From the NCBI RefSeq assembly GCF_022394535.1, contig NZ_CP089414.1, positions 5,146,001-5,210,000 on the forward strand: DNA of 64,000 bases, written 5' to 3'. Origin of the DNA: Dyella terrae. Lineage in GTDB: Bacteria; Pseudomonadota; Gammaproteobacteria; Xanthomonadales; Rhodanobacteraceae. Below, piece by piece: positions 1-64,000 of the stretch (position 1 is the stretch's first letter; the number at the start of each line of letters is the position of its first letter). The position numbers were made by a program, and so were the translations under genes. Below the pieces are notes generated by a model. The model was not told the origin of the DNA and searched no databases. It saw only the letters and a program-made list of their open reading frames with translations.

Positions 1-2486
1 GCGGCGCCCATGCCCGGGCGAGCGCCGATAGGTGTCGAGGCCCCGGAAGTCGGCGTTCGCCCGGCGCTGGATGCCGTATCGCCGGTTGCCTGCAGTGGCT
101 TGCCATCCAAGCTAATGGATAGATGGTTGCTGAAGCTTGCTGAGGTATTTCCGTCATGCAGGCTGTCCAGCCGGCTCTGAATATTGCTTAGCTGGTTCTG
201 CGCGAACCGTTCGGCCTGCATGGTCTGTGCGTTGATCAAGCCCAATGCATCCGGGTTGTGCGACGGATCAGGCTGACTGCTCACCAGCACCAGTACATCG
301 ACCACTTGCGACTGCCCATTGGCGGAGATCAGCACGGCCGTTATCTGTACCAGGCCGTGGAAGGTCGAGGCGGGCGTGAAGGTCAACGTTGCAGGTTGGC
401 TCAAGGTCGTGCTGCCTGCACTGGCAGGCGACAATCCAAGCAACGCCGATGATGCGTAAGTGCCGGGCGCGATTCCAGCCAGATTCACCGACACCGTGCT
501 GCCCGGCCGCGTGGTCACGGTCTGGCTCAGGCCGGCAGCGCTGCCGGCGGCAGTTACAGTGACCGTGATAGTGCCGGGCGTCGACGTGCCGAAATGGTTG
601 CTCAGTTGATAGCTGAAACTGTCCGTACCCACGAAGCCTGCAACGGGCGTGTAGAGGATCTGCTCGCCGCTGACCGTGGCGGAGCCATGCATCGGTTGCG
701 TCGCCACGCTGGCGCCGGTCAAGGGTTGTGTACTGTTGGCCACGGCTGCCGCTTCGATGAGTACGGGCGTTGCCTTCGTGGTGGCGACGGAGAGTGGCGG
801 GGCGGTCGGCCCGTTCAGCGGCGTCACCGTAATCGTCACGGTGGCGGGTGCCGAATGTCCGCCCGGATTGATCGCGGTATAGGTGAAGCTGTCGGTGCCG
901 CCGTAGAACGTGGCCGATGGCGTGTACGTCACCGTGTTACCCGTGACGCTAGCACTGCCATGCGTAGGCGCGCCGGCGATGTCGATGCCGGTGATGTCTG
1001 CCCCCGATAGGGCAGTGGAGAGATCGATGCTCATCGACGTGTTGTAGGGCGTGGTAACCGTCTTCGCCGTAGCCGTTGGCGCGGGCACGGTGCCGATGGT
1101 TATCGTGATGGTTGCCGTAGCCGATGTGCCACCCGCATTGGTTGCCGTGTAGGTGAAGCTGTCGGTGCCGCCATAGAACGTGGCGGAAGGCGTGTACGTT
1201 GCGGTCTGGCCCGAAAGACTTGCCGTGCCGTGCGATGGTGCATTGACGATGTGCACCGCCGTGATGCCCGCTCCCGAAATCAAACTAGCCAGGTTGATGT
1301 TGGTGGGCGTGTTGTACGGTGTCGTGGCCGCATGGCCTGATACGGTCGGCGTGCCCACCGTGCCTACGTTTACGGTGACCGTGGCGGGGGAAGAGGTTCC
1401 TCCCGCGTTCGTCGCCGTATAGGTGAAACTGTCGGTACCGCCGTAAAACGTTGCGGATGGCTTATAGGTCACCGTTTCACCCGATACGCTGACGGTACCG
1501 TGCGAGGGCGCGGCAGCGATGTTGACGCCGGTGATGTTCAGGCCGGAAATCGCGCTTGCGAGATTAATGCTGGTCGCCGTGTTGTACGCCGTCGTTGCCG
1601 ACGCGGCAGTGACAGTGGGTGCCGGCGGTGGACTGACCGTGATGGTTACCGTGGCGGCAGTCGAGGTGCCGGCGGCATTGCTGGCCACATAGGTGAAGCT
1701 GTCCGTCCCGGTGTAACCCGTCGTAGGCGTATACGTGATCACCGTGCCGGCGGCGTTTGCCGTACCGTGAGACGGTGCGCTGGCCACCGTCACCGAGGTG
1801 GGATTACCACCGAGGTTGAGTGTGATGGGGTTGTTGCTACTGTTGAACGCCACGCTGGCGCTTGCTGATCCTGCGCTGGGTGGGAGGAACTTGAATGTCC
1901 CACCGCTATAAGTGCCCGTGTCGGTAACCACGGTGATCGCGACCGTACCTGAGCCGTTGGGTACGGTCGCGGTGATGCTCGGGCTGGCGCCGTAGTTAAC
2001 GCTGAATGCGGTGGCGGGTATGCCGCCAAAGAGTACCTGCGTTGTTCCCCAGAAACCGGAGCCGGAAAGGGTGACTGTGCTGCCGACGGTGGCCGAAGAT
2101 GGGCTGACGCCCGATATCGTGGCACCGACCGATGTGCAGGTAATGCTGTAGTTCGTTGGGCTGCCAAGCAAGTTGTCGATGTTGTCGGCGCTGGCGCCCG
2201 AGCCGCTCTCCGTGCCACTGACGGTGTTGTTGTTAGCGAGCATTTGCAGGAACGAGCCACCATAGAAAATCTGGCCCGACGTGGTCAACGTGACGTAGTC
2301 GCCTTGATTGACCTGCTGACTGTTGGTCAGCAATTGGATGTAGCCATTCGCGGGAATGGTGCCGGATACCCCGTTGAGCGCCTGGCACCCAGGCGATGCC
2401 TGCGCCAGGCCCGGCAAGCCAAACACGCCAAACAACGCGAGCCAACCTAGCCCACGCCCCACCCGCCGCGCCCACGTGCTGCTCAT
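1..2486 (-). CDS. Secreted Ig/cadherin-like repeat protein, probable autotransporter passenger (partial)
   Basis: The reading frame is open from an ATG at 2486 to the left edge (828 codons), so the C-terminus lies outside the window. The N-terminus is a signal peptide (about residues 1-30, basic start, hydrophobic core, cleavage after AQA). Residues ~121-201 look like an IPT/TIG domain (ISGVSPSSATVGSTVTLSGS). Five cadherin/Ig-like repeats of exactly 90 residues follow, each with a TDSFTYTATNAGGTS-like strand. The last visible part (NAQTMQAERFAQNQLSNI, then SLDGKPLQ) resembles the helical linker that precedes the beta-barrel in type V autotransporters of this group; that is inference because the barrel is not visible. 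Likely role: surface-exposed adhesin or structural passenger. No strong Shine-Dalgarno is seen; the start was chosen from the signal peptide. Confidence 0.85.
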   Translation of the reverse strand, partial: MSSTWARRVGRGLGWLALFGVFGLPGLAQASPGCQALNGVSGTIPANGYIQLLTNSQQVNQGDYVTLTTSGQIFYGGSFLQMLANNNTVSGTESGSGASADNIDNLLGSPTNYSITCTSVGATISGVSPSSATVGSTVTLSGSGFWGTTQVLFGGIPATAFSVNYGASPSITATVPNGSGTVAITVVTDTGTYSGGTFKFLPPSAGSASASVAFNSSNNPITLNLGGNPTSVTVASAPSHGTANAAGTVITYTPTTGYTGTDSFTYVASNAAGTSTAATVTITVSPPPAPTVTAASATTAYNTATSINLASAISGLNITGVNIAAAPSHGTVSVSGETVTYKPSATFYGGTDSFTYTATNAGGTSSPATVTVNVGTVGTPTVSGHAATTPYNTPTNINLASLISGAGITAVHIVNAPSHGTASLSGQTATYTPSATFYGGTDSFTYTATNAGGTSATATITITIGTVPAPTATAKTVTTPYNTSMSIDLSTALSGADITGIDIAGAPTHGSASVTGNTVTYTPSATFYGGTDSFTYTAINPGGHSAPATVTITVTPLNGPTAPPLSVATTKATPVLIEAAAVANSTQPLTGASVATQPMHGSATVSGEQILYTPVAGFVGTDSFSYQLSNHFGTSTPGTITVTVTAAGSAAGLSQTVTTRPGSTVSVNLAGIAPGTYASSALLGLSPASAGSTTLSQPATLTFTPASTFHGLVQITAVLISANGQSQVVDVLVLVSSQPDPSHNPDALGLINAQTMQAERFAQNQLSNIQSRLDSLHDGNTSASFSNHLSISLDGKPLQATGDTASSAGRTPTSGASTPIGARPGMGA
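541..1890 (-). repeat. Five tandem 270-bp (90-residue) coding repeats
   Basis: The same motif (coding D-S-F-T-Y on the minus strand) recurs with its anchor base at 610, 880, 1150, 1420 and 1690, a spacing of exactly 270 bp each time. The units at 880, 1150 and 1420 are closest in sequence; the outer two are more diverged. The repeats encode the Ig/cadherin-like domains of the secreted protein. The exact period suggests expansion by unequal recombination. Confidence 0.85.
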
Positions 2487-2522
2487 GCCCCTGCCCCTGA
2501 TACTCAACACCGTGCATTGTGT

Positions 2523-2550
2523 TCGGGGGTGGCAGTGCAGGCACCCCCGA
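2523..2550. other. Hairpin in the leader of the repeat-protein gene
   Basis: TCGGGGGTG (2523-2531) and CACCCCCGA (2542-2550) form a perfect 9-bp stem with a 10-nt loop, 37 bp upstream of the secreted protein's start. The rest of 2487-2708 holds no gene that I can support. A role in transcription or translation of the minus-strand gene is possible but unproven. Confidence 0.4.
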
Positions 2551-2708
2551 TTTCAGGGGTGTACATAGCGCGGGATACGTTTCTGATATTCCCGGTGGCC
2601 GCTCCTTTCGGTTGGTAGATACCCACGCAGCTGCCTTTCCTGTTCCTTTGGTAGTGGCGTCGTAAAGCATGCCGGCTCAAGATGGGGTGTTACTTGGAGC
2701 CCCCCTTC

Positions 2709-3215
2709 ATGACCGTGCTGATCCGCCCCGAGACACCTGCCGATGTCGACGCCATCCATGAGCTCACCGTGGCGGCGTTCCTCGATGCCGAGCATACGTC
2801 GCATACGGAGCAGTTCATCAACGATGCCTTGCGTAACGCGGGGCATCTCACCTTGTCGCTAGTGGCGGATGACGGTGGCGCCATCGTCGGGCATGTCGCC
2901 ATGTCTCCCGTATCGCTTTCGGATGGAAGCGTGGGTTGGTTCGGCTTGGGACCGGTGTCGGTGTTGCCTGCGCGTCAGGGCGAAGGCTTGGGCTCCCGAC
3001 TCATCCGGCAGACGCTGGACGCGTTGCGCGAGCAAGGTGCGGCGGGTTGCGTCGTGCTGGGCAATCCGGATTATTACGGGCGTTTTGGTTTCCGCGCCGA
3101 TCCGCGCCTGGTGCTACCTGACGTGCCGCCGGAGTACTTCCAGGCGCTGGCTTTCGTTGGCCCGATACCCGACGCCAGTGTCCGCTACCACGATGCGTTC
3201 AACGCCAATGCATAG
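2709..3215 (+). CDS. GNAT family N-acetyltransferase (YhbS-like)
   Basis: A 168-residue protein of the GNAT fold, which transfers acetyl from acetyl-CoA to an amine; the substrate is unknown. The acetyl-CoA binding signature is visible as VLPARQGEGLGSRLI (the Q/R-x-x-G-x-G/A loop), followed by ALREQGAAGCVVLGNPDYYGRFGF, which is characteristic of the YhbS-like subgroup. The start is ATG 2709, placed 9 bp after GGAG (2696-2699). An in-frame ATG at 2682 has no such site. The gene stands alone and converges on a small lipoprotein gene, with a strong hairpin between them. Confidence 0.88.
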   Translation: MTVLIRPETPADVDAIHELTVAAFLDAEHTSHTEQFINDALRNAGHLTLSLVADDGGAIVGHVAMSPVSLSDGSVGWFGLGPVSVLPARQGEGLGSRLIRQTLDALREQGAAGCVVLGNPDYYGRFGFRADPRLVLPDVPPEYFQALAFVGPIPDASVRYHDAFNANA

Positions 3216-3324
3216 GATCGCGATGCGGAGCAGTACACGTCGATGGACATTGAGCTGGACAGGATGCGCGTGTTGAGGCTCATTCACCGCTATTTCGGCC
3301 AGTGATGGGCCTTGTCGATGCACG

Positions 3325-3354
3325 GTCGATACCTCGCTTAGGCGAGGTATCGAC
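3325..3354. terminator. Hairpin between convergent genes
   Basis: GTCGATACCTCGC (3325-3337) and GCGAGGTATCGAC (3342-3354) form a perfect 13-bp stem with a TTAG loop. It lies just past the stop of the minus-strand lipoprotein gene and downstream of the plus-strand GNAT gene. There is no clear T-tract on either strand, so it may stop transcription weakly or protect 3' ends. Confidence 0.6.
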
Positions 3355-3363
3355 ATAGTGCGC

Positions 3364-3639
3364 TTACTGCGCCAACACCCAGCCATCGTCTGTCTTGACG
3401 AAGCGTTGCCGCTGTACGCCTGTCGCGCCTTGCACGTCGCACTCGTAGCCGCGGTCGGCTGACTTGCAGCCGAGCACTTTGATCGAATCGATTTCCTTGG
3501 CGTATATCTCCGTCGCCTGGCTGCCGGCCAGTGCAGTCATCTGTTTGCGCACGGCAGCCTTGACGTCGTCGGTGCTGGGGCCGGACGAGCAGGCGGCAAG
3601 AGTCAGTGTGGCGATCGCCATCGTCAGCAGTCGTTTCAT
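3364..3639 (-). CDS. Small lipoprotein of unknown function
   Basis: A 91-residue protein starting MKRLLTMAIATLTLAACSS: a lipoprotein signal with lipobox LAAC, so it should be lipidated and periplasm-facing. The rest is a short alpha/beta domain with two Cys (LGCKSADRGYECDV) that could form a disulfide, and a C-terminal strand ending DGWVLAQ. ATG 3639 is preceded by AAGGAA at good spacing; the frame extends further upstream without a better start. It lies 46 bp downstream of another lipoprotein gene on the same strand and is probably co-transcribed. No function can be assigned. Confidence 0.8.
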   Translation of the reverse strand: MKRLLTMAIATLTLAACSSGPSTDDVKAAVRKQMTALAGSQATEIYAKEIDSIKVLGCKSADRGYECDVQGATGVQRQRFVKTDDGWVLAQ

Positions 3640-3685
3640 GGGTGTTCCTTGAAGTGGGGTAAGCGTGTTTCGCGCGCGGCGCGCA

Positions 3686-4630
3686 TCAGCACGGCGATTC
3701 ACTGGAGGCGGCCATGCTCCAACCCGCGCCGGCCGCTGCGGGTGCTGCGAGGTTCAGTGCCTTGCGGGTGGTCGAGCATTTCACCTCGATGGGGCCCAGC
3801 TCTTTGCCGCCGAGGGTGAACAGCGGTTTGCCGGTCTTGCGGTCGACGGCGGTAATAGCGTCGATACCGAGGATGACGGTGTCGTCCTTGCCTGGGCCCC
3901 AGATCGTGCCCAGCGTATGGCCTTCGTATTGGGCCAGCACGGTGACCCAGTCGCCACCACCGGCGTTGCGCTGTGACGCCAGTGTCGCCTCGATGGCGCG
4001 TGCCTCATCCTCGTTCTTCGGGTGATAGGCGTAGCTCGTGCCTGCGGTCATGGCCGGGATGCCGACGAAGCGGAAGTTCCACGCGCCATAAGGGTGCGGA
4101 TTGCCTGCGTTCTTGAACACGCCGATGCTGCTGCTCTCGCCGTCCGTGGAGAACGCGATCTTGAAGCTGCCCGTGGCTGCATCGTACGGATACACCTGCA
4201 TGAGCGAGCTGGTGCGCACGGCGTAGTCCTGCCGTTGCCGGGCCGTTGAGTAACTCTGCTCCAGTTCTGCAGCATGTGACTTCACGATATCGGTGCGCTT
4301 GAAGCTGTCGTTCTCTTGCCGGTAAGCGTCGATGTAGTCGTAGGCCAGCTTATCCATGTCCTTGGGCGCAGCGGACCAGAACGCGGCGCGTACCTGCCGG
4401 ATCAGGCCTTGATAGACCGGCTCAGCGTAGCTACTGGGAGAGAGATCGATCAGCTCATAGGCATCCATGGGCTTGGCATCGCGGCGCTCGGGAGCAGTCG
4501 GTGCCCCGGCTTCGCTGTGCGCGGGTGCGGCAGCCGTCGGTGCTGCGCCAGCGGGCGCATCGTGCTTGCCACAGGCGGCGAGCACGGCTGCGGCAAGCAG
4601 GCAGGGAAGGAGCAAGGCAGGGTGTTTCAT
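3686..4630 (-). CDS. Lipoprotein of unknown function (possibly DUF4852-like)
   Basis: A 314-residue predicted lipoprotein. Residues 1-20 are a signal peptide ending in lipobox LAAC, followed by a ~35-residue Ala/Pro-rich spacer. The folded domain starts near YELIDLSPSSYAEPVYQGL and reads as a mixed alpha/beta protein with no catalytic motif that I recognise. Resemblance to DUF4852 proteins is a memory-based guess. ATG 4630 has AAGGACC just upstream. It is divergent from the sigma-factor gene, and the 167 bp between them must hold both promoters, so it may belong to the regulon of that sigma factor. Confidence 0.78.
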   Translation of the reverse strand: MKHPALLLPCLLAAAVLAACGKHDAPAGAAPTAAAPAHSEAGAPTAPERRDAKPMDAYELIDLSPSSYAEPVYQGLIRQVRAAFWSAAPKDMDKLAYDYIDAYRQENDSFKRTDIVKSHAAELEQSYSTARQRQDYAVRTSSLMQVYPYDAATGSFKIAFSTDGESSSIGVFKNAGNPHPYGAWNFRFVGIPAMTAGTSYAYHPKNEDEARAIEATLASQRNAGGGDWVTVLAQYEGHTLGTIWGPGKDDTVILGIDAITAVDRKTGKPLFTLGGKELGPIEVKCSTTRKALNLAAPAAAGAGWSMAASSESPC

Positions 4631-4797
4631 GAAGGTCCTTTCGTCGGGCGGATGGGGCGGCGAACAGGTCGCCTTATCTCCCCATACGGAACTTCGCCGC
4701 CGAAAGCGCCATGCCTGCAAAAGAAATCTGGCACCATGCCGATGTAATTCGTGCCATGGCCGATGGCGTCCGTTGTCCCAGCCCGAAGCCGATCCCC

Positions 4798-5316
4798 ATG
4801 CCCGTTGCCCCCAGTGCTCCGCCCAGCGGCGACCTACTCGCCGAGACGTACAACGAACTCAAACGCATGGCCCACCAGCGCCTGCGCAAGGGCGAGCCGC
4901 TGACCTTGTTGAACACCACGTCGCTGGTGCATGAGGTGTGGTTCCGTTTGCGTGATCGCCATGCGGTGTGGAAGGACGACAAGGCCCATTTTTTCGGCTA
5001 CGCCGCGCAGGCCATGCGCTCAGTGGTGGTGGATGCCGCGCGTGAGCGGGCGGCGTTGCGTCGTGGTGGAGAGCTCAGGCAGGTCACGCTGGACACGCAG
5101 TTGCCGCAGATCGATGGCGATGCGGAAATCCTTCGTGTGCACGAGGCGTTGCAGGATCTCGAGAAAATCGACGCCCGCCTGGTCCGTGTGGTGGAGCTGC
5201 GTTATTTCGTTGGGCTTGATGAAGTCGAAGCGGCCGACGCATTGAACGTTTCCCGGCGCACGGTGCAACGGGATTGGTTGAAGGCGCGTGCGCTGTTGTG
5301 GGAGGCCATGAAGTGA
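4798..5316 (+). CDS. RNA polymerase sigma factor, ECF-like (TIGR02999 type)
   Basis: A 172-residue sigma-70 family factor with region 2 (AETYNELKRMAHQRLRKGE to FFGYAAQAMRSVVVDAARER) and region 4 HTH (RYFVGLDEVEAADALNVSRR, then TVQRDWLKARALL). The sequence style matches the TIGR02999 family, in which sigma genes sit beside Ser/Thr kinase genes rather than classical anti-sigma factors. ATG 4798 gives the usual N-terminal length; in-frame ATGs at 4711 and 4756 are possible and none has a convincing Shine-Dalgarno. Its stop overlaps the GTG start of the kinase gene by four bases (GTGA), which implies translational coupling and a shared signalling pathway. Confidence 0.9.
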   Translation: MPVAPSAPPSGDLLAETYNELKRMAHQRLRKGEPLTLLNTTSLVHEVWFRLRDRHAVWKDDKAHFFGYAAQAMRSVVVDAARERAALRRGGELRQVTLDTQLPQIDGDAEILRVHEALQDLEKIDARLVRVVELRYFVGLDEVEAADALNVSRRTVQRDWLKARALLWEAMK

Positions 5317-8033
5317 GCGAGCCAACCACGCCAGCATGGCCCGAGGTTTCGGCACTCCTCGATGCCTTGATCGATCTGGAACCTGCCGGGCAAGAGGCGG
5401 AGCTCTCCGCACTGCACGCCACGCATCCAGCGTTGGCAGTGCGTGTGCGCGCACTGCTGGCGTCCGCACGCGCCGCCGAAGCGGCAGGCTTTCTGGACAC
5501 TATGCCGGCGATCACGACGGCCGATGCAGGTGGCGCAGCCCATCACCAGCCGCAGGATTGCGTCGGCCCCTGGCGCCTGCGCTCGCTGCTCGGCTACGGC
5601 GGCATGGCCGAAGTGTGGCTGGCACATCGCGACGATGGCTTGCTCGAACGCCATGTCGCGTTGAAGCTGCCCCTGCCCGGATACGGCACGGGTCGCCTGG
5701 GCGCACGATTTGCGCGGGAGCGGGAGATCCTCAGCGCGCTAAACCATCCGCACATTGCGCGCCTCTACGACGCGGGTGTCGACGGACAGGGGCAGCCGTG
5801 GCTGGCGCTGGAACACGTGTCGGGCGCGAACCTGCTCGACTGGTGCGACAGCCGGCAGTTGGGCATGGAACAGCGACTGGCGCTGTTCCTGCAGATAGGC
5901 AGCGCTGTGCAGTACGCACACGGCCAGTTGGTCATCCATCGGGACCTCAAGCCCGGCAACGTCCGGGTGAACGACGACGGCCAGGTGCGCCTGTTGGATT
6001 TCGGCATTGCGCAACTGCTCGATGCGGATGACGAATCGCCCGCGCTCACGACGGCTGGTGCGTCGCCGCTGTCGCTGGAGGGCGCGTCGCCCGAGCAGGT
6101 GCGCGGTGAGCGGCCTGGCGTGGCGTCCGATATCTATGCCCTCGGCCTGCTGCTGTATCGCCTGCTGACCGGCGTGAGCCCGTACGAGCCGACGCAACCC
6201 GGTCGTCAGGCGCTGGCGCATTGCATTCTCCACCAGACCTTGCGTCGTCCCTCCGAGCGCGCCATCGAACGCGCGCAGCAACGGCGGTTACGCGGCGACC
6301 TGGATACCATCATCCTCAAAGCGACCGACAAGGCACCCGATCGGCGTTACGCCACGGTCGAGGCACTGGTCGATGATGTGAGTCGCCATCTGCGCGGCGA
6401 GCCGGTGCTGGCGCGCAGACCGAGTACGGGTTATCGACTTTCTCGCTTCGTCAGTCGGCACAAGATCGGAGTGGCGGCTGGCGTGCTGGCGGTGGCCGCG
6501 CTGCTGGGGATGACGGGTGAGGCGCTGTATCAGGCACGCACGGCCGGCCGCGAAGCGGCGCGTAATCAGGCGCTGTATCAATTTGTGTTGGGTGTGTTCA
6601 ATCCGCGTGGGCTGCCCATTCCCGATACGCGTTCGCGCAATATGCCGGCGCACGAACTGGTGGCATTGGCTGCGGATCGCGTGACCAGCAGCATGCCCGA
6701 CCAGCCGCAGGCACGGTTCCAGTTGATGCACGACCTCGCCGCGCTTACCACCAGCCTGGGTATGGCCGATGCCGCATCGAAACTGCATGAGGCGCGGCTG
6801 GCGCAATCGCTGGCGCTGATGGGCAAGGACAGTCCCGAGTACGCGGATGCCTTGCTCGACCGTACGTCCGACTTGGAAGGGCAGGGGCGCTACCCCGATG
6901 CGTACCGGGATGCGAAACAGGCCTTGGCCATCTATACCGCTGCCGGCGAATCCTCACCCGATCGGCTGGCGCGTGCGCACTACCAGGTCGCCGCCTTCGG
7001 CATGCACTCGCATGCGGCCGGTGATGCCGACGATCTGATGCACCTGCAGACTGCCGCCAGTTTGTGGCGAGGGCGCTATGGCAAGAGCGAGTTTGGCTCG
7101 GTCATGGAGCGTATGACCCAGTATTACCTGCTGCTCAACCGCAACGAGGATGCCTACCGCGCCGCGCGCGACGGCATGGAGAACAACCTGCGCCAGTTCG
7201 GCGAGCTGGACTGGAAAACGGCGGCGGCAGAAGAACAGACTGGCCTGATGCTCAGCACCTTGCTTCGGCCAGCGGAGGGCGAGCCCTTGCTCAGGAAGGC
7301 GCTGGCGACTCAGCAGGCGATCTGGGGTGAGGGCCATTTTCTGGTTGCGCGTTCGCAAATGTACCTGGGCAATATGCTCGCAGCTTCGTCGCACCATGAC
7401 GAAGCCGCGGCCTTGCTGCGTTCCGCGCAGGCGTCGATCCATGCCGAACAGTGGCGGGGCAATAAAGTGGTACTGACCGGCTTTATCGACGCAAGTAACG
7501 CCGACCTGCACGACAAGTGGGGCGACCCATCCGAAGCCCTGAGTACCTGCGAGCCGTACTTCGCACAGATGCCGCCGTTGCAGGCGCCCGTGCATGTGCG
7601 GTTGGATCTGGTTTGCACGCACGCGGCAGCCGTCGCCGGCAGGATGGATGCCGCGACCCGGATGCTGGACGATGCCACGCATACCGTCGCCGCCAACTGG
7701 CCGAACGATCCCGCGCGCATGGCTCCCGTGTGGCGGCGTCGCGGCGAGGTCATGCAGATGGCCGGCGATGTCGCCGGCGCCACGCACGCTTACACTGAAG
7801 CACTCAAGCTTGCGGATGGCGATGACCTGGACACGCTCAGCGGCGCATGGCTCGACCTTGCGCGCGTGGCGAAGGCACCGCTTGACGACAACCAGCGAGC
7901 AGCCGTGGTGCAACTGCTCGCCCGCATGAGTGCGGCATCGCCTGGCGACTACTACGCGTTGTATGTGGAGCGCCTGCGCGAATCGCTGGGTGGCACAGCG
8001 ATTCGAGAAAATGGCGGCAAGCACGCCATTTGA
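5313..8033 (+). CDS. Membrane Ser/Thr protein kinase with C-terminal TPR-like region
   Basis: A 906-residue Hanks-type kinase. The glycine loop is GYGGMAEVW (94-102), the ATP lysine is in VALKLP (K118), the catalytic loop is HRDLKPGNV (209-217) and the DFG is at 229-231, so it looks active. A single transmembrane helix (~385-403) separates the cytoplasmic kinase from a ~500-residue tail of helical TPR-like repeats, presumably periplasmic. The start is GTG 5313, eight bases after GGAGG and overlapping the sigma-factor stop. By analogy with sigma/kinase pairs the kinase probably controls the sigma factor by phosphorylation; that is inference. An inverted repeat (CGGCAAGC 8015-8022 / GCTTGCCG 8038-8045) straddles the stop codon. 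Confidence 0.92.
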   Translation: MSEPTTPAWPEVSALLDALIDLEPAGQEAELSALHATHPALAVRVRALLASARAAEAAGFLDTMPAITTADAGGAAHHQPQDCVGPWRLRSLLGYGGMAEVWLAHRDDGLLERHVALKLPLPGYGTGRLGARFAREREILSALNHPHIARLYDAGVDGQGQPWLALEHVSGANLLDWCDSRQLGMEQRLALFLQIGSAVQYAHGQLVIHRDLKPGNVRVNDDGQVRLLDFGIAQLLDADDESPALTTAGASPLSLEGASPEQVRGERPGVASDIYALGLLLYRLLTGVSPYEPTQPGRQALAHCILHQTLRRPSERAIERAQQRRLRGDLDTIILKATDKAPDRRYATVEALVDDVSRHLRGEPVLARRPSTGYRLSRFVSRHKIGVAAGVLAVAALLGMTGEALYQARTAGREAARNQALYQFVLGVFNPRGLPIPDTRSRNMPAHELVALAADRVTSSMPDQPQARFQLMHDLAALTTSLGMADAASKLHEARLAQSLALMGKDSPEYADALLDRTSDLEGQGRYPDAYRDAKQALAIYTAAGESSPDRLARAHYQVAAFGMHSHAAGDADDLMHLQTAASLWRGRYGKSEFGSVMERMTQYYLLLNRNEDAYRAARDGMENNLRQFGELDWKTAAAEEQTGLMLSTLLRPAEGEPLLRKALATQQAIWGEGHFLVARSQMYLGNMLAASSHHDEAAALLRSAQASIHAEQWRGNKVVLTGFIDASNADLHDKWGDPSEALSTCEPYFAQMPPLQAPVHVRLDLVCTHAAAVAGRMDAATRMLDDATHTVAANWPNDPARMAPVWRRRGEVMQMAGDVAGATHAYTEALKLADGDDLDTLSGAWLDLARVAKAPLDDNQRAAVVQLLARMSAASPGDYYALYVERLRESLGGTAIRENGGKHAI

Positions 8034-8069
8034 TGTGGCTTGCCGCGCGTACGAATCAAGGAGAGCCAA

Positions 8070-8516
8070 GTGAGGCAGCGTTTCCCATTGACCACGAGTG
8101 TCTTCGTCATCGTTCAGCACGAGGGTAGGGTGCTGCTGTTGCGACGGAGCCATACCGGGTGGAATGATGGATGCCTGAGTCTTCCCGCTGGCGCACATGA
8201 CGGGGGCGAACCGCTTGCGACGGCCGCTGTCCGCGAACTCCGCGAAGAAACCGGGCTGCTGGCCGAGCCGACTGCACTTCGGCTGGTTCATCTCATGCAC
8301 TGTCGTTCCGGTGACGCCGGCAGTGAGTGGCTTGGTGCCTTCTTTCGCGCTGATATCTGGAAGGGCGAGGGGCGACTGATGGAACCCGAAAAGCACGATC
8401 ATCTGGGCTGGTACGAGCCGGCTCGATTGCCTGGGAACGTGATTCCTTACACAGTTCAAGGCATACGCTGCGCGCTCGACGGTGTGCCTTATTCGGAATT
8501 CGGTTGGGATGAGTAG
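8070..8516 (+). CDS. NUDIX hydrolase
   Basis: A 148-residue Nudix protein. The full Nudix box GX5EX7REUXEEXGU is present at residues 41-63 (G41, E47, R55-E56-L57, E59-E60, G62-L63), so metal-dependent cleavage of a nucleoside-diphosphate-linked substrate is expected; the substrate cannot be told. The start is GTG 8070, preceded by AAGGAGAG (8058-8065). An in-frame ATG at 8040 lacks a ribosome binding site. The gene follows the kinase by 36 bp and may be read through from it. It converges on the flavin reductase gene, with only 9 bp between the stops. Confidence 0.9.
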   Translation: MRQRFPLTTSVFVIVQHEGRVLLLRRSHTGWNDGCLSLPAGAHDGGEPLATAAVRELREETGLLAEPTALRLVHLMHCRSGDAGSEWLGAFFRADIWKGEGRLMEPEKHDHLGWYEPARLPGNVIPYTVQGIRCALDGVPYSEFGWDE

Positions 8517-8525
8517 CGCGCGCCG

Positions 8526-9107
8526 TCACTCGATCGGTTCGGCCTTCAGCGATTCGCCGATGGCATAGAACTGTCCGCCCGCAATGTAGTGCAGGCTGCG
8601 CCACGCGGGCTCGGCGTTTTCATAGTCCCAGTGGCCGTTGGCGAAGGCGCGGCTGTCGGCCCATGCGCCGACGACTTCACCGATAAAGAGGTCGTACGTT
8701 TCCTGGTTGTGCGGCTCGGGAATAAGCCGGCACGCCAGCCATGCGGAGCAACCGGCGACAAAGGGCAGGTCGTGGCCGTCGATGTCGAACCACTGCACGC
8801 CGGCGCGCTCCAGTTTGTCGGTGACCTGCGCGCGTCCCAGATTTCCAACGGTGTACGTGAGCTGCAATTGCGCTGCCGTGGGCACCTGAATGACAAAGCA
8901 GCCGGTCTTTTCGATCAGCTCACGGGTCTTGGTCATCTTGTCGAGGATGACGGTGAGCTTGGGCGGATCGAAATCCAGCGCGCAGGCCCACGCGGCCGCC
9001 ATGACGTTGTCCATGCCGTCGTGGCGGGCCGACACGAGCACCGTGGGGCCGTGGTTGAGCAGGCGATAGGCCTTCTCCAGCGGAACCGGTGAAATATGGC
9101 TGTCCAT
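8526..9107 (-). CDS. Flavin reductase family protein (FMN-binding split barrel)
   Basis: A 193-residue protein of the flavin-reductase-like split-barrel fold (LNHGPTVLVSARHDGMDNVM, then AWACALDFDPPKLTVIL). Such proteins bind FMN and reduce flavins with NAD(P)H or act as small flavoenzymes; the physiological partner is unknown. Cytoplasmic, no signal peptide. It is divergent from an AraC-type regulator 110 bp away, so that regulator may control it. Confidence 0.87.
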   Translation of the reverse strand: MDSHISPVPLEKAYRLLNHGPTVLVSARHDGMDNVMAAAWACALDFDPPKLTVILDKMTKTRELIEKTGCFVIQVPTAAQLQLTYTVGNLGRAQVTDKLERAGVQWFDIDGHDLPFVAGCSAWLACRLIPEPHNQETYDLFIGEVVGAWADSRAFANGHWDYENAEPAWRSLHYIAGGQFYAIGESLKAEPIE

Positions 9108-9217
9108 GGGACTGTCTCGATCGTGGTGTCGTTAATCGCCGCATTCTGCCAGCACCCCGGTGTGCTACTGCAACACCGCGACTTGAGCCCACTTTCTCGT
9201 CGTGACACGATGGGCGT

Positions 9218-9667
9218 ATGACCAGCAGACCCGACGAAGCGCAGACCCTGCGTAACCTTGCGCGGCTGCGTCGCGTGCGCGACCGGATCGACCGGGAGTA
9301 CGCGCAACCGCTGGACGTGGAGGCACTGGCCAGCGGCGTGCACATGTCGGCGGGGCATCTCAGTCGCCAGTTCCGCCAGGCTTATGGCGAATCGCCGTAT
9401 TCGTATCTGATGACGCGGCGGATCGAGCGCGCGATGGCTTTGCTGCGCAGGGGCGAGCTTAGCGTTACCGAGGTCTGCTTCGAGGTGGGGTGCTCCTCGC
9501 TTGGCACCTTCAGTACGCGGTTTACCGAACTGGTCGGTATGTCCCCCAGCACTTACCGGCGCGAGCAGGCGCATGCAACGCAGGGCATGCCGTCGTGCGT
9601 CGCCAAGCAGGTGACGCGACCGATCAGGAATCGAGAAGCGCCGCCCCGGGAGCCGGAATTAGACTGA
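9218..9667 (+). CDS. AraC family transcriptional regulator (stand-alone DNA-binding domain)
   Basis: A 149-residue protein consisting almost only of the two-HTH AraC DNA-binding domain: LDVEALASGVHMSAGHLSRQ forms the first HTH, and the second runs through SVTEVCFEVGCSSLGTFSTR to the signature FTELVGMSPSTYRRE. No ligand-binding domain is present. It lies 35 bp upstream of a VOC gene and is divergent from the flavin reductase gene. In many proteobacteria an AraC-only regulator directly precedes a VOC gene, so the pair is probably one operon. Confidence 0.9.
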   Translation: MTSRPDEAQTLRNLARLRRVRDRIDREYAQPLDVEALASGVHMSAGHLSRQFRQAYGESPYSYLMTRRIERAMALLRRGELSVTEVCFEVGCSSLGTFSTRFTELVGMSPSTYRREQAHATQGMPSCVAKQVTRPIRNREAPPREPELD

Positions 9668-9702
9668 TCCCCATGGACTTCACCACCCACTGAGAGAGCG
9701 CC

Positions 9703-10113
9703 ATGGACATCCAGATTCATTCCAGTTTCCTCCCCCAGAACGACCCCGATGCCGCGTTGGTCTTCTACCGCGACACCCTCGGTTTCGAGGTACGCAACGA
9801 CGTTGGTTATGGTGGCAAGCGCTGGATCACGGTCGGCCCGAAAGGCCAGCCTGCTACCTCTATCGTGCTGTATCCGCCGGAGGCCAGCCCCGGTGTCACC
9901 GACGACGAGCGCCGCACCATTGCCGAGATGATGGCCAAAGGCACCTTCGGCATGATCCTGCTCGCTACCCACGACCTTGCAGGTGCCTTCGAGCGATTGC
10001 AGGCGCAGGATGCCGACATTGTGCAGGAGCCGACCGACCAGCCATACGGCGTGCGCGATTGCGCCGTCCGTGATCCGGCCGGCAATATGCTCCGTATCCA
10101 GCAGTTGCGCTGA
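9703..10113 (+). CDS. VOC (glyoxalase/bleomycin-resistance) family protein
   Basis: A 136-residue vicinal-oxygen-chelate protein. It shows the paired beta-alpha-beta-beta-beta modules: FLPQNDPDAALVFYRDTLGF at the start of the first, ILLATHDLAGAFERLQAQDA in the second, ending RDCAVRDPAGNMLRIQQ with the usual C-terminal metal-ligand region. The reaction is unknown; family members include glyoxalases, dioxygenases and antibiotic-binding proteins. ATG 9703 follows GAGAGCGCC. Probably co-transcribed with the AraC regulator 35 bp upstream. Confidence 0.9.
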   Translation: MDIQIHSSFLPQNDPDAALVFYRDTLGFEVRNDVGYGGKRWITVGPKGQPATSIVLYPPEASPGVTDDERRTIAEMMAKGTFGMILLATHDLAGAFERLQAQDADIVQEPTDQPYGVRDCAVRDPAGNMLRIQQLR

Positions 10114-10243
10114 ACGCGACGACGCCCGAAAGGACATGGCGGCGGTTTCACATGGGTGAATCGCTGCCATGTACGTGATGGTGCTCTCGGCCGCGCACGC
10201 CGTTGCTTTCATCGATGCCACGTAAAACTCGGGAGTCCACTAC

Positions 10244-10624
10244 ATGCTCGCTGCAAGCTGCCATTGCGGAGCGGTTCGACTTCAGGTTCTTTCCGCGCCG
10301 GTGCATCTGATCAACTGCAATTGCTCGATTTGCAGGCGCTATGGAGCGCTATGGGTGCTCTATGAATCCCACGCGGTCACGGTTTCGGGGCGAGAGAGCC
10401 TGGCGGCGTATGTGTGGGGCAAGCGCACTATCCGCACTATGCATTGCGCCGTCTGTGGTTGTGTCACCCACTGGGAGCCGCTGCTTGCCGAGGCGGGGCA
10501 GGGGTTTGGCGTCAACATGCGCAATGTCGATCCAGCGCTGATTGATGGCATTGAAGTACGGCGGTTCGATGGTGCGGATACGTGGACGTACCTTGATGCG
10601 GATGCCTCGCCCGCGGACTCATGA
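10244..10624 (+). CDS. GFA family protein (zinc-binding, CENP-V/GFA fold)
   Basis: A 126-residue protein with the zinc cysteines of the GFA family: ASCHCGAVR (residues ~5-13), NCNCSICRRYGALW (~25-38) and CAVCGCVTHW (~69-78). The family was named for glutathione-dependent formaldehyde-activating enzyme, but most members have no proven activity; here only zinc binding can be claimed. No signal peptide, so cytoplasmic. It converges on the unknown membrane protein gene 13 bp downstream. The 130 bp before it contain no other gene that I can see. Confidence 0.88.
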   Translation: MLAASCHCGAVRLQVLSAPVHLINCNCSICRRYGALWVLYESHAVTVSGRESLAAYVWGKRTIRTMHCAVCGCVTHWEPLLAEAGQGFGVNMRNVDPALIDGIEVRRFDGADTWTYLDADASPADS

Positions 10625-10637
10625 TTTTCCCCATGAC

Positions 10638-11354
10638 TCAACCATTGCCGACCGAGGGGCTGGCTGCCGGTACATGGGCGACCTGAGTCTCGGAGGCCGC
10701 CGGGAAGCTGGCGCTGATCTCCTTCGCAAGCGCGTCTAGCGCGTTCACCTCTTCGCTCAACAGGCCCACCATCTGATTGGTGACGTGCAGCAACTCCCGT
10801 GGCTCGTACTCACCCGTCTGGATGTCGATCATGGCGTCCGCCATGCGCGACTCGCTGAGCACCGCGGTCGTTTCGCCGGCTATGGTGGCGGCCTTGGTGT
10901 TCTGCTCTGCATAGATGCTGGAGTAGCGACGCAGGAGTTCCGTGTCGACCCAACTGGCGGACTGATTGGCGACAGCAACATCCCATGCTTCACGGCGAAG
11001 GGTGGGCCAGCGACCATCGAGATAGAACTCGCTGGTCATGGCGTTGTGAACGTATTTGTCGATGTCGCTGGCGGACGCGTGGGATTTCAAGGCATCCAGC
11101 AGGCCGTCGCGGATCTTTTCCAGTGATGCGATACGCTCACGGTCGTGATCCCTGGCCTTGGTGATTTCCACCAGGTTCTGATGAATCTCTGCCTCAATCC
11201 TCGCGCGGGCCTCGCTCGCCGCCCGCTCATGATGAGCGTGTTCGATCCATGCTTCCAGCGAAAGCGCAGTCAGAATGCTGACCACGATCATCAAATAGTG
11301 CTTGGCAAAATCTTTCAGCGAATGAGCGCTGACTTCCGGCAGTTCGAAATGCAT
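10638..11354 (-). CDS. Unknown single-pass membrane protein with coiled coil
   Basis: A 238-residue protein. Residues ~18-35 (YLMIVVSILTALSLEAWI) form one transmembrane helix, followed by a charged helical stretch rich in Ala, Glu and Arg (HERAASEARARIEAEIHQN) likely to be a coiled coil, and an Ala/Pro/Ser-rich tail. I recognise no catalytic motif or domain. The sequence between its start (11354) and the next minus-strand gene (11546) holds no clear feature. It could be a membrane-anchored sensor or scaffold; this is only a description of its shape. Confidence 0.72.
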   Translation of the reverse strand: MHFELPEVSAHSLKDFAKHYLMIVVSILTALSLEAWIEHAHHERAASEARARIEAEIHQNLVEITKARDHDRERIASLEKIRDGLLDALKSHASASDIDKYVHNAMTSEFYLDGRWPTLRREAWDVAVANQSASWVDTELLRRYSSIYAEQNTKAATIAGETTAVLSESRMADAMIDIQTGEYEPRELLHVTNQMVGLLSEEVNALDALAKEISASFPAASETQVAHVPAASPSVGNG

Positions 11355-11545
11355 GGCGCGTACCCTGTCTCGTCAATGCAGCGTGCGGAATGAGCAACCA
11401 GCCCGTCGCAGCGTACACGTTTTGCGCACAAGGGAAACGTTGGCCTTGGCTCAAAAAGCGGGCCTATACAGCAGGGGAGACGCGCCTTCGTACAGAAGGC
11501 TCGCATTGCCGCGCACTCCCACGTTCCTTCTGCCCGCTCGGCAGC

Positions 11546-12475
11546 TCATCGTTCACTCAGATCCCTATAGACGGATGCCAACGGCGCCACGAGGATGGCG
11601 AACAATGGACCAACCAGCGCGAAGCCCACAGCGAGTGCCGGCGCTAGAGCGACCAATAAGGGCACGACGTTCGGGATTTGCCCTTGAGGGAAGAACGCGT
11701 GCAAGTGGGCTTGATCGAAGCCACCAAGCCGCGCATAGACGATCGCAATAATGATGCATTCCATGATCAACGCGATGGTGATGGCAATCACGGCCAGAAC
11801 GGCGCTCATGCCGGTCAGTTTCCAGGCATGGCCTTTCGTCAATGCCCAGGACTCGTGCAACCGAAACTCCTTCTCGGCAAACGTCATCACGGGGGCGAGG
11901 GAGAGTCGAATCGCTACCCATGCCCATGCGCCGATGGCAGCGATAACAACGCCACCAATGAGCACAACACGGGTGAGAGTGGCCGCGGTCGGGTCGGGTA
12001 TCAGACCGCCGATCAGCCATGCCAAACCACCCAGGATACCGCCGCCAATCATCGCCCCCAGCATCGTAAACGCAACGATCACGCTATAGACGAACAGCAC
12101 AAGACCCAGCCAGAGCTCCTGCGCGCCGAAGCGTAGAGAAAAGAAGCGGCGATTATCGGGTTCAAGAACGCTGCGATAGATGGCGCCGACCAGAAGTGCG
12201 CGTCCGGCCAGCCCAGTCACGAACATCAGCGGGTTGGCCATCATCATCCGGCTTTGCAGGCGAAACATGTCGGCCGACGGTCCCTTGTGCGGGTCCATGT
12301 GTTGGAGACTTGCGAAGAGCGAAGGCATCTCCGACAACAGGTAGCCAAACAACAATGCCATCGGGGCGATCGCAACGAGAAGGTACGCCATGCTCCAGGC
12401 AATCGCCGATCCCGGTCGGCGTGCAATAAGGGAAAAACCTGAACCTAAGGCCCTGCTGATTGAAAAATCCGTCAC
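11546..12475 (-). CDS. Polytopic membrane protein of unknown function
   Basis: A 309-residue integral membrane protein with about six hydrophobic helices (for example SMAYLLVAIAPMALLFGYLL and MLGAMIGGGILGGLAWLIGG). The arrangement resembles the glycerophosphodiester-phosphodiesterase membrane domain/DUF-type proteins that carry FAEKEFRLHESWALTKGHAWKL-like amphipathic segments between helices, but I cannot name the family with confidence. GGGAGGGAACG precedes the ATG at 12475. Transcribed in the same direction as the coiled-coil membrane protein but separated from it by 191 bp. Confidence 0.75.
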   Translation of the reverse strand: MTDFSISRALGSGFSLIARRPGSAIAWSMAYLLVAIAPMALLFGYLLSEMPSLFASLQHMDPHKGPSADMFRLQSRMMMANPLMFVTGLAGRALLVGAIYRSVLEPDNRRFFSLRFGAQELWLGLVLFVYSVIVAFTMLGAMIGGGILGGLAWLIGGLIPDPTAATLTRVVLIGGVVIAAIGAWAWVAIRLSLAPVMTFAEKEFRLHESWALTKGHAWKLTGMSAVLAVIAITIALIMECIIIAIVYARLGGFDQAHLHAFFPQGQIPNVVPLLVALAPALAVGFALVGPLFAILVAPLASVYRDLSER

Positions 12476-12719
12476 GTTCCCTCCCGACGAGATTAGTGAT
12501 TATGCAGATGAAATATCTAAAGAATGCTAATGGTTAACCTTGCAAATCTTGATCGCGGCGTGCCTGTTTGAGATGAGTTTGGTCACCGTTCTCGACAAAT
12601 GTCCGTTTGAATTCAAGAGGCGGGCACATCCGCTTTGGGTCGGAAGCGGCCGCTTCCAATGAAACAGCCTATCCTGCTCAATCCCAGGAAACTTAGAGCA
12701 ATAGATCGTCCGACGAGCC
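12476..12719. other. Intergenic stretch with one palindrome copy
   Basis: No gene can be supported here. The part nearest the membrane-protein gene (about 12480-12560) is AT-rich compared with its surroundings and probably holds that gene's promoter. The part nearer 12630 contains copy A of the dispersed palindrome, and a partial half-copy may lie at 12599-12610. Confidence 0.5.
12629..12649. repeat. Dispersed palindrome, copy A
   Basis: TCCGCTTTGGGTCGGAAGCGG matches the consensus arms TCCGCTTC / GAAGCGGA around a GGGTCG loop, shared with the copies near 13158, 13464, 13919 and 16284. It lies 70 bp beyond the 3' end of the interrupted small gene. Confidence 0.75.
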
Positions 12720-13049
12720 TCAGTTTTCGTTGTCCCAAAACACGTCTATCGCGTCGCGGTTCATGATGCCCCATATGGGCGTGCCCAGTCGTACCAGGCC
12801 TGTGCGTATGCGATGGATGGATTCGTCGTAAGCAGAGATGCGAAAGATCATCTGGTACTTCGAAGTGGTGAGCTACATCGACAGCGGAACGGACAGCCAG
12901 AAGGTGTTGGATTTCGCGTGCAGGATGCGCAAACCGTTGGAGTCGGCCCAGTCACTCAGCAGTGCCCTGGCGTTCTGGTAATGGCGCCAGCTCAGCCCGA
13001 TCGCTCCCGCGATCAGCAGCAAAAAGAGCAGTAGCGTTGCTCTGGTCAT
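12720..13049 (-). pseudogene. Small membrane-anchored protein gene with internal stop codon
   Basis: From ATG 13049 the frame encodes 58 residues (hydrophobic N-terminus TRATLLLFLLLIAGAIGLSW, then a soluble part), meets TAG at 12873-12875, and continues in the same frame for 50 further codons (TSKYQMIFRISAYDESIHRI, then WGIMNRDAIDVFWDNEN) to TGA at 12720-12722. A single TGG-to-TAG change explains the break, since a tryptophan there would join the two halves smoothly. A product of 109 residues with one N-terminal membrane helix is implied. Function unknown. It could be a true nonsense mutation or a base-calling error. Confidence 0.7.
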
Positions 13050-13144
13050 GATGCCTCCAGGGGTTCTCCGCGCGGAGCCTAGGAGGCTTTCCGCGACTGC
13101 GCAAGCCGATCTGCTGGCTGAGGGTGATGGCGGCTATTGCCAAG

Positions 13145-13172
13145 GTCTGCTCCGGGTCGAAAGCGGACATTA
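13145..13172. repeat. Dispersed palindrome, copy B
   Basis: Reads GTCTGCTCCGGGTCGAAAGC followed by GGACATTA. The left arm is partly degenerate and the right arm is intact. It ends 3 bp before the stop codon side of the minus-strand gene at 13175, so it is the immediate 3' flank of that gene. Confidence 0.75.
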
Positions 13173-13174
13173 AA

Positions 13175-13405
13175 TTAGGGCGTTGATAGTAGAGCGGTCG
13201 CAATAAACCCGGCCACGCCGGCCGACAGACAGACAGCGAGCATGAGTAGCTCACGTAGCGTCAACTTTCTCAGTGGCGGACGCGGACGCCTCCATGCTGG
13301 CTTTGGCATGCCTAAGCGCTTGCGGGCACTACGCATGACAAGGTTCCCGCCTACTATCCAGGCAAGCATTCCGAGAATGAGCGGCTCAATCTTGTAAAAT
13401 TCCAA
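13175..13405 (-). CDS. Small two-helix membrane protein, unknown
   Basis: A 76-residue protein with two predicted membrane helices: IEPLILGMLAWIVGGNLV (residues ~6-23) and LLMLAVCLSAGVAGFIATAL (~54-73), joined by a basic, Arg/Pro/Lys-rich loop that should face the cytoplasm. I do not recognise the family. Bounded by palindrome copies B (just past its stop) and C (upstream), it looks like one unit of a run of short minus-strand genes, each ending at a palindrome. Confidence 0.62.
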   Translation of the reverse strand: MEFYKIEPLILGMLAWIVGGNLVMRSARKRLGMPKPAWRRPRPPLRKLTLRELLMLAVCLSAGVAGFIATALLSTP

Positions 13406-13449
13406 TCTCCCGCCCCTTGGCAGATATCGGTTTCTGGCTTCCGTTGATC

Positions 13450-13478
13450 GTCCGCTTCGGGTCGGAAGCGGACATTAC
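13450..13478. repeat. Dispersed palindrome, copy C (best conserved)
   Basis: GTCCGCTTC (13450-13458) and GAAGCGGAC (13465-13473) are perfect 9-bp arms around GGGTCG, followed by ATTAC. The TAA stop of the minus-strand gene that ends at 13475 is formed inside the flank of this element. Confidence 0.85.
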
Positions 13479-13852
13479 GGATCCCTGTTGCTATCGACCA
13501 CTGGTGTTCGATATTTGCTTGCGAAGAACACCTTTAATTCCGCCCCATACTTTGAGGCCAGGCCCAAGAATTCAGGTGGCACGGTGAATTCGGTCCAGCT
13601 TAGATCGGTTCCTATGCTGGCCTTAACCTGGATGCCTTGGAACCGTCCTGAAATGGTGACGACAGCCCACGCTAAGCATTGCTCAATCTGAGCAAGGTCG
13701 CAGGTCACGGACACATAGTGATTGAGATCATGAGGGCGGGCACCTGCCTGCCTTGTGGAGAACTGCCGTAGCGTCATCTGCAGCGCTTCCGGATCGAGCC
13801 CGTCGATAACAACGTGATAGACGACACTGTCGTTAGGGTTGATGGAAGTCAT
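13475..13852 (-). CDS. Hypothetical protein
   Basis: A 125-residue soluble protein with no signal peptide. Alternating strands and helices (VVYHVVIDGLDPEALQMTLRQ, then DLNHYVSVTCDLAQIEQCLA) suggest a small alpha/beta fold, possibly ferredoxin-like. There is no catalytic motif that I recognise. The stop codon lies in palindrome copy C, so the last residues (SNRDP) may derive from repeat insertion at the 3' end. Palindrome copy D lies upstream, beyond the start. Confidence 0.65.
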   Translation of the reverse strand: MTSINPNDSVVYHVVIDGLDPEALQMTLRQFSTRQAGARPHDLNHYVSVTCDLAQIEQCLAWAVVTISGRFQGIQVKASIGTDLSWTEFTVPPEFLGLASKYGAELKVFFASKYRTPVVDSNRDP

Positions 13853-13907
13853 GACGATGCAGTTGCCTGATGGCTGTTAGTTTCGTTTCTACGATGGACC
13901 GACAGTA

Positions 13908-13930
13908 TCCGCTTCGGGTCGAAAGCGGAC
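13908..13930. repeat. Dispersed palindrome, copy D
   Basis: TCCGCTTCGGGTCGAAAGCG followed by GAC. Same orientation as the other copies and 6 bp from the end of the minus-strand ATPase gene at 13937. Confidence 0.8.
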
Positions 13931-13936
13931 CTTAGC

Positions 13937-14464
13937 CTAAGTTTTAGCAGGCTCAAGTTCGTCCGGATAGGAGATCACGCGAACGTCGTACATTTCGCGC
14001 TCGATCTCATCCATGGGTTGCCAGTGGTCGCTTGCCATTTCGAAAAATGCGTCAGGCACATCCATGGCGTAGGTCGAGCCCTTTTCCAGGTTGCGCCTGC
14101 GGACTCGTTCACGTCGGATGTCTCGTGGGGCATCCAACAGGTAGATGGTCAGCTCGTATCCGGCCTCCAGCGCTTGCGCGCAGAAACGTTCGCGACTCGT
14201 CCTTTCTACCAGTCCAAGCTCAAGGACGACGTCATGGCTCGCGTCGAGAACCTCTTTCGCCGTTTCCCAGATCTGGTCCAGGCAACGCTCTTTCCTGGCT
14301 ATGTACCATTCCATCAGGTTGGTGGCAGGGCGATCCGGGCTGTATAGCCTGACGAACCACGCGTCCAGAATGAAACCTGGTGCTGCGTGTTGCTTTCGCA
14401 GCTTCGCGACGTACGTGGACTTGCCGGCGCCCACTGGTCCTTCGATCAAGTGAATCTTTGCCAT
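13937..14464 (-). CDS. P-loop AAA-type ATPase/kinase-like protein
   Basis: A 175-residue P-loop protein. The Walker A motif is GPVGAGKST near residue 9, and ARKERCLDQIWETAKEVLDA precedes a Walker-B-like strand DVVLELGLVERTSRE. The C-terminal half has a LID-like basic helix RRERVRRRNLEKG. The size and layout fit small nucleoside/aminoglycoside-kinase-like or zeta-toxin-like ATPases ('AAA family ATPase' in databases); the substrate is unknown. ATG 14464 was chosen because the fold starts there (MAKIHLIEGP); the frame runs open to 14554 without a better start. Confidence 0.82.
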   Translation of the reverse strand: MAKIHLIEGPVGAGKSTYVAKLRKQHAAPGFILDAWFVRLYSPDRPATNLMEWYIARKERCLDQIWETAKEVLDASHDVVLELGLVERTSRERFCAQALEAGYELTIYLLDAPRDIRRERVRRRNLEKGSTYAMDVPDAFFEMASDHWQPMDEIEREMYDVRVISYPDELEPAKT

Positions 14465-14698
14465 TTGAGTTAGGCCATCCTTGGTAGGGCGTAAGAAGAG
14501 AGGGCGATTTCGAACCGGCTGTTCGCTTTGGGGCGAGGACGGATATCTCATCATATCGCGAGACCCGCTGCTCCTTTCTTTCGCGAATCGCGACCGGTTT
14601 ATTACCTCTCAGGTAGTTGGCGCGTTGAATGCACACGCCTAAGGTTCCTCCACGTCATCGATATCGATGGCGATGCACATATTCAGCGAGGACTACCC

Positions 14699-15256
14699 AT
14701 GACATCTTTCCCCATCCATACGATCGAATCTGCACCACTGCAGTCCAGGCCTTCTCTGGAGGCGCTGCGGGGCGCGTTTGGCTTCATCCCCAATATCGCA
14801 GGCGTGATGGCCACATCCCCCATCCTGATCGACGGCCTTGTCGGGCTCTTTGGCAAAGTTCATGGTGGCAGCTTTTCCGAAGAGCAGGTTCAGGTGGTTC
14901 TGCTTACCAATGCCGTGACGAATGAGTGTCCCTGGGCCGTGGCCTTCCACTCCTTCCTGGCCATAAAGGAGGGCGTTGACGATGCGGATGTTCATGCTAT
15001 TCGCGAGCGCCGGAATCCCCTTGATACGAGGAACGCCGCACTCTCCGCCTTGGCGCGGACGCTTATCGAGAAGCGAGGGCATTTGGGCGATCACGACGTA
15101 TCGACGTTTCTTCAGGCCGGTTTTGATAAACATCACCTTCTGGAAACGGTTGCCATTGTTGCTGCATCCACCATCACCAACTACACGGGCAATGTCACCC
15201 ATCCGCCGCTGGAAGAAGCGTTCCAAGCATCCCGTTGGTCTGCCCCGTCGGCCTGA
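14699..15256 (+). CDS. Carboxymuconolactone decarboxylase/AhpD-like protein
   Basis: A 185-residue all-helical protein. The AhpD-like core is present as FSEEQVQVVLLTNAVTNECP followed by AVAFHSFLAIKEGV: the motif normally reads E-x-x-x-x-x-x-C-x-x-C-x-x-x-H, and here only one Cys (NEC) precedes the His, so a classical CxxC redox pair is missing. Members are gamma-carboxymuconolactone decarboxylases or alkylhydroperoxidase-like enzymes. ATG 14699 follows GCGAGGA. It is followed by an XRE/MmyB-type regulator on the same strand, which commonly controls an adjacent enzyme gene. Confidence 0.82.
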   Translation: MTSFPIHTIESAPLQSRPSLEALRGAFGFIPNIAGVMATSPILIDGLVGLFGKVHGGSFSEEQVQVVLLTNAVTNECPWAVAFHSFLAIKEGVDDADVHAIRERRNPLDTRNAALSALARTLIEKRGHLGDHDVSTFLQAGFDKHHLLETVAIVAASTITNYTGNVTHPPLEEAFQASRWSAPSA

Positions 15257-15374
15257 CCATCCAAGGGGTCGTTGGGCGGGCGAGGGTGCTGATAAAGACG
15301 TAGGTGGCGAACGCACATGAGACACTCAAGCGGTTATCGTGCACATCGTCAGTTGGACGTGCTTAGAGGATCCC

Positions 15375-16220
15375 ATGGGCACCATGCGTAGCGACCTGAC
15401 GTATCCATCCCATGACCTGGGTCTTCTGCTGCGACACTGGCGAGGAATGCGCGGCGCCAGCCAACTGGGGCTGGCGCTTGATGCGGGTATGTCGCAGCGG
15501 CATCTGAGCTTTATCGAAAAGGGTCGCAGTGTGCCAAGTCGCCACGCGCTGGCGAGCATTGTCCAATCACTGGACGTTCCATTGCGCGAACGTAATGCGA
15601 TATTCCTGGCGGCTGGCTATGCGCCGATCTATCCAGAAACCGCCTGGAATGCCGAGGAAATGCAGGGCATTACGCGGGCGGTGGATCGCATGCTTCGTCA
15701 GCATGATCCCTTTCCCGCCGTCGTCATGGATCGTTACTGGAATGTGCTGGCTACCAATGCGTCATCGCCGCATTTTTTCGGCTTGTTTATCGATATGGCA
15801 GCACGCACGAAGCCGAGGAACATGTTGCATCTCATGTTTGATCCCGAAGGCATGCGGCCGTTTTTCGTGGATTGGGAAACGGTCGCCAGAAGCCTTATCC
15901 AGCGCGTGCATCGGGAACTGATCGGAGGTGTCTTGGACGAGCGAAGCCAAACCTTACTGGATGAATTGTTTGCGTACCCAGGGGTTGATCCATCGTGGCG
16001 ACAGCGAGGACTAGACGGTTCCGCACCAAATCTTCCCATGATTCCCTTGGGTTTCAGGAAGCACGGCAAAACACTCCGTTACTTTTCCATGGTGACCACG
16101 GTAGGTGCGCCTCAAAGTGTTGCCGCCCAGGAGCTGCGCATCGAATCCATGTTTCCTGCGGACGAGGAAACGGAAGTGCTGCATGAGGCATTCATGTCGG
16201 GCGGGCCATCAGCGGCCTGA
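15375..16220 (+). CDS. XRE family regulator with MmyB-like ligand domain
   Basis: A 281-residue regulator. The N-terminal XRE helix-turn-helix covers ~residues 12-70 (LGLLLRHWRGMRGASQLGLA, then MSQRHLSFIEKGRSVPSRHA). It is followed by the MmyB-like PAS-type domain (FPAVVMDRYWNVLATNASSP, and later LPMIPLGFRKHGKTLRYFSM), which in related proteins binds fatty-acid-like ligands. ATG 15375 follows AGAGGA at short spacing; ATG 15384 is possible. It lies 118 bp downstream of the AhpD-like gene and probably regulates it or itself. Confidence 0.9.
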   Translation: MGTMRSDLTYPSHDLGLLLRHWRGMRGASQLGLALDAGMSQRHLSFIEKGRSVPSRHALASIVQSLDVPLRERNAIFLAAGYAPIYPETAWNAEEMQGITRAVDRMLRQHDPFPAVVMDRYWNVLATNASSPHFFGLFIDMAARTKPRNMLHLMFDPEGMRPFFVDWETVARSLIQRVHRELIGGVLDERSQTLLDELFAYPGVDPSWRQRGLDGSAPNLPMIPLGFRKHGKTLRYFSMVTTVGAPQSVAAQELRIESMFPADEETEVLHEAFMSGGPSAA

Positions 16221-16273
16221 CTGTGTGTGGGTTTGATCAATGCCTGTGCATGTGCAGTACCTGATTCACGATA

Positions 16274-16294
16274 TCTGTTTCGGATCGAAAGCCG
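16274..16294. repeat. Dispersed palindrome, degenerate copy E
   Basis: TCTGTTTCGGATCGAAAGCCG is a decayed version of the palindrome seen at 12629-13930, in the same orientation and 31 bp beyond the 3' end of the minus-strand DUF3820-like gene. Confidence 0.5.
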
Positions 16295-16325
16295 TTCCCC
16301 TTATGCTTTCTTCGCCCGAACAGCC

Positions 16326-16541
16326 CTATCTACGCTTCCTCAACGGATCAAGCAGCGGCTTCAAACCGTTGTGATCAAGTTCGAGTGCCAGGGCGAGGAG
16401 GTTGCCGAGGTCGCCGGGCGGGAAGCCTTTGCGGGCATACCAGGCGAGGTAGGCGCCGGGGAGATCGGCGATGAGGCGGCCCTGATACTTGCCATAGGGC
16501 ATGGGCATGGTGACCAGTCGCTGCAAGTCTTCGGGCTTCAT
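16326..16541 (-). CDS. DUF3820 family protein
   Basis: A 71-residue protein matching the DUF3820 pattern: MPMPYGKYQGRLIADLPGAY (a glycine turn after M-P-F/Y-G-K-Y), then LAWYARKGFPPGDLGNLLAL. Members are small cytoplasmic proteins described as putative quorum-sensing-regulated virulence factors; the mechanism is unknown. The start at 16541 was chosen because the family begins just before this motif. No strong ribosome binding site is visible. The 185 bp upstream, to the cytochrome P460 gene, contain no gene. Confidence 0.85.
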   Translation of the reverse strand: MKPEDLQRLVTMPMPYGKYQGRLIADLPGAYLAWYARKGFPPGDLGNLLALALELDHNGLKPLLDPLRKRR

Positions 16542-16726
16542 GGGGTGAGCCGTGGCGTGGCGTCTTGTTCCGTGACCGCGGTCATGTGTTCTCCCGTACT
16601 TGAAGCTGTGATCGTATGTGAGAGACGGCCACAGGGTTTCGGTGGCCTCTCGCCGCGCGGATCTTCCAACAGACCCTCGGCTCTGGCAACAGATCCGCGG
16701 GTTATGGGCAACTCCATCGGGCGTTT

Positions 16727-17236
16727 TCAGGGCGCGTATCGCGTGAACACGAAATCGTGCCCGCTGGCGCGCGCTGCGTGGCACGCAAAACAGGTACGGT
16801 GCTGCGCTTCATCCGCTGGCTTACCGTCGATGAAGCGGCCAAAGCCCCATCCACCGGTGGCGGCATACTTCTTCGAATCCTTCACCATTACTTGAACGGT
16901 AGTGGCGGCGCCAGGCACCGTTGCGGTGGCGAACTCGGCGGACGGTTGGCGTTTCCATGCGAGCTTGACCAGCACGGTGCCATCAGGAAAGGGCTGGCTG
17001 TTCCGGGCATAGGCATCAACGGCGGCCTTGTTGCCGACGACGGCACGCAGCTCGTTGAGTGGTGCGTCTTCCAGCGCGGGCGCAATCAACTCCCATTGAC
17101 GGTAGCCCTGAGGCAGGGAGACGCCGTAGATGGGGGAGGCTGGACTGGTGGCGGATTCGCTCGCTTGTGACACGCCGGCCAGCACGCCCGCGATCACCAG
17201 GCCGCCGGCAGCGGCAAGAGCTAATAGCGTTTTCAT
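16727..17236 (-). CDS. Cytochrome P460 family protein
   Basis: A 169-residue exported c-type haem protein. A signal peptide covers residues ~1-25 (cleavage near SQA), the mixed beta domain includes LPQGYRQWELIAPA and DGTVLVKLAWKR, and the haem-attachment motif CFACH is at residues ~149-153 near the C-terminus, as usual in P460/cytochrome c'-beta proteins. P460 enzymes oxidise hydroxylamine and use a Lys-haem crosslink; relatives bind NO. Which applies here is not known. It lies 22 bp downstream of the epoxide-hydrolase-like gene and is probably in the same operon. Confidence 0.88.
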   Translation of the reverse strand: MKTLLALAAAGGLVIAGVLAGVSQASESATSPASPIYGVSLPQGYRQWELIAPALEDAPLNELRAVVGNKAAVDAYARNSQPFPDGTVLVKLAWKRQPSAEFATATVPGAATTVQVMVKDSKKYAATGGWGFGRFIDGKPADEAQHRTCFACHAARASGHDFVFTRYAP

Positions 17237-17258
17237 GGATGTGTTCCCCGGGAACGGT

Positions 17259-18311
17259 TCAGAGGTGGTCCGCGTCGATCACGGCCTGCGCGAAGGCCTC
17301 TGGAGCTTCCTGCGGCAGGTTATGGCCGATGCCGCCGCTGATCAGGCGATGCTCGTACTTACCGTTGAATCGCTTCGCATAGGCGGCCGGTTCGGGGTGT
17401 GGCGCGCCATTGGCATCGCCTTCCAGCGTGATGGTGGGTATCTGGATGTTCGGCAGCGTGGCGAGCTTTGTTTCCAGTGCGTCGTAGTGTGTCTCGCCTT
17501 CGGCGATGCCCAGGCGCCAGCGGTAGTTATGGATGGCAACGGCGACCTGATCAGGGTTATCCAAGGCGGCAGCGGAACGCGCGAAGGTGGCGTCGTCAAA
17601 GTTCCATTGCGGCGAGGCCAGTTCCCAGATAAGGCGTGCGAAGTCGTGCGTGTACTTCGCGTAGCCCGCTTCACCGCGCTCGGTGGCGAAGTAGTACTGG
17701 TACCACCACTGCAGTTCGGCTTTGGGAGGCAGCGGCGCGCGGTTTGCCGCCTGGCTGCCGATGAGATAGCCGCTGACCGACACCAGCGCTTTGCAGCGTG
17801 CGGGCCACAGCGCGGCCAGGATATCGGCGGTGCGTGCGCCCCAATCGAAGCCGGCGACGATCGCCTGATCGATCTTCAGCGCGTCCAGTAGCGCGATGGC
17901 ATCGACCGCGAGCGCAGCCTGTTGTCCGTTGCGCGGGGTGTCGGCCGAGAGAAAGCGGGTGTCGCCGTAGCCACGCAGCCACGGGATGATCACGCGGTAA
18001 CCTGCGGCGGCGAGGATGGGGGCTACGTCGACGAAGCTGTAGATGTCGTACGGCCAGCCGTGCAGCAGCAGGACGGGTTTGCCATTGGCGGGGCCGTCTT
18101 CGGCGTAGGCGACGTCGAGCACGCCGGCCTTCACATGCTTGATGGACTTGAACGAGGTGTGTCCACTCGTTGCCGTACGCCCACCGCTGGTGGGCGCTGG
18201 CTTCGCCGCCTGGGCGCTGGCGAGCGAAGACAGGCCCAACGGGGCAATCGCAAGGCCAAGCGCGGTGGCACCAAGGAAGCGGCGGCGCTTCGAGTCGATC
18301 AGGTCCGACAT
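17259..18311 (-). CDS. Tat-exported alpha/beta hydrolase, epoxide-hydrolase-like
   Basis: A 350-residue protein with a twin-arginine signal (RRRFLGATALGLAIAPLG, residues 9-26) and a classical alpha/beta-hydrolase core: oxyanion motif HGWP (84-87), nucleophile in GFDWGA (D156) and the catalytic His in SGGIGHNLPQ near the C-terminus. An aspartate rather than serine nucleophile points to the epoxide hydrolase/haloalkane dehalogenase branch. Export after folding fits the Tat signal. Followed closely by cytochrome P460, so the two periplasmic proteins may be co-expressed. Substrate unknown. Confidence 0.9.
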   Translation of the reverse strand: MSDLIDSKRRRFLGATALGLAIAPLGLSSLASAQAAKPAPTSGGRTATSGHTSFKSIKHVKAGVLDVAYAEDGPANGKPVLLLHGWPYDIYSFVDVAPILAAAGYRVIIPWLRGYGDTRFLSADTPRNGQQAALAVDAIALLDALKIDQAIVAGFDWGARTADILAALWPARCKALVSVSGYLIGSQAANRAPLPPKAELQWWYQYYFATERGEAGYAKYTHDFARLIWELASPQWNFDDATFARSAAALDNPDQVAVAIHNYRWRLGIAEGETHYDALETKLATLPNIQIPTITLEGDANGAPHPEPAAYAKRFNGKYEHRLISGGIGHNLPQEAPEAFAQAVIDADHL

Positions 18312-18619
18312 GGCTGTTCTCCGGCAGGTGGGTATGGCGTTAGGAGAACATCGCCGTGTATCACCTTCGTGTGACGCATCGGCGGAATTGCAAGCTCATG
18401 TACCTACGGGGCGGCTGGATACATTCGGATACAAATCTCCGGGGCGCGCACCGGGTCTTTGGGATGTTGCTGGGGCGCTATGTGCGCGAAGCGATGCGCG
18501 GCTCGTTTCGCGAGTAGCGACGGCCTACCTATGTGCGTGAGCGCACGAGGTGGTGCGGGCTAAAAGAAAACGGCCGGCAAAGCTGCCGGCCGCCAGGGAT
18601 GGAGCGAAAAGGGCGCGGA
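18312..18619. other. Intergenic region with terminator only
   Basis: 308 bp between the minus-strand epoxide-hydrolase gene start and the 3' end of the acidic protein gene. Apart from the intrinsic terminator at 18561-18592 I find no gene, repeat or RNA. The part adjoining 18311 must contain the promoter of the hydrolase/P460 operon. Confidence 0.6.
18561..18592 (-). terminator. Rho-independent terminator of the acidic protein gene
   Basis: On the minus strand, CGGCCGGCA and TGCCGGCCG form a perfect 9-bp stem with a GCTT loop, followed directly by TTTTCTTTT. It lies about 27 bp after the stop of the gene ending at 18620. This is one of the cleanest intrinsic terminators in the window. Confidence 0.92.
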
Positions 18620-18895
18620 TTATTCCTCGCCGTCTTCCTCTTCTTCCTCTTCGCCTTCGTCCTCGAAGGTTTCGAGTTCTTCCACGCGCAGGAAATTCGG
18701 CGCGGCGTCGGCAAAGCTGATCTGCTTGCCGTTCACCAGCATCGGGCGCACGTCACGGTGCGTGGTGCCGTTCTGCACGGACTCCACCAGCGCGAAGCAC
18801 ACGAGCGCTTCCGCACTCTCGTCGCCGTTCTCGTCGAACACGGCAACCCAACCCGTGGCGGGCATGATCTGGATGATGGTTTCTTGCGAGGACAT
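18620..18895 (-). CDS. Small acidic protein of unknown function
   Basis: A 91-residue cytoplasmic protein: an N-terminal beta-rich domain (IIQIMPATGWVAVFDENGDE, then LVCFALVESVQNGTTHRDVR) and a very acidic tail with long Glu runs. I believe homologues occur across the Xanthomonadales without assigned function. It has its own terminator downstream and is separated from the upstream peroxiredoxin gene by a 14-bp-stem hairpin, so it is probably monocistronic. Confidence 0.8.
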   Translation of the reverse strand: MSSQETIIQIMPATGWVAVFDENGDESAEALVCFALVESVQNGTTHRDVRPMLVNGKQISFADAAPNFLRVEELETFEDEGEEEEEEDGEE

Positions 18896-18988
18896 AGCAA
18901 CTCCGGTTGGTCAAACGGGGAAGCTTGCCGGGTGCCCGGTGGGACTGCAAGCGACGGTTTCGTGACCGTGCGCGGTGCGCCCCGGATC

Positions 18989-19022
18989 GCGCACATCCGC
19001 CCTCGACGGGGCGGATGTGCGC
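18989..19022. terminator. Strong hairpin after the peroxiredoxin gene
   Basis: GCGCACATCCGCCC (18989-19002) pairs perfectly with GGGCGGATGTGCGC (19009-19022) over 14 bp with a 6-nt loop. It lies just past the 3' end of the minus-strand peroxiredoxin gene. There is no T-tract, so termination would be weak or factor-assisted. Confidence 0.6.
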
Positions 19023-19036
19023 TGCGTGGCGAATGC

Positions 19037-19650
19037 TCAGGGCGCCTTGGTTGCCTGGAGCTGTTGCACGATGGCGAGCGACTTGCTCACATGGTCCTGC
19101 GGATGCAGGTGATCGGCTTCGGAGGAGAACACGGCGGCCACTTTGCCGTCGCGCCCGATCACGAAGGTCACGCGCGAGATGAAACCGTGCTCGATGGCCT
19201 GGCCTTGCACATCTTTCGCGTCAGGCTCGGCGGCGGACATCTTCACGTCGTACTGGGCGGCGATCTTGCCCTGCGGATCGGACGCCACCGGGAATTTGCC
19301 GGCGCAGTAACTCGGGTCGGCCGAGAACGTGTTGAGCCGGTCGATGCTGTCCGCCGAGACGCCAATGATGGTGGCGCCTGCCGCAGCGAACTTCGCCGCT
19401 TCCGTGGCAAAGGCGTGTGCTTCGATATCGCAACCGCCGGTATAGGCCGAGGGAAGAAGTACACGATGACCGGCCCCTTCTTGAGCGCGTCGGCCAGCGA
19501 GAGGGTGAAGCTCTTGCCGTCGTGACTGGCCTGGGTGGTGAAGGCCGGAGCGGTGGCGCCCTGGCTGATGGCGGCGAAGGCGGGGGGCGTCAGGAGCATG
19601 CCGCCAGCCAGAACAGCAGCGGCGAGCGAACACAGGAGATGCTTTTTCAT
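19037..19650 (-). pseudogene. Exported peroxiredoxin (AhpC/TSA, Bcp-like), frameshifted in the active site
   Basis: From ATG 19650 the frame gives a signal peptide (to AFA, residues ~1-27) and the thioredoxin-fold start FTLSLADALKKGPVIVYFFP, then goes out of frame. The -1 frame continues SAYTGGCDIEAHAFATEAAK to TFVIGRDGKVAAVFSSEADH and a normal end. Joined, they give the peroxiredoxin motif PxxxTxxC (P-S-A-Y-T-G-G-C), so the break falls between the motif's Pro and Thr. One missing base in the GGG run at 19451-19453 (plus strand) explains it. Corrected length is about 204 residues. Role: thiol-dependent peroxide reduction in the periplasm. It may be an assembly error or a real loss. Confidence 0.85.
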
Positions 19651-20023
19651 GCCGGTATCCTCGTGGTGCGTCGGGGTAGACAGTGGGGAGTGAGTGCCCG
19701 GGCCAGGCCCTGGGGTTCAAAAGCTCAATCTATCGCTTGTGGCCGATGCGGCGACAGTGGGCGGCGATGGCGCCGGGCGGCCCGGGCGTTCGAGCCCGAT
19801 CGGCGCCGTGCTCAAGGTGGACGGCGTGCGAGGCTCTTGCCGGCGCGATTCTCACCGGCCGGTGAGGCTACCATGCGCCCAGGCGTAGGCGCGCGCCACT
19901 TTGCTTGTCTCGATCCAGCAAACTTTTCGGCGGTTGCGCAGGGCCCTGCGGCGGCTCGGGGCGATCCTTTGCCATATGTCGCCTGGCGTGCTCAGCGGTC
20001 AGAAATTGCCCTAATATCGCGGG
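19651..20023. other. Divergent intergenic region upstream of the borosin-like locus
   Basis: 373 bp between the start of the peroxiredoxin gene (minus) and the methyltransferase gene (plus). It holds no supported gene. It contains the 16-bp palindrome at 19851-19866 and must contain both promoters. TTGCCCTAATATC close to 20024 is a plausible promoter element for the methyltransferase but is not a strong consensus. Confidence 0.55.
19851..19866. promoter_or_regulatory. Perfect 16-bp palindrome, candidate operator
   Basis: CTCACCGGCCGGTGAG is exactly self-complementary and lies 157 bp upstream of the methyltransferase start. Such dyads can be repressor sites. The binding protein is unknown, and a chance palindrome in GC-rich DNA cannot be excluded. 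Confidence 0.35.
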
Positions 20024-20863
20024 ATGGAAAACTCTTCGACACCGGCAGCGACAGACGTGCGCCACGGCAGCCTGGCTTGTGTCGGCCTGGGCATGACGCT
20101 CGGATCCCACCTCACGCCGCTGGCGCGCAGCCATATCACCCAGTCGGACGTGGTGTTCGCGGGTGTGTCGGACGGCATCGTGGAGGCATGGCTGCAACGC
20201 ATGCATCCAGACGTGCGCAGCCTGCAGCCCTATTACCGGGAAGGGAAGTCGCGACTCACGACGTATCGCGAATGGGTCGACCTGATGATGACCGAAGTAC
20301 GCGCGGGCAAGCGCGTCTGCGGTGTGTTCTATGGGCACCCTGGCATCTTTGCCTGGTCGCCGCACAAGGCCATCGAAGCGGCACGCGCCGAAGGGTATGC
20401 CGCGCACATGGAGCCCGGCATTTCCGCCGAAGATTGTCTCTATGCGGATCTGGGCATCGACCCGGGCCGTTTCGGTTGCCAGCATTTCGAAGCCAGCCAG
20501 TTGCTGTTGTTTGAGCGCCGCATCGATCCCACCGGTTATCTGGTGCTGTGGCAGGTGGGGCACGTGGGCGACCAGTCGCTGGCGCGTTTCAAGGCGACGG
20601 GTGCCGCGTATCGGCAGGTGTTCGTGGACCTGCTGAGCGCGGATTATCCGCTCGACCATCAGATGATCATCTACCGCGCGGCCACGCTGCCCATCCAGCA
20701 GCCGCGCATCCGCCGTGTCGCCTTGCGTGACCTGCCGGATATCGAGTTGTCCGCCGAGGAAACCGTGGTGTTGCCCCCGGCGAAGGCCATGAAGCCAAAC
20801 CTGACGATACAGGCGCGGCTGGCCGAGTTGGATGCGCTGGAAGAGGCCAGCATGACGGCCTGA
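20024..20863 (+). CDS. Borosin-type peptide backbone N-methyltransferase (tetrapyrrole methylase fold)
   Basis: A 279-residue SAM-dependent methyltransferase. Visible motifs: SAM-loop GLGMTLGSHLTP (21-32); Y-R-E-G-K-S-R-L-T-T-Y (71-81), which has the Tyr/Arg/Tyr spacing of the catalytic residues of the fungal borosin enzyme OphMA; VFYGHPGIF; and PGISAEDCLYADLGIDP followed by GCQHFEAS. This set distinguishes borosin alpha-N-methyltransferases from cobalamin/sirohaem methylases. Borosin enzymes methylate backbone amides of a ribosomal peptide, either fused to the enzyme or, in split systems, separate. No peptide tail is fused here, so a separate substrate is expected, and a candidate follows 173 bp downstream. 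ATG 20024 has no strong ribosome binding site. Family assignment is from memory of the motifs. Confidence 0.87.
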   Translation: MENSSTPAATDVRHGSLACVGLGMTLGSHLTPLARSHITQSDVVFAGVSDGIVEAWLQRMHPDVRSLQPYYREGKSRLTTYREWVDLMMTEVRAGKRVCGVFYGHPGIFAWSPHKAIEAARAEGYAAHMEPGISAEDCLYADLGIDPGRFGCQHFEASQLLLFERRIDPTGYLVLWQVGHVGDQSLARFKATGAAYRQVFVDLLSADYPLDHQMIIYRAATLPIQQPRIRRVALRDLPDIELSAEETVVLPPAKAMKPNLTIQARLAELDALEEASMTA

Positions 20864-21036
20864 CGCAGTAACATCGTCGGGTGCCACGGGGGGAGAGGAC
20901 CGTTGGCGCATGGCGTGATGAGTGAGCACCGGTGGCGCCCGTCATCGTGTTTCATCAAGATATGCCGGCCTGGCACATCGCGTGAGTGACGCAATGAGTG
21001 CAGGATCATCACCGTAAAACAATAGGGGGATTGTTT

Positions 21037-21336
21037 ATGACAGATACGATGGAGCTGCTTGAAGCCATCGGGCAAGACGCTACGTTGCGTCATGCCTCGG
21101 CCGACGCATTAGGCGACGTACTCGATGCGGCGGAAGCATCCGATGCATTGAAGGCTGCCGTGGCGTCTGGTGACAGCGCATGGCTCGCACAGGAATTTGG
21201 AACCCGTGCCACCATGAATGGCAGCCAGAGCTCGCAGACCTGTCCTCAGGAAGAGCCACTGCCCACGCCCGAGCGCGAGGACGAAGAAGAACCGTCCACG
21301 CCGCTGGAGCCCGACGTGTCCTCAAGCAGCGGCTAG
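21037..21336 (+). CDS. Putative split-borosin precursor peptide
   Basis: A 99-residue peptide. Residues ~5-52 are helical and carry IGQDATL and, after a 22-residue gap, KAAVASGDSAWLAQ. I recall the same G-Q-D-A-x-L and A-V-x-x-G-D-x-x-x-L pattern in the borosin-binding domain of the Shewanella split precursor SonA. The tail (from ~55) is Gln/Ser/Thr then acidic and Pro-rich, with one Cys, ending DVSSSSG. Core residues cannot be defined, and the tail lacks the Val/Ile-rich stretch of known cores. ATG 21037 follows AGGGGGA (21024-21030) at ideal spacing, so it is well translated. Substrate of the upstream methyltransferase by inference. Confidence 0.75.
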   Translation: MTDTMELLEAIGQDATLRHASADALGDVLDAAEASDALKAAVASGDSAWLAQEFGTRATMNGSQSSQTCPQEEPLPTPEREDEEEPSTPLEPDVSSSSG

Positions 21337-21345
21337 GGGGCAGGC

Positions 21346-23121
21346 ATGCTCCGGCAGTGGCGCAAGCGCTGGCCCTGGCTCGCTGCGGCGAGCATGGGAC
21401 TTTGCGTGCTGCTGGGTGCTGCATACGCCGTCGAGGTCTCATCCGACCCGACGGCGTTTCTCCAACAGACCGAGCGCGTGCGTACCACTGATCACTCGCG
21501 CTTTGTCCACATGCTGGCGCAGATCCACGATGAGGCCTCCAGCCTCAAGCCGGCACAGCAGTGGTACTTGCGTTACCTCGATGCGTGGCAGGCGGCGTTC
21601 GAAGGCGATACCGCCAGGGCCAATACCATGCTGCGGGACGTCATGGACCATTCCGGTGACGTGACGCTCCAGGCCAAGGCCACGGCCTTGCTCATGCACA
21701 ACTACGGATTGAGCAGCCGGTACGAAGATGCCTTTGGGCTAGCTAACCAGCTGGCCTCTGACCTGCCCAAGGTCAACGACAATCTGGCGCGCTTCACCGT
21801 GCTGTCCAATTTGTCGCAACTGATGATGTTCGCGGGCCAGGGTGAGTTGGCCATCAAGTACGCCCGCATGATGGAAGACTCGTTGCCGCCGGGCGAAAGC
21901 CTGTGCAACCCACTGTCGATGGAAGTGGCCGCGCTCAACAACACCGGAAAGCTGACATCGTCCAGCCAGAAACTGCGGGAGGCCATCGATGCCTGCGTCG
22001 CGGGCGGGCAGCCGGTGTTCGCCAATACCGTCCAGCTGGTCAAGGGTGATCTCTACCTGAGCGAGGATCAGCCGGCGAAGGCGCTGGAATTGATACAGCG
22101 CATCCTGCCCAGCATCAACGCCAATCGTTACTACTCCCACATGAGGGCGGCGCAGGTACAACTGGCGCAGGCGTACGAAAAGCTGGGCGAAGACAACGAC
22201 GCACGCAAGGCCGCGCTGACGGTGCTGTCCATGAGTGGCCAGGACGAGGTCAGCGAGTGGGTACGAAGCGCCTACGAGGTGCTCTACAAAGTGGAGAAGA
22301 AGCGCGGTAATGCGGGTGCGTCGCTAGCCTACTACGAGCGCTTCGTAGCGCAGGATAAAGGCTATCTAAACGATATCAGCGCCAGGTCGCTGGCCTATGC
22401 CACCGTGCAGCAGCATCTGCTCGCGCAGCGGCTGGAGGCCGAGGGGCTGAGCAAGCAGAACAATATCCTGCGCTTGCAACAGGCGCTGGACACCAAAGCT
22501 GTCGAGACGAGCCGGCTCTACATCGCGTTGTTACTGCTGCTGGTCATCTCCATCGCGGCATGGCTGTTGCGCATCAAGCGCTCGCAGCTGCGCTTCAAGA
22601 TGCTCTCTTTCCGCGACAGCCTGACCGGCATCTTCAACCACCAGCACTTCGTGAGCGAGGCCGAGCGCGTGTTGCGCACCACGGAGAGGAAATCGGGTGC
22701 TGCCTGCCTGATCTCCATCGACCTGGATCACTTCAAGCTGATCAACGATACCCACGGCCATGCCGTCGGCGACATCGTGCTCAAGCACACCGTGACGCTC
22801 TGCCAGCGACAGCTGCGCCCCACGGATCTGTTCGGTCGCCTGGGTGGCGAGGAGTTCGGCATTCTGCTGCCCGACTGCACGCGTGAGCAGGGCGTGGCTA
22901 TCGCGGATCGCATCCGCACGGCGATCGAGGCCACCCCGGTGGAGGGTGACGGCCGTCTCGTCACGTTCTCCGCCAGCATTGGATTGGCGTCCACCGACAG
23001 TTCGGGCTACGAGCTTCAGCTGTTGCGCAGGGAGGCGGACGCCGCGCTTTACCGTGCCAAGCGCACCGGGCGAAACCGCGTTATCGCGGACAACCAGCTC
23101 CCGGGCATGATCCGGGCCTGA
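21346..23121 (+). CDS. Diguanylate cyclase with TPR-like sensory region
   Basis: A 591-residue membrane protein. The N-terminal signal/anchor is WLAAASMGLCVLLGAAYAV, followed by ~350 residues of TPR-like helices (periplasmic), a transmembrane helix (LYIALLLLLVISIAAWLL, ~387-404), then a GGDEF domain. The active site GGEEF is at 500-504 and the inhibitory I-site RPTD at 491-494, five residues before it, so it should make c-di-GMP from two GTP under product inhibition. The start lies 9 bp after the stop of the putative borosin precursor, so the two are almost certainly co-transcribed, which is unusual for a RiPP gene. Confidence 0.93.
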   Translation: MLRQWRKRWPWLAAASMGLCVLLGAAYAVEVSSDPTAFLQQTERVRTTDHSRFVHMLAQIHDEASSLKPAQQWYLRYLDAWQAAFEGDTARANTMLRDVMDHSGDVTLQAKATALLMHNYGLSSRYEDAFGLANQLASDLPKVNDNLARFTVLSNLSQLMMFAGQGELAIKYARMMEDSLPPGESLCNPLSMEVAALNNTGKLTSSSQKLREAIDACVAGGQPVFANTVQLVKGDLYLSEDQPAKALELIQRILPSINANRYYSHMRAAQVQLAQAYEKLGEDNDARKAALTVLSMSGQDEVSEWVRSAYEVLYKVEKKRGNAGASLAYYERFVAQDKGYLNDISARSLAYATVQQHLLAQRLEAEGLSKQNNILRLQQALDTKAVETSRLYIALLLLLVISIAAWLLRIKRSQLRFKMLSFRDSLTGIFNHQHFVSEAERVLRTTERKSGAACLISIDLDHFKLINDTHGHAVGDIVLKHTVTLCQRQLRPTDLFGRLGGEEFGILLPDCTREQGVAIADRIRTAIEATPVEGDGRLVTFSASIGLASTDSSGYELQLLRREADAALYRAKRTGRNRVIADNQLPGMIRA

Positions 23122-23313
23122 TCTGTTCGACCCGGCGCGCGCCGTGGTGGCGTCGCCCCATGTCGATCCGTGAGACGCCTGTTCGTCATTCTGATGAACC
23201 ATCACGCCGGAACGATGACCGGCACGATTTAAAGGATGGCCATACGGCTGCCGTTGCGCTCGCGCGGCGGGACGCCGTAAGGCTTTCTGTCCCCACGATG
23301 TAGGAGTAGCCCG

Positions 23314-23718
23314 ATGAAGTTCATTCCCTATCTTGATTTCGATGGCCAGGCGCGCGAAGCATTCGACTTCTACGCCAAAGCGTTCAACGGCAAGGTCACC
23401 ATGCGCATGACCTACGGCGAATCGCCCATGGCCAACGACATGCCGCCGGAAACGCACGGCCGCGTCATGCATTCGCAACTGGAAACGCCCAGCGGCATTC
23501 TGATGGGTGCAGATGGCCCGCCGCACACGGTTGTCTCCAAAGGTTGCGTGAATATCGACGTGGACAACGCTGCAGAGGCCGACCGCGTGTTCAAGGCACT
23601 GGCCGAGGGTGGCGAGGTGTCGATGCCCATCGCTGAAACCTTCTGGGCGCATCGCTTCGGCATGCTCACAGACCGTTTCGGCAAGGCGTGGATGGTCAAT
23701 TGCCTGAAGGCGATGTGA
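23314..23718 (+). CDS. VOC family protein, PhnB-like
   Basis: A 134-residue protein beginning FIPYLDFDGQAREAFDFYAK, the hallmark of the PhnB/3-demethylubiquinone-methyltransferase-like branch of the VOC superfamily. It ends WAHRFGMLTDRFGKAWMVN. Despite the old name these proteins are not proven methyltransferases, and the function is unknown. Cytoplasmic. ATG 23314 follows TAGGAGTAGCCCG. A perfect 11-bp-stem terminator separates it from the convergent DUF899 gene. The 192 bp before it hold no feature that I can support. Confidence 0.9.
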   Translation: MKFIPYLDFDGQAREAFDFYAKAFNGKVTMRMTYGESPMANDMPPETHGRVMHSQLETPSGILMGADGPPHTVVSKGCVNIDVDNAAEADRVFKALAEGGEVSMPIAETFWAHRFGMLTDRFGKAWMVNCLKAM

Positions 23719-23730
23719 GAGTGAATGACG

Positions 23731-23758
23731 CAACGGGCCGCGTAGTCGCGGCCCGTTG
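23731..23758. terminator. Bidirectional hairpin terminator
   Basis: CAACGGGCCGC (23731-23741) pairs perfectly with GCGGCCCGTTG (23748-23758), an 11-bp stem with loop GTAGTC, between the convergent VOC and DUF899 genes. No long T-tract follows. Confidence 0.75.
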
Positions 23759-23767
23759 GTTCCGTAG

Positions 23768-24484
23768 TCAGGTGCCGTAATTCAGCTTCGGATACCAGTC
23801 AGTGCCGCGGCCCTCGGGCACGCAGTCCAGGATGGTCCAGATCGGCATGAGGTCAGGCGCGCCGCGCGGGTCTTGGCCGGGGTCGGCGGTGGCCATACTC
23901 ATTTCGCCGGCCCAGAACAGGCGGATGTGGCCATCGCGTTTGGTAAAGACACAGAACGCCGGTTCATCGTTGCCTTTGTCATCGATGGCGCCGTAGTCGC
24001 GGCTGAAATGGGCGTTGATGTCGGAGTACAGCGGCAGGTCTTTCCAGCCACGCTCTTGCTTGAAGGCGAGCAGGCGTTCGATAGGCGAGCGGGCGATCAC
24101 AGCCAACGCGACGCGTTGCTGGATGTCGCGCGCCTCGCCGTTCCAAGCGCCTAGCAACGAGGTGCACATGGGGCAGGGGCGTTCACGCTGCGGGCCGAAC
24201 ATGTAGCTGTAGGTGACCAGGGTCTGTTTGTCGCCAAACAGGCCGGCGAAATCCAGCGGGCCATGCTCGCCCATGAAGCGGTAGTCGCCCTTCACGTCGG
24301 GGCCGGGTGGCAGGGCGCGGCGTTGCTCGGCCACGCGTTCGATATGGCGGCGCAGTTCGAGCTCTTCGGCCAATAGAGCGTTGCGGGCGTGGCGGTATTC
24401 AGCACTCTCGCCGGCGAACGTGACGCCGTTGCGCTTCACCAGCTCGTCAACGGGGATCAGGGTGGGGGCTTGGGACATGGACAT
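23768..24484 (-). CDS. DUF899 family (thioredoxin-like) protein
   Basis: A 238-residue protein of the DUF899 family: a helical N-terminus with RHIERVAEQRRALPPGP, GDYRFMGEHGPLDFAGLFGD, then the thioredoxin-like part SYMFGPQRERPCPMCTSLLG containing a CPMC pair, and DINAHFSRDYGAID. The family is predicted to have a thioredoxin fold, but no activity is established. Cytoplasmic. Divergent from the GyrI-like gene across 196 bp, which should hold both promoters. Confidence 0.9.
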   Translation of the reverse strand: MSMSQAPTLIPVDELVKRNGVTFAGESAEYRHARNALLAEELELRRHIERVAEQRRALPPGPDVKGDYRFMGEHGPLDFAGLFGDKQTLVTYSYMFGPQRERPCPMCTSLLGAWNGEARDIQQRVALAVIARSPIERLLAFKQERGWKDLPLYSDINAHFSRDYGAIDDKGNDEPAFCVFTKRDGHIRLFWAGEMSMATADPGQDPRGAPDLMPIWTILDCVPEGRGTDWYPKLNYGT

Positions 24485-24680
24485 AACCTCGGGCGCAGAA
24501 GGTGGAGGGCCAGACGCATCCTTGACCTGGTGAGGCGAAGGCGGCGTCTATCCTCACGACGAACGGAGGGCTGCCATATCGACAACGTCCTGCCATGCAA
24601 GTGGCCCTTTTCACCCTGTTGCCATGCATGCCTACTGACTTAGTCTTGGGGTTCGCTCAACGCTGCCCCAGGACGCCGCC

Positions 24681-25133
24681 ATGGACCACCGGATCGTATC
24701 GCTGCCCGCCTTCACGGTCGTCGGACTGGAGTATGTCGCCCGTAGTCCCAACGGCGTCGGGCCGCTATGGGAGCGCTTTCTGCCACGCGAGCACGAAGTG
24801 CAGCCGCTGGCGGAGTCAGGCGTGGCCTACGGCGTCTGCACGCCCATGCCGGACGGCATGCTGCGCTACGTGGCAGGCCTGCCAGTGGCTGAGGACGCAG
24901 CCGTGCCCGAGGGCATGGTGAAGTTCACAGTGCCGGCCCAGAAGTACGGTGTGTTCATGCACCGGGGTGTGGTGAGCGGGATCGCCGAAACCTTCCAGAC
25001 CATTCACACCCGCTTGCTGCCCAAGCTGGGCCTGCGCGTGCGGGCCGGGGTGGAGTTCGAGCGTTACGACGAGCGCTTTATCGCGCCGGACGACCCGTCG
25101 TCGGAAACGGATCTCTACATTCCCGTGGAATAA
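24681..25133 (+). CDS. GyrI-like small-molecule-binding protein
   Basis: A 150-residue stand-alone GyrI-like/effector-binding domain: VSLPAFTVVGLEYVARSP at the start, YGVCTPMPDGMLRYVAGLPV, VPAQKYGVFMHRGVVSGIAE, and the end DLYIPVE, the canonical closing strand of this SHS2-fold domain. Such proteins bind small ligands; fused versions are the sensor halves of AraC/MerR regulators. No HTH is present here. It lies opposite the DUF899 gene and converges on an unknown gene. Confidence 0.88.
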   Translation: MDHRIVSLPAFTVVGLEYVARSPNGVGPLWERFLPREHEVQPLAESGVAYGVCTPMPDGMLRYVAGLPVAEDAAVPEGMVKFTVPAQKYGVFMHRGVVSGIAETFQTIHTRLLPKLGLRVRAGVEFERYDERFIAPDDPSSETDLYIPVE

Positions 25134-25143
25134 GAGCCTGTTC

Positions 25144-25764
25144 TCAGGCAGCCAGCTGGGCGCGTGGGAACGCGGCGAAAGCCTCGTTCAGTGTGCTGCT
25201 TATCTGTGCAGCCAGTTCGCCGTAGTTCGCCGCGCGGGGCACGCGGACGCGCTTGGGGGCCTCTTCCAGCAGATCGACGAAACCGTTCGTGGTGGCATCC
25301 GCCGCGCTGGCGAACAGGCAGGCGCGCGGCGAGTCGAGGTACACGCGCATCTCCACGCGCACGCGGGTGTCAGGCGTAGCGGAGCTGTCCGGCTGGATCA
25401 GGATGGACAGCGAGCGATGGCCACGGCGACGTAGCATGCGCAGGCATTCATCCAGCTCGATCATCCATTCGTGGCCTTCCGGCAGGCACAGGTCGCGGTA
25501 GAGCACGGCTTCGAGCTCGTTCACCGCTTTGCGCACCTCATTCTCGATGCGGCCCAGGAAGCCCACGCGCAGTTCGTGCCGCGTGTAGTGGATGGGCATG
25601 GTGGACACCTGAACGTCGTTCTTGCGCACCAGGGTGGAGTGGTTGACGCGCGTGAAGCTCAGGCCTGCCGCTTCGTAGCTTTGCTGGGCGTTGGGGCCGC
25701 TGATGCCCGCGAATGCAGCCCATGCGGCCTTGAGATAGGCGATGTTCGGCGCCGTTTGCAGCAT
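25144..25764 (-). CDS. Hypothetical protein
   Basis: A 206-residue cytoplasmic protein with no domain I recognise. It has an N-terminal helical segment, a central helix-rich part (RIENEVRKAVNELEAVLYRD), two beta strands (SLSILIQPDSS, RVRVEMRVYLDS), and a C-terminal helix (LAAQISSTLNEAFAAFPRA). The start at 25764 (MLQTAPNIAY) was chosen because residues further upstream look non-coding. Divergent from the phosphoesterase gene across 204 bp. Confidence 0.65.
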   Translation of the reverse strand: MLQTAPNIAYLKAAWAAFAGISGPNAQQSYEAAGLSFTRVNHSTLVRKNDVQVSTMPIHYTRHELRVGFLGRIENEVRKAVNELEAVLYRDLCLPEGHEWMIELDECLRMLRRRGHRSLSILIQPDSSATPDTRVRVEMRVYLDSPRACLFASAADATTNGFVDLLEEAPKRVRVPRAANYGELAAQISSTLNEAFAAFPRAQLAA

Positions 25765-25968
25765 AGGTGTCCCGCCATGACGTGTGGGTCCGTGCCCCAA
25801 TGCCGGGCACGAGGGGTTTATCGGCGCATCGGTTAGAAACTTCAGTCCCGCCGATCCTGAACGCCGGGATGTGCTCCGGGTCACGCGTACGACACGCATC
25901 GATGATGGAATGCAGACACGCCAGGCGGCGAAATGGCCCTATCCCCACGCAAATCCCAAGGCGGCGAC

Positions 25969-27414
25969 ATGACCACCCAGACCGCAAGCCAGCTGTCTGC
26001 CATCAACCACATCGTGGTGCTGATGCTGGAGAACCGTTCCTTCGACCACATGCTGGGCTTTCTCTATGCCGACTCAGGCAACCTGTCGCCCGCCGGCCAG
26101 CCTTTCGAAGGGTTGACCGGCAAGGAGAGCAACCCCGGAGCGAGTGGGGGAGCCGCCGTCACCGTATTCAGCATCCCGCCCAACACCACCAGCACGTACT
26201 ACATGCCCGGCGCCGACCCCGGCGAGGGTTACAGCGCGACCAATGCACAGCTGTTCGGCAGCGCGACCGCACCGGTGCCGCCGGTGGCGACGAATGCGGG
26301 CTTTGTCGCCAACTTCGCATCCACACTAACGTGGGAGGCGCAGCAGAAGCGCTCCATCCTGGCGGGCACCGTAGCCGGCGACATCATGGGTATGCACACG
26401 CCGCAGACCTTGCCGGTGCTATCGGCGCTGGCGCGTGGCTTCGCGGTGTGCGACCACTGGTTCGGCGCGGCACCCACCGAAACCCTGCCGAATCGCGCGT
26501 TCACCCATGCGGCGACCTCACAGGGCCACATGGACGACACCACCAAGTCGTTCACCGCGCCGACCATCTATGCCGCTCTCACGCAGAAGGGCGTGTCCTG
26601 GGCCATCTACGGCTACAACGCCGAGCCGCTCACGCGCGTGACGTACACTGATCTCGTCAACGCGCCGGATGCCAACTTCGGCCAGTTTTCGGACTTCCAG
26701 ACGGCTGCTGCGAATGGCACGCTGGCCGCCTACACCTTCCTCGAACCCAGCTGGGGTTCCAGCGGCAATAGCCAGCACCCTAACTACGACGTGGCGTTGG
26801 GCGAGCAGTTGATCCACGACGTCTACACCGCGTTACGCAGCAGCCCGCTGTGGAACCAGACATTGCTGATCGTGACCTACGACGAGCACGGCGGTTGCTA
26901 TGACCACGTGCCGCCACCGACCAACGCTGTGCCACCTGATGCCACGGCGGGCGAATACGGTTTTGACTTCAAGCGCTTTGGGCCGCGTGTGCCGACCTTG
27001 CTGATTTCACCGCTGATCCCGGCAGGCACGGTATTTCGGGTGCCGTCGGGAAGCATGGCGCTGGATCACACCTCCATCCTGAGCACGGTCGAAGCGCGTT
27101 GGGGCGTGCCGGCATTGACGGCGCGTGATGCCGCCGCGCCGGATGTTGGCAACGTGCTTACCCTGGCGACACCTCGTACCGACGATCCGCTGGCAGGCGT
27201 GACGGCACCGACTTCCAAGGGCAAGAACCCCGCGGCGGGCGAGCCTTCGCATCTGCAAGAGGTTTACGCCGAACTGGTATCGCAGTTGCCCGTGCTCGAT
27301 GCGCAGGGCGACACGCACCACGCGATGCCCGCGCTTACGACCGAGGCCGATGCGGACCATTACATCGCCGAGCGGCTGGCCGCGTGGAAGGCGTCGCGCG
27401 CCACGCGGTCGTGA
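25969..27414 (+). CDS. Phospholipase C/acid-phosphatase-family phosphoesterase
   Basis: A 481-residue protein of the phosphoesterase family (bacterial phospholipase C/AcpA, alkaline-phosphatase superfamily). The metal-binding N-terminal motif HIVVLMLENRSFDHMLG is intact, with further ligands in LNPNRAFTHAATSQGH-like (ETLPNRAFTHAATSQGH), LLIVTYDEHGGCYDHVPPP and the LDHTSIL region. It should hydrolyse a phosphomono- or diester. No signal peptide is visible from either possible start (25969, preceded by AAGGCGG; or ATG 25933), which is odd because many relatives are secreted. Confidence 0.9.
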   Translation: MTTQTASQLSAINHIVVLMLENRSFDHMLGFLYADSGNLSPAGQPFEGLTGKESNPGASGGAAVTVFSIPPNTTSTYYMPGADPGEGYSATNAQLFGSATAPVPPVATNAGFVANFASTLTWEAQQKRSILAGTVAGDIMGMHTPQTLPVLSALARGFAVCDHWFGAAPTETLPNRAFTHAATSQGHMDDTTKSFTAPTIYAALTQKGVSWAIYGYNAEPLTRVTYTDLVNAPDANFGQFSDFQTAAANGTLAAYTFLEPSWGSSGNSQHPNYDVALGEQLIHDVYTALRSSPLWNQTLLIVTYDEHGGCYDHVPPPTNAVPPDATAGEYGFDFKRFGPRVPTLLISPLIPAGTVFRVPSGSMALDHTSILSTVEARWGVPALTARDAAAPDVGNVLTLATPRTDDPLAGVTAPTSKGKNPAAGEPSHLQEVYAELVSQLPVLDAQGDTHHAMPALTTEADADHYIAERLAAWKASRATRS

Positions 27415-27592
27415 GCCCTCCTGCCGAAGGCTCATGCGGCGGATATCCGTCCAAAGCATGACCTTTGTCCTAGGCGAATGCCGCAGGGCAGGGGGTATAA
27501 GTGTCACGACAGCATTGAATATCGTCGCGAAGGGAGAGCGCGACGACAACGACTCGTGAACTATTCGCGCCACCGCTGGGGAGAGACAACGC

Positions 27593-29902
27593 ATGACCCG
27601 TTTGACGATACGGCCGCTGCTGGCGGCTTGCTTGCTGGCTTCGATGGGCAGCGCATTGGCTGCGGACGATCCGGGCAAAGCCGACCAAGGCATGCTCGGC
27701 TTCACCACCGACGGCGCGGCCGCGCAACAGAGCCTGGAGCAACGCTTCGATGCCTTGCTCGATCCCGCCGACCAGCGCGCGTGGCTCAAGCAAATGTCGT
27801 CCGAGCCCAATCAGGTGGGCTCGCCGCACGACAAGGCCAATGCGGAGTTCATGCTGGCCAAGTTCAAGGAGTGGGGCTGGGATGCCCACATCGAAACCTT
27901 CAACGTGCTCTATCCCACCCCGAAGAAAGTGGCGCTGGAGCTGAAAGGGCCGCACCCGTATACCGCCAAGCTGCACGAGCCGGCCGTAGCGGGCGATGCA
28001 ACATCCAGCATCAAGGACGGCGTGTTGCCGCCGTACAACGTCTACGGTGGCGATGGTGACGTAAGCGCGCCGCTGGTCTACGTGAACTACGGCATGCCTG
28101 ACGATTACAAGGATCTGGCTCGCCGCGGCATCGACGTGCGCGGCAAGATTGTCATCACCCGCTACGGCGGCGGCTGGCGTGGCCTCAAGCCCAAGCTGGC
28201 GCAGGAGCATGGCGCCGTGGGTTGCTTGATCTATTCCGATCCGCACGATGACGGTTACGCCGAAGGCGACACCTATCCGCAGGGTGGCTGGCGTCCGGAA
28301 GATGGCGTGCAGCGCGGCTCGGTGGCCGACATGCAGCAGTACCCCGGCGATCCGTTGACACCAGGCATCGGCTCCACGCCGGATGCCAAGCGGCTAGCGC
28401 TGAAAGATGCCAAGACCATCCTCAAGATTCCGGTCTTGCCTATTTCCTATGCCGACGCCACGCCGTTGCTGAAGTCGCTGACCGGTCCGGTGGCGCCGGG
28501 CAACTGGCGTGGCTCGTTGCCGATCACCTATCACATGGGCCCGAGCAGTGCGCCCGTACACCTGACCGTGCTGTCGGACTGGGGCCAGAAGCCGGTGTAC
28601 GACGTGATCGCCGTGATCAAGGGTTCCACCGAACCCGACCGCTGGATCGTGCGCGGCAACCATCACGACGGCTGGGTGTTTGGCGCGTGGGATCCGCTGG
28701 CCGGCAACGTGGCGCTGTTGGCGGAGGCGAAAGCCATCGGCACGCTCTATAAGCAGGGCTGGAAGCCGCAGCGCACGCTGGTCTACGCAAGTTGGGATGG
28801 TGAAGAACCGGGCTTGCTCGGCTCCACCGAATGGGCGGAAACCCACGCGGACGAGTTGAAGCAGAAGGCCGTGCTGTACCTCAACTCCGATACCAACGGA
28901 CGTGGATTTCTGGAGGCGGGCGGCAGCCACTCCTACCAGCATCTGGTGAATCAGGTAGCCGAGGGCGTCGTCGACCCTGAAACCAAGGCGAGTGTGCGTG
29001 AACGCATGCGCGCACACGTCATGGTCAACGGCAGTAATAAGGACGCCAAGCCGGAGGCCAAGGAGTTCGCCAAGCTCGCTGCTGCAGGTGGCGATGTGCC
29101 GATCATGGCGCTGGGCTCGGGCTCCGATTACAGCGCCTTCCTCGAACACTTGGGCATCGCCTCGCTGGACCTAGGCTTCAGTGGCGAGGACGACAACGGC
29201 GGTATTTATCACTCCGCCTACGACTCGTTCGATCACTACGTGCGCTTCGGCGATCCCGACTTCCAATACGGCGTGGCGCTGTCGAAGGTGGCTGGCCACA
29301 TTGTGCTGCGCACCGCCGATGCCAGCGTGCTGCCGATGCGCTTCGGCGATTTCAGTGACACGCTGGATCGTTATGTCGAGCAGTTGCACAAGCTGGTGGA
29401 GGACACGCGCAAGGACACCGAGCAGCAACACCAAATGCTCGACAAGCATGCGTATGCGCTGGTATCCGACCCGACGCGGCCGATCCTGCCGCCCGAACGT
29501 GATTCGGATGTGCCTGACATCAAACTCGCACCGCTCGATGACGCAGCGAAGAAGTTGAAGAAGAGCGCGCAAGCGTTCGAAGATGCATACAGCAAGCGCG
29601 CTGCCGCCGGCTTCAAGCTGTCGGCCGAGCAACAGCAGCAGGTGAATGCGCTGATGGGGCAGATGGAGCAATCGCTCACCGATGCCTCCGGCCTGCCAGG
29701 ACGCCCGTGGTTCCAACACATGATCTACGCGCCGGGCATGCTCACCGGCTACGGCGTGAAGACGGTGCCGGGCGTGCGCGAGGCCATCGAGTCGCGTCGC
29801 TGGGATGAGGCGAACCAGTTTGCGCAGGCAACGGCAAAAACGCTGGATGGTTACCGTGAAAAGCTGGACACCATCACGGCGATGCTGAAGAAGTCGACCT
29901 GA
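27593..29902 (+). CDS. Exported M28 metallopeptidase, glutamate-carboxypeptidase-II-like
   Basis: A 769-residue protein with a signal peptide (to ALA, ~23). Domain order matches PSMA/GCPII and transferrin receptor: a protease-associated insert (~150-330, RRGIDVRGKIVITRYGGGWR), the M28 di-zinc catalytic core (GNHHDGWVFGAWDP ~354, WDGEEPGLLG ~400, LNSDTNG, YHSAYDSF ~538), and a C-terminal TfR-like dimerisation domain. All zinc ligands look present, so an active periplasmic carboxypeptidase/dipeptidase is likely. The 178 bp upstream hold no gene. Confidence 0.92.
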   Translation: MTRLTIRPLLAACLLASMGSALAADDPGKADQGMLGFTTDGAAAQQSLEQRFDALLDPADQRAWLKQMSSEPNQVGSPHDKANAEFMLAKFKEWGWDAHIETFNVLYPTPKKVALELKGPHPYTAKLHEPAVAGDATSSIKDGVLPPYNVYGGDGDVSAPLVYVNYGMPDDYKDLARRGIDVRGKIVITRYGGGWRGLKPKLAQEHGAVGCLIYSDPHDDGYAEGDTYPQGGWRPEDGVQRGSVADMQQYPGDPLTPGIGSTPDAKRLALKDAKTILKIPVLPISYADATPLLKSLTGPVAPGNWRGSLPITYHMGPSSAPVHLTVLSDWGQKPVYDVIAVIKGSTEPDRWIVRGNHHDGWVFGAWDPLAGNVALLAEAKAIGTLYKQGWKPQRTLVYASWDGEEPGLLGSTEWAETHADELKQKAVLYLNSDTNGRGFLEAGGSHSYQHLVNQVAEGVVDPETKASVRERMRAHVMVNGSNKDAKPEAKEFAKLAAAGGDVPIMALGSGSDYSAFLEHLGIASLDLGFSGEDDNGGIYHSAYDSFDHYVRFGDPDFQYGVALSKVAGHIVLRTADASVLPMRFGDFSDTLDRYVEQLHKLVEDTRKDTEQQHQMLDKHAYALVSDPTRPILPPERDSDVPDIKLAPLDDAAKKLKKSAQAFEDAYSKRAAAGFKLSAEQQQQVNALMGQMEQSLTDASGLPGRPWFQHMIYAPGMLTGYGVKTVPGVREAIESRRWDEANQFAQATAKTLDGYREKLDTITAMLKKST

Positions 29903-29908
29903 TGGGAA

Positions 29909-29951
29909 ACGACCACCGTCATTCCGGCAACGCTGGGGTGACGGTGGTCGT
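29909..29951. terminator. Hairpin overlapping the end of the GIY-YIG gene
   Basis: ACGACCACCGTCA (29909-29921) and TGACGGTGGTCGT (29939-29951) form a perfect 13-bp stem between the convergent peptidase and GIY-YIG genes. It overlaps the last codons of the GIY-YIG gene, whose C-terminus ([12 protein letters not shown]) is therefore partly terminator sequence. Confidence 0.6.
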
Positions 29952-30242
29952 CACGGCGATGTCCGTGTCGGCATGCAGATAGCCGAGCTTGCGGTGCTTC
30001 GGCAGCTGTTTGATGGCCCACTCGGCGCGCGATGCTGCCGCGCGGTTTTCATAGGCGCGCGAACCGAGCAGGCGCAGCGGAGGGTGCGAGCGTGTGTAGC
30101 GCGCGCCCTTGCCATTCACGTGAGCCTGATAGCGCGCATCGAGATCGTTGGTGATGCCCGCGTAATACGAGCCGTCGCGACATTCGATCAGGTAGAGCCA
30201 CCACGTGCCGGCGGGTGTGGCGGTGTCGGTTGGGTCGGGCAT
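29919..30242 (-). CDS. GIY-YIG nuclease domain protein (UPF0213-like)
   Basis: A 107-residue single GIY-YIG domain: [20 protein letters not shown] supplies the two tyrosine motifs and LDARYQAH the catalytic Arg, followed by [20 protein letters not shown] and the ending PKHRKLGYL. Related YhbQ-type proteins are small DNA endonucleases, or possibly repair proteins. The start at 30242 (MPDPTD) or 30263 (MECAAP) cannot be decided; neither has a ribosome binding site. Confidence 0.9.
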
Positions 30243-30309
30243 GGTCGGGGCAGCGCATTCCATCGTCGCCAGTGTGCCTGATCCGGCATCGTCACTGCAG
30301 GACGACGCG

Positions 30310-30765
30310 TCAGCCAGCGAGCTTGTTGCGCGCGAACAGGGCGATGATCCAGCCGAACAGCAGCATGGCCGCCATGTTGGCGATGAAACTGAAGGTGCTG
30401 AAGTGCGGCTTGGCGTGCAGCGCAGAGAGCGGCACGACCACGTAGTTCATCACGAAGAAAATCACCACCCCATACGCTACACCCCACACGGGCCATTGAC
30501 GTGTTGCGGCGGCGCGCCGGCCCACGGTGAACACGAAGACGGCGGCAATCAGCAGCGACATGGCCCATTGCAGCACCAGACCCAGCGCGGCCTCCGCGAT
30601 GCCGCCGGCCAGCGCGGCCTTGCCCAGCAATCCGCTGGCGATGTACCTGAGGATGACAAGCGGGCCATAGCCGCTGATCAGCGTGGCGGCGCCGATGTCC
30701 AGCGTACCGGCGACGAATCCGCCCCAGAGAACGGCGGCGAGCGGGGAGTGACGCGAACGGAACAT
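30310..30765 (-). CDS. Four-helix membrane protein, unknown (DUF1440-like)
   Basis: A 151-residue integral membrane protein with about four helices ([76 protein letters not shown]). The pattern resembles DUF1440/YagU-type inner-membrane proteins, but the match is not certain. The start is 30765 because TGGAGAATGCC precedes that ATG; an in-frame ATG at 30777 lacks such a site. Divergent from the 2H phosphoesterase gene. Confidence 0.78.
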
Positions 30766-30878
30766 GGCATTCTCCATGGCATCTAGCGGCGTCACTGTAG
30801 CCGCAACCGAGGTTGGCAGCGATATGACTTTCCGCATGACCGGCGGCGGCTTCGGCCAGGAATCGCTACCATCTGACC

Positions 30879-31535
30879 ATGCTGTTTTCCGATCCCGTGG
30901 CGGGACCCGCCGAAACGCTGGTGGCCGAGTTGCGCGACTACCCCGAGTGGCATCGGGGGCGCGGGCGGTATGGCGTATGGGTGGTGCCGGTGCAGGATGC
31001 GGCCTTGCTCGAATACATCGATACGGCGCGCGAACAGCTGGCGGACCTGATTCATCCGAGTCCGCGCCGACAACCCCACCTCACGGTGTTCGTCTGCGGC
31101 TTCCATGGCCAGGGTGTCGAGGATGATGATTTCCCACCGCAACGGTTGGCGCGGCAAGTCGCGTTGCTGCGGGCCTGCGCAGGCGCGATGTGCACCTTAC
31201 CGCTGGCGCGGCCCGACAGTTTCGCAAGCGCAGCGTTTGTTCCCGTGCGTGACGCCATGGGCCAGTTGGCGCGATGGCGGCACGCGCTGGGGGAGGCGAG
31301 CCGCGAAGTACGGCAGTCACCTTATGTGCCTCACATCACGCTGGGCTTGTATCGCCGATGCGTGGCTGGTGACGTGGTGCGTCGGCGGCTGGCCATGCTC
31401 GCAACGCCTCCGCCGATGCTGGCGGTACGGGAGCTGCACTACGTCACTTACGACACGCGCGACCAGCTTGGCCCACTGGAAACCGTCTATTCCGTGTCGT
31501 TGACAGCGGCGGAGGGGACCGCGGCGGATACCTGA
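30879..31535 (+). CDS. 2H phosphoesterase (2'-5' RNA ligase family)
   Basis: A 218-residue protein with the two H-x-T/S motifs of the 2H superfamily: RRQPHLTVFVCG (~residues 65-75) and YVPHITLGLYRR (~148-159). The superfamily hydrolyses 2',5' or cyclic phosphodiester bonds in RNA or nucleotides; the substrate here is unknown. It is distinct from the shorter ThpR-like protein at 33273-33884, so the window carries two 2H proteins. Cytoplasmic. Confidence 0.87.
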   Translation: MLFSDPVAGPAETLVAELRDYPEWHRGRGRYGVWVVPVQDAALLEYIDTAREQLADLIHPSPRRQPHLTVFVCGFHGQGVEDDDFPPQRLARQVALLRACAGAMCTLPLARPDSFASAAFVPVRDAMGQLARWRHALGEASREVRQSPYVPHITLGLYRRCVAGDVVRRRLAMLATPPPMLAVRELHYVTYDTRDQLGPLETVYSVSLTAAEGTAADT

Positions 31536-31586
31536 AAACGGACGCGGCGCGAAGCGCGCGCCGCGTCGAGGTAGATGGTGTAGCGA

Positions 31587-32150
31587 TTAACCGCTTGCCG
31601 AGGAGGACGCGCTAGCTGGCGCGCTCTTGCTTCCCTTGCCGCCTTTGCCGCCCTTGTGCGGGCCACCGGCCTTGGGGCCGCCTGGGTTGCGGTACATCGC
31701 ATCGGCGATCTGTTTCTGATCCGGTGTGAGCACGGCGTACAGATCGTCGAAGGCCGACGAGAGCTTCTTCATGTTGTCGGCATGCGTCTGCGTGAGATCG
31801 GCATACGACTTCATCGCATCGGGTGCGTTCATCGTCGACAGTTTCTGCGCGCGGTCGCGGAAGGCTTCATCCGCCTTGCGCGCGTTGTCACGCATGGTCT
31901 GCGCAAACGCATCCCAAGGCTTGGCCTGTGCATCGGTGATCTTCAGCTGGGTATGCAGATCGGTGATGCGACGCTCCACGGCATCGGCGTGCTTCTGGCC
32001 GTGGTCTTGCGCCGCCGCAGGCGTGGCGGTGGGTGGTTTCTGCGCGGCAGGTGCCGTGGTGGGCGTGCCTTGTTGCGCCAGGGCCGGCCCGGCAACCAAC
32101 GCGAAGGACAGCAGCGCCGGCATGGTCAGACTGCGAAGCATGGTTTTCAT
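31587..32150 (-). CDS. Spy/CpxP family periplasmic protein
   Basis: A 187-residue exported protein: signal peptide to ALA (~25), a Pro/Thr/Ala/Gln linker, a helical domain with HTQLKITDAQAKPWDAFAQT and DLYAVLTPDQKQ (L-T-P-x-Q, the LTxxQ motif of Spy/CpxP chaperones), and a Gly/Lys/Ser-rich tail (KGGKGGKGSK). Such proteins bind unfolded periplasmic proteins or metals under envelope stress. It lies 37 bp downstream of the His-rich exported protein gene and is likely co-transcribed with it. Confidence 0.85.
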   Translation of the reverse strand: MKTMLRSLTMPALLSFALVAGPALAQQGTPTTAPAAQKPPTATPAAAQDHGQKHADAVERRITDLHTQLKITDAQAKPWDAFAQTMRDNARKADEAFRDRAQKLSTMNAPDAMKSYADLTQTHADNMKKLSSAFDDLYAVLTPDQKQIADAMYRNPGGPKAGGPHKGGKGGKGSKSAPASASSSASG

Positions 32151-32187
32151 GGTCAGTATTCCCTATGCAGAGCGAATCCGTAGCGGC

Positions 32188-32526
32188 TCAGTAGCCACTG
32201 TTGTCGTAGTAGACGACGCCGGGTGGCGGCGGAGGCGGCGGCGAGGTGTAGACCACGGTGGGCGGCGGCTGCGGCGTGTTCGCATTGGAAATGGCTACGC
32301 CAGCCGCTACGCCGAGCAAGGCGCCGGCGACAATGGCGCCGGTATCGTTGCCGTGGTGGTCGTCGTGATAGTCGTAGTGACCGTGGTCGTAGCGGTGGTC
32401 GTAATGCTGCGGCGGCGGGCCATGGTGATACTGGGCCAGCGCCGGCAGGGGCAGAGCCACCCATGCCACGGCGATCGCGGCAGCGGCGAGCTTGTGGCGA
32501 AGTGCAATGGACGAGTCGTGTTTCAT
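32188..32526 (-). CDS. Exported His/Tyr- and Pro-rich small protein
   Basis: A 112-residue protein: signal peptide ending ALAQ (~30); a His/Tyr/Asp-rich segment (HHGPPPQHYDHRYDHGHYDY) that could bind metal; a glycine-zipper-like hydrophobic stretch (GAIVAGALLGVAAGVAISNA); and a Pro-rich tail (PPPPPPPGVVYYDNSGY). Probably periplasmic or envelope-associated. ATG 32526 has a strong GGAGGGAACGTTG ribosome binding site. Its location upstream of a Spy-like gene suggests a metal or envelope-stress function, by inference only. Confidence 0.78.
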   Translation of the reverse strand: MKHDSSIALRHKLAAAAIAVAWVALPLPALAQYHHGPPPQHYDHRYDHGHYDYHDDHHGNDTGAIVAGALLGVAAGVAISNANTPQPPPTVVYTSPPPPPPPGVVYYDNSGY

Positions 32527-32671
32527 CAACGTTCCCTCCGGCAGACAGCGGCGGTGTTGCACGGAGAACAGCGTAGGTCCAGCCGTGTGCACGCCGGCAC
32601 AACGCCGTGCCGCAGGTTCATGCGGCTTTCGGAACGGTTTGCTTATGTCACGGATACGTGATGACGTCGCT

Positions 32672-32707
32672 GCACCCGCGAAGGCGTGCCAGTGCCTTCG
32701 CGGGTGC
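32672..32707. terminator. Hairpin after exbD
   Basis: GCACCCGCGAAGGC (32672-32685) pairs perfectly with GCCTTCGCGGGTGC (32694-32707): a 14-bp stem with an 8-nt loop, 7 bp past the end of the minus-strand ExbD gene. No T-tract. Confidence 0.65.
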
Positions 32708-32713
32708 GCAGCC

Positions 32714-33115
32714 TCAACGTGGATCCATGAAATCGATCCTCTGCAGACCTTGCTGTTTCGCCTCGGCTATCACACTGGCAACGGTCTGGTAGGAAACGCC
32801 GTCGGCGGGATCGAGTACCAGATGCGGCTGCTCACTCTGGTGTGCGGCGATCACCAACTGCGACGACAGCATCGATGCGTCGATGGGGGCATCGTTCCAG
32901 GTCATCGATCCATCCGCGTGGATAGCGAGCTGGACCATTTCGGGTGGTGTAGTGAAGTCCACGATGCCGTGCTGAGGAAGATCGAGCTTCACTTTGTGGG
33001 TGAGTACCGGCGAGGTGATCATGGTGATGACCAGTAATACCAGCAGGACATCGACCAGCGGAGTCACATTGATCTGGGCGAGCGGCGCATCGGAAACACG
33101 TGCAGAGAAAGCCAT
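32714..33115 (-). CDS. ExbD/TolR family energy-transducing membrane protein
   Basis: A 133-residue ExbD/TolR protein. A cytoplasmic N-terminus precedes one transmembrane helix (LVDVLLVLLVITMITSPVLT) that includes the conserved membrane aspartate in NVTPLVDVLLVLL, and a periplasmic domain follows (KVKLDLPQHG; ASVIAEAKQQGLQRIDF). With ExbB-type partners it couples the proton gradient to outer-membrane transport, but no exbB or tonB is adjacent here, so it is an orphan copy. ATG 33115 has a strong AGGAGGAAGAAC ribosome binding site. Confidence 0.9.
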   Translation of the reverse strand: MAFSARVSDAPLAQINVTPLVDVLLVLLVITMITSPVLTHKVKLDLPQHGIVDFTTPPEMVQLAIHADGSMTWNDAPIDASMLSSQLVIAAHQSEQPHLVLDPADGVSYQTVASVIAEAKQQGLQRIDFMDPR

Positions 33116-33272
33116 GTTCTTCCTCCTGACGGCGTGATGTTGCATCGTTGTGGATGCCGAGCTTGGGGATGCATCGGCGATGCCAGCTTACTACCGGGCG
33201 GCGTCTGTCGTGCAAGTGCGGCGAGGAATGTCAATTGCGGTAAGGTGGGACGTTTCCATCGGCCCGTTCTGC

Positions 33273-33884
33273 ATGAGTCGCTCCCGTTCCCGCACCACCA
33301 CCGATATCCAGCCCGACCTGCTTGGGGGCGGTGGCGAGCCCGCCCAGATCCATCGTCTGTTCTTCGCGCTTATGCCGGGCGAGGCTGTGGCGCGCCAGAT
33401 CGAGCATGCAGCGGCTGGCGTAGCCGCAACGCAACCCATGCATGCGCGGATGATCCGGCCGTCGCGTTACCACGTCACCCTGCATTTCCTGGGTGACCAC
33501 CCGATGCTGCGTGAGGACATCGTGCGTGCGGCGATTGATGCGGCAGGCAAACTAGCGGTGGAACCTTTCGAACTGGTGTTGGACTCGGTATCGGGCTTCC
33601 ACGGGCGTGAGTCGCCTTGCGTGTTGCGTTGTTCGCAGGTGCCGGACGGGCTGTTGAAGCTTTGGCAGGATCTGCGGCAAGCGCTGGTGCTGGCAGGACT
33701 CGGGCAGCACCTGTCGCGCAGCTTCACCCCGCACGTCACGTTTGCTTATAGCCGTGGTGCGCTGCCGCAGATGGTTTCGATTGAACCCATCCGGTGGCGG
33801 GTGGACAGCTGCTCGCTGCTGCACAGCATCGTGGGCGGCGGCGAGTACCGCACGCTGGGTACCTGGCCTTTCCAGCAGGACTGA
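33273..33884 (+). CDS. thpR: RNA 2',3'-cyclic phosphodiesterase ThpR
   Basis: A 203-residue ThpR/LigT protein: RLFFALMPGEAVARQIEHAA at the start, the first H-x-T motif in SRYHVTLHFLGD, VSGFHGRESPCVLRC in the middle, and the second motif in FTPHVTFAYSRG. ThpR opens 2',3'-cyclic phosphates to 2'-phosphates and can ligate tRNA halves in vitro. ATG 33273 gives the usual length; the frame is open upstream to 33150 but those residues look non-coding. Confidence 0.88.
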   Translation: MSRSRSRTTTDIQPDLLGGGGEPAQIHRLFFALMPGEAVARQIEHAAAGVAATQPMHARMIRPSRYHVTLHFLGDHPMLREDIVRAAIDAAGKLAVEPFELVLDSVSGFHGRESPCVLRCSQVPDGLLKLWQDLRQALVLAGLGQHLSRSFTPHVTFAYSRGALPQMVSIEPIRWRVDSCSLLHSIVGGGEYRTLGTWPFQQD

Positions 33885-33965
33885 CGCGCCGGTATCGTGG
33901 GGTGGTGTCGCACGGGCAAACGACGCGACATACTCACGGCTCCTTTCGACGCCGGTGAGACGCCC

Positions 33966-35360
33966 ATGCTGAAATCCCTGCTCGCATCTTTGCTGACCTG
34001 TTCCGTCGCATTGCCCGCCCTGGCGGCGCCCGACGCCAACCAGGTCCAGGCACGGGACATCTTCAGCCACCTGATCGCTTTCAAGACGGAGATCGGACAG
34101 GGGCAGGTGCCGGTGATGGCGAGCTACCTTGCCGACCAGTTTCGCGCCGCGGGCTTTCCTGATTCGGACATCCATATCATTCCGCATGGCGAGACGGCGG
34201 CGATGGTGGTGCGCTATCGCGGCAACGGCACGGGCGGCAAGCCCATTGCATTGATGGCGCACATGGACGTGGTGACCGCCAAGCCGGAAGACTGGCAGCG
34301 CGATCCATTCAAGTTGATCGAAGAGAACGGTTACTTCTACGGGCGCGGCACCGAGGACATCAAGAGCGGCGTGACCGTGCTGGCGGCCAACTTCATCCAA
34401 CTTAAGAAAGCCGGCTTCGTGCCCACGCGCGACCTCATCATTGTCTACACGGGCGATGAGGAAACCTCGCAGGACACGATGAATGATCTGGTCAAGAGTC
34501 ACCGCGATCTGGTCGATGCCGAGTTCGCGCTCAACACCGACGCCGGTGGCGGCGAATTGGGCGAAGACGGCAAGCCACTCGTGTTCGGCCTGCAGACCGC
34601 CGAAAAGGCGTACGCGGATTTCGAGCTGACCACGCGCAACTCGGGCGGTCACAGTTCACTACCGCGTGCTGACAACGCCATCTACGAGTTAGCCGATGCG
34701 CTGAAGAAGGTGCAGGGTTACGCGTTTCCCGTGATGTCGAACGACACCACCGTCGCCTCGTTCAAGGCGCTGGGTGCCAGCACGCAGGGCAAGGTGGGGC
34801 AGGCGATGCGCGATTTCGCCAAGGACCCGCACGATGCCGCGGCGGCCGCCGTGCTTGCCGCCGAACCATCGGAAGTAGGCAAGACGCGCACCACGTGCGT
34901 GGCCACCATGTTGCGTGGCGGCCATGCGGACAATGCGCTGCCGCAATCGGCGACCGCCAATATCAATTGCCGCGTGTTCCCGGGTGTGGCGATCGAGACG
35001 GTGCGAAAGACGTTGCAGGATCTCGTGGGTTCGAAAGTGGAAGTGACGCTGATTGGCCATGCCGTGGCCAGTGACGCATCGCCGCTCCGCCCCGACGTGG
35101 TCGCCGCCGTGACCAAGGCGGTGCATTCGATCCGTCCAGGTGTTGCGGTTACGCCGGTGCAGGAGTCGGGTGCCACCGACGGCATCTATTTCCGCGCAGC
35201 AGGCATTCCCACGTACGGTGTCAACGGCATGTTCATGAAGAACAGCGATTCGTTCGCGCATGGCCTCAATGAGCGCGTGCCGGTGAAGTCGTTTTATGAC
35301 GATCTGGCGTACTGGCACGTACTGCTGACCACGCTGGCGGGGCCGGGCACCGCCAAATAA
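33966..35360 (+). CDS. Exported M20 family metallopeptidase
   Basis: A 464-residue peptidase with a signal peptide (cleavage after ALA, ~22). M20 motifs: metal ligand HMD in PIALMAHMDVVTAKPEDW, GRGTEDIKSG, the catalytic acid pair in IIVYTGDEETSQDTMNDL, and C-terminal His in SDSFAHGLNERVP. The central dimerisation (lid) domain starts after NSGGHSSLPRADNA. Likely an aminoacylase/carboxypeptidase acting on peptides in the periplasm. Together with the M28 enzyme at 27593 it indicates periplasmic peptide scavenging. Confidence 0.92.
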   Translation: MLKSLLASLLTCSVALPALAAPDANQVQARDIFSHLIAFKTEIGQGQVPVMASYLADQFRAAGFPDSDIHIIPHGETAAMVVRYRGNGTGGKPIALMAHMDVVTAKPEDWQRDPFKLIEENGYFYGRGTEDIKSGVTVLAANFIQLKKAGFVPTRDLIIVYTGDEETSQDTMNDLVKSHRDLVDAEFALNTDAGGGELGEDGKPLVFGLQTAEKAYADFELTTRNSGGHSSLPRADNAIYELADALKKVQGYAFPVMSNDTTVASFKALGASTQGKVGQAMRDFAKDPHDAAAAAVLAAEPSEVGKTRTTCVATMLRGGHADNALPQSATANINCRVFPGVAIETVRKTLQDLVGSKVEVTLIGHAVASDASPLRPDVVAAVTKAVHSIRPGVAVTPVQESGATDGIYFRAAGIPTYGVNGMFMKNSDSFAHGLNERVPVKSFYDDLAYWHVLLTTLAGPGTAK

Positions 35361-35406
35361 CGCGACGCAGCACCGTGCCGAAACTCCTGCTGCGGTTTAT
35401 GCTTTG

Positions 35407-35426
35407 GGGGCGCAGAATAGCGCCCC
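35407..35426. other. Hairpin in the leader of the exported methyltransferase-like gene
   Basis: GGGGCGC (35407-35413) and GCGCCCC (35420-35426) form a 7-bp stem with a 6-nt loop, between the M20 peptidase stop and the next start. It could terminate the first gene or structure the leader of the second. Confidence 0.45.
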
Positions 35427-35448
35427 TATCCCTGACATGGAGTTCGTT

Positions 35449-36216
35449 ATGCGTCCGACTGTCCTTGCCGTGTTGGTAGCCCTCGCTTTCCCTGTCACCG
35501 CTGCGCTGGCGACACCGCCAGCGCCGACGGACGTTCCCTCCTACGTCACCGCAGCCGTCAACGACCCCGCCCGCAAGGACGACACGGCCAACGACGAGCG
35601 CCGCAAGATTGCCGACATCATGGCCTTTGCCGAGGTGAAGCCGGGCCAGTCCGTGGTGGACCTGATCCCGGGCAGCGGCTATTTCACCCGTGTGTTCAGT
35701 GGCATCGTGGGCGCCCAGGGCAAGGTCTTCGCCGTGTGGCCGAACGAGTACGGCAAAGAGGCCACGTCCGACGTGCAGGCCTCCAAGGCGCTGGTCGCCA
35801 ACCCGCACTACGCCAACGTCGGCGTGCTGATGGTGCCGGCCAAGGAATTCAAGACACCGCAGAAGGTTGACCTGATCTTCACGTCGCAGAACTACCACGA
35901 CTACCCGGACAAGTTCATGGGCAATGTCGATCCGGTGACGTTCGACAAGCAGGTGTTCGATTCGCTCAAGCCCGGCGGTCTGTTCGTGGTGATTGACCAT
36001 GTGGCCGAGGCGGGTTCGGGCATGCGTGATACCGACACGCTGCACCGCATTGATCCGGCCATCGTGAAGAAGCAGGTGGAGTCGGTTGGTTTTGTCTTCG
36101 ATGGCGAGAGCGATGTGCTGCGCAATCCGAAGGACCCCCACAACATCAAGGTATTCGACAAGTCGATCCGCGGTCATACCGACCAGTTCGTCTATCGTTT
36201 CCGCAAGCCCGGCTAA
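35449..36216 (+). CDS. Exported class I SAM-methyltransferase-fold protein
   Basis: A 255-residue protein with a clear signal peptide (MRPTVLAVLVALAFPVTAAL, cleavage near ALA) followed by a Rossmann methyltransferase fold: GQSVVDLIPGSGYFTRVFSG is motif I with GSGYFT, and KPGGLFVVIDHVAEAGSG is a later strand-loop. SAM is not normally available in the periplasm, so the role of the exported fold is unclear; similar exported proteins are common in Xanthomonadales and Caulobacterales. ATG 35449 follows GGAG at 7 bp. An in-frame ATG at 35437 would place the signal peptide four residues inside. Confidence 0.88.
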   Translation: MRPTVLAVLVALAFPVTAALATPPAPTDVPSYVTAAVNDPARKDDTANDERRKIADIMAFAEVKPGQSVVDLIPGSGYFTRVFSGIVGAQGKVFAVWPNEYGKEATSDVQASKALVANPHYANVGVLMVPAKEFKTPQKVDLIFTSQNYHDYPDKFMGNVDPVTFDKQVFDSLKPGGLFVVIDHVAEAGSGMRDTDTLHRIDPAIVKKQVESVGFVFDGESDVLRNPKDPHNIKVFDKSIRGHTDQFVYRFRKPG

Positions 36217-36237
36217 TTTTTAAGTGGTACTCCCCGT

Positions 36238-36447
36238 TTGACCGAATCACAGCAAAACACGAAGGTGGAGGGCGCAGTTGCGCCCTCCACCGATCGACCA
36301 CCCACGCCACCGCAACGCCCCGACGACGAAGATTGCTGCGGTCAGGGCTGTGTGCCCTGCATCTTCGATCTCTACGATGAAGCCATGGGGCGCTATCGCG
36401 AAGAACTGGCAGCGTGGAAAGAGCGACATCCAGGCGAGTCGCCCTGA
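36238..36447 (+). CDS. Oxidoreductase-like domain protein (PF09791 type)
   Basis: A 69-residue Cys-rich protein: Pro-rich PPTPPQRPDDEDCCGQGCVP followed by CIFDLYDEAMGRYREELAAW, the signature of the oxidoreductase-like N-terminal domain with four Cys (C-C-x-x-x-C-x-x-C). The biochemical role of this domain is unknown. The only in-frame start is TTG 36238, 21 bp after the preceding stop and without a clear ribosome binding site, so expression may depend on read-through from the methyltransferase-fold gene. Confidence 0.8.
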   Translation: MTESQQNTKVEGAVAPSTDRPPTPPQRPDDEDCCGQGCVPCIFDLYDEAMGRYREELAAWKERHPGESP

Positions 36448-36735
36448 TCCTCGCAACAAATCATCAGGGCGCTGGCGCCGAAGCGGCGAGGGTCGCGGCA
36501 AGGGCAAGAATGTGGCGATGCATGGGCGGCTCCCGGGCAGGGGCGGGGCAATTCCCGTTCATCGGGAACAGATCACGGTGCCCATGAAAGGCCCGTGTAG
36601 CACCTAACCCCTTGTAACAGCGCCCCTTGTGCGCTGTCAGATGCCGCGCGCGCCCCGATGGGGGTGATCGCGTGCGGGGTGTGCTCCCAAGGGGATGAGC
36701 TTTACACTTGGCACCTGGTTTTTCAGGACGATCCA

Positions 36736-37548
36736 ATGCCTTACCCGTCGTTGCGAGCCTTGCTGTGCGGCGTATTGCTGCTCGGCGCCCATGCGGCCTT
36801 TGCCCAGACGCCGCGCACGGTACAGCTCGAAGACCTTACCTGGACCGAGATCCGCGATCAGGTCCAGGCCGGCAAGACCACCATCATCATTCCCATCGGC
36901 GGCACTGAGCAGAGCGGCCCCGGCATTGCCGTGGGCAAGCACAACGCGCGCGCGGCGTTCCTGTCGCAGAAGATCGCCGAGCGCCTGGGTGACGCCTTGG
37001 TCGCCCCGGTGGTGGCCTATGTGCCGGAGGGCAACACCGCACCGCCCAGCTCGCACATGCGCTTTCCAGGCACCATCACCGTGCCCGACGCAGTCTTCGA
37101 GCAGATGTTGGAGTCGGCCGCGCAGAGCTTTGCCGTGCATGGCTTCCGCAACGTGGTGTTTCTCGGTGACCACGGTGGTTACCAGAAGGATCTTGACCGC
37201 GTGGCGGCGAAGCTGAACAAGGCATGGGGCGGCAAGGCTCGCGCCATCGTGCCGCCGGAGTACTACGCCACCTCGTCCGACGGTTTCAACCAGATCCTGC
37301 GCCAGCACGGCATCAAGGACGATGAAATCGGCACCCACGCCGGCCTTGCCGATACCTCGCTGCAATTGGCCGTGGCCCCGCAAATGGTGCGGCTGGACCG
37401 CCTGCAGCACGGCCCGAAGCTGGGCGCTGCCGATGGCGTCTACGGTGGCGATCCGCGCCGCTCCTCGGCTGACCTTGGTCAGCTGGGCGTGGATGCTATT
37501 GTGGTAAATACCGCTAACGCCTTGCGTCGCGATACGCAGACGCGCTGA
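36736..37548 (+). CDS. Exported creatininase family amidohydrolase
   Basis: A 270-residue creatininase-fold protein. A signal peptide runs to FAQ (~residue 23), then the family motif TTIIIPIGGTEQSGPGIAVG followed by KHN, HMRFPGTITV, and VVFLGDHGGYQKDLDRVA. The metal ligands (Glu in GGTEQ, His/Asp in GDHGG) are in place. Cytoplasmic creatininases open creatinine or formyl-amide rings; an exported version implies a periplasmic substrate that I cannot name. Start 36736 follows AGGA. It lies 38 bp upstream of an exported beta-propeller and forms an operon with it. Confidence 0.88.
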   Translation: MPYPSLRALLCGVLLLGAHAAFAQTPRTVQLEDLTWTEIRDQVQAGKTTIIIPIGGTEQSGPGIAVGKHNARAAFLSQKIAERLGDALVAPVVAYVPEGNTAPPSSHMRFPGTITVPDAVFEQMLESAAQSFAVHGFRNVVFLGDHGGYQKDLDRVAAKLNKAWGGKARAIVPPEYYATSSDGFNQILRQHGIKDDEIGTHAGLADTSLQLAVAPQMVRLDRLQHGPKLGAADGVYGGDPRRSSADLGQLGVDAIVVNTANALRRDTQTR

Positions 37549-37586
37549 ACGAATTCCCCCTGTACCACTCAACCAAGTTGTGACCC

Positions 37587-38762
37587 ATGGCCATCGCTAA
37601 ATCCCTGCGCTCCACCCGTCTGTTCCGACTCGCACCGTTCGCGCTTGCCGCGGCGTGTATGGCCGGCACTGCCCTGGCGGCTTCGTCCGTGACCACCGTG
37701 CCCGGCATGCCGCCGGTGGTGAATCCTGCCGACATGTACAGCGAGTCTGGCCTCGGCCACCTGAGCCCGGCAGTGAAGAACGATCTGGAACGCATCTACG
37801 TGCCGAACCTGCGTTCCAACGACGTCTACGTGATCGACCCGAAAACGTACAAGGTCGTGGACAAGTTCAAGGTGGGCGAGAGTCCGCAGCACGTCGTGCC
37901 GTCGTGGGATCTGCGCACCCTGTGGGTGACCAACAACGCCGAGCGCAAAAAGACCGGCAGCCTGACGCCGATCGATCCGCGTACCGGTAAGCCGGGCACC
38001 GAGGTGCCGGTGGACGATCCGTACAACATGTACTTCACGCCGGACGGCAAGGAATCCATCGTGGTGGCTGAGGCGTTCGCGCGCCTGGACTTCCGCGATG
38101 CGCACACCCAGGCGCTGCATAACAGCCTGCAGGCGCCGGAGTGCAAGGGCATCAACCACGCCGAGTTCTCTATCGATGGCAGCTTCGCCATCTTCACCTG
38201 CGAATTCACCGGCAAGTTGGTGAAGATCGACATGGTCAACCGCAAGGTGGTGGGTTACCTCGACCTGTCCAAGAAGGGCATGCCGCAGGACATCCGCTCG
38301 TCCCCGGACGGCAAGACTTTCTACGTCGCCGACATGATGGCCGACGGCCTGTACCTGATTGATCCCTACAGCTTCAAGCAGGTGGGTTTCATCAAGACTG
38401 GCGTGGGCACGCATGGCCTGTACCCGAGCCGTGACGGCACCAAGCTGTATGTCGCCAACCGCGGTTCCAATAAGGTGCATGGTCCGCGCGGCGGCAAGGG
38501 CAGCGTGTCGGTGGTCGATTTCGCTTCGCAGAAAGTGGTCGCCAACTGGGGCATTCCCGGCGGTGGCAGCCCGGATATGGGCAACGTGAGCGCGGACGGT
38601 AAGACGCTGTGGCTCTCCGGTCGCTTCGACGACGTGGTGTACGCGTTCGACACCACCAGCGGTCAGGTGCGCATCATCAAGGTGGGCCAGGAGCCGCACG
38701 GCTTGGCGGTGTGGCCGCAGCCGGGCCGCTACTCGCTGGGTCATACCGGCATCATGCGCTGA
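37587..38762 (+). CDS. Exported YVTN/YncE-type beta-propeller protein
   Basis: A 391-residue protein: signal peptide to ALA (~31), then seven-bladed propeller repeats with the YVTN-like pattern (RIYVPNLRSNDVYVIDPKTY; TLWVTNNAERKKTGSLTPID; TFYVADMMADGLYLIDPYSF; KLYVANRGSNKV). A Cys pair (ECKGINHAEF, FTCEFTG) may form a disulfide. No haem motif. Such propellers bind ligands or partner proteins in the periplasm. Operonic with the exported creatininase-like protein and followed by a strong terminator. Confidence 0.88.
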   Translation: MAIAKSLRSTRLFRLAPFALAAACMAGTALAASSVTTVPGMPPVVNPADMYSESGLGHLSPAVKNDLERIYVPNLRSNDVYVIDPKTYKVVDKFKVGESPQHVVPSWDLRTLWVTNNAERKKTGSLTPIDPRTGKPGTEVPVDDPYNMYFTPDGKESIVVAEAFARLDFRDAHTQALHNSLQAPECKGINHAEFSIDGSFAIFTCEFTGKLVKIDMVNRKVVGYLDLSKKGMPQDIRSSPDGKTFYVADMMADGLYLIDPYSFKQVGFIKTGVGTHGLYPSRDGTKLYVANRGSNKVHGPRGGKGSVSVVDFASQKVVANWGIPGGGSPDMGNVSADGKTLWLSGRFDDVVYAFDTTSGQVRIIKVGQEPHGLAVWPQPGRYSLGHTGIMR

Positions 38763-38785
38763 TCGAATAGCGCTGCAGTGAACAC

Positions 38786-38816
38786 AACGGCGGCCTCCAC
38801 GAGGCCGCCGTTTTCT
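38786..38816 (+). terminator. Rho-independent terminator
   Basis: AACGGCGGCCTC and GAGGCCGCCGTT form a perfect 12-bp stem with loop CAC, followed by TTTCTT within the T-rich end. It lies 23 bp after the beta-propeller stop and also faces the 3' end of the convergent porin gene. Confidence 0.92.
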
Positions 38817-38823
38817 TCGGGAC

Positions 38824-40251
38824 TCAGATTTCGAAGTGCAGGCGTCCGCCGAAGATCCGCACGGGCCCCTTGCGGTCGGCGTTGTAACCCGGGTTGGTGA
38901 CCTGCTGGAAGTCGAAGCTCACCTGCACGCCCTTGATCACCTGGACGTTGTAGTACGCCTCGAATACCTGTTCGCGACCGTAGTGCGTTAGCTGTCCGTC
39001 GCCAAGGAAACCGCCGAGTCCGCCTGCCGCCAGATAATCGCGGTGATCCTGATTGAGTCCAGATGACGAATAGGCCAAGCCCACCGTGTCGTCGGGTCGC
39101 TTCCAGCGCATACCGTTGATCGAGACTCCGCCGGAAATGGTGTCGTCGATTTCAGTGAAGGCATACTCCTCCACTTTGTCGTCGGCCTTGCTGGCACGAA
39201 GGAAGACGCCCACGTCGTCGGTGACGCGTTGCTCCAGGCTGATGCCATACCCGGTCTTGTCCGAATCCTTGCGTACCGCCGTCACGTCCGGCACACCACC
39301 GGTAACCAGCGCTTCGTTGATCGCATCGCGGTAACTGCCGGCGAACGCGCGGTTGCGAAACACCATCACGCGGACGAGTCCCGGCTGACCATCGATGCTG
39401 TGATCGTGTTCGACCTCGAGCGTGTCACCGTGATAGCGGCCGATGTTGTAATTGAGCTTGGTGCCATTGGCGACGGTGGGCTCCATGAAACGCCCCGCGC
39501 GCACCGCCCACTCGTTCCAGTAGAGCTCGGCCGCGCCGCCAATGGTGTAGGCGCGCGCATCCGCCGCGTAGTCCCAGGCACCGTGCGTGATCATGGCCCA
39601 GTTAAGGAACTGCGTGCGCGGATCATTGGCGTAGGTGTTCTTCTCGAACAGATCGGTTTGCGTGATCTTGCCCAGCGTGATGACCAGGCGTTCGCGCTGA
39701 TAGTTGCTCGCCAACTGATTGGGGCCAGCGTCAACGTGGAACGTCTCGCCACCGAGGTTGATCACCTGGCGGAGGAAGGCGCGTGCGTAGTAGCCGCGCG
39801 GCGTGGTGCCGCCGTTTTTCTGGATCTCGCCGTTGTTGATGCTGGCCAGACCATACAGGTGGGAAAACGGCAGACCTTCGACCACTTCGGGGTTCACGTA
39901 GAGCTCGCCGCCTTGCCAGAAGCGCGCACCGAGAAACGCAGTAAACGTCCAGGTGTAGCTGTGCTCCGCTTGCGGGATCAAGCTTTGCGGCCCGGTGTAA
40001 GGCGCGTCGAACGCATCCTTGTGCTGCCACACGTAGGTGGTCTGCGCGTGGGCGCTCCAGCGGTCCTCGTGGGTATCGACATCGCTCGACGGTTGCGGCT
40101 CGCGCGAAGGCACGGCGGCACGGTCGTCGGCCGTCGTCGGTGCAGGCGTGTCGGTGTCCACATCGGCTGCGTGAGCGGCCGAGGCGAGGCAACCGGCCAG
40201 GAACGCTGCAGATAGTGTGCGGCGCGCGAGAGGGGCGAGGGTTGGGTACAT
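38824..40251 (-). CDS. OprB-like carbohydrate-selective porin
   Basis: A 475-residue outer-membrane protein: signal peptide ending AHA (~38), a Pro/Asp-rich spacer, then a beta-barrel with WSAHAQTTYVWQHKDAFDAP, TFTAFLGARFWQGGELYVNP, and the end VRIFGGRLHFEI with a C-terminal aromatic strand. The layout is that of the carbohydrate porin (OprB) family, which lets sugars diffuse across the outer membrane. Start 40251 follows AAAGGACTTGCC. Confidence 0.87.
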   Translation of the reverse strand: MYPTLAPLARRTLSAAFLAGCLASAAHAADVDTDTPAPTTADDRAAVPSREPQPSSDVDTHEDRWSAHAQTTYVWQHKDAFDAPYTGPQSLIPQAEHSYTWTFTAFLGARFWQGGELYVNPEVVEGLPFSHLYGLASINNGEIQKNGGTTPRGYYARAFLRQVINLGGETFHVDAGPNQLASNYQRERLVITLGKITQTDLFEKNTYANDPRTQFLNWAMITHGAWDYAADARAYTIGGAAELYWNEWAVRAGRFMEPTVANGTKLNYNIGRYHGDTLEVEHDHSIDGQPGLVRVMVFRNRAFAGSYRDAINEALVTGGVPDVTAVRKDSDKTGYGISLEQRVTDDVGVFLRASKADDKVEEYAFTEIDDTISGGVSINGMRWKRPDDTVGLAYSSSGLNQDHRDYLAAGGLGGFLGDGQLTHYGREQVFEAYYNVQVIKGVQVSFDFQQVTNPGYNADRKGPVRIFGGRLHFEI

Positions 40252-40283
40252 GGCAAGTCCTTTGACGATAAAAACGGGCAAAA

Positions 40284-40315
40284 AGCGTCCTGACACCCTC
40301 GCCAGGCGAGGGTGT
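40284..40315 (-). terminator. Terminator of the NRAMP-like gene
   Basis: ACACCCTCGC and GCGAGGGTGT (between 40293 and 40315) form a 10-bp stem with loop CTG on the minus strand, followed a few bases later by CTTTTT. It lies 30 bp after the stop at 40346. Confidence 0.75.
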
Positions 40316-40345
40316 TGAAGAGAGGTCCGGTCAATCAGTGGGTGA

Positions 40346-41989
40346 CTAGTGCTTGGCGACGATCATCTGTACGACCTTCACGATGGCCATGATCAAAGCG
40401 GCCGCGAGATAGGCGCGCAGCACGCCCAACCACAGGCGACGACGCACGCTCATCTGCGCGGAAGGCAAGGTGTGCAGCGGTGGCATGCGCCAGTGTTCAC
40501 GGCCTTCACGATGGATAGGTTCAGCGTGCGGTACACCGCGCAGGCGACGTGCTGCAAAAAGGCCAAGCGCAACGACGGCCGTCAGCGCCATGCCGCCCAC
40601 GAGGATGCTGAGGATCTGCGCGCTGCTGATGGACGGATAAAGCACGGATGCGGTGAGGATGATCGACAGCAGCACCAGCACCGCGACCACGATGCCAGTG
40701 AAGATGTTCGTCAGGCGTCCGTTGACCCACGGGCCGAGCACGGCCTTGTCGTTGCACAACAGCAGCAGGAACACCGAGGCGCCGGGAAGCAGGATGCCGG
40801 CCAGCGTTTGCACTGCGTTGGTGATCAGGCCCAGCGGCGAGTCGGGGATAAGCACCAGGGCTGCGGCCGCGACGATCAGCAGGACATACACGCCGTAGAA
40901 CGTCTTGGCATCGGAAGGCTTGCGGTGCAGCGAGTGATTGATCGCGAACACGTCACCGATCGCGTAGGCCGTCGATAGCGACACGGCTGCCGCACCGATG
41001 ATGCTCGCGTCAATCAGCGCAATCGAGAACAGCGTGGCAGGTACTTCGCCTACATACTTGGCAACGCCGGCGGCCACTGCGGCGGCGTCAGCGAATTGCC
41101 CCATCTCAGGACGGCCGGCGAAGGTGGCCGCGCTGAAACCCATCATGGCGATGGCGCCCACGATCACCAGCACGATGCCAACGACCAGATCGATCTTTTC
41201 GTAAGTCATGAAACGCGGCGTGATGCGCTTATCGATGACGTAGCTTTGCTGGAAGAACAACTGCCACGGGGCCACCGTAGTGCCGACGATAGCGATGATC
41301 AGCAGCATCACTTCGCTCAGTGGCGCGCCTTTCGGCATGCCCGGTACCACCATGTCATGCAGCACCTGATGCATCGGCGGATGCACCATCACCAGCACGG
41401 GCACCAGCAGCAGGCTGCCCAGCACCAACATGAGCGAGAAACGTTCAAAACGCCGGAAATTGCCCGTACTGGCGGCTAGGATGATCATCAGCGCCGATAT
41501 CGCTACGCCCCAGTAGCGCGGAATACCCAGATGATCGAGGCCGAGACTGATGCCGATGAACTCAGTCACGATGGTGAGTGCGTTGAGGATGAACAGGTCG
41601 ATGACGCTGAACGCACCCCAAAATTTGCCGAAGCGCTCCAGGATGAGTCGTGCATGGCCGACACCGGTGACGGTGCCGAGGCGTAGCACCATTTCCTGAT
41701 TCACATAGAGCACGGGTATCAGCAGCGTCAGCGTCCACAGCAGCGCAGTGCCGTAATTCTGGCCGGCCTGCGTGTAGGTGCTGAAGGCGCCAGCGTCGTT
41801 GTCGCCGACCATGACGATCAAGCCCGGGCCAAGGATGGCGAGCAGGGTGCGCCAGCGTGCTCCCCAACTGGTTCGTCGCCCGGTGTCGTGGCGGGAGATG
41901 GTCCCCAGTGCGCCGTGGATGTCGCCAACGTGGGCGCTGTCGAGCACGGCCGAGTTACTGTGGTCTTGCGATGCGTGTGTATTGAGCAT
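40346..41989 (-). CDS. NRAMP-fold divalent metal transporter with altered metal-site motifs
   Basis: A 547-residue protein with eleven or more helices and the NRAMP (SLC11) fold: GPGLIVMVGDNDAGAFSTY (55-73), helix 6 TTVAPWQLFFQQSY (237-250), then SLSTAYAIGDVF and a C-terminal cytosolic tail. In canonical NRAMP the site-forming motifs are DPGN in helix 1 and MPH in helix 6. Here they read DNDA (63-66) and APW (240-242), so the soft-metal ligand Met is gone. This resembles NRAMP-related Mg2+-type transporters (inference), so substrate preference may not be Mn/Fe. It lies downstream of the AdoMetDC-like gene; a palindrome sits in its leader. Confidence 0.88.
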   Translation of the reverse strand: MLNTHASQDHSNSAVLDSAHVGDIHGALGTISRHDTGRRTSWGARWRTLLAILGPGLIVMVGDNDAGAFSTYTQAGQNYGTALLWTLTLLIPVLYVNQEMVLRLGTVTGVGHARLILERFGKFWGAFSVIDLFILNALTIVTEFIGISLGLDHLGIPRYWGVAISALMIILAASTGNFRRFERFSLMLVLGSLLLVPVLVMVHPPMHQVLHDMVVPGMPKGAPLSEVMLLIIAIVGTTVAPWQLFFQQSYVIDKRITPRFMTYEKIDLVVGIVLVIVGAIAMMGFSAATFAGRPEMGQFADAAAVAAGVAKYVGEVPATLFSIALIDASIIGAAAVSLSTAYAIGDVFAINHSLHRKPSDAKTFYGVYVLLIVAAAALVLIPDSPLGLITNAVQTLAGILLPGASVFLLLLCNDKAVLGPWVNGRLTNIFTGIVVAVLVLLSIILTASVLYPSISSAQILSILVGGMALTAVVALGLFAARRLRGVPHAEPIHREGREHWRMPPLHTLPSAQMSVRRRLWLGVLRAYLAAALIMAIVKVVQMIVAKH

Positions 41990-42008
41990 GGAACACCATG
42001 GTTGCCCA

Positions 42009-42026
42009 GCGATGTCGTGACATCGC
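42009..42026. promoter_or_regulatory. Palindrome in the leader of the NRAMP-like gene
   Basis: GCGATGTC-GT-GACATCGC has 8-bp perfect arms and lies 20-37 bp upstream of the transporter start on the minus strand. A further small stem (CCTT/AAGG) lies upstream. Candidate operator or RNA hairpin that could respond to metal; I recognise no known riboswitch class. Confidence 0.4.
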
Positions 42027-42097
42027 CGGGTCCTTGCGAAAGGGATGTTGCCGAGCGCGGGTGCGCTGCGACGTGGCGGAAAATCGAGGGCCGGGTA

Positions 42098-42526
42098 CTA
42101 GGCGGCACGCCACCTCTCTGCGCCGAAGGTCTGGGTGGGTGTGATGGGCAGGCGCCCGGCGGGCATCGCATCGGTGCCGTGCTGCACGCGATGCAGCACC
42201 GTACGCGCCGGCTTGAAGTCGTCGCAGAGGCCGGTCAGCAACTGGAACATCGCCGCGACGTCCGTGTGGTGCGACGGAACGGCGTACAGGTCGACGTTGA
42301 TCGAATCGCGATCAGGAAAGGTACGCACGACGATGTGCAGGTCGTCCGCCATGACCGCGCCGATCACGCCTCGATGGGCTGAAACGGTGAAGAAGTCATA
42401 GGTAATCGCTATGTGGTGCCGCATCACGTGCTCGACGCAAAGCGCACGGATGGCTTCAGGGTCGCGCAACGCGCTCAGCGACGCGCGGCAATCGAACCAT
42501 TCGCCAAGGAAATGCATGCTGTTCAT
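42098..42526 (-). CDS. S-adenosylmethionine decarboxylase-like protein lacking the cleavage serine
   Basis: A 142-residue protein with the SpeD-like fold: EWFDCRASLSALRDPEAIRA, then TVSAHRGVIGAVMADDLHIV and VRTFPDRDSINVDLYAVPSH. It lines up with the processing segment of AdoMetDC, normally E-S-H-L-S-I-H-T-W-P-E, but the Ser that becomes the pyruvoyl group corresponds to Leu63 and the nearby His to Arg68. Self-cleavage to an active decarboxylase therefore looks impossible, and a polyamine-related regulatory or divergent role is more likely. 108 bp upstream of the NRAMP-like gene and on the same strand. Confidence 0.78.
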   Translation of the reverse strand: MNSMHFLGEWFDCRASLSALRDPEAIRALCVEHVMRHHIAITYDFFTVSAHRGVIGAVMADDLHIVVRTFPDRDSINVDLYAVPSHHTDVAAMFQLLTGLCDDFKPARTVLHRVQHGTDAMPAGRLPITPTQTFGAERWRAA

Positions 42527-42707
42527 GAGTGAATCTCGCGCAGGTCTACCGCGACGGCCATCGCGCAGGCGCTATCGGGCGGTGAGCGCACACACGCTCA
42601 CGCCTGCGCCTGGCGCAAGCCAGCACGGGTGACGAAAGAAGACAGGGATGGATGCGACGATGGATCTATCGTCGCAACGGGCGCATCAACGCGCCGGACG
42701 CGCGATG

Positions 42708-43025
42708 TCAGCGCGTTGGAGGGCGCATATCAGCGTGGATGTCCCGACGCGGCATGCTTGCAGGCTGTCGAAGGGGAGGGGGCATCGCAGGTGGCGCGCC
42801 ATACGGTGAGGTGGCCTGCCAACGGCAGCGCAGTGCGCCCGTTGCCGGGTCTCGCGTCCAGCGTGCCGTCAGCGGATGGATGCGCACCTCGACTTCCTCA
42901 CGGCGAGGGCCGCGTGGTGTCATGGCATAGCGGATGTTGTATAGCCGTCCGGGCGGCGCAAAGCGACGGCCCGCACGACGGCGGCCGGGCCCGATGTGGC
43001 CCGTCACGGAATGAAAGAGGTTCAT
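42708..43025 (-). CDS. Basic hypothetical protein
   Basis: A 105-residue Arg/Pro-rich protein (GRRRAGRRFAPPGRLYNIRY, then HPLTARWTRDPATGALRCRW). A strong ribosome binding site, AGGAGGTGAGTC, precedes ATG 43025, which is the main reason for calling it. No domain is recognised. It could be nucleic-acid-binding by charge alone. On the same strand as the AdoMetDC-like and NRAMP-like genes, 181 bp upstream of them. Confidence 0.58.
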   Translation of the reverse strand: MNLFHSVTGHIGPGRRRAGRRFAPPGRLYNIRYAMTPRGPRREEVEVRIHPLTARWTRDPATGALRCRWQATSPYGAPPAMPPPLRQPASMPRRDIHADMRPPTR

Positions 43026-43681
43026 GACTCACCTCCTGTTCGCGCGCAGCGACGCAGGAGGCGGCCGGACTTCCCTGAGACCAGGAAAGCGCCGGTCGAC
43101 CGCATACGGTCGCCACAGGCGTCCAAGTTGTCTACACGGCGCGCCAACATCGGATAGGTGCATCCAACATTGGCGCTGCTACTAGGGTAACTGTCCATTT
43201 CTCGCAGGTTGATAACCAGACAAGTGCCACGGGAGGGCCGGAAGAGCCTGTTCACGATCTCCGCACAGCCCGCGTTGTTCTTGAGTGGTCGCCCGGCGGC
43301 AGTGCGTGGCGCAGCGCCTGCCTGGTGGGCAGGTCAAGCCGCGCGCTGTCGTTGGGTGGCCACTCAAGAACAACCTTCCGGGCCGGATCTGTTTGCCCCC
43401 AGGTCGGCGTCATCACTCAGTCGTGTACGGACGTACACTCCTTCGTTCTTCCTTGTCCTGCGTGCAAACAGCTTCCGGCGCGGGCTATGCGGAGATCGTG
43501 AACAGGCTCTCAGGCGCGGGCACGATACTCAGCCCAGTTGCCGCGTGTCAACGAAAATTTTCCAATTGAAACAATGTATCGCAAGCGTTTTGGGGTCGGC
43601 ATGGAATGGACGGCCAAACGTCTTTCGGCGCTGACCCTCGGGCGGCGTTGCTGCAAGGCCTTCACGTCTCGGTACGTGTTT
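43026..43681. other. Long intergenic region holding structured repeat copy 1
   Basis: 656 bp without a supported gene. 43244-43509 is the structured repeat. 43026-43243 probably contains the promoter of the basic hypothetical protein gene (minus). 43510-43681 lies past the end of the EamA transporter gene and shows no clear feature. Confidence 0.6.
43244..43509 (+). repeat. Structured repeat element, copy 1
   Basis: A 266-bp element bounded by perfect 21-bp terminal inverted repeats (43244-43264 and 43489-43509). Inside is a second inverted repeat (43274-43294 with 43354-43374) enclosing a hairpin CCTGCC-TGGTG-GGCAGG (43317-43333), then a half containing GTGTAC-GGAC-GTACAC and a GCCGGA...TCCGGC pairing. 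A diverged copy occurs at 55380-55647 in the opposite orientation, with the stems preserved by paired changes. It encodes no protein that I can support. It may be a structured RNA, an attenuator or a fold-back mobile element. Confidence 0.85.
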
Positions 43682-44740
43682 TCACGCATGGCCGTGGCGA
43701 TGATGGATGTCCGGGTAGTGCGGGTGCGTGTGCGTGATGGGCGTGTGCTGGTGCGGATGCGTGTGCGGTTCCGTGCCGTCCCAGTCGAAATCGTGTTCGT
43801 GCTGGTGATGCTCATCGTGGACATGGCGATGCGCGTGGAGCATCGCTTCATGCGTGTGCTCGTGTTCGTGCCGCTCGGTCAGGTGCAGCCAGACGCCCGT
43901 GCCCATCAAGGCGGCAGCCAGCCAAAACATCGTGGATGCGTGTTCGCCAAAGCAAAGGATGGCGATGGCGGCGCCGATGAACGGCGCCGTGGAAAAGTAG
44001 GCGCCGGTGCGTGCCGTGCCCAGGCCGCGCAGGGCGAGCACGAATAGCACGAGGCTGATGCCATAGCCGAGCAGGCCGATCAGCATGGCCGGCATCGCTT
44101 GCGTCCACGACGGCCACGCAGCGCCAATAGCCAGTCCCACCGCGGTGTTGATAACACCGGCCACGGCACCCTTGCCGCCCGCAAGGAACAACGCATCCTG
44201 CGCGGAGACCTTGCGCGTGAGATTGTTGTCGATGGCCCAGCACAAGCACGCGCCACCGATCGCGACGGGGCCGATCCACGAACCCTGGCCGTGACCCGTA
44301 CTTGACCAGGAAAGCAGCAAGCCACCGGCGACAATGAGCAACATACCGGCGACGATGCGTCGATCCGCGTTTTCCTTGAACACAACCCACGCGAGCAGTG
44401 CGGTAAGCACGGCTTCAAGGTTGAGCAACATGGAGGCGGTGGATGCGGTGGTTTGGACCAGCCCGAACATGAGAAGCAGTGGCCCGAGCACGCCACCGAA
44501 GATCACCGCGCCCAACCACCACCACCATTCACTCGCGGGCATGGTCGGCAGTTGCAGCGACCGGTCGCGCACGATGCGGATCAGGTTCAAGCCTATGCCG
44601 CTGCCGAGGTAGAGCAGGCCGGCCAGCAGGAAGGGCGAGGTCTGGCCGACCAGCTGCTTGGCAAACGGGGTGCTGGCGCCGAACAGCGCTGCCGCCAGCA
44701 GGGCAGCGGCGACGGGGCGGGAGAGCATCATCTTGGTCAT
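43682..44740 (-). CDS. EamA/DMT family transporter with His-rich C-terminal tail
   Basis: A 352-residue protein with ten predicted helices of the drug/metabolite transporter superfamily (two EamA repeats; RPVAAALLAAALFGASTPFA at the start and LNLEAVLTALLAWVVFKENA at the first repeat's end). Residues ~290-352 form a cytoplasmic tail dominated by His, Glu, Asp and Pro (HEHEHTHEAMLHAHRHVHDE, and later HTHPHQHTPITHTHPHYPDI), which should bind metal ions such as Ni, Co or Zn. Start 44740 follows GGAAAGGCC. It may export metal or a metal-linked metabolite; inference. Confidence 0.88.
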   Translation of the reverse strand: MTKMMLSRPVAAALLAAALFGASTPFAKQLVGQTSPFLLAGLLYLGSGIGLNLIRIVRDRSLQLPTMPASEWWWWLGAVIFGGVLGPLLLMFGLVQTTASTASMLLNLEAVLTALLAWVVFKENADRRIVAGMLLIVAGGLLLSWSSTGHGQGSWIGPVAIGGACLCWAIDNNLTRKVSAQDALFLAGGKGAVAGVINTAVGLAIGAAWPSWTQAMPAMLIGLLGYGISLVLFVLALRGLGTARTGAYFSTAPFIGAAIAILCFGEHASTMFWLAAALMGTGVWLHLTERHEHEHTHEAMLHAHRHVHDEHHQHEHDFDWDGTEPHTHPHQHTPITHTHPHYPDIHHRHGHA

Positions 44741-44901
44741 GGCCTTTCCGGGGCGAGGCGCCGCAAGGCGCGTGCTTAGTGGGCGTGGGACATCATTGTA
44801 GGCCGATCCCATGTGGTCTCCGTTCGTAGGCGCGTTCGCCGAAGGGCTGGCTTTTTCCCGGCAAGCCCCCACGTGTGGAGCTTCCCCGTCGAGGAAGTCT
44901 C

Positions 44902-45900
44902 ATGATTCCTTTCTCTGTACTCGATCTGGCGCCCGTCACTGAGGGCAGCAACACCACCCAGGCCTTCGCCAACACGCTGGATCTGGCGCGCCGCGCCGAG
45001 CAGTTGGGCTATACGCGCTATTGGCTGGCCGAACACCACAACATGCCGGGCATCGCCAGCGCCGCTACGGCGGTGCTGATTGGCCATGTGGCCGGCGGAA
45101 CCTCGACCATTCGCGTCGGCGCGGGCGGCATCATGCTGCCCAACCACGCGCCGCTGCAGGTGGCCGAGCAGTTCGGCACGCTGGTATCGCTCTATCCCGG
45201 GCGCATCGATCTGGGGCTGGGACGTGCGCCCGGTACCGATCATCCCACCGCGCGTGCGTTGCGACGCTATTTCGACAGCGCCGATGCGTTCCCGCAGGAC
45301 GTGGCCGAGCTGCTCGCTTATTTCGAACCCGCCACGCCAGAGCAACCGGTCCGTGCTGTACCGGGCGCGGGCATCGAGGTGCCCGTATGGTTGCTGGGCT
45401 CCAGCCTGTTCAGTGCGCGGCTTTCCGCGGCGATGGGCTTGCCGTTCGCTTTCGCGTCGCACTTTGCGCCGGATGCGATGGACGAAGCGCTGGCGTTGTA
45501 TCGCCGTGACTTCCGTCCTTCTGCACGCCTGCCATCGCCGTACGCGATGCTGGGCGTCAATATCGTCGCGGCAGAAAGCGACGCCGAGGCGAAGCGTTTG
45601 TTTACCACGCAGCAGCAGAGTTTCATCAATCTGCGTCGTGGACGCCCGGGCCTGATCCCGCCGCCGATCGACGATATCGAGACGTACTGGACGCCGACGG
45701 AGAAGTTCGGCGTGGAGCGTGCGCTCGCCTGCGCGGTGATCGGTAGCCCCGACACGGTGAAGGAAGGCATCGAAGCCTTCGTGGCGCGTCATCGTCCCGA
45801 TGAGTTGATGGTGACGGCCAACGTGTTTGACCACGAAGCGCGTTGCCGTTCGTTTGCCCTGGTAGCCGAAGTGAAGAAGCGACTCGCCGCCGCTCGTTGA
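44902..45900 (+). CDS. LLM class flavin-dependent oxidoreductase
   Basis: A 332-residue luciferase-like monooxygenase TIM barrel (MsnO8-type subgroup): [40 protein letters not shown], then [24 protein letters not shown] [20 protein letters not shown] and [20 protein letters not shown]. Uses reduced flavin from a reductase partner; the substrate is unknown. Start ATG 44902 follows GAGGAAGTCTC. Divergent from the EamA transporter gene; its stop converges with the HDOD gene. Confidence 0.93.
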
Positions 45901-45901
45901 G

Positions 45902-46942
45902 TTACGGCGGTGTCACGGTGTCGAAGCTCTGCCGCAGATCCTGCCGACAACGCGCGACCAGTTGCGGCGGGAAGGTGGCGATGGGATCGTCGCCGACACC
46001 GGAGTCGCGATCGAGCAGGCCTTGCTCGGACAGCAACTGGTACATCGCCAGCCGTTGAGCCACGTGCAATACGCGGCTCATCGGCAGCATGAGCGCGGCG
46101 CTGCCGTGTTGCGCGTGTTCTACCAGAGCCTCCTGCACGGCAGGCGGCAGCTCCCAGTGCTGTCCCGCCTGCACGGTGAGCTGCGCCGCGAGCTGGACGC
46201 AATCGTCGATGAAGGCGGGCGAGCTGGCGGGCAGCTCGGTGTTCTGCAGTTCCCTGTCCAGCAGGCGGGCCACGGCACCCAGGCCGCTATAGCCGACCAG
46301 CGCCAGCAGGTAGGATTCGAAAGCGTCGCATTGGCCTTTGCTGAGATACACCGCGGCGTGCGCGCAGCGTTCGGCGTGGTCCCACAGGCGCTGGCCGACG
46401 ATCTGGCCGCTGGCACCCGCGCTGGCCATCAGAATGGGTTTCATCACGTACGACGTCACCACATGGCGCAAGCCGATCTGGCCGAGCAGCACCACGGCGT
46501 GCTGCAGGCTGCCGATGGGGTGCGCGGTGCGATAGGTGACGCTTCCGGTGACGCGCATGACCTCGCCCACCAGCACAGGGTCTCGCTTGATCAGGTCAGC
46601 CAGTTGCGCGCCGCTGAGCTTGTCGTTCTTCATCGCACGCATCAGCTGCGGCAGCACGGTGGGCATGCGGGGCAGGCTGCGTATATCGAAACGACCGCTT
46701 TCGCACTGATCTCGTAGTCGCTGCAGGATGGCCTGCTCGCGCACCTTGTTGGGCGTGTCGCCGGCGCTGACCGGCTGGTTCAGGATAAAGCGGAAGAAGC
46801 GTTCGGCGATCTCGTCGCACGGAACGGTGGCGTGAGGCGACAGCGTCTCGACAGTTAGTTCTGGATTGGGTGCAGCCGGGCGTGCCGCCGCTGGTTCCGC
46901 CGCGCGTTCACGTCCGAAGACTCTCCACCAGTTCCCCATCAT
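45902..46942 (-). CDS. HDOD domain protein
   Basis: A 346-residue protein. After a charged N-terminus, the HDOD domain starts near RFDIRSLPRMPTVLPQLMRA, NDKLSGAQLADLIKRDPVLV and RTAHPIGSLQHAVVLLGQIG. HDOD proteins are HD-domain relatives that lack the metal-dependent catalysis of HD-GYP enzymes and act as scaffolds in stress and c-di-GMP-linked signalling. No second effector domain is present. Starts at ATG 46942 (MMGNWWRVFG). Confidence 0.88.
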   Translation of the reverse strand: MMGNWWRVFGRERAAEPAAARPAAPNPELTVETLSPHATVPCDEIAERFFRFILNQPVSAGDTPNKVREQAILQRLRDQCESGRFDIRSLPRMPTVLPQLMRAMKNDKLSGAQLADLIKRDPVLVGEVMRVTGSVTYRTAHPIGSLQHAVVLLGQIGLRHVVTSYVMKPILMASAGASGQIVGQRLWDHAERCAHAAVYLSKGQCDAFESYLLALVGYSGLGAVARLLDRELQNTELPASSPAFIDDCVQLAAQLTVQAGQHWELPPAVQEALVEHAQHGSAALMLPMSRVLHVAQRLAMYQLLSEQGLLDRDSGVGDDPIATFPPQLVARCRQDLRQSFDTVTPP

Positions 46943-47040
46943 CGTGCTGCCAGCCCCCCCTCGTATGGCACCCGCTCCGCTGTGTATCGGCAGCCGGCCG
47001 GAGAAACGTAGACGGGCCTTGCTGCGATGCGACGGGATGC

Positions 47041-48303
47041 TCAGTTATCGGCGGACACAGGCGATTGCTTGATCCAGGCGGCTGCACCCAGCCCCGCGCG
47101 CTGCCCGCTGGCGAAACAGGCGGTCAGCAGATAACCCCCGGTAGGGGCCTCCCAATCGAGCATTTCGCCAGCACAGAACACACCGGGAAGGGTCGTGAGC
47201 ATCAACTGGGGAGAGAGCGCTTCCAGCCGCACGCCGCCGCCGCTGCTGATGGCTTCGTCGATGGGGCGCGGCTGCGAGAGGCGCAGTGGCAGGTGTTTGA
47301 TGGTGCGGGCGAGCGTGTCGGTGTCGTGGAACTGTTCGCGGTTGAGCACTTCGTGCAGCAGCCCGGCCTTCACGCCGCTCAGGCCGGTATGCCGGCGCAG
47401 GTGTTCGCTCATGGAACGGCTGCCGCGCGGCTTGGCGAGATCGGCGCGCAGGCGCTCAAGCGGCCGGTCGGGCGACAGGTCCAGTGCGATGGTGGTGGAG
47501 CCGTGGGTGGTGATCGCATCGCGCAGCATGGATGAATAGGCGTAGATCAGGCTGCCTTCGATGCCGGTGGCGGTGATGACGCATTCGCCTTGGCGCGAGT
47601 GCTCGTTGCCGTCTTTGTCGCGCAGGTGGATCACCACCGGCTTGAGCGGGGTACCGGCGAAGCGAGTCGCCAGGTGTTCGCTCCAGCCGATGTCGAAGCC
47701 GCAGTTGGACGGCACCAGCGGCGACACGTCCACACCGCGCGCGGCGAGCGGCGCCTGCCATTGGCCGTCGGAGCCCAGCTCCGGCCAACTGCCGCCGCCC
47801 ATCGCCAGCACCACGGCATCGGCACGGACACATCGCTCGCCGTCAGGTGTGGCGAAGCGCAGCGCGCCGTCATCGGTCCAGCCCAGCCAGCGATGATGGA
47901 CGTGGAAGTGCACGCCATCTTCGCGCAGGCGACGCACCCAGCCGCGCAGAAGTGGGGCGGCTTTCAGGTCGCTGGGAAACACGCGGCCCGAGCTGCCGAC
48001 GAAGGTCTCCACGCCGAGATCCCGAGCCCAGGCACGCAGATCATCGGCGTCGAAATCGGTCAGCCATTCGCCGACCTCGTGGGCTCGCGCACCATAGCGC
48101 TGGATGAAATCCGGTTTGGGCTCGCCATGCGTCAGGTTCATGCCGCCCTTGCCGGCGATAAGAAACTTGCGGCCCACCGAACCTTTGGCGTCGAACATGT
48201 CTACCGACACCCCAGCCGCGCGCGCGGTTTCGGCGGCCATGAGGCCGGCGGGGCCGCCGCCGATGACGGCGAGGCTGACGTGGGTAGGCGTGCTGCTGGA
48301 CAT
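47041..48303 (-). CDS. BaiN/HI0933-type FAD-dependent oxidoreductase
   Basis: A 420-residue flavoprotein. The N-terminal Rossmann motif GGGPAGLMAAETARAAG binds FAD, followed by GRKFLIAGKGGMNLTHGE, typical of the BaiN/HI0933 (TIGR03862-like) family, ALVLAMGGGSWPELGSDGQW-like VVLAMGGGSWPELGSDGQW, and the end GVFCAGEMLDWEAPTGGYLL with the second flavin contact. The physiological reaction is unknown. Starts at 48303 (MSSSTP); an in-frame extension to 48333 is possible. Confidence 0.92.
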   Translation of the reverse strand: MSSSTPTHVSLAVIGGGPAGLMAAETARAAGVSVDMFDAKGSVGRKFLIAGKGGMNLTHGEPKPDFIQRYGARAHEVGEWLTDFDADDLRAWARDLGVETFVGSSGRVFPSDLKAAPLLRGWVRRLREDGVHFHVHHRWLGWTDDGALRFATPDGERCVRADAVVLAMGGGSWPELGSDGQWQAPLAARGVDVSPLVPSNCGFDIGWSEHLATRFAGTPLKPVVIHLRDKDGNEHSRQGECVITATGIEGSLIYAYSSMLRDAITTHGSTTIALDLSPDRPLERLRADLAKPRGSRSMSEHLRRHTGLSGVKAGLLHEVLNREQFHDTDTLARTIKHLPLRLSQPRPIDEAISSGGGVRLEALSPQLMLTTLPGVFCAGEMLDWEAPTGGYLLTACFASGQRAGLGAAAWIKQSPVSADN

Positions 48304-48355
48304 GGATGATGCGCGCGGCAAACGGCCGTCCATTGTACAGGCAGCCTGGCGTAGC

Positions 48356-49105
48356 TCAGCCCAGCTTGTCGATCAGCGGTTTCAACAGATCCAGCGGCAG
48401 TGGAAACACGATAGTGGAGGCCTTGCCGTTGTTGGACATGTCCGACATGGTCTGCAGGTAGCGTAGCTGTAGTGCCTGTGGCTGTTGTGCGAGCAAGGCG
48501 GCGGCGTCGCGCAGCTTTTCGGCGGCCTGCAGCTCACCGTCCGCGTGGATGACTTTGGCGCGGCGCTCGCGTTCGGCCTCGGCCTGGCGGGCGATCGCCC
48601 GCACCATGGTTTCGTTGAGATCCACGTCCTTGATCTCGACGTTGGTGATCTTGATGCCCCATGGATCGGTGGCTTCGTCGAGGATCTGCTGCAGGCTGTG
48701 GTTGATCGAATCGCGTTGCGAAAGGATGTCGTCCAGCTCGTGTTGGCCCAACACCGAGCGCAGCCGCGTCTGGGCGAGTTGGCTGGTGGCCTGGAGGAAG
48801 TCGGCCACCTGCAGGATCGCCTTGTCCGGTTCCACGACGCGGAAATAGACCACTGCATTCACCCGCACAGAGACGTTGTCGCGCGAGATCACATCCTGTG
48901 GCGGCACGTCCATCACCGTCACGCGCAGGTCCACGCGGATCATGCGTTGCACGATAGGCACCAGCACGAACAGCCCCGGTCCTTTGATGCCGGTGTAGCG
49001 GCCCAGCGAGAGCACGACGCCACGCTGGTATTCCGGTAGCACTTTGATGGCAAGGAACAGCAGTGCGATGACCCAGACCACGATGACGCCGACAAAGCCG
49101 AACAT
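48356..49105 (-). CDS. Slipin (SPFH/Band 7 membrane scaffold)
   Basis: A 249-residue slipin: N-terminal membrane anchor ([20 protein letters not shown]), Band 7 domain with [20 protein letters not shown] and [20 protein letters not shown], and a C-terminal coiled coil ([20 protein letters not shown]) for oligomerisation. Bacterial slipins pair with NfeD proteins; here the nfeD gene is 26 bp upstream on the same strand. Start 49105 follows AGGAG at 6 bp; an in-frame ATG at 49111 directly abuts it. Confidence 0.93.
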
Positions 49106-49131
49106 GAGCATCTCCTCTGCAGTCGAATAGA

Positions 49132-50499
49132 TCAGGCGCGCGTGACGCGCAGTAACAATCCGTCGCGTGCCACCACGCGTACGCGCGTGCCCGCCGGCAG
49201 GCTGGCTTCACAGTGCACGCGCCATTGCTCACCGCCGATACGTGCCCAGCCTTCGCCGCTCGCATCGATGTGCTGAGTGAGTTCGCCGGTGGTCAGCAGC
49301 ATCTGCGTATCGCCGTTGAATACACGCGCGCGTCGCGAGCGTGTCACCGTGCGCACCAGCAGTACCAACACCACGACGGCGCCGGTCGCTATGCCGGCGA
49401 TGACACCAAGATTCACGGCATACCCGGGTACGCCCGTGTTGAACAGCATGATCGATCCGATCACGAACGCGATGACGCCGCCGATGCCGATGGCACCGAC
49501 CGAGGGCATCACCGCCTCTGCCACCACGAGTCCGATCCCCAGCAGCATCAGCGCCAGACCGGCGTAATTCACGGGTAGCAATTGCAAGGCATAGAGCCCG
49601 ACAAGCAGGCAGATGGCGCCCGCCACGCCCGGCAGGAACACGCCGGGATGAAAGGCTTCGAGCACCAATCCGTACATGCCGGCGAGCAGCAGCAGATAGG
49701 CGATGGTGGGGTGGGTGACTAGCCCCAGCAGGTGCGTGCGCCAGTTCGGCGCGTAGTCGCGCAACGGAAGTCCGGCGAGGTGCAGCACGGTGTCCTGCCC
49801 GTCGACGCGCACGTGGCGTCCCTCAATACGAGTGAGCAGGGTGGGGATGTCGGGTGCGATCAGGTCCACCACGTGCTTCTGCGCCGCTTCGTCCGCGGTC
49901 AGGGTTTCTGCGCCTTGCACAGCCTTCACGGCCCAGTCTGCGTTGCGGCCGTTGTACTGGGCCAGCGACCGGATGGAGGCGACGGCATCGTTGAGCACTT
50001 TGTTCGATTCGGCATCCGGCGATGGCGCTGGTGTGCTGCCCGAGGCGGCTGGCGGGTTGAACGACGGCAACGGACTGCTGCCGCCGATCGGTACCGGCGT
50101 TGCTGCACCGATATGGGTGGCGGGTGCCATCGCGGCTACCGGGCAGGCATAAAGGATGTACGTGCCAGCCGACGCAGCACGCGCGCCGCCGGGGGCGACG
50201 TAACCAATGATGGGTTGGTGCGCGGCAAGGATGCTGGCGATGATCTGTCGCATCGAATCGGACAGGCCGCCAGGCGTATCGAGCTGCAGTACGACGGCAC
50301 TGGCTCCATCGCGGGTGGCGCGCTGCAGGCTGTCGTCGACGTATTCCGCTGCGGCAGGGCCGATGGGGCCGGACAGATCAACGCGCGCCACGAAACCAGA
50401 GGATCGCGAAGGGACGCCTGCCTCGTTGCCGGCCACCACGGTGGCAGCCAGCGTTATTGCCAACAGCGCACCGGCCAATGTCACGAGACTTCGCGTCAC
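49132..50499 (-). CDS. NfeD family membrane serine protease (long form)
   Basis: A 455-residue protein: signal peptide, ClpP-like protease domain with Ser in [12 protein letters not shown] (S110) and Lys in [10 protein letters not shown] (K167), a cluster of membrane helices ([60 protein letters not shown]), and a C-terminal OB-fold domain ([19 protein letters not shown]). Long NfeD proteins cleave slipin or stomatin partners; the partner gene follows. Start GTG 50499 follows AAGGAGG; the frame is open to 50529 upstream. Confidence 0.92.
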
Positions 50500-50600
50500 G
50501 CCATGCCTCCTTGAGAGGCGCACCACCACATTGCGCCAGCGGATGTTTCGCTGGCGTGAGGCGGGGCGTTAGCGATCGCTGCGGGTGCTCGAGGCGGCAG

Positions 50601-50718
50601 CAAAGGCGCTGGATCCCTGCCTTCGCAGGGATGACGGTGAGGTTTCTTTTGCTGCTTTCCATCTAGACGGGCGCACCATCCTCGTCATCCCTGCGAAGGC
50701 AGGGATCCAGTGCCTTTG
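50601..50718. repeat. Inverted pair of 35-bp dispersed repeats (fold-back element)
   Basis: Two 35-bp arms, 50601-50635 and 50684-50718, are inverted and differ at one position, separated by 48 bp. Each arm has an internal near-dyad (GGATCCCTGCC/TTCGCAGGGATGAC) and the coding-like string VIPAKAGIQ in one frame, typical of a repeat common in Xanthomonads and other proteobacteria. It lies between the nfeD promoter and the end of the HExxH gene and may fold into a cruciform or a terminator-like hairpin. Confidence 0.88.
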
Positions 50719-50761
50719 CCTGCAGGGAGCGAAAGCGGTAACGACGTCGGGTGGGCTACCT

Positions 50762-51274
50762 TCAGCTAAAAACCGGCCTTCCGACCTGATCCAGCAGGCC
50801 ATGGTCGATCAACCATTGCCGCGCATTGCCGGCGTCTTGCTCGAACCACGCTCGCGCAGAGCCAAGGCGGAAGGTGTAGCCCCAGGCATCCATATCGGTC
50901 ATCAGACGGACGCGGCCCACGCCGGACAATTCATCGGCCAGGACGATCTGCAGGTAGCAGGTGGCGTCCTCTTCGTCGATGGAGTCGGTGGCGTCGGTGT
51001 GCACGAAAGTGCGCCGTTCGGGTGGCAGCACGATGAGATGGCCGGCCTCGTGCAGCAGCGAATGCACCGGTGTGTCGTCACGCGCGTAAACCGTGGTGCC
51101 AATGATGCCGGCCTCCTCCTCGCCCCAGAAACTACCGGGAATGGGGATGCCGGGTTCCACGCGTTCGAGCGCCAGCCCGTAGCGGGCGAGCAGGTTCGCG
51201 GGCGCCTCGAAGCCGGTCTCGGCCAAGCGCATCACGTTCGTTTCGTGGGTGGGGAGTGACGAGGGGACTGACAT
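50762..51274 (-). CDS. Putative HExxH zinc protein
   Basis: A 170-residue cytoplasmic protein with the zinc-metallopeptidase motif HSLLHEAGHLIVLPPERR (H-E-A-G-H, about residues 75-79) after GEEEAGIIGTTVYARDDTPV. An acidic segment (TDSIDEEDATCYLQIVLADE) follows and may provide the third ligand. The family is not recognised; small HExxH proteins include transition-state regulators and peptidases. Start 51274 has no clear ribosome binding site, and an internal ATG at 51232 is possible. Confidence 0.75.
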   Translation of the reverse strand: MSVPSSLPTHETNVMRLAETGFEAPANLLARYGLALERVEPGIPIPGSFWGEEEAGIIGTTVYARDDTPVHSLLHEAGHLIVLPPERRTFVHTDATDSIDEEDATCYLQIVLADELSGVGRVRLMTDMDAWGYTFRLGSARAWFEQDAGNARQWLIDHGLLDQVGRPVFS

Positions 51275-51283
51275 GGGATGAAA

Positions 51284-51308
51284 GTCGCCGCCGGTTTACG
51301 GCGGCGAC
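51284..51308. terminator. Hairpin after minE
   Basis: GTCGCCGCC (51284-51292) and GGCGGCGAC (51300-51308) form a perfect 9-bp stem with loop GGTTTAC, 45 bp past the minE stop and 10 bp upstream of the next minus-strand start, so it could also influence translation there. Confidence 0.6.
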
Positions 51309-51352
51309 ACCTGCAGGTTTGTGAGTGGCGCGACGCAGGTCGCGCCACGACA

Positions 51353-51622
51353 TCAGCCGGGTTTGGCTTCGGCGTGTTCGGGCAGCGCTACCGAAAGCTC
51401 GAGGATCTCGTGTCCGCTGTCGCGCTCGACGTTGATGTTGATCGCGTCGAGGTCGACGTGGACGTATTTCTTGATCACTTCGAGCAGCTCGTTGCGCAGC
51501 AACGGCAGGTAGTCGGGAGCGCCACGGGTGGAGCGCTCCTGAGCCACGATGATGCGAAGTCGCTCCTTGGCGAGTCCAGCGGTGGGTTCCGGCTTGCGCT
51601 TCAGGAAATCAAGAATACCCAT
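51353..51622 (-). CDS. minE: Cell division topological specificity factor MinE
   Basis: An 89-residue MinE: N-terminal amphipathic membrane-targeting helix ([20 protein letters not shown]), then the MinD-activating segment [20 protein letters not shown] and the beta dimerisation region ([19 protein letters not shown]). MinE stimulates MinD ATPase and creates the pole-to-pole oscillation that places FtsZ at midcell. Follows minD by 5 bp in the GNAT-minC-minD-minE operon. Confidence 0.96.
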
Positions 51623-51627
51623 CGCGA

Positions 51628-52443
51628 TCAGCCTCCGAATACGCGCTGGAAGAAGCCCTTCTTAGGCACCTCAAGAAAACGCAGGGCACGTTCCTCGCCG
51701 AGGATGCGCGCCACTGTGTCGCTATAGGCCTGACCCGCGAACGAGTTGTCGTCCAGAATCACCGGCACGCCCGCGTTCGACGCGGCCAGCACGTTCTCGG
51801 ATTCCGGGATGACGCCGACGACATTGATGCCGAGGATTTCCTCGACGTCCTTCACGCTCAGCATTTCACCCACGGCCACGCGGGCCGGGTTATAGCGGGT
51901 CAGCAGCAGGTGCTGCTTGATGGCTCCGTCGCCGCGCTCGGCGCGCCGTGTTTTGCTGGCGAGCAGGCCAAGGATGCGATCCGAATCGCGCACCGAGGAC
52001 ACTTCCGGGTTCACCACGACGACGGCGTGGTCGGCGAAATACATCGCCAGGTGCGCGCCCTTTTCGATACCGGCCGGCGAATCGCACACGACGAAGTCGA
52101 AGCCTTCCTTGCCCAGGTCTTCGAGTACCTTCTCCACGCCTTCCTGAGTAAGCGCGTCTTTGTCGCGCGTCTGGCTGGCAGCGAGCACGTAGAGGTTCTC
52201 GTAGCGCTTGTCCTTGATCAGCGCCTGCTTGAGCGTGGCTTCGCCGTGCACGACGTTGACGAAGTCGTACACCACGCGCCGCTCACAGCCCATGATCAGG
52301 TCGAGGTTGCGCAGGCCGACGTCGAAATCGATCACCGCGACTTTCTTGCCGGCCATGGCGAGGCCCGTGGCAAGCGAGGCACTGGTCGTGGTTTTGCCCA
52401 CGCCACCCTTGCCCGAGGTGACAACGATAATCTCAGCAGTCAA
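51628..52443 (-). CDS. minD: Septum site-determining ATPase MinD
   Basis: A 271-residue ParA/MinD ATPase with deviant Walker A ([19 protein letters not shown]), [39 protein letters not shown] (Walker B), and a C-terminal amphipathic membrane-targeting helix ([16 protein letters not shown]). Recruits MinC to the membrane. The start appears to be TTG 52443 after GGAG; no in-frame ATG lies close upstream. Coupled to minE. Confidence 0.96.
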
Positions 52444-52485
52444 GGCTCATCTCCGCGTAATGCTTTGTTGTAGTAATGGCGATCG

Positions 52486-53263
52486 TCACAGCTTGGCGAT
52501 CAGCAGTTTTTCCCCTTCGAGCCAGCATCGCACAGACTGGCCTTCCAGGTCCTTTGGAATTTGTTCCATCACGCGGTAGTGGCCGGCGATGGCCACCAAC
52601 TCTGCGCGGAAATCCGAAATGTATATGCGCGCTTTCTCATCGCCCTGTGCGCCGGCCATCGCACGGCCACGCAAGCTGCCGTAGATGTGGATGCTGCCGT
52701 CGGCGATCACTTCTGCCGCGTTGGCGATGGTGCCGTTGACGACCAGATCGCGATCACGTGCATACACCTGTTGACCTGAACGCACGGTGCCGTCGACGTA
52801 CTGCGCGCCGAGCACGGGCGCAGCGACCGGCGCCGGCTCCTGGTGTACAGGCTCCGCGCGGCGCACGGGTTCCGGCGCCGGGGCGGCTGGTGCCGGCGGC
52901 GCGATGCTGCCGCCATCAGCCGGCTCATACGCGGCGCGGAACTTGGCAATCAATGGCAAGCCCATGCGCTGCGCTAGTGCGTCGACGTCGCTGGTGCCGT
53001 AGGCGAGGCCCACGGGCAGCATGCCGGCGCTGCGCACCGCTTCGAGCAGTGCGTCGACCGTACCGTCATCGGGCAGGGTCAACAGATGGCTCAGATCCAG
53101 CACCACGGCAGCGCGGGAGAACAGTTGGGGGGGCCGTGCGTACGCGGCGCTCCAGCTCTTCGCAGAGTGCGGCGGCATCCACGCGTTTGATGCGTACGTT
53201 GGCTATGCCGACCTGGCCGAAGCGCAGGTCACAGGCGTCTTGTGTATCCATTCTTGCATTCAT
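52486..53263 (-). pseudogene. minC: Septum site-determining protein MinC, frameshifted
   Basis: From ATG 53263 the frame reads DACDLRFGQVGIANVRIKRV, then ELERRVRTAP, the N-terminal FtsZ-interacting domain, before running out of frame. The next frame continues QLFSRAAVVLDLSHLLTLPD to the C-terminal MinC beta-helix (VNGTIANAAEVIADGSIHIY, ISDFRAELVAIAGHYRVM) and a normal stop. Six Gs instead of seven at 53127-53133 (plus strand) would restore a 258-residue MinC. Loss of MinC would give minicells, so a base-calling error or a phase-variable G-run are the main options. The start overlaps the GNAT stop (ATGA). Confidence 0.9.
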
Positions 53264-53880
53264 GGGCGTCGCTCTCCCGCGAGGCGGCGCTGGGGGGTAT
53301 CGGGGTGGACGGGGCGTTCGCGTTCGGCCAGCCACGGCACATCGGGCAGGCCGTCGTGGTCCAGATAGGTTTCGCGCACGAAAGCATAGCTTGGCAGGTC
53401 TTTGGCGAGCAGGCTCACCTGTGGACCTTCCGCGCCCATGCGTTGCTGGCCCACTTCCTGGAAGCCGTAGGTGCCGTGGAACAGCACCACCACGTCGTCG
53501 CGCGGCTCCAGGAACACTTCGCAGGTCAGCAGCGGCACGCGCACTTCGGCAAAGCTGGTGACGTCGCAATAGAAGATGCGACCCAGCCCGTGGCGACGGT
53601 AGGCGTTGGCGATGACGATGCGATCGATGTAGGCGAACTGCGGATAGTGCTCGGAGAACCAGTGATAGTTCGGGCTGTCGTAATCGCGACCTTCGCGCAG
53701 GGCAATGAGGAACCCGGCCAGGTGGCCATCGATCTCGGCCACGCGAAAATAGTCCGCGTGTTCGTAGAAGTAGCGCAGCTGTGCCGCGTCCAGGGCGAGG
53801 ATGGTGCGGCCGGCGGCGTTGTTGAGCGCCAGTACGGCATCCAGGTCGTGCTCGCGCACGTCGCGGATGGCAAGGGCCAT
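53260..53880 (-). CDS. GNAT N-acetyltransferase upstream of minC
   Basis: A 206-residue GNAT protein with N-terminal domain REHDLDAVLALNNAAGRTIL, acetyl-CoA loop around VIANAYRRHGLGRIFYCDVT and the C-terminal strand EVFLEPRDDVVVLFHGTYGF. Its stop overlaps the minC start by ATGA, so it is translationally coupled to the min operon. The substrate is unknown; the link with division may be only transcriptional. Confidence 0.9.
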   Translation of the reverse strand: MALAIRDVREHDLDAVLALNNAAGRTILALDAAQLRYFYEHADYFRVAEIDGHLAGFLIALREGRDYDSPNYHWFSEHYPQFAYIDRIVIANAYRRHGLGRIFYCDVTSFAEVRVPLLTCEVFLEPRDDVVVLFHGTYGFQEVGQQRMGAEGPQVSLLAKDLPSYAFVRETYLDHDGLPDVPWLAERERPVHPDTPQRRLAGERRP

Positions 53881-54115
53881 TCGTTGCTCCGCTTTGCTGT
53901 GATTCGAGGGTAAGACCGTTGGATTGGCCCCGCGTGACGCCGCGCATTATGACATGTGACTGGCGGCCGCACATATCACGGCGCACCATGTAAAACCTTT
54001 GTAAAACGCCATCGGGCGTGCGAGCCGACGTATCAGCAGGCATGTCTTCCGGCAGGGGGAGGGTAGTGACTTCTCACGCATTGCACCACGCCTGCCGGTG
54101 GCTAATGATGCGCAT

Positions 54116-55345
54116 ATGTCCTGGTCAAACATTAATCACATCCGGCTGCTCCGGTACGCTGGTCTGACAACGTACCTGTGCGTCGCCCTGCCGTTGCTTC
54201 CCGGCAGCTGGAGCCTTGCTCAGGTCAATTCCTGGTGGAGCGATCCGGATATCTCCGGCTGGATCTTTTCCTACCTCATGTTTGGCGTCACCTATGTCCT
54301 GTTGACGCGGCGATCCACGCTCAATCGGCAGGCTGGACTGCCGCCGATCAGCCGGCTGATCGGCCTGGTGGTGCTGACTGGCTCGGCCATTGCCATGGGC
54401 TGGTTCAGCCAAAGCGGTCTGTCGGCCATGCTGATGCTGGTCATTGCCGTGGTGCTGCCGTGGCAGTTGCCGGTGGGGGCAGGGCTGGCTTGGATGCTGG
54501 CGCAGAACCTCATGCTTATTCCCATCATCGCCAGCTACAAGGGCTGGACCACGGTGACGGCGATTCTTCAGGTCTGCATGTACTTGGGGATATCTGCCCT
54601 GGTGTTCTTCACCTCGATGATCGCCAGCCTGCAGGCGGAGGAGCGCGAGGCGCAGCGCCGCCTCAATTCCGAACTGCGTGCCACCCGGGCGCTGCTGGCC
54701 GAATCCACCCGCATTGCCGAGCGCATGCGCATTGCCCGCGACCTGCACGATCTGGTCGGCCATCACCTGACGGCGCTCAGCCTGAACCTGGAGGTGGCGA
54801 GCCACCTGGTCAACGCGCAGGCGGCGGAACACGTGCAGAAAGCGCAGGTGACCGCCAAGCACCTGTTGTCGGACGTACGCGAGGTGGTGAGCGAGCTGCG
54901 CCAGGACGATGCCATCGATCTGACCCTGGCGTTGCGCAGCCTGACCGAGGGTGTGCCGGGCCTGAGTGTGCACATGGAAACGCCGCCCCGCTTCAGCGTG
55001 GAGGACCCTCGCCGGGCCCAGGTGTTGCTGCGCTGTGCGCAGGAAATCATCACCAATACGGCCCGTCATGCCGGTGCGCGCAACCTTTGGCTGCGCTTCG
55101 ACTACGTTAATGCCAACTTGCTGGAACTCTATGCCCGCGACGATGGGCGGGGCGCGGCGAACTTCCGGCCGGGCAATGGCCTGTCGGGCATGCGCGAGCG
55201 CCTGGCCGAGTTCGAGGGCAGTGTCACGGTGGACTCGGCCATGGAGCAGGGCTTTGCCCTCAACGTGCGCCTGCCGCTGGGCGAGGTGCCGGAGCTGGCG
55301 CACACGCCGTCACGGTTCGAGCCTCCAGCGCTGGGCATGCTGTAG
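54116..55345 (+). CDS. NarL-type sensor histidine kinase
   Basis: A 409-residue sensor kinase: about five N-terminal membrane helices, a short coiled coil (LQAEEREAQRRLNSELRATR), HisKA_3 domain with the phospho-acceptor His in ERMRIARDLHDLVGHHLTAL, and a HATPase_c domain (QEIITNTARHAGARNLWLRF, DDGRGAANFRPGNGLSGMRE). The layout resembles DesK/LiaS-type kinases. ATG 54116 is preferred over GTG 54098. Its partner response regulator follows, separated by a 372-bp stretch holding a repeat element. 235 bp upstream are divergent from the GNAT/min operon. Confidence 0.92.
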   Translation: MSWSNINHIRLLRYAGLTTYLCVALPLLPGSWSLAQVNSWWSDPDISGWIFSYLMFGVTYVLLTRRSTLNRQAGLPPISRLIGLVVLTGSAIAMGWFSQSGLSAMLMLVIAVVLPWQLPVGAGLAWMLAQNLMLIPIIASYKGWTTVTAILQVCMYLGISALVFFTSMIASLQAEEREAQRRLNSELRATRALLAESTRIAERMRIARDLHDLVGHHLTALSLNLEVASHLVNAQAAEHVQKAQVTAKHLLSDVREVVSELRQDDAIDLTLALRSLTEGVPGLSVHMETPPRFSVEDPRRAQVLLRCAQEIITNTARHAGARNLWLRFDYVNANLLELYARDDGRGAANFRPGNGLSGMRERLAEFEGSVTVDSAMEQGFALNVRLPLGEVPELAHTPSRFEPPALGML

Positions 55346-55717
55346 CCTTGCCGGGAGGTCGTGTAAAAATGTGTGGCCTGGAGCCTGATCTTGGGCTGCG
55401 CATGGTTCGCGCCGGAAGTTGTTTGCGCGCCAGACAAGGAAGATCGAGGGAATGTATGTCGATACACGACCGAGTGATGACGCAGGATGGCGGGCAAACA
55501 AATCCGGCCCGTAGGGTTGCTCGCAAGCGCCCGCCAGAAAGCGACGCGCGGCTTGACCTGACCGCCAGTCAGGTGCTGCGCCACGCGCCACTCCCTGGCG
55601 GGCGCTTGCGAGCAACGCGGACCATGAGCAGCCCAAGATCAGGCTCCCAACGCCGCATCGTTCTCCCCGTTGGTCGCGGGCATCGCACTCCGACCACTAC
55701 TGTTTCGAGGATTCGCG
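55346..55717. other. Intergenic region with repeat copy 2, inside a two-component locus
   Basis: 372 bp between the kinase and regulator genes, much longer than normal for such a pair. Nearly all of it is the structured repeat (55380-55647). No gene is supported here. The regulator may have its own promoter downstream of the element. Confidence 0.6.
55380..55647 (-). repeat. Structured repeat element, copy 2
   Basis: A 268-bp copy of the element at 43244-43509, on the opposite strand. Terminal inverted repeats 55381-55406 and 55621-55646 differ at one position. The inner stem is perfect over 21 bp (55516-55536 with 55596-55616), and the hairpin is CCTGAC/GTCAGG where copy 1 has CCTGCC/GGCAGG. 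The stem bases differ between the copies but remain paired, indicating selection for structure. Located between the kinase and regulator genes. Confidence 0.85.
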
Positions 55718-56359
55718 ATGATTTCCGTCTGTCTCGTTGACGACCAGAACCTGGTTCGCCAGGGTGTCCGTTCATTGCTGGACCTGGCGGAGGACATCCG
55801 CGTGGTGGCCGAGTGCGCCGATGGTGCCCAGGCTGTCCAGGACATCCCCCGGATAAAGCCCGACGTGGTGCTGCTCGACCTGCGCATGCCCAACATGAGC
55901 GGTCTGGAAGTGTTGCAGGCGCTGTCCGCCCGCAACGAATTGCCCCCCACCATCATCCTCACCACCTTTGACGACGATCAGTTGGTGCTACAGGGGCTCA
56001 AGGCTGGCGCCCGTGGCTATCTGCTCAAGGACGTCTCGTTGGAGCAACTGGTGGAAGCCGTTCGCACTGTCTCGGCTGGCGGCTCGCTGGTGGCCCCGAT
56101 GGTCACACAGCGCCTGCTTGCCGGCGTCGGTCGCATGCAGAACCAGTTCACCAGCCTGGAACAGCCCGATCCCCTGACTGAGCGCGAGACAGAGATCCTG
56201 CGTCTGCTGTCGGGTGGCTACAGCAACAAGGAGATCGCCAACTCCTTGAAAGTGGCGGAGGGAACGGTGAAGAACCACGTTTCCAACATCCTCTCCAAGC
56301 TGGGGGTACGCGATCGCACGCGTGCCGTTCTGAAGGCGTTGGAACTGGGGATCGTCTAA
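55718..56359 (+). CDS. NarL/FixJ-type response regulator
   Basis: A 213-residue regulator: receiver domain with phospho-acceptor Asp in VLLDLRMPNMSGLEVLQALS, plus DDQ near the N-terminus, Thr in IILTTFDDD and Lys in GYLLKDVS, then a LuxR-type HTH (LTERETEILRLLSGGYSNKE, VAEGTVKNHVSNILSKLGVR). Partner of the upstream kinase. ATG 55718 follows GAGGATTC. A long hairpin terminates it. Confidence 0.93.
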   Translation: MISVCLVDDQNLVRQGVRSLLDLAEDIRVVAECADGAQAVQDIPRIKPDVVLLDLRMPNMSGLEVLQALSARNELPPTIILTTFDDDQLVLQGLKAGARGYLLKDVSLEQLVEAVRTVSAGGSLVAPMVTQRLLAGVGRMQNQFTSLEQPDPLTERETEILRLLSGGYSNKEIANSLKVAEGTVKNHVSNILSKLGVRDRTRAVLKALELGIV

Positions 56360-56434
56360 AGACTGGCGCCACCCTGCGGAGCCTTGCCTGACGCCATTCG
56401 CGGGCGTCTGGTGGGGCTCCTTCGGGCAGTCTTT
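56358..56434 (+). terminator. Extended hairpin after the response regulator
   Basis: AAAGACTG (56358-56365) pairs with CAGTCTTT (56427-56434), with inner stems GGAGCC/GGCTCC and GACGCC/GGCGTC. It starts at the stop codon of the regulator gene and ends with TCTTT. The rest of 56435-56596 holds no gene. Confidence 0.7.
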
Positions 56435-56596
56435 ACGGCCGGATAGCGTTCGGGCGCGCGAGCAAGTAGTATCGGTGGCTTCGGCGCTGGCCGACCCCCG
56501 TTCATGCATGGATTCTTCGGGAATCTCCCGTGGCGGGCCGGTCTCCGGCGACTGCCCTTAGTGCCGTATACAGAGAGACGTGCGGAGAATCCCGGA

Positions 56597-57943
56597 ATGA
56601 TGCGTGTTCTTGAATTTATTGTTGCCCTGATCATCGTCGCGGTCGCGGCAGTGGTGGTGGGTGTGGTGATGCCCAGCAGCGGGCATATCGAACGATCGCT
56701 GGTAATCGGCAAGGACATGCGTCAGGTCTATGACGTGCTGAACAACTTCCGCCGTTTCCCGGAGTACTCCGAGCAGCGCGACGCTGACCGCAACATCAAG
56801 TTCGACTTCTCCGGCAAGGCCTATGGCCCGGGTGCTGAAGTGAGCTGGTCCAGCAACGACGGCAAGGTTGGCAGCGGCAAGTTCACCGTTGCATCGGCTG
56901 ATCCGAGCTTCGACAAGGTCGACGCAACCGCCAAGAAGTCCACCGTCGTGTGGAACGTCGACAACGACTGGCGCGGCAACGACAAGCACTTCACGATCGA
57001 CCTGGAGCGCAACGGCAGCCGCGGTCAGCTGACCAAGGCCACCTGGTCGTATGACGTCGACTACGGCTTCAACCTGATCAATCGTTATTCCAGCCTGTAC
57101 ATTCACGGTGATCCGGACGTGTTCGTTCAGGCCACCCTGAACAACCTGCAGAACGTGCTGGCTTCGGTCCAGAACGTCGACTACACCAAGCTGATCCCGT
57201 ACATCGAGCAGACCCAGGCGACCCCGGTGCTGATGGTGTCGACCTCGATCGAGCGCAAGGGTGGTCTTGAGGCCCTCAACGACGCGACCGACAAGGCCGT
57301 TGGCGAGATCCAGGCTGCTGCCAAGAAGTTGGGCGTGACCACCACCGGTCCGCGCATCATCTACACCACCAACTACGGCGACCAGACCTACACCTTCGAC
57401 GTGGCTGTGCCGATCAGTGCGACCAGCCTGAGCGTTGCCGGTCAGACGGTGGAACTGGCTGTCGCCAAGTCGCCTGACCTGAACCCCGCTGCCGCAAGCA
57501 GCAGTGCTGACGCTGCCACTGCTGGTGGCGACAACACCCCGGGTGGTCACGACCGCTTCGGTCGCCTGATCGTCGACAACGACGTGCGCGCCTTCCTCGC
57601 CTTCGGTGGCCCGGCCCTCAAGGCCGTGTGGAACGGTACCGCTGCCGGCGTCCCGCAGACCCGCGACCTGATGAAGGCCTACGCTCAGACCCACGGTTAC
57701 AAGTTCGACGAAGTGGTGAACCGCTTCTACGACATCGAAGCCAAGCCGGAAGTGAAGCAGGGCGACGAAGTGAAGCAGTACGCCGAGTTCGACGTGTACC
57801 TGCCGCTGAGCTGGGCACCGGACCAGACCCCGGAACAGGCTGCCGGCATCAAGCCGCCGTCGCTCGACGACAGCAGTGACCAGGCTCCGGCCTCGTCCAG
57901 CACCGCCGCCGCTCCGGCCAGCGCCGCCAGCACCGGCAAGTAA
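56597..57943 (+). CDS. Membrane-anchored SRPBCC (polyketide cyclase-like) protein
   Basis: A 448-residue protein: N-terminal helix (LEFIVALIIVAVAAVVVGVV), then an SRPBCC-fold domain (IERSLVIGKDMRQVYDVLNN to WSYDVDYGFNLINRYSSLYI), a second GyrI-like/SRPBCC-like half (ISATSLSVAGQTVELAVAKS, then GHDRFGRLIVDNDVRAFLAF) and an Ala/Ser/Pro tail. SRPBCC proteins bind hydrophobic ligands in a helix-grip cavity. Probably anchored in the inner membrane with the domain outside. It has a strong terminator. Confidence 0.85.
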   Translation: MMRVLEFIVALIIVAVAAVVVGVVMPSSGHIERSLVIGKDMRQVYDVLNNFRRFPEYSEQRDADRNIKFDFSGKAYGPGAEVSWSSNDGKVGSGKFTVASADPSFDKVDATAKKSTVVWNVDNDWRGNDKHFTIDLERNGSRGQLTKATWSYDVDYGFNLINRYSSLYIHGDPDVFVQATLNNLQNVLASVQNVDYTKLIPYIEQTQATPVLMVSTSIERKGGLEALNDATDKAVGEIQAAAKKLGVTTTGPRIIYTTNYGDQTYTFDVAVPISATSLSVAGQTVELAVAKSPDLNPAAASSSADAATAGGDNTPGGHDRFGRLIVDNDVRAFLAFGGPALKAVWNGTAAGVPQTRDLMKAYAQTHGYKFDEVVNRFYDIEAKPEVKQGDEVKQYAEFDVYLPLSWAPDQTPEQAAGIKPPSLDDSSDQAPASSSTAAAPASAASTGK

Positions 57944-57967
57944 GTCGCCCTGGCGTCAAGTATCGAG

Positions 57968-58000
57968 AAGGCCCTTCCTTGTGAAGGGCCTTTTCTTTTT
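57968..58000 (+). terminator. Rho-independent terminator
   Basis: AAGGCCCTTC and GAAGGGCCTT form a perfect 10-bp stem with loop CTTGT, followed by TTCTTTTT, 25 bp after the SRPBCC gene. Confidence 0.92.
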
Positions 58001-58112
58001 GTGCCTCCGACGATCAGGTCACGCTGAACTTTTCGGTTAAAGTGCGGGTCCACGTCGCTGCTGGGGCCCGCGACTCGCGCGCAGCAAATGCACGCTACTG
58101 ACTAATCCGGAC

Positions 58113-59045
58113 ATGATCGAAACCGAACAACTCACTCGTCGCTACGGTGCCCTTACGGCAGTGGACTCGCTGAGTTTCCGTGCCGAACCCGGGCAGGTAC
58201 TTGGGCTTCTGGGCCCAAACGGCGCGGGCAAGACGACCGCGATGCGCATGATTGCCGGCTTCCTGTCGCCGAGCTCCGGCACCGCGCGCGTGTGCGGTTA
58301 CGACGTGCGCAAGGAGCCACTGAAGGCAAAGCGCGCGCTGGGCTACCTGCCCGAAGGCGCGCCGAGCTATGGCGAGCTGACCGTCCGCGAATTCCTGGTC
58401 TTCATCATCCGCATGCGTGGCCTGCAGCGGGACGAAGGCGCACGGCGCTTTGAGCGCGTGGTGGGTGGCCTGCAACTGGAAGGCGTGCTCGACCAGTGCA
58501 TCGACACCTTGTCGAAGGGCCTCAAGCGCCGCGTGGGTTTGGCGCAGGCCATCGTGCATAACCCGCAGGTGCTGATGCTGGACGAGCCCACCGACGGTCT
58601 CGACCCGAACCAGAAGCACACGGTGCGCCAGCTGATCGATCAGATGGCGCGCGACCGCACCATCCTCATCTCCACCCACTTGCTGGAGGAGGTGCATGCC
58701 TTGTGCAATCGCGTGGTGATCATCGCCAACGGTCGGCTGATGGTGGACGCGACGCCGGCGGAGCTCGAATCGCGCTCGCGCTATCACGGCGCGGTGTCGT
58801 TCAGCGCACCGGGCAGCGGCGTATCGCAGGAGATGCTGGGTCGGCTACCGCAGGTGGCCTCGATCGAAGTTGACCCGATGGATGGCCGCATCACAGTGTT
58901 CCCTCGCCCAGGCGAGCGCATCCTGGAACCGGTGGAAACCTTGCTGCGCCAACAGGGGCTTGAAGTGTCGGAAATCCAGTTGGAGCGTGGGCGACTCGAC
59001 GAGGTGTTCCGTCAGATCACCACCGGCGCGGAGAGCAAGGAATGA
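58113..59045 (+). CDS. ABC transporter ATP-binding protein, GldA-like
   Basis: A 310-residue ABC ATPase: Walker A GPNGAGKTTAM, Q-loop, signature LSKGLKRRVG (LSGGQ variant), Walker B VLMLDEPTDGLDPNQ, switch His in ISTHLLEEVH. The C-terminal extension (SRYHGAVSFSAPGSGVSQEM) is typical of GldA/NatA-type exporters. Its last codons overlap the permease gene (ATGA). With the next two genes it forms a GldA/permease/GldG-type complex, which in gliding bacteria supports motility but elsewhere has unknown function. Confidence 0.93.
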   Translation: MIETEQLTRRYGALTAVDSLSFRAEPGQVLGLLGPNGAGKTTAMRMIAGFLSPSSGTARVCGYDVRKEPLKAKRALGYLPEGAPSYGELTVREFLVFIIRMRGLQRDEGARRFERVVGGLQLEGVLDQCIDTLSKGLKRRVGLAQAIVHNPQVLMLDEPTDGLDPNQKHTVRQLIDQMARDRTILISTHLLEEVHALCNRVVIIANGRLMVDATPAELESRSRYHGAVSFSAPGSGVSQEMLGRLPQVASIEVDPMDGRITVFPRPGERILEPVETLLRQQGLEVSEIQLERGRLDEVFRQITTGAESKE

Positions 59046-59776
59046 GCCCGATCGCAGCGGTGACGCGCCGCGAATTGCGGAGTTACTTCGTGACGCCGGT
59101 GGCGTACGTGTTCCTGGTGATCTTCCTGGTGCTGTCCGGCATCCTCACCTTTTATGCGGGCGATTTCTACGACAGGAATCAGGCGGACCTGCAGCCGTTC
59201 TTTGTGATGCATCCCTGGCTTTACCTTGTGCTGGTGCCTGCGGTATCCATGCGCATGTGGGCGGAAGAGGCCAAGGGCGGCACGCTGGAGCTGCTGATGA
59301 GCCTGCCGCTGACGCTGGCGCAAGCCATGCTGGGCAAGTTCCTCGCGGCATGGATTTTCATCGGGCTGGCCTTGGTGCTGACCTTCCCGATCTGGATCAC
59401 CGTGAATTACCTCGGGTCGCCGGACAACGGCGTGATCGTCGCCGGCTACCTCGGCAGTTGGTTGATGGCCGGCGCCTTCCTCGCCATCGGCGCCTGCCTT
59501 TCGGCGGTGACGCAAAGCCAGGTGGTGGCTTTCGTGCTTACGCTAGTGGTGTGCTTCCTGCTGATCCTGGTGGGGCAGCCGCAAGTGATGGAGTTCTTCC
59601 AGGGCGCGCTGCCGCGCAAGCTGGTGAATGCTTTGGCGCATCTGAGCATGGTGCGCCATTTCGAGGCGATTTCGCGTGGCGTGCTGGACTTGCGTGACCT
59701 GATGTACTTCCTGGCGACCATGGCCGCATGGCTCACGGCCGGTGTGTTGACGCTCGACCTGAAGCGGACGCCATGA
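59042..59776 (+). CDS. ABC transporter permease (ABC-2 type)
   Basis: A 244-residue permease with six helices of the ABC-2 family (TPVAYVFLVIFLVLSGILTF, KFLAAWIFIGLALVLTFPIW, VAFVLTLVVCFLLILVGQPQ). Pairs with the ATPase encoded immediately upstream by overlapping start (ATGA), and its own stop overlaps the next gene's start. Substrate unknown. Confidence 0.92.
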   Translation: MSPIAAVTRRELRSYFVTPVAYVFLVIFLVLSGILTFYAGDFYDRNQADLQPFFVMHPWLYLVLVPAVSMRMWAEEAKGGTLELLMSLPLTLAQAMLGKFLAAWIFIGLALVLTFPIWITVNYLGSPDNGVIVAGYLGSWLMAGAFLAIGACLSAVTQSQVVAFVLTLVVCFLLILVGQPQVMEFFQGALPRKLVNALAHLSMVRHFEAISRGVLDLRDLMYFLATMAAWLTAGVLTLDLKRTP

Positions 59777-61677
59777 GCTTGAAGCGCATCCACATCACTC
59801 GTCGTGCCGTCTTGCTGGCCGCCCTGGCCGCACTGGCTGCCCTGTTCGTCGTCGTCGTGCTGACCAGCAGCCGCTGGCGCATGGGGCGGGTGGATCTCAC
59901 CTCCGACCAGCTCTACACGCTTACGCCCGGCACGGTTCATATCGTGGATGGGCTGCATGCGCCGTTGCGCTTGACGCTGTACTTCTCCAGTCACGCCACA
60001 CGCGATATGCCGCAATGGCGAAGCTACGAGCAACGCGTGGCCGAGATGCTGCAGGAGATGGTCGCTCGCTCGCATGGCCGTTTGCGCCTGCAGATCGTCG
60101 ACCCGGTGCCGTACTCGGACGACGAGGCGAGCGCTGAAGGTTACGGGTTGACGCCGATCAATGGTGGCACCAATGGCGAACGCGTGTTCTTTGGCCTGGT
60201 GGGCAACACCTTGCCGGCAGGCGGCGATGCGGATACCGGCGATGAGGATCGCTTGCCCAAGCGGGTGCAGGCGATTCCGCTGTTCGATCCCTCGCGCGAA
60301 ACCTTCCTCGAGTACGACATCGCCAAGTTGCTCTATGAGCTGGATCAGCCGTCGAAACCCCATATCGGCCTGATCAGCAGCTTGCCGGTGCAGGGCAACC
60401 CCGTGATCGGTGAAGAACCCTGGACGGTCATGCGCCAGTTGGCGCAGCAGTTCGACGTCAAGTCGCTCGATCCTGCCCGGCTCAAGCAGATCGACGGCGA
60501 CATCAAGGCATTGCTAGTGATTCACCCCAAGCACCTGCCTGTCGATGCGCAATATGCCATCGACCAGTACGTGCTCAATGGCGGGCATCTGGTGGTGTTT
60601 GTGGATCCGGTCGCGGAGATGGATAACACACCATTCGTCGACAGCAATGGCGTCACCGACGATCACAACTCGAACCTGTCACGCCTCTTTAGCGCGTGGG
60701 GCGTGCTGTACGACCCGCAGAAGGTGGTACTCGACCGTTCGCGCGCGTTGCGCATCGAACTGGCGGACAACAGCTCAAGCAATCACCCGGCCATGCTGGG
60801 GCTGGGGCAGCAGGAGCTCAATCACGACGACGTGATCACGGCGAGCCTGCAACGCATCAATGTGTCCAGCGTGGGTTACTTTGATTTGGCGCAGGGCACG
60901 CTCTCGCGACTGACGCCGTTATTGCAGTCGACCACCGACGCCGAGGTCGTGCCGAGCCAACGCGTACGGGAGTCGATCAATAATCCGGCGGCTTTGCTCG
61001 ACAACTACAAGCCTGACAACATTCATTACGTGATCGCGGCGCGCGTGCGCGGACCATTCACCAGCGCATTTCCGGAGCGGTCGAACGACAAGGGTTATCG
61101 CGCGCGCGTCGACGGCAATGCCGAGGTCATCCTCGTTGCCGATACCGACCTCCTGAGCGACCGCCTGTGGGTGTCTTATGCGCAAAGCCTGCTGGGCCAG
61201 CCGCAGCTGAGCGCGATCGCCAACAACGGCGACCTGGTCACCAATATCGCCGACAACCTGAGCGGATCGTCGGCGCTGCTATCGATCCATGGTCGTGTCA
61301 GTTCGCAGCGACCTTTCACACGTGTGCTCGCCTTGCGTGGCGCGGCCGACCAGAAGTTCCTGGCGAAAATGCAGGAGCTGCAGCGCGAGCTGACCGTCAC
61401 CCGCACGCGGTTGAGTGAGCTGCAGCCCGCCAAGACGAGCGGCCGCAGTGACTCCACGACACCGGAGCAGCGCGCGGAGATCGAGCAGTTCCTGCAGCGC
61501 CAGCTGGAGGTCAACAAAGAATTGCGCGATGTGCAGCACCAGTTCAACGCGGAGATCGATGCGCTCGGCTTGCGCCTGAAGTTCATCAACATCGTGTTGA
61601 TTCCGGTGCTGGTGACGTTGTTTGGCCTGCTCTATGGCTGGCGCCGTTCGCGGCGTAGCCGTCGAAAGCGCGCGTGA
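59773..61677 (+). CDS. GldG-like transport-associated protein
   Basis: A 634-residue protein: N-terminal helix (RRAVLLAALAALAALFVVVV), a large periplasmic domain of the GldG/ABC-type uncharacterised family (SDQLYTLTPGTVHIVDGLHA, YDIAKLLYELDQPSKPHIGL, GGHLVVFVDPVAEMDNT), a coiled coil (KMQELQRELTVTRTRLSELQ) and a C-terminal helix (FINIVLIPVLVTLFGLLYGW). Start overlaps the permease stop (ATGA). It presumably works with the ABC transporter as its periplasmic partner. Confidence 0.9.
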   Translation: MSLKRIHITRRAVLLAALAALAALFVVVVLTSSRWRMGRVDLTSDQLYTLTPGTVHIVDGLHAPLRLTLYFSSHATRDMPQWRSYEQRVAEMLQEMVARSHGRLRLQIVDPVPYSDDEASAEGYGLTPINGGTNGERVFFGLVGNTLPAGGDADTGDEDRLPKRVQAIPLFDPSRETFLEYDIAKLLYELDQPSKPHIGLISSLPVQGNPVIGEEPWTVMRQLAQQFDVKSLDPARLKQIDGDIKALLVIHPKHLPVDAQYAIDQYVLNGGHLVVFVDPVAEMDNTPFVDSNGVTDDHNSNLSRLFSAWGVLYDPQKVVLDRSRALRIELADNSSSNHPAMLGLGQQELNHDDVITASLQRINVSSVGYFDLAQGTLSRLTPLLQSTTDAEVVPSQRVRESINNPAALLDNYKPDNIHYVIAARVRGPFTSAFPERSNDKGYRARVDGNAEVILVADTDLLSDRLWVSYAQSLLGQPQLSAIANNGDLVTNIADNLSGSSALLSIHGRVSSQRPFTRVLALRGAADQKFLAKMQELQRELTVTRTRLSELQPAKTSGRSDSTTPEQRAEIEQFLQRQLEVNKELRDVQHQFNAEIDALGLRLKFINIVLIPVLVTLFGLLYGWRRSRRSRRKRA

Positions 61678-61776
61678 GTTTCTACGCCAGCGGTGATGTG
61701 TCGCATCCTCGTGCTGTAGGCATGGTCGCGCGGCGTATGATGAGCGATCGTCGCTGACCAGGGGCAGGGCCGTTCG

Positions 61777-62640
61777 ATGATGGCAAGCGTGCTCAAGTGG
61801 ATCGTGCCCTGGGAGTTCTCCTGGGTCTTTCTACTGTCCTTCATCGGTTTCAGCGTGTTTTATGTTCGTGGCTGCCGTCGCCTGCATGTCAGCGTGGGAC
61901 GTCGCCTGTCGTTCTGGGTTGGCATGGCGCTGATCTACGTGTCCCTGCACACGTACCTGGATTATTTCTTCGAGCATGAATTCTTCATGCATCGTATCCA
62001 GCAGATCGTGCTGCACCATCTGGCGCCGTTGCTGATCATCGCGTCGTATCCGGGCACGGTGCTGCATAAGGGCTTGCCGTTCCGGTGGCGGCTGCGTCTG
62101 TTGAGGCCCGCGCGGCGCTCCTGGCCGTGGCGTTTGGCCAGTGCGGTGTGGTGCAACCCGGCCGTGGCCACAGTGGTGTTCGTGGCCTTTATCCTGATGT
62201 GGCTGGTGCCGTCCATGCAGACGCTGGCGATGCTGGACTGGCGCATCTATCGCTTCATGAACTGGTCGATGCTGGCCAGCGGTTTCACCTACTGGTGGCT
62301 GGTGCTGGACCATCGCCCGCGTCCGCCGGGCCGTATGACACCGGGCATCCGCGTGTTGTCGCCGGGCATCACCATGACGCCGCAGATCCTGGCCGGCGCC
62401 ATCGTGACGTTCTCTAAGCACGATCTCTATCCAATCTTCGAGATCTGCGGTCGCGCGTTCACTTTCAACGTGCTTACGGCCCAGCTGGTGGGCGGCGTGA
62501 TCATGTGGGTGCCCGCGGCGCTGATCGAGTCCGCCGGTGGATTGCTGGCGATGCGTCAGTGGCTGCAGCTCTCGCGTAGCGGACGCATTCGGCGCAAACC
62601 CTGGCCAACGCGTCGCACGCCTGCAGCTGCGCAGCCATAA
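61777..62640 (+). CDS. Caa3-type cytochrome c oxidase assembly factor (CtaG-like membrane protein)
   Basis: A 287-residue protein of the caa3_CtaG family: ~seven helices, WEFSWVFLLSFIGFSVFYVR, EHEFFMHRIQQIVLHHLAPL (His-rich region between helices, for copper or haem), SGFTYWWLVLDHRPRPPGRM, and GAIVTFSKHDLYPIFEICGR. Probably supports copper supply to cytochrome oxidase. Convergent with SCO and PCuAC genes, which also handle copper. Confidence 0.9.
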   Translation: MMASVLKWIVPWEFSWVFLLSFIGFSVFYVRGCRRLHVSVGRRLSFWVGMALIYVSLHTYLDYFFEHEFFMHRIQQIVLHHLAPLLIIASYPGTVLHKGLPFRWRLRLLRPARRSWPWRLASAVWCNPAVATVVFVAFILMWLVPSMQTLAMLDWRIYRFMNWSMLASGFTYWWLVLDHRPRPPGRMTPGIRVLSPGITMTPQILAGAIVTFSKHDLYPIFEICGRAFTFNVLTAQLVGGVIMWVPAALIESAGGLLAMRQWLQLSRSGRIRRKPWPTRRTPAAAQP

Positions 62641-62673
62641 AACACTTGCCACTCGCAGGAACACCGGTTGTGC

Positions 62674-62694
62674 GCGACGCGTAGCCTGCGTCGC
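62674..62694. terminator. Hairpin between convergent copper genes
   Basis: GCGACGC (62674-62680) and GCGTCGC (62688-62694) form a perfect 7-bp stem with loop GTAGCCT, between the CtaG-like gene and the PCuAC gene. No T-tract. Confidence 0.55.
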
Positions 62695-62703
62695 AGCGGT
62701 GGA

Positions 62704-63165
62704 TCAGTCGCTCGCGCCTGTGGCATTGGCGGGGCGCGCGACGAAGTCGGCATCCAGCGTACTGCCGTCGCCGAAGGTGAGCGTCACCTTGACCTTGTCA
62801 CCGATCTTCACCGGTGATGCTGCCTTCATCAGCATCAGATGGTACCCACCGGGCGACAATTCGGTTTTGCCGTGTGCGGGAATGGGCAGATCGTCGACCA
62901 TCGCCATGCGGCTGACACCGCCTTGCTCGCTACTCTTGTGCAGCATGGTGCTGGCGTAACTGGCGCTGCGCGCGCCATGCAGCGTGGCGGGCTGGTCGCT
63001 GGTGTTCTCGAGCGTGACGTAGGCGCCTGCGGGAAGGTCGCCCGGCAGCACGCGTATCCACGCCTGACTTGCGCGAATGTGCTCGGCTTCCGTGGCCTGC
63101 GCAGTGATCGCGAACATCAGTCCGGCGGCGAGCAGGGGCAGGGTGCAGGCGACACGAAAGCTCAT
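62704..63165 (-). CDS. Periplasmic copper chaperone PCu(A)C
   Basis: A 153-residue exported protein with a signal peptide to AQA (~23). The copper motif H(M)X10MX21HXM is complete: M74-x-H76, M87, H109-x-M111. Delivers Cu(I) to the CuA centre of cytochrome oxidase, together with the SCO protein encoded immediately upstream. The start overlaps the SCO stop (ATGA), so the two genes are translationally coupled. Confidence 0.95.
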   Translation of the reverse strand: MSFRVACTLPLLAAGLMFAITAQATEAEHIRASQAWIRVLPGDLPAGAYVTLENTSDQPATLHGARSASYASTMLHKSSEQGGVSRMAMVDDLPIPAHGKTELSPGGYHLMLMKAASPVKIGDKVKVTLTFGDGSTLDADFVARPANATGASD

Positions 63166-63779
63166 GATTTGCTCCCCAGGCTCAGCAGCAGATGCAGGTC
63201 GTGGACCATGTCGTCCTGCGAATTGTTCGGTGTGGCCAGCAAGCGAGCCTTGCCATTGGCGTCGAACACGTAGATGGCCGAGCTGTGGCTCACTTCGTAC
63301 TGCCCGTCGGCGCGGTCGGGTTCGCGGGTGAAGGCGGAACGGTAACGCTTGCTCAACGCCTCGATTTCACGCGGCGAGCCCGACAGACCGATTGCGCGCG
63401 GATCGAAGGCATTGACGTAGGCATGCATGACCTCGGGCGTGTCGCGCGCGGGGTCGACGCTGACGAACAGGATGCGCGCGCCGTCGGCGAGTGGCCCCAG
63501 TCGCTGCATGACTACGTGGAGCTGTGCCAGGGTCAGCGGGCAGACGTCGGGGCAGTGTGTGTAGCCGAAATAGAGCAGCACGACCTTGCCGCGATAGTCC
63601 TGGCCGCTGACGTTCTTGCCCTGGTCGTCGACCAGATGGAAGTCCAGGTCGGGCATGTGGCCGGAGACGTTGGTGAGCTTCCATTCAACCCCATCGTCGC
63701 GATGGCAACCGGTGAGCAACGATGCACCGAGCGCCAGCATCAACAGCATCAGCCAGTGGCGGGTGCGACAAAGCTTCAT
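63162..63779 (-). CDS. SCO1/SenC family copper protein
   Basis: A 205-residue lipoprotein (LMLLMLALGASLLTGC, lipobox LTGC). The thioredoxin-fold copper site is intact: CPDVC (C76, C80) in YFGYTHCPDVCPLTLAQLH, and the distal His in EVSHSSAIYVFD. SCO proteins mature the CuA site of cytochrome c oxidase. The start could be ATG 63779 or, 7 codons upstream, ATG 63800; the former fits the signal peptide better. Forms a coupled pair with PCu(A)C. Confidence 0.94.
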   Translation of the reverse strand: MKLCRTRHWLMLLMLALGASLLTGCHRDDGVEWKLTNVSGHMPDLDFHLVDDQGKNVSGQDYRGKVVLLYFGYTHCPDVCPLTLAQLHVVMQRLGPLADGARILFVSVDPARDTPEVMHAYVNAFDPRAIGLSGSPREIEALSKRYRSAFTREPDRADGQYEVSHSSAIYVFDANGKARLLATPNNSQDDMVHDLHLLLSLGSKS

Positions 63780-63854
63780 GCGAGAATCGATGGGAATCAT
63801 TCCGGCAGCATACGACACTGGCTGCCGGGCCGGAGCCCTGCAAGTCGAGGAGCC

Positions 63855-64000
63855 ATGTATATGCGACAACCTGCCTTTGCGACGGGCTTGCTGGTCGGGC
63901 TGGCCGGGGCCAGCGCGGTCGTCCTCGGTGCATTCGGTGCACATGCTTTGCGCGACGTGCTCGACGCGCGCGGCACGGAGCTGTGGCACACGGCGGTGAG
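63855..64000 (+). CDS. DUF423 family membrane protein (partial)
   Basis: Starts at ATG 63855 after GAGGAGCC. The 48 visible residues read TGLLVGLAGASAVVLGAFGA, HALRDVLDARGTELWHTAV, the N-terminal helix and G-A-F-G-A-H-A-L motif of DUF423 (YgdD-like) inner-membrane proteins. The C-terminus lies beyond the right edge. Divergent from the SCO/PCuAC pair. Confidence 0.88.
   Translation, partial: MYMRQPAFATGLLVGLAGASAVVLGAFGAHALRDVLDARGTELWHTAV

Follow-up and report, generated by a model that had tools for sequence, protein, structure and literature searches.

A split-borosin locus of Dyella terrae joined to a TPR-GGDEF protein: a possible peptide signal and its receptor

Gene content of the locus

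The window, a stretch of 64,000 nucleotides covering positions 5146001-5210000 of the 5.36-Mb single-contig genome of Dyella terrae, contains a forward-strand methyltransferase gene (20024-20863, 279 aa) and, 173 bp downstream, a short forward-strand ORF that starts with ATG (21037-21336, 99 aa) and has the ribosome binding site GGGGG 7 nt 5′ of its start codon. Both ORFs lie where the first-pass annotation of this DNA had placed them, as enzyme and precursor of a split borosin system. That annotation ended the locus at 21336, which is too short, as a third gene (21346-23121), starting 9 bp behind the precursor stop codon, is part of the same unit. The features are collected in Table 1.

Table 1. 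Features of the cassette, in positions of the window.
Feature	Positions	Strand	Basis
Split-borosin alpha-N-methyltransferase (SonM homologue), 279 aa	20024..20863	+	PF00590, SonM match, catalytic residues
Divergent block, precursor and TPR sensor domain, between conserved enzyme and conserved output	20800..22450	+	DNA identity to G004
Precursor residues 1-54, borosin-binding domain (leader)	21037..21198	+	Helices, hhalign to SonA-like profile
Precursor residues 55-72, linker and putative core (QSSQT region)	21199..21252	+	Conserved block after leader
Precursor residues 73-99, acidic Pro-rich tail	21253..21336	+	Sequence, alignment
TPR-GGDEF membrane diguanylate cyclase, putative receptor, 591 aa	21346..23121	+	PF00990, weak TPR matches, model
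Predicted periplasmic TPR sensor domain, residues 35-319, invariant C187 and C217	21448..22302	+	Model, alignments
Signalling helix with transmembrane segment, residues 323-421	22312..22608	+	Model, hydrophobicity
GGDEF output domain with GGEEF active site and RxxD I-site	22615..23085	+	

The enzyme matches PF00590 (TP-methylase) with an E-value of 2e-19. Its closest solved structure is SonM (7ltc_A, E 8e-73), followed by the OphMA family (E about 1e-49), so the resemblance is not due to chance, and the enzyme falls in the SonM/OphMA branch of the TP-methylase fold. The competing identity, a cobalamin or sirohaem methylase, was rejected; the NCBIfam matches are weak, partial and far under their cut-offs, and the top solved relative is SonM. 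All of the motifs previously picked out in the enzyme (Y71, R77, Y81, YGHPG at 103-107 and SAEDCLYADLGIDP) were found. Residues Y71, R77, Y81, Y103 and F109 do not vary across a 13-member alignment and align with Y58, R67, Y71, Y93 and F99 of SonM, the catalytic residues being as in that enzyme; the roles of the SonM residues are described in the part of PMC8429565 that was consulted. There, SonM-SonA of Shewanella oneidensis is a type IV split borosin which, like the window system, has a separate enzyme and precursor and a catalytic Tyr/Arg/Tyr. SonM differs in having Y-x8-R where the window enzyme has Y-x5-R, and the side-clamp loop of the window enzyme is 3 residues shorter.

The 99-aa precursor matched no Pfam family above the cut-off and no NCBIfam family, and 37 homologues besides itself were found in the protein database (E <= 1e-3). 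In an alignment of 34 of these 38 sequences the first 54 residues are conserved and are followed by a short conserved stretch, reading MHxTQSSQTFP in many relatives, and in most by an acidic tail. With hhalign the family profile could be aligned to one built from 8 SonA-like precursors (94%, E 1e-7), and the latter matches SonA itself at E 4e-27. A precursor model of modest confidence (mean pLDDT 62.5) predicts leader helices at residues 4-13, 15-18, 22-31, 36-44 and 47-54, with disorder C-terminal to residue 54; a Foldseek search with this model ranked SonA first, in 4 of 7 rows, at E-values of 3.8 and above that are not significant by themselves. Searching the PDB directly with the precursor gave designed alpha-repeats and no SonA, a search with the narrow precursor-family profile found nothing credible and no SonA, and the link to SonA comes only from the profile-profile comparison and the model. 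By these two lines the window encodes a separate precursor with a five-helix borosin-binding domain, and SonA has the same order of five-helix leader and then core in the consulted text of PMC8429565. The SonA motifs that the first-pass annotation had cited are correct, as SonA in the PDB has LGQDAQL and AVMTGDMEKL. Taken together, a SonM homologue with its catalytic residues and a separate SonA-like precursor bear out the split borosin reading.

The putative core lies in the same register as that of SonA (residues 62-71, according to the same portion of PMC8429565). In contrast to SonA, the window precursor has a polar core and a long acidic tail; tested borosins are described as mainly hydrophobic in the literature extracts consulted, and the polar core counts against the signalling function proposed below. 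The precursor has no signal peptide. A promoter scan that included the 173-bp gap between enzyme and precursor found no sigma-70-like promoter, and RNA folding of the gap gave nothing unusual (z 0.31). Four terminator-like sites lie in 19650-21400, with 0.8 expected, two of them overlapping within the gap at 20930-20947.

The 591-aa product of the third gene matches PF00990 at E 4e-41 and TPR families weakly. Its model (mean pLDDT 88.6) has a TPR superhelix at residues 35-319 and then a single long helix (about 323-422), the top hydrophobic stretch of which lies near residues 391-407. The GGDEF domain has an intact active-site motif, present in 54/54 aligned relatives, as are an N-terminal hydrophobic stretch and a hydrophobic segment ahead of GGDEF, and the two cysteines of the TPR domain are invariant both in this alignment and in another of 19. 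The TPR domain is predicted to be periplasmic. In comparisons with PDB profiles the TPR part matched the RRNPPA receptors RapF and RapJ at E 4e-6 to 2e-4, and it also matched designed TPRs, LGN/Pins and kinesin light chains; fold searches with the model returned mostly GGDEF matches and barely probed the TPR fold. RRNPPA receptors are cytosolic TPR proteins with HTH or phosphatase-type output, and the likeness to them lies in a TPR superhelix that binds short peptides. Membership of that family was rejected, the matches being generic to TPRs, the output being GGDEF or a hybrid kinase and the TPR domain being predicted periplasmic. The sensor resembles an RRNPPA receptor in its working at most.

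Conservation of the neighbourhood

Loci were fetched with an enzyme profile, and the best 80 of at least 575 candidates were analysed as named loci. Among these best 80, a precursor accompanies the enzyme in 78 and a TPR-GGDEF gene is present in 72. Eight have no sensor, of which three stop at a contig end and five have enzyme and precursor but no sensor, an arrangement that counts against a signalling function. The same best 80 of at least 575 loci hold 103 precursors, 91 of them with a sensor within 1.5 kb downstream; those falling outside this filter include precursors of L085, L090 and L122, loci which do have a sensor gene, and of L134, which lies at a contig end. Past residue 58, the 91 sensor-adjoined precursors have a median of 11 acidic residues, and 6/91 have fewer than 6. 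In the five sensor-less loci, 7/8 precursors have at most 19 residues past residue 58, with 0-5 acidic ones, and the eighth is a longer protein (L140). The acidic tail was considered as the element recognised by the sensor and was rejected, given those 6/91 precursors and the SonA-type precursors that adjoin sensors and have no tails.

The enzyme is encoded in 20/20 genomes of the genus Dyella examined and in 40/61 genomes of a sample of relatives (E <= 1e-50), the present genome being included in both. At E <= 1e-3 the latter count was 41, and one genome, whose sole match was weak (E 1.3e-4), was left out. The sensor family (E <= 1e-20) occurs in the same 40 genomes, and the same 21 have neither; the probability of identical sets by chance would be 8e-17 if the genomes were independent, which they are not. 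The first-pass annotation had expected a largely uncharted natural-product source here. A borosin system is indeed present, but it is no local oddity, and the natural-product framing is probably wrong, since a TPR signalling protein is what usually lies next door, and this indicates signalling and not an antibiotic-type product.

In a sample of 398 Pseudomonadota genomes the enzyme was found in 15, in one of them inside a 1174-aa protein. A TPR-family protein adjoins the enzyme in 14/14 of the non-fused genomes (in G183 on the opposite strand), with GGDEF as the output domain in 11 and a hybrid histidine kinase in 3. The kinase partners, two of which belong to one genus, consist of TPR, HisKA, HATPase and receiver domains, two with Hpt as well, and align with almost the entire TPR profile (E 4e-24 to 1e-27). 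Genomes lacking the enzyme also have matches about as strong and mostly shorter, and 21 of the 35 genomes of this sample with a TPR match at E <= 1e-10 lack it; the level of match is thus not specific by itself, and the argument from the kinases rests on adjacency rather than score. The single strong sensor match in a genome without the enzyme (G343) had no precursor by profile search.

Across 250 genomes of the order, with a sensor cut-off of E <= 1e-30, enzyme and sensor occur together in 112, the enzyme alone in 8, the sensor alone in 18 and neither in 112. A precursor-like ORF was present at 1 of the 17 sensor matches (from a total of 26) looked at in 10 of the 18 sensor-only genomes. The link between enzyme, sensor and precursor weakens with phylogenetic distance. 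The sensor was also rejected as an exclusive marker of borosins, as it has relatives in other families without enzyme and precursor, which weigh against the signalling function proposed below.

When 41 loci were compared, the TPR-GGDEF cluster was present in 33 and every gene other than enzyme and sensor in 11 or fewer; the precursors, being short and varied, split over several small clusters. No gene for export or maturation was common to most of the 41. The named neighbours of the window cassette are a peroxiredoxin-type protein, an alpha/beta hydrolase, a glyoxalase-like protein and a DUF899 protein, with no peptidase or exporter seen among them. A shewasin-type pepsin-like peptidase has a role in Shewanella borosins; the pepsin-like family PF00026 had no match in this genome and none in control genomes either. 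At loci of a second paralogue, an alpha/beta hydrolase gene occurs in 5 and a pro-kumamolisin-type peptidase gene, a possible maturation protease, in 9 (L043:8676-10322 and 8 further loci).

Coupled divergence of precursor and sensor domain

The closest relative of the window by enzyme is G004. Its DNA identity to the window, taken in 150-bp steps, is 92-95% at 20050-20799, 57-82% at 20800-22449 and 86-96% at 22450-23199. By part, the two are 95% identical in the enzyme, 99% in the GGDEF domain and 94% in the helix and membrane part, and 74% in the TPR domain, 74% in the leader and 39% in core and tail. The corresponding values against another genome, G002, are 86% for the enzyme, 95% for GGDEF, 90% for TPR, 93% for the leader and 57% for core and tail. 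In the flanks, DNA identity is 85-87% to G004 and 83-86% to G002, G004 being not clearly closer there, unlike in the enzyme. The flank identities single out no one part as that exchanged.

Distances were compared by Mantel permutations, which ignore tree structure, across 98 of 118 de-duplicated cassettes; the other 20 had no same-strand enzyme gene directly ahead by the filter used and were left out. Across the 98, precursor distance correlates with TPR distance at r = 0.84 (0.60 given the enzyme) and with enzyme distance at r = 0.75 (0.17 given TPR). For the core, the correlation with TPR given the enzyme is 0.44 (p = 0.002, the lowest value possible at 499 permutations) and that with the enzyme given TPR is -0.06 (p = 0.85); core and TPR also remain correlated beyond the GGDEF domain (0.26, p = 0.002). 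The leader correlates with the enzyme given TPR at 0.24 and with TPR given the enzyme at 0.58. This last residual is not needed by the idea that the core is the ligand and counts against it, and linkage alone could give part of it. Identities were also compared in the 57 pairs whose enzymes are at least 84% identical, rows with missing values being dropped; members are shared between pairs and the values are hence descriptive. Median identities were 86 for the enzyme, 72 for the leader, 42 for core and tail, 70 for TPR, 80 for the helix and 79 for GGDEF, and the correlations with the core were 0.71 for TPR, 0.50 for GGDEF and 0.31 for the enzyme.

Precursor and sensor domain thus diverge together between a conserved enzyme and a conserved output. 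In the ComX-ComP and AgrD-AgrC pherotype systems, likewise, a divergent block made up of a modified peptide precursor and a sensor domain lies next to an output domain that is conserved. The window system differs from these in its enzyme chemistry, TPR sensor, c-di-GMP output and Gram-negative host. The pattern suggests that the precursor-TPR block may be a signal-receptor specificity block.

Precursor-sensor pairs without a neighbouring enzyme

The 61-genome sample yielded 14 sensor sites without a nearby enzyme gene, all of which were fetched; a fifteenth, cut by a contig start, was left out. A precursor directly adjoins the sensor in 12/14, and the remaining two have only a precursor remnant (L193) or none (L204). 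One such pair lies in the present genome (L075:850-3035, G000 C1, about 3.818 Mb), with a TPR-GGDEF gene at 850-2706 and a precursor at 2709-3035. As the genome has a single enzyme gene, that of the window, and the second pair has none, the window enzyme may serve both precursors. An alpha/beta hydrolase gene precedes the L075 pair, as it does at L037, L039 and L050, where the enzyme gene comes next; from this order of genes, L075 has probably lost its enzyme.

Proposed function and alternatives

We propose that the cassette encodes a split-borosin peptide signal which is read by a cognate TPR receptor controlling c-di-GMP, and put the probability of this at somewhat under 0.6. By homology, the SonM-like enzyme would dock the precursor through its five-helix leader and N-methylate amides of the peptide backbone in the core that follows. 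A matured, protease-resistant peptide would then reach the periplasm, by protease and export steps not visibly encoded at the locus, and there may bind the TPR domain of the neighbouring diguanylate cyclase, which would switch c-di-GMP synthesis. The chemistry is argued from the SonM homology, the catalytic residues and the SonA-like leader. Signalling is argued from the conserved three-gene neighbourhood with enzyme and sensor in an identical 40/61 genomes, from a related TPR domain being joined to another kind of output in 3/14 genomes, from the precursor-sensor pairs kept without a neighbouring enzyme (12/14), and from the coupled, lineage-specific divergence of precursor core and TPR. A precedent for a TPR domain controlling its own GGDEF domain is RcbB of Vibrio vulnificus, in which, in the part of PMC12282931 consulted, the TPR domain represses the GGDEF domain and an operon partner relieves the repression. 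RcbA-RcbB is like the window system in that a TPR domain governs a GGDEF domain and a regulator is encoded in the same operon; it differs in having a TPR protein rather than a peptide as the partner, and the word ‘methyltransferase’ does not occur in the text of PMC12282931. The main gap in the signalling reading is transport, a cytosolic precursor without a signal peptide standing against a periplasmic sensor. The data suggest that the sensor apparently evolved together with the peptide and that bacterial split borosins act as private signals.

Alternatively, the locus may be an ordinary split borosin that makes a natural product (a toxin, a metallophore or similar), with the TPR-GGDEF protein as a pathway regulator that responds to the state of the cell or the amount of product. 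At the family level the borosin chemistry has good support, peptide-TPR binding is putative, and the five loci with enzyme and precursor but no sensor, among the best 80 of at least 575, would fit such a role. Against it, sensor and precursor are kept together at 12/14 sites without a neighbouring enzyme, the core co-varies with TPR beyond GGDEF (0.26, p = 0.002), and the output domain differs in 3/14 genomes. We consider this explanation unlikely, with perhaps one chance in five left to it.

A control system inside the cell or in assembly appears still less probable. In such a system the precursor would act as a folded, acidic-tailed protein that binds TPR, with methylation tuning the interaction and no peptide released. 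It would account for the co-variation of the leader, too, with TPR beyond the enzyme (0.58) and for acidic tails going with presence of the sensor gene in the best 80 of at least 575 named loci, it has a precedent in RcbA-RcbB, and it agrees with the named neighbours of the window cassette, where no peptidase or exporter was seen. It is at odds with the predicted periplasmic position of the TPR domain (hydrophobic N-terminus in 54/54, two invariant cysteines) beside a precursor that has no signal peptide, and with the tail-less SonA-type precursors next to sensors. That the adjacency reflects shared history only, three genes moving as a block and the divergence being recombination tracts, is very improbable, for although neighbours could have precursor and TPR swapped together by one tract, this leaves unexplained why the output domain differs in three genomes (one or two events), why the core-enzyme residual is zero, why presence and absence match across 61 genomes and why precursor-sensor pairs occur at separate sites.

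The signalling reading may extend beyond this family. SonA-type precursors in G417, G271 and G385 also adjoin a TPR-GGDEF gene, that of G417 being a close SonA homologue (E 7e-26). Tentatively, and at odds that we place a little short of even, TPR-partnered bacterial split borosins, the SonA type included, could be at root Gram-negative peptide pheromones and not antibiotics: N-methylated peptides with cognate periplasmic TPR receptors, exchangeable outputs (c-di-GMP or phosphorelay) and strain-specific pherotypes, one methyltransferase serving several pairs in trans. The usual sensor partner, an output that varies in some genomes and the divergent block make the question of the product directly testable, through binding and switching of the neighbouring cyclase by the cognate peptide. 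Should the peptide prove to do this, backbone N-methylation, which has until now attracted interest for drug-like peptides, would be tied to cell-cell signalling and perhaps to biofilm control in soil bacteria, and a TPR neighbour would become a rule for finding precursors that sequence searches miss.

Relation to published systems

Borosins are divided into types 0-XI and classes 1-4 in the consulted part of PMC11395268, and the window system fits class 3, in which binding domain and core lie in one protein and the enzyme is separate. The legend of its Figure 1 holds both occurrences of GGDEF in the text and defines it as an abbreviation, so some borosin architecture is presumably drawn with a GGDEF domain. 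An excerpt of PMC11285071 describes split borosin clusters as already known from a wide range of bacteria. The borosin part itself is of a known kind, and its GGDEF neighbourhood may already be known too. In the open-licence literature searched, no text joined borosin with Dyella or with diguanylate, borosin and GGDEF occurred together only in the PMC11395268 legend, and the kinase variant, the enzyme-less pairs and the divergent precursor-TPR block were not found. In what was consulted, bacterial split borosins have no established biological role.

Variant loci

Several loci depart from the simple three-gene order. Cassettes are repeated in tandem at L123, L124, L128, L136 and L086, where two full sets adjoin or as many as three TPR-GGDEF genes occur, and the Rhodanobacter loci L112, L119 and L122 have at least two precursors each. 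In Luteibacter sp. dw_328 (L150), a single methyltransferase is surrounded by three short precursors that resemble one another, and the locus contains no TPR sensor. At L140:3823-4359 and L028:2449-2985, a BBD-like domain is C-terminal in a longer protein with a signal-peptide-like stretch; its gene lies directly upstream of an enzyme whose own short precursor has neither an acidic tail nor a sensor neighbour. In the 1174-aa protein of G086 (L186:2840-6364), the methyltransferase domain lies near the N-terminus and the C-terminal end is acidic, making it possibly a fused borosin. Lastly, in-frame stop codons, perhaps from decay, assembly error or recoding, lie inside some methyltransferase matches: one or two of them (TAG or TAA) in G453, G561 and G599, which belong to one family of the order, and TGA in G056, seen with a single-protein query only.
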